From contig JADLKI010000008.1 in NCBI GenBank assembly GCA_015657395.1, positions 42,391 through 54,892 on the forward strand: DNA of 12,502 nt, written 5' to 3'. The stretch is from Spirochaetales bacterium. GTDB lineage: Bacteria; Spirochaetota; Spirochaetia; Treponematales; Rectinemataceae. The notes beneath the pieces are model-generated. The model searched no databases and was not told where the DNA came from. It saw only the letters and a list, made by a program, of their open reading frames with translations. Position numbers and translations under genes: made by a program. The first letter of the stretch is position 1, and each line of letters starts with the position of its first letter. Of this stretch, positions 1-12,502 are shown one piece after another.

Positions 1-408
1 CCCGAGTTCTGCTTCCACTGATACACCATGTTTATGCGCCAAGGCAACCACTTTCTTTGTCTCTGATACATTGTAATCATAGTCCTCGGAAGCCAGATCA
101 ATCATTACACCGGAATAGCCAGCTTCAATGCACTGGCGTGCCTGGGCAAAGCTTTTCCCATGGTCAAGCCCCAAAGCGATTTTGACATCAATCTTTTGAG
201 AAGCCACATCAGCGATAGCTTGCATGAAATCAGCGCCAGCGGAAAGCATATGTGAATAATAAGTTTGTACGATAAGAGGTACACTTCGCTTGTTCGCTGC
301 AGATACTAGCGCTTGGAGGCTCTCCAAGTTGTATGAGTTGAATGCGCCAACTGTGAAATGGTGCTCCCGTGCATACTTCAGTATTTCCACATACGATGTC
401 AATACCAT
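1..408 (-). CDS. Class II fructose/tagatose-bisphosphate aldolase-type protein, N-terminal part
   Basis: Only the first 136 residues are present; the gene runs off the left edge with no stop. The start at 408 has a strong ribosome binding site (aggagga, about 8 bases upstream). The protein opens like the KbaY/GatY/Fba family. LDHG places Asp82 and His83 at the numbering of E. coli tagatose-bisphosphate aldolase, where Asp82 is the catalytic acid and His83 a zinc ligand. Asp104 lies in VMID, and VEAELG carries Glu132 and Glu134, also conserved in the family. These enzymes use zinc to cleave ketose phosphates to dihydroxyacetone phosphate and an aldehyde in the cytoplasm. The usual MIDGS is MIDLA here, and the segment after it (SEDYDYN) is atypical, so a substrate other than fructose bisphosphate is possible. 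It is divergent from the sugar operon but shares promoter elements with it. The remaining zinc histidines lie outside the window. Confidence 0.9.
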   Translation of the reverse strand, partial: MVLTSYVEILKYAREHHFTVGAFNSYNLESLQALVSAANKRSVPLIVQTYYSHMLSAGADFMQAIADVASQKIDVKIALGLDHGKSFAQARQCIEAGYSGVMIDLASEDYDYNVSETKKVVALAHKHGVSVEAELG

Positions 409-476
409 TTTATTATCTCCTCCTAATATAAATGCGTTCTAGATGATCCCTATCTGATATAGCTGCATTGTGATAC

Positions 477-494
477 CTGTCATCCGCATGACAG
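477..494 (-). promoter_or_regulatory. Perfect inverted repeat in the aldolase leader
   Basis: CTGTCAT and ATGACAG (7-bp arms, 4-bp spacer) form an exact palindrome between the predicted aldolase promoter and its start codon. It could be a repressor operator or an mRNA hairpin; the sequence alone does not decide. Confidence 0.45.
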
Positions 495-535
495 CCGTTA
501 TTCACAATAGCCGAGCTGGCTGCGGAGTCGATGTA

Positions 536-555
536 TCAATAATTGTAGGTTATGA
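536..555. promoter_or_regulatory. Imperfect copy of the TCATAACC operator
   Basis: The minus strand reads TCATAACC followed after three bases by a degraded partner arm (AATTATTGA). The perfect version of the same element is at 1781-1799. It overlaps the predicted -10 box of the aldolase promoter. A common regulator is inferred; no regulator gene is in the window. Confidence 0.4.
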
Positions 556-580
556 TATATTATGAGAATTTTCTTGTAAA
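552..580 (-). promoter_or_regulatory. Predicted sigma-70-type promoter of the aldolase gene
   Basis: On the minus strand TTTACA (575-580) and TATCAT (552-557) are 17 bases apart, giving a leader of about 137 bases. The -35 box lies within a 12-mer (minus strand of 575-586) that recurs exactly over the -35 box of the sugar operon promoter. The TCATAACC element (548-555) overlaps the -10 box, a position suited to repression. Confidence 0.55.
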
Positions 581-802
581 ATAGTTTAAATTTATATACT
601 CCATAACTTAAATTCATGCTGGCTGCAGAGGGTAAAGATTTTTATTTCTACCAGTTTTTCATCATCAGGAAGCACGATTCAAGACAAATTGATCTACTTT
701 GATCCGCATTTCCAGCAGATGATCAGCAATACAATGAAAACTTGAACTCCGAGAACCCATATCGGATTACTGAACCGGCAATCATTATTCGCACTGGAAT
801 CA

Positions 803-810
803 TAAAGGTA
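803..810. repeat. Target site duplication, left copy
   Basis: TAAAGGTA directly abuts the left terminal inverted repeat and is repeated exactly at 1506-1513. Eight bp is the usual duplication length for IS1595-family elements. Confidence 0.88.
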
Positions 811-834
811 CCTGATTAGTGTTATAATTCAGCC
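811..834 (+). repeat. Left terminal inverted repeat of the IS1595-family element
   Basis: Starts CCTGATTAGTG and ends TTCAGCC. It matches the reverse complement of 1482-1505 at 20 of 24 positions, with mismatches at positions 12, 13, 16 and 17. Confidence 0.85.
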
Positions 835-901
835 TTTTGGGACATTCTGTGTCCCTGTGGAAGGTGTATACTGATGCTACCCGGGAAGGAGCCAGGTAGC
901 A

Positions 902-1500
902 ATGGCGACAAACAAGATACAATTCCAGAAAGGACTAATGAGGAGGGACGAATACTTGAGGATCGCGTTGAACTTGACGACACCTATCTGGGAGGAGAGC
1001 GTCGGGGAGGGAAAGTCGGAAGGGGTTCGGAGAACAAGGTACCGTTTCTCGCCGCGATACAAACAGATATGAACCATCACCCCCGTTATGTGTATTCTCT
1101 CGTCTCCCGTCTTTTTCATCCGATGAGATAGAGGCATGGGCAGCCAAGCGGCTACAAGCCGGAAGCATTGTAGTTTCCGATGGACTTGCCTGTTTCACCG
1201 CGGTCAAGAGAGCGGGATTTCATCATATGCAAGAGGTTGTAGGGGAAGGAAACAGGAGCACCAACATGGCATGTTTCAAGTGGGTCAATACGATTCTGAC
1301 AAATCTGAAGACCGCTATACTGGGTACCTATCATTCCTTCAACTGCTCCAATATATGCCTACCGCTATCTGGCCGAAGTACAATACCGCTTTAACAGACG
1401 TTTTGATATGGAAGCAATGCTCGTCAGGCTGCTGATTGCCGGTGTCCAAACTTCGATCCGCCCGGAATCGTGGCTCTGTTTGGCTGAAGCATGGCACTAA
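902..1500 (+). pseudogene. IS1595-family transposase remnant
   Basis: The N-terminus begins at 902 with MATNKIQFQKGL, like the usual IS1595 opening, and runs about 20 codons. It then jumps, with a frame change near 961, straight into the DDE domain (VELDDTYLGGER, first Asp), skipping about 100 residues of zinc ribbon and HTH. A second frame change near 1110 leads into a frame with IVVSDGL (second Asp) and KWVNTILTNLKTA, where the family carries Asn as third catalytic residue. A third change near 1345 restores the C-terminus (YRYLAEVQYRFNRRF) to the stop at 1498-1500, which lies inside the right inverted repeat. Family members are usually about 300 residues. The gene is dead: at least two frameshifts plus the internal deletion. 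Confidence 0.87.
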
Positions 1501-1505
1501 TCAGG
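1482..1505 (-). repeat. Right terminal inverted repeat of the IS1595-family element
   Basis: Reverse complement partner of 811-834; the outer 11 bases are identical. It overlaps the transposase stop codon. Confidence 0.85.
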
Positions 1506-1513
1506 TAAAGGTA
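1506..1513. repeat. Target site duplication, right copy
   Basis: TAAAGGTA, identical to 803-810 and directly outside the right terminal repeat. Removing the element and one copy rejoins the original spacer. Confidence 0.88.
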
Positions 1514-1780
1514 TAAACTTTATTTCTTATATATCAAGAAATAACAGACCTATTGAATTGTGAACTATCGAATAAAAGTTGCCGGGGCAGTAATTCAACA
1601 AGCGGTGATTGTCCTTGCCTCAGGAATAGGTGAAATTCAGTCAATTGCAGAGCCTTGCAGCGGAGATCAGAAGAACATTGCCCGTCATTCAGATTATCAT
1701 GCTTCGAAGAAAAACAGTTGGTCATATTCTCTGCATAGCCAGGACTATGTGATACGGCGGAGTTTCTCTTTTGCTATGAA
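1514..1780. other. Intergenic region without a recognisable gene, right of the insertion
   Basis: An open frame runs from a GTG at 1560 to 1799 on the plus strand, and another of 63 codons lies on the minus strand. Neither has a ribosome binding site or a motif that I recognise, and the plus frame ends inside the operator palindrome. I treat the stretch as non-coding, possibly a relic. Confidence 0.5.
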
Positions 1781-1799
1781 TCATAACCTCTGGTTATGA
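1781..1799. promoter_or_regulatory. Perfect palindrome, probable operator of the sugar operon
   Basis: TCATAACC-TCT-GGTTATGA has 8-bp arms around a 3-bp centre and ends 20 bp upstream of the -35 box. The position fits an activator site or one half of a repression loop. A degraded copy sits at the aldolase promoter (536-555). The cognate regulator is not in the window. Confidence 0.55.
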
Positions 1800-1819
1800 C
1801 GAACATGAGAATTAACTAT

Positions 1820-1848
1820 TTTACATTGGTCTTTTTGGGGTATAAAAT
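1820..1848 (+). promoter_or_regulatory. Predicted sigma-70-type promoter of the sugar operon
   Basis: TTTACA (1820-1825) and TAAAAT (1843-1848) are separated by 17 bases, close to consensus. Transcription would begin near 1855 and give a leader of about 130 bases. AACTATTTTACA (1814-1825) occurs identically at the divergent aldolase promoter, and ATGAGAATT (1805-1813) is also shared. Confidence 0.68.
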
Positions 1849-1894
1849 ATTTTTAGATTATACCAGACCGCCTAATGGAATTGGGGGGGCGTAA

Positions 1895-1914
1895 ACAACT
1901 TCTTAATAAGTTGT
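1895..1914 (+). promoter_or_regulatory. Leader hairpin 1
   Basis: ACAACTT and AAGTTGT (7-bp arms, 6-base loop) form a perfect stem in the untranslated leader of the binding-protein mRNA. No U-run follows directly, so it is not an obvious terminator. Confidence 0.4.
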
Positions 1915-1942
1915 GAGTTGCTGTTTTTAAAAGGTGCAATAA

Positions 1943-1962
1943 TCATCCTATCTTGAGGATGA
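1943..1962 (+). promoter_or_regulatory. Leader hairpin 2 next to the ribosome binding site
   Basis: TCATCCT and AGGATGA (7-bp arms, 6-base loop) form a stem ending 8 bases before the AGGAGG ribosome binding site at 1971-1976. It could affect mRNA stability or translation of the binding protein, or be a second protein-binding site. Confidence 0.42.
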
Positions 1963-1983
1963 AAAATTAAAGGAGGATTTGAA

Positions 1984-2928
1984 ATGAAAGAAAAGGGAAA
2001 AACGTGGGTATGCCTAGCCGTGTTCTTGCTTGTTTGTTCCTTTGCGGGCGCCGTGGATACAAAGGCTTCTGGCGGGATTTATGGCATCCTCGTACCGGAC
2101 CTTACGAGCAGTCCTTTCTATAATGCTTGTTTCAATGGCGTTGTAGAAGGTATCAAAAAATTTGACCCCACTGCTTCGTATGTAGTTTATGATTGCGCTT
2201 GGGATCCTGCGAAACAGCTCGACCAGATTGCACAATGCATTCAGCAGAAAGTAAAGGCAATCATAATGATTCCCAATGGATCGAGTGCGGTTCTCTCTGG
2301 GATCAAGGATGCGCAGAAGGCTGGAATTCCTGTATGTGTTCTGGACACTGCTACGACTGATAAAACCTATGTTGCCTCCACTATTGTTTCCAATAACCTG
2401 ATGGCAGGTGAGATATCAGGTGAAGCGATGGTTAGAAGCTTGCCCAATGGAGGAAATGTCGTAATCATTTGCACTCCCGGTAACGAGGTTATCAATCAGC
2501 GGCTTAAGGGCTTCTATTCAAAGATTGCCGGCACTAGAATCAAGGTCGTCCAGGAACTGATCGTCAACAACGGAACTACCGAGGAAGCGCTGACACTCAT
2601 GGAAAACGCATTGTCAAGCATTCCAAACCTCAAAGGTGTCTATACTACAGGAGACACGTTTGCTATCGGTATTGCCGCTGCATTGAGTGCGAATGGTTAT
2701 AAACCCGGAGAAATCGTTGTTTGTTCCACTGATGGCACGGCAAAAGGTGTAGAACTCGTAAAGGAAGGCTGGGTGTATAGTACTGCAGCACAACAGGCAA
2801 GCAAACTGGGTTACCAGAGTGTACAGGCGGCAGTGAAGATTCTCAAAGGAGAAACGGTGGAGAAATATGTCCAACTTGAATGTTTGGACATCACAAAAGA
2901 AAATGCCGCTTCTTACAGTGCTTTCTGA
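1984..2928 (+). CDS. Periplasmic sugar-binding protein of an ABC transporter (ribose/RbsB type)
   Basis: 314 residues, normal for the family. Residues 1-23 form a signal peptide: a Lys-rich start, a hydrophobic core and a likely signal peptidase I site after AGA, so the mature protein is periplasmic. The rest follows the periplasmic-binding-protein type 1 fold: an opening strand with LVPDLTSSPFY, LDQIAQCIQQKVKAIIMIP, a central hinge, and the C-terminal block STDGTAKGVELVKEGW. It should capture the sugar and deliver it to the permease. The start at 1984 has AGGAGG 7 bases upstream. It is first in the operon and followed by a long stem-loop, an arrangement that commonly gives more binding protein than membrane components. 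The ligand cannot be read from sequence. The catabolic genes downstream suggest a monosaccharide, perhaps a deoxysugar, pentose or polyol-related sugar. Confidence 0.9.
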   Translation: MKEKGKTWVCLAVFLLVCSFAGAVDTKASGGIYGILVPDLTSSPFYNACFNGVVEGIKKFDPTASYVVYDCAWDPAKQLDQIAQCIQQKVKAIIMIPNGSSAVLSGIKDAQKAGIPVCVLDTATTDKTYVASTIVSNNLMAGEISGEAMVRSLPNGGNVVIICTPGNEVINQRLKGFYSKIAGTRIKVVQELIVNNGTTEEALTLMENALSSIPNLKGVYTTGDTFAIGIAAALSANGYKPGEIVVCSTDGTAKGVELVKEGWVYSTAAQQASKLGYQSVQAAVKILKGETVEKYVQLECLDITKENAASYSAF

Positions 2929-2949
2929 TTTTCTCGATTGATTAACCAG

Positions 2950-2998
2950 CTGAAAGGTCCGTCGTCAGCAAATCGGCTTAATGCGACGGGCCTTTCAG
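2950..2998 (+). promoter_or_regulatory. Long intercistronic stem-loop between binding-protein and ATPase genes
   Basis: Arms at 2950-2964 and 2984-2998 pair over 15 positions, with one T-G wobble and a 19-base loop. No clean U-run follows, so it is more likely an mRNA-stabilising or partial attenuation structure than a full terminator. It would favour the upstream binding-protein message. Confidence 0.65.
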
Positions 2999-3050
2999 GT
3001 TGAAAATTATACTTTCTGTATATGGAATTTATTCAATTAGGATATTTGTC

Positions 3051-4553
3051 ATGGATGATGCTGATCAATACATCTTGCAAATGGAGCATATCAGTAAATA
3101 TTTCCCTGGCGTTCGCGCGTTGGATGATGTGCACTTCGGCGTGAGGCTTGGAGAAATTCACGGTCTTGTTGGCGAGAACGGCTCAGGAAAGTCGACGTTG
3201 ATTAAAGTGCTGACCGGTATTTATCATCCGGACGATGGTAAGATTTTATTTGATAATAAAGAAATAGAGATTGAAAGTGTTGATAGAGCCCGGTCTCTGG
3301 GCATCGCCGTCATACATCAGGAATTAAGTATGGCCGGCAATATGACTGTGGCTGAAAATATCTTTATGGGAAGATTCCCCATCAAGAAAAGGAGTTTCTT
3401 CGTTGACGTAGCGAAAATGGAGGAAGAAACAACAAGGTTGCTGAATCTGATCGGCCTGGATGAAGTCCGGCCGGATACTTTGGTGAAGACCTTGAATATA
3501 GCCCGGCAGCATATGGTGGAAATATGCCGCGCATTATCTCAGAACGCCAGATTGTTGGTAATGGACGAACCGACAGCGTCACTGTCAAATAAGGAAACAG
3601 AAACACTGCTTGATATCATGTGCCGATTAAAATCGGAAGGTGTTTCAATTTTGTTTGTTTCTCATAAATTAAACGAAATCTATAAGGTTTGCGATCGGAT
3701 TACTGTTTTGCGTGATGGGCAATATGTGGGAACTGAGAAATCCACGGATCTGGAATATGACCGCTTGATAAACATGATGGTTGGGCATGAAATCTCTACG
3801 ATTTTTCCGCAGCATGACACACAGCCGGGAGAGAAATTCTTTGAAGCTAATCATATTCAGTCTGCCCGGGTAAATGATGTCAGTTTCTATCTGCGAAAAG
3901 GAGAGATATTAGGTTTTTATGGTCTTGTCGGTGCTGGCAGATCAGAAGTGTTTCGGGCATTATTTGGCATTGATAAAAATATCAAAGGTGACATTTGGCT
4001 TGATGGAAAGAATCTTAAGATTAATTCTCCGGTGGACGCAGTAAATGCTCGTATAGTCTTTGCTCCTGAGAACAGGAAACTGGAAGGATTGATTCTCAAG
4101 CAGACAGTCGATTTTAACATAACAATTTCGATTTTGAAGACTCTTATTCATGGATTCAGTCTGAATAAGAAATTGAATGAAAAGATAGTATCTGGTATTG
4201 GGTCAAAGCTAAAGATAAAAACACCATCATTTGATGCGAAAGTAGCCAATCTCTCCGGTGGCAATCAGCAAAAGGTTGTGTTGGCCAAATGGCTGGTCAC
4301 CAACCCCAAAATACTCATATTGGATGAAGCAACAAGAGGCATTGATGTAGGTGCCAAACTGGAGATCTATCACCTCGTTTATGAGATCGTAAAAATGGGA
4401 GTGAGTGTTATCTTCATTTCCTCAGAAATGCCGGAAATCATAAATATGTGCGATAGGGTCTATATAATGAATCAAGGTGAAATAGTAGCCACTGTAGATA
4501 GGCAATACTTGACCGAAGAAACACTTGTTAAATATGCGCTGGGAGGACAATGA
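3051..4553 (+). CDS. Sugar ABC transporter ATP-binding protein, two-domain (RbsA type)
   Basis: 500 residues, the usual size for tandem-ATPase RbsA/MglA/XylG proteins. The first cassette has Walker A GENGSGKST (41-49), a degenerate signature around LNIARQHMVEIC (148-159) and Walker B LLVMDEP (168-174). The second has a degenerate Walker A (GLVGAGRSE, 291-299), signature LSGGNQQ (401-407) and LILDEATRG (422-430). A degenerate second P-loop is normal for this family. The protein powers import through the permease from the cytoplasmic face. I chose ATG 3051, with AGGA about 8 bases upstream. A TTG at 3000 in the same frame lies at the end of the stem-loop, has no ribosome binding site and adds 17 residues absent from relatives. 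The stop overlaps the permease start. Confidence 0.93.
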   Translation: MDDADQYILQMEHISKYFPGVRALDDVHFGVRLGEIHGLVGENGSGKSTLIKVLTGIYHPDDGKILFDNKEIEIESVDRARSLGIAVIHQELSMAGNMTVAENIFMGRFPIKKRSFFVDVAKMEEETTRLLNLIGLDEVRPDTLVKTLNIARQHMVEICRALSQNARLLVMDEPTASLSNKETETLLDIMCRLKSEGVSILFVSHKLNEIYKVCDRITVLRDGQYVGTEKSTDLEYDRLINMMVGHEISTIFPQHDTQPGEKFFEANHIQSARVNDVSFYLRKGEILGFYGLVGAGRSEVFRALFGIDKNIKGDIWLDGKNLKINSPVDAVNARIVFAPENRKLEGLILKQTVDFNITISILKTLIHGFSLNKKLNEKIVSGIGSKLKIKTPSFDAKVANLSGGNQQKVVLAKWLVTNPKILILDEATRGIDVGAKLEIYHLVYEIVKMGVSVIFISSEMPEIINMCDRVYIMNQGEIVATVDRQYLTEETLVKYALGGQ

Positions 4554-5593
4554 TTATGTTTGAGAGGATGTTTTTGGGGAGAAAAAGCACATTTCTTCGG
4601 GATAACGGTGGCATCCTGATTGGTTTGATCGTACTTTCCACAATTATTGCTATTGTTCAACCCAGTTTCCTGGCTTCAAAAAATATCTTTAATATTCTCC
4701 GTTCGATATCGACAATGGGAATCATCGGTTTTGGGATGACTCTCTGTATCATTATCAATGGAATTGATCTTTCCCAGGGCTCCGTAATAGGGCTGTCCGC
4801 ATGTTTCTGTGCCATGTTAATCAGCAATTTGCATTTACCTTTTGGTGTCGGGATCATTGGAGGAATTGCTGCCGGTACGTTGATGGGCGGCATCAATGGA
4901 TTCATTCTTTGCAGAACAACTATGCCCCCTTTCATTGTTACGCTCTCAACGCAGTTGATCGCCCGTGGTCTTTGTTATGTGATCACAATGGGAAATATGA
5001 TATATGTGAGTCCTTCTTTCAGTATATATGGCAACGGGTATTTATTTGAAGTAATCCCTTATCCAGTAATCTATCTCTTTATCATTTTCATAGCAATGTA
5101 TCTCTTGCTCGCCAAATCAAGACTTGGCCGTAATATATATGCCATCGGAGGAAATATAGAAGCCGCCCGTTTCTCCGGTATCAATATCAAAAAAACCACA
5201 TGGATTGTCTATACGGTTTCAGGTACGCTCGCGGGCATCTGCGGTATCATCGCTTGCTCACGTGTTGCACAGGGATCCCCGATTACAGGAAATGCCATGG
5301 AGTTTGATGCGGTTGCAGCCGCATATTTGGGGGGGATCAGTTACCTGGGAGGAGAGGGGAAAATAGGAAGTACCTTAATCGGAGCAATTGTCCTTGGCGT
5401 AGTAGCAAATGGCATGAGTATGTTGCTGGTCCCTTGGTATATTCAATCGATCGTAAAAGGATTAATCATTCTCGGTGCTGTATATTTTGATGTTACCAGG
5501 AAGAGGAAGGAAGCAGAATTACCCATCCGGAAACGGGAAACACAAAAGGAATTAGAAAAGAATCCGCAGACAACGCAAACAATTCAAGGATGA
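4550..5593 (+). CDS. Sugar ABC transporter permease (RbsC type)
   Basis: 347 residues of strongly hydrophobic sequence with many membrane helices, matching the BPD_transp_2 permeases of ribose/xylose/galactose importers. NGIDLSQGSVIGL (family GGIDLSVGS) marks the N-terminal half. GGNIEAARFSGINIKKT is the cytoplasmic loop that contacts the ATPase. AAAYLGGISYLGGEGKIGSTLIGA is the conserved C-terminal block. The last 35 residues form a charged cytoplasmic tail. ATG 4550 overlaps the ATPase stop (ATGA), which implies translational coupling. The in-frame ATG at 4556 sits at better spacing from GGGAGG and could be the real start, giving 345 residues. It probably works as a homodimer. Only one permease gene is present. 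Confidence 0.92.
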   Translation: MIMFERMFLGRKSTFLRDNGGILIGLIVLSTIIAIVQPSFLASKNIFNILRSISTMGIIGFGMTLCIIINGIDLSQGSVIGLSACFCAMLISNLHLPFGVGIIGGIAAGTLMGGINGFILCRTTMPPFIVTLSTQLIARGLCYVITMGNMIYVSPSFSIYGNGYLFEVIPYPVIYLFIIFIAMYLLLAKSRLGRNIYAIGGNIEAARFSGINIKKTTWIVYTVSGTLAGICGIIACSRVAQGSPITGNAMEFDAVAAAYLGGISYLGGEGKIGSTLIGAIVLGVVANGMSMLLVPWYIQSIVKGLIILGAVYFDVTRKRKEAELPIRKRETQKELEKNPQTTQTIQG

Positions 5594-5597
5594 AACA

Positions 5598-6785
5598 ATG
5601 AATAGCCAATTAATCAGAAAAACATTTGATGAGGGAAAAGGGATTTTCCTTATGTGCCCTAATTGGATTCCAAGGGCCTTGCTGGAACCAGGCAAAAGGT
5701 TGCGGTTGCTCGCCGACGATTACAGCCGACTTGGTTTGAAACGTGGCTACATTTGTGAGAGATGGTTTTCCGCCACGGAGAAAGCAGAAACAGGACCTGA
5801 GGCACCAGAAGATGAAGGGTTGAGTTATATCTATAGCAATGGCACGAGACTTCTTTTCAAGGATTGCGTCGCAGTGTTGGGTTCGGATTTGATCGGGAGA
5901 GAAATCTGGGAACAATATCACCGATGGCCGGTGTTTTCAAAGTTCTTTGATTATAAGTGTACATCCTTTCATCATTTGCATCATAAGGAAAAAGATGCGG
6001 CGCTTGTAGGGTTACAAAGCAAACCCGAGGCGTATTATTATCCTGCGGAGATGAATCTTTCCTTGGACAGTGCACCCGTTACATATTTTGGATTTGATCC
6101 GAGTGTCACTAAAGAGGAAATCATTGGCCGGCTCAGTCAATTCGAGAATCATGAAAACAGGTTAACCGAACTTTCCAGAGCTTTCCGACTGGAACTTGGA
6201 ACTGGTTGGTACACACCGCCAGGCGTATTACATGCATGCGGGTCATTGTGCACATATGAACCTCAATGGATGAGTGAATCCTGTTCTTTATGGGAAAATC
6301 ATACACCTGGTGGTTCTATCGTTCCTTACGATGAGTTCGCTGGTAAAGTTCCAGAAAATAAGAGAAGGGATTTGGAGTATTTGTACAACTTGATGGATAT
6401 CGAAGCGAATTTCGATCCTGATTATCGGAAGAAGTATTTTAGAAGACCTGTTATTGAGATAGAGGATAAGTACTATACGCAAAAATGGATCACCTATGGC
6501 AACCCATTTTTTGCCGCGAAAGAATTACGCATCCAGCCAGGACAGACAGTTGTTGTCAAAGATAACGCAGCTTATGGATGCATTCTGATCCAAGGGCATG
6601 GACGTTTTGGCGTGTTCCAAGCTGAAGCACCGAATGTGATTCGCTTTGAGGAACAAACTTATGATGAATTCTTTGTAAGTGAAAGATCTGCACGGGAAGG
6701 TGTCAGGATCGAGAATAATTCACATCAAGAGTTTGTTATGCTTAAACACTTTTGCCATAACGTTAATGCACCTTCCGGAAATTAA
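5598..6785 (+). CDS. Large cupin protein, phosphomannose isomerase-like; probable sugar isomerase
   Basis: 395 residues, not a named family that I can assign. The central part looks like a metal-binding cupin related to class I mannose-6-phosphate isomerase: SFHHLHHKEKDAALVG (123-138), SKPEAYYYPAEMN (141-153) and TPPGVLHACGSLCTYEPQW (206-224). Likely metal ligands are His126, His128, Glu144 and His212. A second, weaker cupin-like unit covers about 295-385 (FFAAKELRIQPGQTVVV to the C-terminus). No signal peptide, so cytoplasmic. It sits between transporter and kinase, the place an aldose-ketose isomerase such as RhaA or FucI would occupy, and no such isomerase is present. I infer an aldose-ketose isomerase, by analogy with cupin-type D-lyxose and mannose-6-phosphate isomerases. 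Epimerase or mutarotase activity, or a regulatory role, remains possible. Start 5598 has AAGGA 7 bases upstream and follows the permease stop by 4 bases. Confidence 0.8.
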   Translation: MNSQLIRKTFDEGKGIFLMCPNWIPRALLEPGKRLRLLADDYSRLGLKRGYICERWFSATEKAETGPEAPEDEGLSYIYSNGTRLLFKDCVAVLGSDLIGREIWEQYHRWPVFSKFFDYKCTSFHHLHHKEKDAALVGLQSKPEAYYYPAEMNLSLDSAPVTYFGFDPSVTKEEIIGRLSQFENHENRLTELSRAFRLELGTGWYTPPGVLHACGSLCTYEPQWMSESCSLWENHTPGGSIVPYDEFAGKVPENKRRDLEYLYNLMDIEANFDPDYRKKYFRRPVIEIEDKYYTQKWITYGNPFFAAKELRIQPGQTVVVKDNAAYGCILIQGHGRFGVFQAEAPNVIRFEEQTYDEFFVSERSAREGVRIENNSHQEFVMLKHFCHNVNAPSGN

Positions 6786-6820
6786 ATCGGAATTAATCGA
6801 ACGGGAAGTTGGAGTCGGGC

Positions 6821-8299
6821 ATGAATAGACATATCGCAGTTGATATCGGCGCCGATTCTGGAAGAGTTATTGCCGGCTGGCTTGAAGATGGGAAATTGGT
6901 CATGCAAGAACTGCATCGGTTTCCAACCCAAGATTTCTATCTGCAAGGGAGACGTCAACGCAACCTATATCGTTGGTATGAAGAGATATTGCATGGTCTG
7001 AGCATCTACGTTCAAAAGTTCGGTCACGACTTGGGGAGTATCGGAGTCAATGCAATGGGACATGAATATGTCTTGCTGGATGAAAAAGGGGGAATCAGGG
7101 CTTTGCCTGTTTCATATCGTGATTCTTCATTTGAAGAATTGCAGCTTGATGAATTATTAGAAAAAAAAATAGATCTGCGCATGGTTTATATGATTACAGG
7201 CAACCAATCAGCGAAAGCAGATACACTTAATCGCATCTTGATACAGCAGAGAGATGAATCAGTTGATTTCACCCACAGTAAAGGCATTCTGTTTCTACCT
7301 GATGCAATGCACTATATGTTGGGAGCAATGCCGTGCTGTGAAATGTCATCAGCATCATATTCAAGATTGCTTGACCAGCGTGCATATATATGGAGCAAGG
7401 AAATATTTGATGTTCTTGCTATTGATCGCTCATTGATGAGCGATCTAGTTTGGGCTGGCGACACTATTGGAATCATCGATGAGGGTATCTGCAGACAGTT
7501 AGGTTTACCAATTGGAATAAAAATAATTACCCCGTGCGGACATGATACTGCAGATGCAATGCTGTGTGTACCGAATATTGATAAGGATTGCGCATTCATC
7601 AGCAGCGGTACTTGGAGCCTTATAGGTTTAGGAACAGAAAAACCTGTTATCACAGAACAGACATTTAAGATACATGCGTCAAATTCAACCACAGGATTTG
7701 GAATGAACATGCTTAAAAAGAATGTATCCGGGATGTGGATGATTCAATGCTGTCGGCGAGAATGGGGTGGAATTTCATATCCGGAAATCATTGATATGGC
7801 CAGGAGAGTAAATATAAATGATCTGACAATAGATGTGGATGCTTTAAAATTCCAATATGCGCATAATATTCCCACGATTCTTGCCAGCGATGTGAAGGAC
7901 CGCTATGGAGTGGATATCAGCCCGAACAATATAGGACAAATTTCACGCATAATCTTTGAAAGCATGGCATTCAAGGATAGATATATGCTTGATAGATTGC
8001 TAAGTGCAATTGATAGAGAAGTATCTTGTATTTATATAGTGGGAGGGGGCGCACAGAATGAATTACTGAATCAATTAATTGCTAACATAACAGGCCTGAC
8101 CGTTTATGCCGGCGCTTTTGAGGCAACTTCGATGGGGAACATATTATTGCAGGCATATGGCTGCAAAGAAATTAATGGAAGAAATGACCTGATGGAAATC
8201 GCTTCTTCTTCTGCCAATTATAAACGTTTCATGACGCAGGATATTGAGGTATGGGGAGAAAGGTATAGAAAGTTCCTCGGAGATCATGATCTCGAATAA
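6821..8299 (+). CDS. FGGY-family carbohydrate kinase, rhamnulokinase-like
   Basis: 492 residues, the expected size. The N-terminal ATPase-fold phosphate loop is VDIGADSGR (7-15). NAMGHEYVLLD (77-87) follows the family pattern. GHDTADAM (240-247) carries the probable catalytic base Asp242. SSGTWSLIGLG (261-271) and NVSGMWMIQ (301-309) are close to the rhamnulokinase pattern. GGGAQNELLNQLIA (408-421) is the adenosine-binding segment. The enzyme should use ATP to phosphorylate a ketose, most likely at C1, producing the substrate for the aldolase encoded next. ATG 6821 is preferred over the in-frame TTG at 6809 because GGAG lies 6 bases upstream and the first strand then starts as in relatives. 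The precise ketose is unknown: rhamnulose, fuculose, ribulose, xylulose and others are phosphorylated by this family. Confidence 0.88.
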   Translation: MNRHIAVDIGADSGRVIAGWLEDGKLVMQELHRFPTQDFYLQGRRQRNLYRWYEEILHGLSIYVQKFGHDLGSIGVNAMGHEYVLLDEKGGIRALPVSYRDSSFEELQLDELLEKKIDLRMVYMITGNQSAKADTLNRILIQQRDESVDFTHSKGILFLPDAMHYMLGAMPCCEMSSASYSRLLDQRAYIWSKEIFDVLAIDRSLMSDLVWAGDTIGIIDEGICRQLGLPIGIKIITPCGHDTADAMLCVPNIDKDCAFISSGTWSLIGLGTEKPVITEQTFKIHASNSTTGFGMNMLKKNVSGMWMIQCCRREWGGISYPEIIDMARRVNINDLTIDVDALKFQYAHNIPTILASDVKDRYGVDISPNNIGQISRIIFESMAFKDRYMLDRLLSAIDREVSCIYIVGGGAQNELLNQLIANITGLTVYAGAFEATSMGNILLQAYGCKEINGRNDLMEIASSSANYKRFMTQDIEVWGERYRKFLGDHDLE

Positions 8300-8347
8300 G
8301 TCTGGTTAATGCATATTGAATATAAATGATAAAGGAGGAGAAACGGA

Positions 8348-9097
8348 ATGTATTTATCTGAAACAATTGCAAGAAAAATGATTTGTGATATCGGAAAAAA
8401 AATGTATAGCAAGAACTTTGTATCTGCAAATGATGGCAACATTACCATCAGAATAGCAGATAACGTCCTCTTGGTTACTCCAACAGGAATAAGCAAAGGG
8501 GATTTAACTGAGAGTATGTTGATAAAAGTAGATTTGGATGGCCGGATTATCGAAGGTGATTACAAGCCTACATCGGAACTGTCTATGCATTTGCAGGTCT
8601 ATAAAGAGAACGATGCAATTCAATCAACTTGCCATGCACATTGTCCACACCTCACCGCATTGGCAGTTGCTGGCATTGAACTTGATGTGCCTACAAGTGC
8701 TGCAGCCAGCGGCCTCGTCGGTAGAATTCCTGTTGCACCCTATCAATGCCCCGGGTCAAAAGAACTTGCGAATTCCATCATTCCTTATGTAAAAGACTAC
8801 AATATCGTCAATCTAGGTAATCATGGCCCGCTCTCTTGGGGAACAGATCCGATGGGTGCGTGGTATATAATGGAATCTGCAGAGAGTGCATGTGAATTGG
8901 CTTTTAATATTAAGAAATATTTAGATGGTAAGGTTCGCCCTCTCACAATAAAGCAGACAGAAGAGCTGTTTGCTTTCCATCATGTAAAAAGAAGCTCTGC
9001 CGCATGGCTGACTTGTCCAAATACGACGGACAATCAGGAGCCAGCGGTCTCATTTTCAAGCTATTTTGATATCAAACTTGGAATTGATAATGCCTGA
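8348..9097 (+). CDS. Class II aldolase (FucA/RhaD/AraD family), ketose-phosphate aldolase
   Basis: 249 residues with the family's zinc site intact. NDGNITIRI (28-36) and TPTGISKGDL (45-54) form the phosphate-binding region. Glu77 in TSELSMH is the likely catalytic residue. His96 and His98 in CHAHCP and His159 in GNHG are the zinc ligands, each shifted by four from E. coli FucA numbering. The expected reaction is reversible cleavage of a ketose 1-phosphate to dihydroxyacetone phosphate and an aldehyde (lactaldehyde or glycolaldehyde in known cases). A ribulose-5-phosphate 4-epimerase activity (AraD type) cannot be excluded, but pairing with a rhamnulokinase-like enzyme favours the aldolase. 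The start has a strong AGGAGG site (8335-8340). The stop lies inside a small hairpin (9093-9107). Confidence 0.88.
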   Translation: MYLSETIARKMICDIGKKMYSKNFVSANDGNITIRIADNVLLVTPTGISKGDLTESMLIKVDLDGRIIEGDYKPTSELSMHLQVYKENDAIQSTCHAHCPHLTALAVAGIELDVPTSAAASGLVGRIPVAPYQCPGSKELANSIIPYVKDYNIVNLGNHGPLSWGTDPMGAWYIMESAESACELAFNIKKYLDGKVRPLTIKQTEELFAFHHVKRSSAAWLTCPNTTDNQEPAVSFSSYFDIKLGIDNA

Positions 9098-9107
9098 CGG
9101 AGTCAGG
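9093..9107 (+). repeat. Small inverted repeat over the aldolase stop codon
   Basis: CCTGAC-GGA-GTCAGG, 6-bp arms with a 3-base loop; the TGA stop lies in the left arm. No U-run follows. It is the first of three inverted repeats before the RpiB-like gene. Confidence 0.4.
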
Positions 9108-9129
9108 ACTGGACCGGGGAATGGGAGTA

Positions 9130-9146
9130 TTTGTTCATAGAACAAA
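9130..9146. promoter_or_regulatory. Perfect palindrome upstream of the RpiB-like gene
   Basis: TTTGTTC-ATA-GAACAAA has 7-bp arms and a 3-bp centre. The symmetry and odd spacer resemble a helix-turn-helix operator more than a stable hairpin. It suggests separate control of the last gene. Confidence 0.4.
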
Positions 9147-9162
9147 GGGAAATGTTTTAGTT

Positions 9163-9183
9163 TTCTCATTCGACGGATGAGAA
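9163..9183. promoter_or_regulatory. Inverted repeat containing the shared ATGAGAATT 9-mer
   Basis: TTCTCAT and ATGAGAA (7-bp arms, 7-bp centre). The right arm begins ATGAGAATT (9177-9185), also found at the aldolase promoter (562-570) and the sugar operon promoter (1805-1813). I found no confident -35/-10 pair here, so whether this is an internal promoter region is open. Confidence 0.4.
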
Positions 9184-9229
9184 TTGTAGAGTACAGGGGC
9201 AAAACAAAGACAAGCGGAGGAAAACAGGT

Positions 9230-9697
9230 ATGAAAGTGGCATTAGGTGCGGATGGTTCTGGGTTCGAATTGAAACAGGCGATAAAAGAGGATTTGGAAAA
9301 GAAAGGATATGAGATTGTCGATACAAATCCGGACGCTCCTGTTTATTATGCAAAAGCAGCGTTAGCTGTTGCTGGATTGGTCCAGAAAAAGACGGTGGAC
9401 CGAGGCATAATAATGTGTGGGACGGGTATGGGCCTTAGTATCATAGCGAATAAGCACAAAGGTGTTTATGCCGCATTATGTGAAAGTACATATACCGCAC
9501 GTCGTGCACGGGTTGTTAACAACACCAATGTCCTGTGCATGGGAGGATTTGTAGTTGGGAAGGTCTTGGCTGTTGAAATGGCAAATGCTTGGTTGGAAGC
9601 TGATCATTTGAATGGTCTGGATCCCAAAACCAGGTCGGTCGTTGAGCATGAATTTGATTCGATAGTTGAATATGAGCAGATAGCATACAAGAATTGA
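9230..9697 (+). CDS. RpiB/LacAB-family sugar-phosphate isomerase
   Basis: 155 residues, full length for the family. The N-terminal strand has Asp8 (GADGSGFELK). Cys63 and the anion-hole loop follow in MCGTGMGLSIIANK (62-75), and NNTNVLCMGGFVVG (97-110) is the conserved second half. Cys63 corresponds to the catalytic base Cys66 of E. coli RpiB. Two residues tied to ribose 5-phosphate are missing: Gly9 stands where RpiB has His10, and Val96 where it has the ring-opening His99. That pattern resembles my recollection of erythrulose-4-phosphate isomerases (DerI/EryI), whose substrate cannot cyclise. I infer an aldose-ketose phosphate isomerase for an open-chain substrate, such as a tetrose phosphate, and doubt a housekeeping RpiB role. 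It has a good GGAGG site but follows a 132-base gap rich in inverted repeats, so it may be partly uncoupled from the upstream genes. Confidence 0.88.
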   Translation: MKVALGADGSGFELKQAIKEDLEKKGYEIVDTNPDAPVYYAKAALAVAGLVQKKTVDRGIIMCGTGMGLSIIANKHKGVYAALCESTYTARRARVVNNTNVLCMGGFVVGKVLAVEMANAWLEADHLNGLDPKTRSVVEHEFDSIVEYEQIAYKN

Positions 9698-9710
9698 ATG
9701 GACTATTTAT

Positions 9711-9738
9711 CTGTCCAGCTGTTGAAGCAGCTGGACAG
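9711..9738. terminator. Perfect stem-loop between convergent genes
   Basis: CTGTCCAGCTG and CAGCTGGACAG pair over 11 bp with a 6-base loop, 13 bases after the RpiB-like stop and between converging transcripts. A U-run is missing on both sides, so it is not a textbook intrinsic terminator. It could be a bidirectional weak terminator or a protective 3' structure. Confidence 0.6.
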
Positions 9739-9794
9739 CCCCAGACCGATACATTGTTCTCTAACATCACTGTAAGAGAGGAGCCTATACTACC

Positions 9795-10262
9795 TCACGG
9801 TCCCTCGGGACCTATAGGAACTACCGGCGCGTCCACCGGCACCCTGTACAGGCGATAGGATTCTCCAAGATCCACAATATCCACAAAATCCTCTGGCTTC
9901 ACACTCTCGAAATACAGTGAGTTACCGCCTTTGCTATAGACAACGACCAAAGACCCTGGTATTGAAGTTTCATCTCTTGTTTCCCATTGACCTTCGAAAA
10001 TAAATTGGTAGCCTTCCCGGGTATATGATGTCACACTGAATTTCACTGAAGAAACTATAATGTAGGGCTGTTTTGCTCCAAGGTCTATTATCACCACGTC
10101 GTTATCAATAGGATTTTCTCCCCAGGAAAACATTTTCGTCTTTGTCATATCAACCCCCTGAATAGACCATACCCCTGAAGGATTGATCTGAGGTTGATCG
10201 GCAAAGGCAATTATACAAAGCATCATAAGAAAGATAAAAATGAAAAAACTTGATCGCTTCAT
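9795..10262 (-). CDS. Small secreted hypothetical protein
   Basis: 155 residues from the ATG at 10262, which has a GAAGGG ribosome binding site and follows the upstream stop by 11 bases. A longer frame opening at 10337 would overlap the previous gene heavily and bury the signal peptide, so I rejected it. Residues 1-21 are a signal peptide (KR, then a Phe/Ile-rich core, with a likely cut after AFA). The mature part has many alternating hydrophobic stretches, suggesting a beta-rich fold. It contains NPSGVWSIQGVDM early and ends in a Pro/Gly-rich tail (VVPIGPEGP). No family recognised. It is last in a three-gene minus-strand cluster with a membrane protein and a penicillin-binding-like protein, so an envelope role is plausible but unproven. 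Confidence 0.75.
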   Translation of the reverse strand: MKRSSFFIFIFLMMLCIIAFADQPQINPSGVWSIQGVDMTKTKMFSWGENPIDNDVVIIDLGAKQPYIIVSSVKFSVTSYTREGYQFIFEGQWETRDETSIPGSLVVVYSKGGNSLYFESVKPEDFVDIVDLGESYRLYRVPVDAPVVPIGPEGP

Positions 10263-10273
10263 GTTTTCCCTTC

Positions 10274-10960
10274 TCACAGCACATGACTGCACAAGGACTC
10301 CAGAACCGCACAGAAGAACAACAGCAGAATGCAGCATACATGCATCCCCTTCAAACGATCCTCGCGCAGATACTCTGAAATCATCTTTTTAGAAGCACCT
10401 TCCCGCTTGAGCCCTCTATATCCCCTGATCGTTGCAAGTACTTCTTTCGTACACACCAGAATCCAGAACAGGTTAACTGTCAGTTCGACAACCGCGTATA
10501 CCACCCACACCACCATCCTCAGGGTAGCCTGGGCAGAAAAGGCTGTTGCCGATGCTTTGAAAAAGAGCGAGATCTCCATGCCTAAGCCAGGAATAGCAGG
10601 TGACTTCACTATGTATTGATAGAAAAAGATCAGCGGCATAATAAGCATATACGCAAAGAAGCGATTCATCACAAAAACCAAGGTATTCCATACCCAGATG
10701 ATTATTAGATCGATAATGACCAGAACTCCAATAGGTAATTTTATATCCAGAAAGAGTGATTCTGTTCTTGCGGGGGGCAGGTTGTGGGCCTGGTAGAAAT
10801 CGTTTCTGGACTCGAAGGTGTTGGAGAAACTAAAAAATACGATTGTCACCACGACGATGAAGAGTGCGATGAACAGGAATGTCTTTTCGCGCCAGACTTC
10901 ATTGGCGCTCGCCTTCAATTTCCCGAGGAAATTCACAGCGCCTCTCTCTATGATAATCAT
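10274..10960 (-). CDS. Multi-pass membrane protein of unknown function
   Basis: 228 residues from ATG 10960. Hydrophobic segments lie at about 28-44, 76-97, 100-118, 148-170 and 206-224, so about five helices. A basic stretch at 178-204 (RGYRGLKREG...KK) is probably cytoplasmic. No family or catalytic motif recognised. The ATG at 10960 has no clear ribosome binding site. A GTG at 10936 has GAGAGAGG just upstream and would give a 220-residue protein starting at NFLGKL, which may be the true start. It lies 30 bases after the stop of the beta-lactamase-fold gene and 11 bases before the secreted protein gene, so the three are probably co-transcribed. Confidence 0.75.
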   Translation of the reverse strand: MIIIERGAVNFLGKLKASANEVWREKTFLFIALFIVVVTIVFFSFSNTFESRNDFYQAHNLPPARTESLFLDIKLPIGVLVIIDLIIIWVWNTLVFVMNRFFAYMLIMPLIFFYQYIVKSPAIPGLGMEISLFFKASATAFSAQATLRMVVWVVYAVVELTVNLFWILVCTKEVLATIRGYRGLKREGASKKMISEYLREDRLKGMHVCCILLLFFCAVLESLCSHVL

Positions 10961-10990
10961 AGGTATAACGTTATGGGAAAAGGGTCCCCC

Positions 10991-12502
10991 TTACGGACCG
11001 GGCTTGGCAAAACCAATGCTCACTGCCCCGGAAGGATCGATCAGTACTTGCCTGTTGAAGAATGCCGATCCGTCGTCGCAGAGTATGCCGGCGGCTGTCG
11101 GCGACGAATCCAGAAGGAGGTATTCTTTCATATCGCCGCCGCTGATCGTGAAGTATTGGCCGTGCGAGGCGATTACCCAGAAGTCGGACCAGCCGCCGGA
11201 CGATTCGGGGTCCGTCCTGTATATCCCTTCTCGGGGAGGGACAATAAAGGAATAGTGTGTGAATGAGGGTCTCCGCATGAGCGCTTCCGCCCCCGTATTC
11301 CATCGTATCAGGAAACTCGCACTGTCGATTACTTTCAATTCCCTGAATTCGTTGTCCGTCGTGGGCAGAAACGATTCGCCCGCAGAAAAGGCAAACTCGG
11401 AATAGGCTCCATTACACTGCAGTGTGACGAGATTGTTCCCGACGCCGACAATCGCCACTCCCTGGGGGGAGGCATAGAGCCCCGGCTGCGGCGATACATT
11501 TGCAGGAATTTCCCTGACTTCCGGTCTGGAAAACGACGGCAGAGCAATCTTGAATTGCTCTTCGATGTACCGCTTCAAAATCTTGATCCCTATGTCCCGG
11601 AGCGCATTGATGCCCCATTGGTCATAGATATTGCCCGCGAGGACTATCCCCACTTTTTGATTCCGCGCGAGAATGACCACGACACGGTGCGATAGATACG
11701 ATCCTTCCGCCCAGGCTACCTTACCGAGGTAATCGAGAGAAGGCTCGGTCAGAATCCAGCCTTCGCCCGATTCGTAGCCCTGTCTATTCAGTTGCCCCGC
11801 GATTGCGGGAGAAAACGGCGCTTCTGAATCTATCGCCCTCTTTTCTTTCGTCCGGTCTTCGTTCCCCGCTCTCAACAGGTACGAGTAGCATTGCACCAGA
11901 TCGGAAAGTGTCGAGCGCATGGAAAAAAACGGGTCGAGGTAATTGTACATATCGGAGCTTGAGTCCAGGAACGGCTCTCCGCCGACATGATAGAACCTGC
12001 TTTTTTCCGGAGGCGTAGAGTCCTTTCCGAAACTTGAGGCGACCATTCCGAGCGGCCCGTATACTTCGTCCCGGACATAGCTGTCGAAAGGCCTGCCGCT
12101 CGTTTTTTCGACGAGCAGACCCAAAACATCCATCATGAGCGCGGATTCCGATCTCCGCACGCCTTCCGGAAACCGGTTTTTTGCGTTGGAGAGACGCTTC
12201 ATCAGGCTGTCCGCGTCGAGTATCCCATCCATGTTCGGCATCGGCCGGTCGGCATAGCCGCTCGCTCCGGCAAGCAGCGAACGTATTTTCAGCCTGCCGA
12301 TTCTCTCCGCATTGGCGTTCGCGCCCGAAAACAGTTCCGGCAGGTATCGGAAAACAGGCGCGTCGATATCGATTTTCCCCTGTGCGCACAGTGTCCGTAC
12401 GGCAAGGATGGTGAACTGTCCCGATAGTTCCCCTATATGAATTTCGGTGTTTTCATCGAATGCAATTCGATTGTCCCCGCCACTGCTCCGATAGCGCCAA
12501 AG
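10991..12502 (-). CDS. Beta-lactamase/PBP-fold protein, catalytically degenerate, 5' end missing
   Basis: The frame is open from the stop at 10991 to the right edge, giving 503 visible residues; the true start lies beyond the window. An internal Met at 12241 is not the start, because the family's first motif region lies upstream of it. The pattern is the serine beta-lactamase-like hydrolase fold: IGELSGQFTILAV (visible residues 23-35), GKIDIDAPVFRYLPE, LLAGASGYAD, and LLVEKTSGRPF with GPLGM. Each catalytic motif is altered. SxxK reads ELSG (12419-12430), YxN reads ESA (12140-12148), and the third motif (HxG/KTG) reads WAE (about 11705-11715). About the last 215 residues form a separate beta-rich C-terminal part without a recognised domain. 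I infer a non-catalytic binding or scaffold protein of the envelope. The region is visibly richer in GC than the sugar operon. Confidence 0.82.
   Translation of the reverse strand, partial: LWRYRSSGGDNRIAFDENTEIHIGELSGQFTILAVRTLCAQGKIDIDAPVFRYLPELFSGANANAERIGRLKIRSLLAGASGYADRPMPNMDGILDADSLMKRLSNAKNRFPEGVRRSESALMMDVLGLLVEKTSGRPFDSYVRDEVYGPLGMVASSFGKDSTPPEKSRFYHVGGEPFLDSSSDMYNYLDPFFSMRSTLSDLVQCYSYLLRAGNEDRTKEKRAIDSEAPFSPAIAGQLNRQGYESGEGWILTEPSLDYLGKVAWAEGSYLSHRVVVILARNQKVGIVLAGNIYDQWGINALRDIGIKILKRYIEEQFKIALPSFSRPEVREIPANVSPQPGLYASPQGVAIVGVGNNLVTLQCNGAYSEFAFSAGESFLPTTDNEFRELKVIDSASFLIRWNTGAEALMRRPSFTHYSFIVPPREGIYRTDPESSGGWSDFWVIASHGQYFTISGGDMKEYLLLDSSPTAAGILCDDGSAFFNRQVLIDPSGAVSIGFAKPGP

Follow-up and report, generated by a model that had tools for sequence, protein, structure and literature searches.

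Organization of the locus

The window, by which we mean the whole stretch of 12,502 nts analysed here (G000:C4:42391-54892), is part of a 3.03 Mb assembly in 21 contigs from a Spirochaetales bacterium. In Table 1, we report its genes and features.

Table 1. Genes and other features of the window.
Feature	Position	Strand	Best evidence
FBA, class II FBA/GatY-type aldolase, 5' part	1..408	-	PF01116, E 9.7e-40
IS1595-type transposase remnant, outside the pathway	874..1500, right end approximate	+	PF12762, E 2.7e-7, on ORF 874-1131
SBP, sugar ABC substrate-binding protein	1984..2928	+	PF13407, E 1.3e-51, 176 bits
Sugar ABC ATPase, two ABC domains	3000..4553, start uncertain, read from 3048	+	PF00005, twice
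Sugar ABC permease	4550..5593	+	PF02653, E 7.8e-38, 131 bits
CUP, PMI-fold bicupin, predicted free aldose-ketose isomerase	5598..6785	+	
RHK, RhaB-like FGGY kinase, predicted ketose-1-kinase	6809..8299, read from 6821	+	TIGR02627, 284.1 bits
ALD2, class II aldolase/adducin family, FucA/OtnC-like	8348..9097	+	PF00596, 151 bits
RPIB, RpiB-fold protein, predicted second isomerase	9230..9697	+	PF02502, 142 bits

The seven genes from SBP to RPIB form a plus-strand row with intergenic gaps of -4 to 132 bp. FBA is divergent from the importer, and the approximately 1.6 kb between them contain the transposase remnant, in which the ORF at 1136-1435 has no match at E ≤ 0.1. The window edge cuts FBA; the whole gene, of 280 codons, is found at 13957-14799 of L007, a stretch that reaches past the window, and it has one ambiguous base (N) just beyond the window. 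Past FBA, outside the window, are a 511-codon FGGY kinase on the same strand (FGGY2) and a LysR regulator on the opposite strand. The GC content, in 1-kb steps, is 0.39-0.47 across the operon versus 0.51-0.55 from position 10501 on, and horizontal gain of the locus is likely. No riboswitch or other known RNA is found at Rfam gathering scores.

An earlier note on this DNA had named a set of sugar genes, and our ORFs and Pfam/NCBIfam searches place all of them at about the positions it gave; the Pfam family matches, judged from the sequences, are strong, and chance is excluded. Its list of enzymes stands, and it misses FGGY2, which lies outside the window. The note had also proposed a logic like that of rhamnose and fucose operons with a cupin protein in place of RhaA or FucI, and we do find importer, isomerase, kinase and aldolase all present in order, with the cupin protein at that place. 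It knew of no described operon with this set, and our searches of the open-access literature aimed at such a gene set gave no description of one.

The cupin protein CUP

The predicted fold of CUP is the two-cupin fold of phosphomannose isomerases (PMI). No Pfam or NCBIfam model matches it at E ≤ 0.001, and no Pfam model even at E ≤ 1. Between them, 32 members of the CUP family match 7 Pfam families, none of which is a PMI model, and by curated models CUP itself is not within the PMI or the cupin D-lyxose isomerase families. The HxH, KxE and His metal and catalytic set of cupin D-lyxose isomerase is present in CUP, where H126, H128, K142, E144 and H212 are kept in 120/120 homologues listed of 4552 matches. 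The first metal-site residue of PMI is presumably a Gln, and CUP has a His at that position. The roles of the residues in the lyxose isomerase set are described in PMC8378251.

We took the CUP loci from titled genome records for the best 80 of 560 relatives. A longer overlapping ORF displaced CUP in 12 of these loci, which leaves 68 in the ORF set, and the CUP tree took all 80. Relatives at E ≤ 1e-100 are found in 18 of 392 genomes of the phylum of the window, its own genome included, the others with at most 51% identity; among 58 relatives, the highest identity to CUP is 52%. In several phyla, genes for ketose kinases and for sugar importers adjoin those of the family. The main CUP branch adjoins LyxK-type and UlaE-type genes (both types together in 21/80 loci), and the branch of the window is accompanied by FGGY2 and aldolases. 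By Fisher tests, p is 9.9e-5 with FGGY2/FBA types, 0.014 with LyxK and 0.097 with UlaE, values that are a guide only because the counts ignore relatedness of the loci and contig ends. The family has 4552 scored matches and no fitting Pfam model for the 32 members tried, so that a single good assay would be enough to assign it a first function.

Kinases and aldolases

The best NCBIfam model for RHK is the rhamnulokinase TIGR02627, with a score below the cut-off (284.1 versus 527.95 bits). In a tree with reference kinases, RHK pairs with E. coli RhaB (support 0.997), and FucK comes next (0.981). FGGY2 and the FGGY kinase of a Lachnospiraceae locus described below (L009) are sisters (0.998), with an uncertain placement near XylB/AraB (support 0.74-0.80), and the best NCBIfam model for FGGY2 is xylulokinase (234.5 bits, cut-off 380). 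XylB and AraB are 5-kinases. A His-Asp pair of RhaB and FucK is present in both RHK and FGGY2, and absent in XylB, LyxK, AraB and LsrK. Since RhaB and FucK are C1 kinases, phosphorylation at C1 by RHK and FGGY2 is the favoured reading. In the phylum, 3 of 383 genomes have an RHK relative at E ≤ 1e-70, namely the genome of the window and two others at 31-33% identity.

FBA has the fold family and the catalytic residues of the fructose/tagatose-bisphosphate aldolases (FBA, GatY, KbaY): Asp82, His83, Glu134, His180, His208 and Asn230 (GatY numbering) are kept in 120/120 homologues listed of 2295 matches. For each of the 21 NCBIfam models listed, the whole protein scores under the cut-off (for example, 241.2 versus 423 bits and 211.4 versus 215.6 bits). 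The Arg of DPR, which we take to be the 6-phosphate binder, is absent in FBA and kept in one of the 120 listed homologues. E. coli FbaA, GatY and KbaY have this Arg, as does the C16 enzyme of the same genome; E. coli YdjI, which carries the annotation of a 1-phosphate aldolase, lacks it. A term search of PMC5434028, PMC8119897 and PMC11907403 gave no 6-phosphate role for this residue. The DPR arginine is not a clean switch, because it is missing as well from the FBA-type genes at six further CUP loci (L010, L042, L050, L078, L079 and L086), two of them (L050 and L078) with a PfkB kinase nearby, and from the third FBA of the same genome (C4:598934). FBA relatives at E ≤ 1e-75 are found in 5 of 397 Lachnospiraceae genomes and in 1 of 341 genomes of the class. 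In one locus of the FBA family (L160), which has an importer of another type, an aldehyde dehydrogenase and an iron alcohol dehydrogenase adjoin FBA, and we count them in favour of a putative release of free aldehyde by FBA. An automatic name such as "fructose-bisphosphate aldolase" probably misnames the 120 listed FBA homologues at least.

In ALD2, TSE, CHAH and NHG align to FucA, with the aldolase-type Glu and the HxH and His of the metal site kept; AraD and SgbE have Asp in place of the Glu. The roles of the FucA-type Glu, HxH and His are here our assumption. ALD2 has 66.2 bits with the FucA model TIGR01086 (cut-off 400.25), and its best model is OtnC, a 3-oxo-tetronate-4-P decarboxylase (NF043034), at 125.5 bits and under the cut-off of 250.

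The RpiB-fold protein RPIB

RPIB passes the cut-off of the RpiB/LacA/LacB superfamily (TIGR00689, 116 bits, cut-off 88.3) and falls under those of ribose-5-phosphate isomerase B (TIGR01120, 118.4 bits, cut-off 138.65) and of the D-erythrulose-4-phosphate isomerase DerI (NF051858, 102.8 bits, cut-off 240). In RpiB, the phosphate is anchored by His11/Arg137/Arg141 with Arg113 and the ring opened by His102 according to PMC4783025, and by Arg130/Arg134/Arg39/His9 and His96, respectively, according to PMC3755991. RPIB has no equivalents of H10, H99, R110, R133 and R137 (E. coli numbering). In the 120 homologues listed of 312, the GTG loop always has its Cys and Thr, and the other positions have changed: His99 to V/I (119/120), Arg83 to Y (119/120), Arg110 to F/M/Y (119/120), Arg133 to L/F/I (115/120) and His10 to P/G/R (91/120). 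As a control, the second, ordinary RpiB of the genome, on C8, keeps DH, the ring-opening His and the GRH motif. Because of this control, and because the phosphate anchors and the ring-opening His are missing, RPIB is unlikely to be a ribose-5-phosphate isomerase, and the automatic name "ribose-5-phosphate isomerase B" is probably a misnomer for its 120 listed homologues at least. Arg92, invariant in all 120, could be a candidate new anchor.

RPIB relatives at E ≤ 1e-45 are found in 7 of 397 Lachnospiraceae genomes. The six stretches fetched besides L009 (L149-L154) have no CUP match, and therefore RPIB is not tied to CUP; an ORF filter had hidden RPIB in L149 and L153, and the check was rerun without it. 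In L149-L152, the importer is of the ABC type, has two permeases and is accompanied by SIS-domain genes (Pfam-checked in L149, L151 and L152), to which L152 adds YdjH- and SgbH-like genes. RPIB adjoins an AlsE-like epimerase gene in L150 and L152, and with such a neighbour a phosphosugar role of RPIB is possible. The surroundings are different in L153 and L154, with two FBA-type genes approximately 4 kb away in L153, and there is no sugar operon around a Proteus relative.

These residues bear on the explanation that the earlier note gave for its two extra enzymes, RPIB and FBA, in which an aldolase releases a phosphorylated tetrose or a further bisphosphate is cleaved. That explanation is not supported, with 119 of the 120 listed FBA homologues without the DPR arginine and RPIB without phosphate-anchoring and ring-opening residues. 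Stated as a route, there would be two phosphorylations, after which FBA gives DHAP and a phosphorylated aldehyde that is isomerised by RPIB. The two FGGY kinases, the membership of FBA in the bisphosphate aldolase family PF01116, and the FBA-type and PfkB genes that accompany CUP relatives in L050 and L078 agree with such a route, but the residue losses in FBA and RPIB count against it, as does the absence of a YdjH-type (PfkB) match at E ≤ 1e-5 in the ORFs of the window, L007, L008 and L009, and we consider it quite improbable.

A pathway for tetroses or tetruloses is hardly probable either. CUP and RPIB would then act on C4 sugars, with RPIB a DerI/EryI-like erythrulose-phosphate isomerase feeding erythrose-4-phosphate. 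RPIB has indeed lost the ring-opening His (V) as have EryI/DerI-type proteins (S), OtnC is the best-scoring model for ALD2, and a CUP search of plasmids has one remote match (28%), on an Arthrobacter plasmid beside DhaK-, RpiB- and TIM-like genes. However, RPIB does not reach the DerI cut-off, R110 is kept in 3/3 and R133 in 2/3 of the EryI/DerI-type references where RPIB has neither, and the kinds of TIM and DhaK tried have no match in the window, L007, L008 or L009.

Conservation of the gene set

Conservation had been put forward as a check by neighbourhood analysis, and it holds in part: importer, CUP, RPIB, FBA and FGGY2 recur in one of the 80 CUP loci, and RHK is absent there. This locus, L009, is from an uncultured Lachnotalea (Lachnospiraceae) and has the five parts in one row on one strand, with identities to the window of 53% (SBP), 67% (ATPase), 72% (permease), 73% (CUP), 79% (RPIB), 64% (FBA) and 42% (FGGY2). 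A FucA-type aldolase is found alongside, divergent and 35% identical to ALD2, so that both kinds of aldolase are there too, and a LyxK-type kinase and a UlaE-type gene are added downstream. Beyond L009, the other fetched CUP loci also have no RHK relative, apart from a RhaB in L029 and L167, which are one and the same genomic stretch. Among the 80 best CUP loci of 560 relatives and the window, the five parts are together in two genomes only. A hint that the families co-occur more widely comes from metagenome homologues, where the longest contig is equally long for P0005 (CUP) and P0332 (FBA), at 11393, and for P0122 (RPIB) and P0287 (FBA), at 14552.

Members of the RPIB and FBA families are also found at loci that have no CUP. 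In three Lachnospiraceae loci (L160-L162), FBA is accompanied by an FGGY kinase, and neither CUP nor RPIB has a match; in L162, at a contig end, FBA and FGGY2 follow an importer of the same type, with its ATPase read in two pieces. Such loci, together with the opposite strands in the window and the transposase remnant in between, would suit two unrelated operons that are merely neighbours, with FBA-FGGY2 and the plus-strand set serving different sugars. We regard this as unlikely, given the single same-strand row of L009 and the same importer type adjoining FBA-FGGY2 in L162.

Proposed pathway

Our main reading, with a probability of roughly 0.6, is a catabolic locus, probably horizontally acquired, in which a ketose-1-phosphate route breaks down a free monosaccharide that is rare and probably has five or six carbons. 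The ABC importer, going by its family, would take up an aldose, and CUP, a metal cupin by its predicted fold and its metal set, would convert the unphosphorylated aldose into a ketose. RHK and FGGY2, by their likeness to RhaB and FucK, would phosphorylate the ketose or ketoses at C1. The family memberships of ALD2 and FBA, which have two different folds, suggest that they split the ketose-1-phosphates into DHAP and an unphosphorylated aldehyde; we infer the position of the phosphate in their substrate because the DPR arginine is missing. RPIB would most likely be a second isomerase with a substrate other than an ordinary phosphosugar and, more speculatively, may let a C2-epimeric aldose feed into the same ketose. 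The two kinase/aldolase pairs would probably serve two ketose stereoisomers taken up by one importer, which is also speculative.

Several observations go against the ketose-1-phosphate route. FucO-, YdjJ-, YdjG- and Arthrobacter ADH-type dehydrogenases or reductases are absent from the window, L007, L008 and L009. FGGY2 groups near 5-kinases and has xylulokinase as best NCBIfam model. RHK is not shared with L009, in which the divergent ALD2 is just 35% identical. The absence of DPR is not a clean switch, RPIB and FBA are seen without CUP, and the five-part set is limited to two genomes.

A more specific form of the pathway is doubtful. It would have two arms, in which PMI-fold and phosphate-site-less RpiB-fold isomerases of free sugars bring two C2-epimeric aldoses to one ketose, and FBA-type and FucA-type aldolases have complementary stereochemistry, for a sugar without a described catabolic route.

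Comparison with known systems

The sulfofucose pathway of PMC12421959 is a different pathway from the present one. With type I phosphomannose isomerase and D-lyxose isomerase, CUP has the PMI fold in common and, with the latter, the HxH-KxE-H metal and catalytic set, but the identity is only 12-17% in structural alignments, there is no Pfam model for CUP, and CUP is longer than the single-cupin D-lyxose isomerase. RPIB shares the fold family and the Cys/Thr GTG loop with RpiB/LacAB and EryI/DerI isomerases, whereas their known phosphate anchors and ring-opening His are missing. Genes of the L-xylulose route (LyxK, SgbU/UlaE, SgbE/AraD) adjoin the main CUP branch; the window, L007 and L008 have no UlaE- or AraD-type best match, whereas L009 has a UlaE-type gene. 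E. coli ydjHI, annotated as a kinase and an L-glycero-L-galacto-octuluronate-1-phosphate aldolase (NC_000913.3), has in common with the locus a DPR-less FBA-fold aldolase adjoining a sugar kinase, but that kinase is YdjH where ours is FGGY, and no isomerase gene is annotated in the E. coli stretch. With E. coli rhaBAD and fucAOPIK, the locus shares an isomerase, a kinase of the RhaB/FucK kind and a class II aldolase yielding DHAP; it differs in having CUP for RhaA or FucI, a second kinase, an FBA-type aldolase and RPIB, and an ABC importer where E. coli has symporters. As far as the sequences indicate, the system operates in the manner of the rhamnose and fucose pathways, with enzymes that by curated scores belong to neither.

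Flanks of the operon and sugar-pathway content of the genome

With 14 matches to FGGY_N and three to class II FBA over its 3 Mb, the source genome is rich in sugar pathways. The beta-lactamase-family gene at the right edge of the window has a GC content of 0.51-0.55, above that of the operon, and the 180- and 228-codon ORFs have no match in the Pfam search.

Features flanking the operon and further CUP genes
Feature	Position	Strand	Remark
IS1595-type transposase remnant, broken	window 874-1500		between divergent operons
Two ORFs, 180 and 228 codons	window 9795-10960	minus	mutually overlapping
Beta-lactamase-family protein (PF00144)	window 10991-12502	minus	continues past right edge
PIN-domain protein (PF01850)	L007 (source genome, wider stretch) 9749-10162	minus	left of LysR gene
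Second CUP paralogue, 44%	L163 (source genome, contig C3) 8926-10098		same genome as window
Remote CUP, 28%	L136 (Arthrobacter plasmid) 7962-9167		annotated hypothetical

Relatives of CUP and RPIB in other sugar loci

For the main branch of CUP, the PMI-fold bicupin, we predict an L-lyxose- or L-xylose-type isomerase, with L-xylulose as the product that is fed onward, because the genes that adjoin it, in the best 80 of 560 relatives, include LyxK-type kinases (29/80 loci), UlaE/SgbU-like epimerases (22/80) and AraD/SgbE (11/80). LyxK- and UlaE-like genes also adjoin the paralogue on contig C3, an arrangement resembled by that in a congener (L164).

Four Lachnospiraceae stretches with relatives of RPIB, the RpiB-fold protein, are candidates for a further unassigned sugar route. 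Besides SIS-domain genes, these stretches (L149-L152) hold a sugar ABC importer that has two permeases; AlsE-like genes adjoin RPIB in L150 and L152, the latter additionally with YdjH- and SgbH-like genes.

The remote CUP of the Arthrobacter plasmid has genes for an importer, an alcohol dehydrogenase and a DhaK-type kinase nearby, together with RpiB- and TIM-like genes; this set would be tetritol-like.
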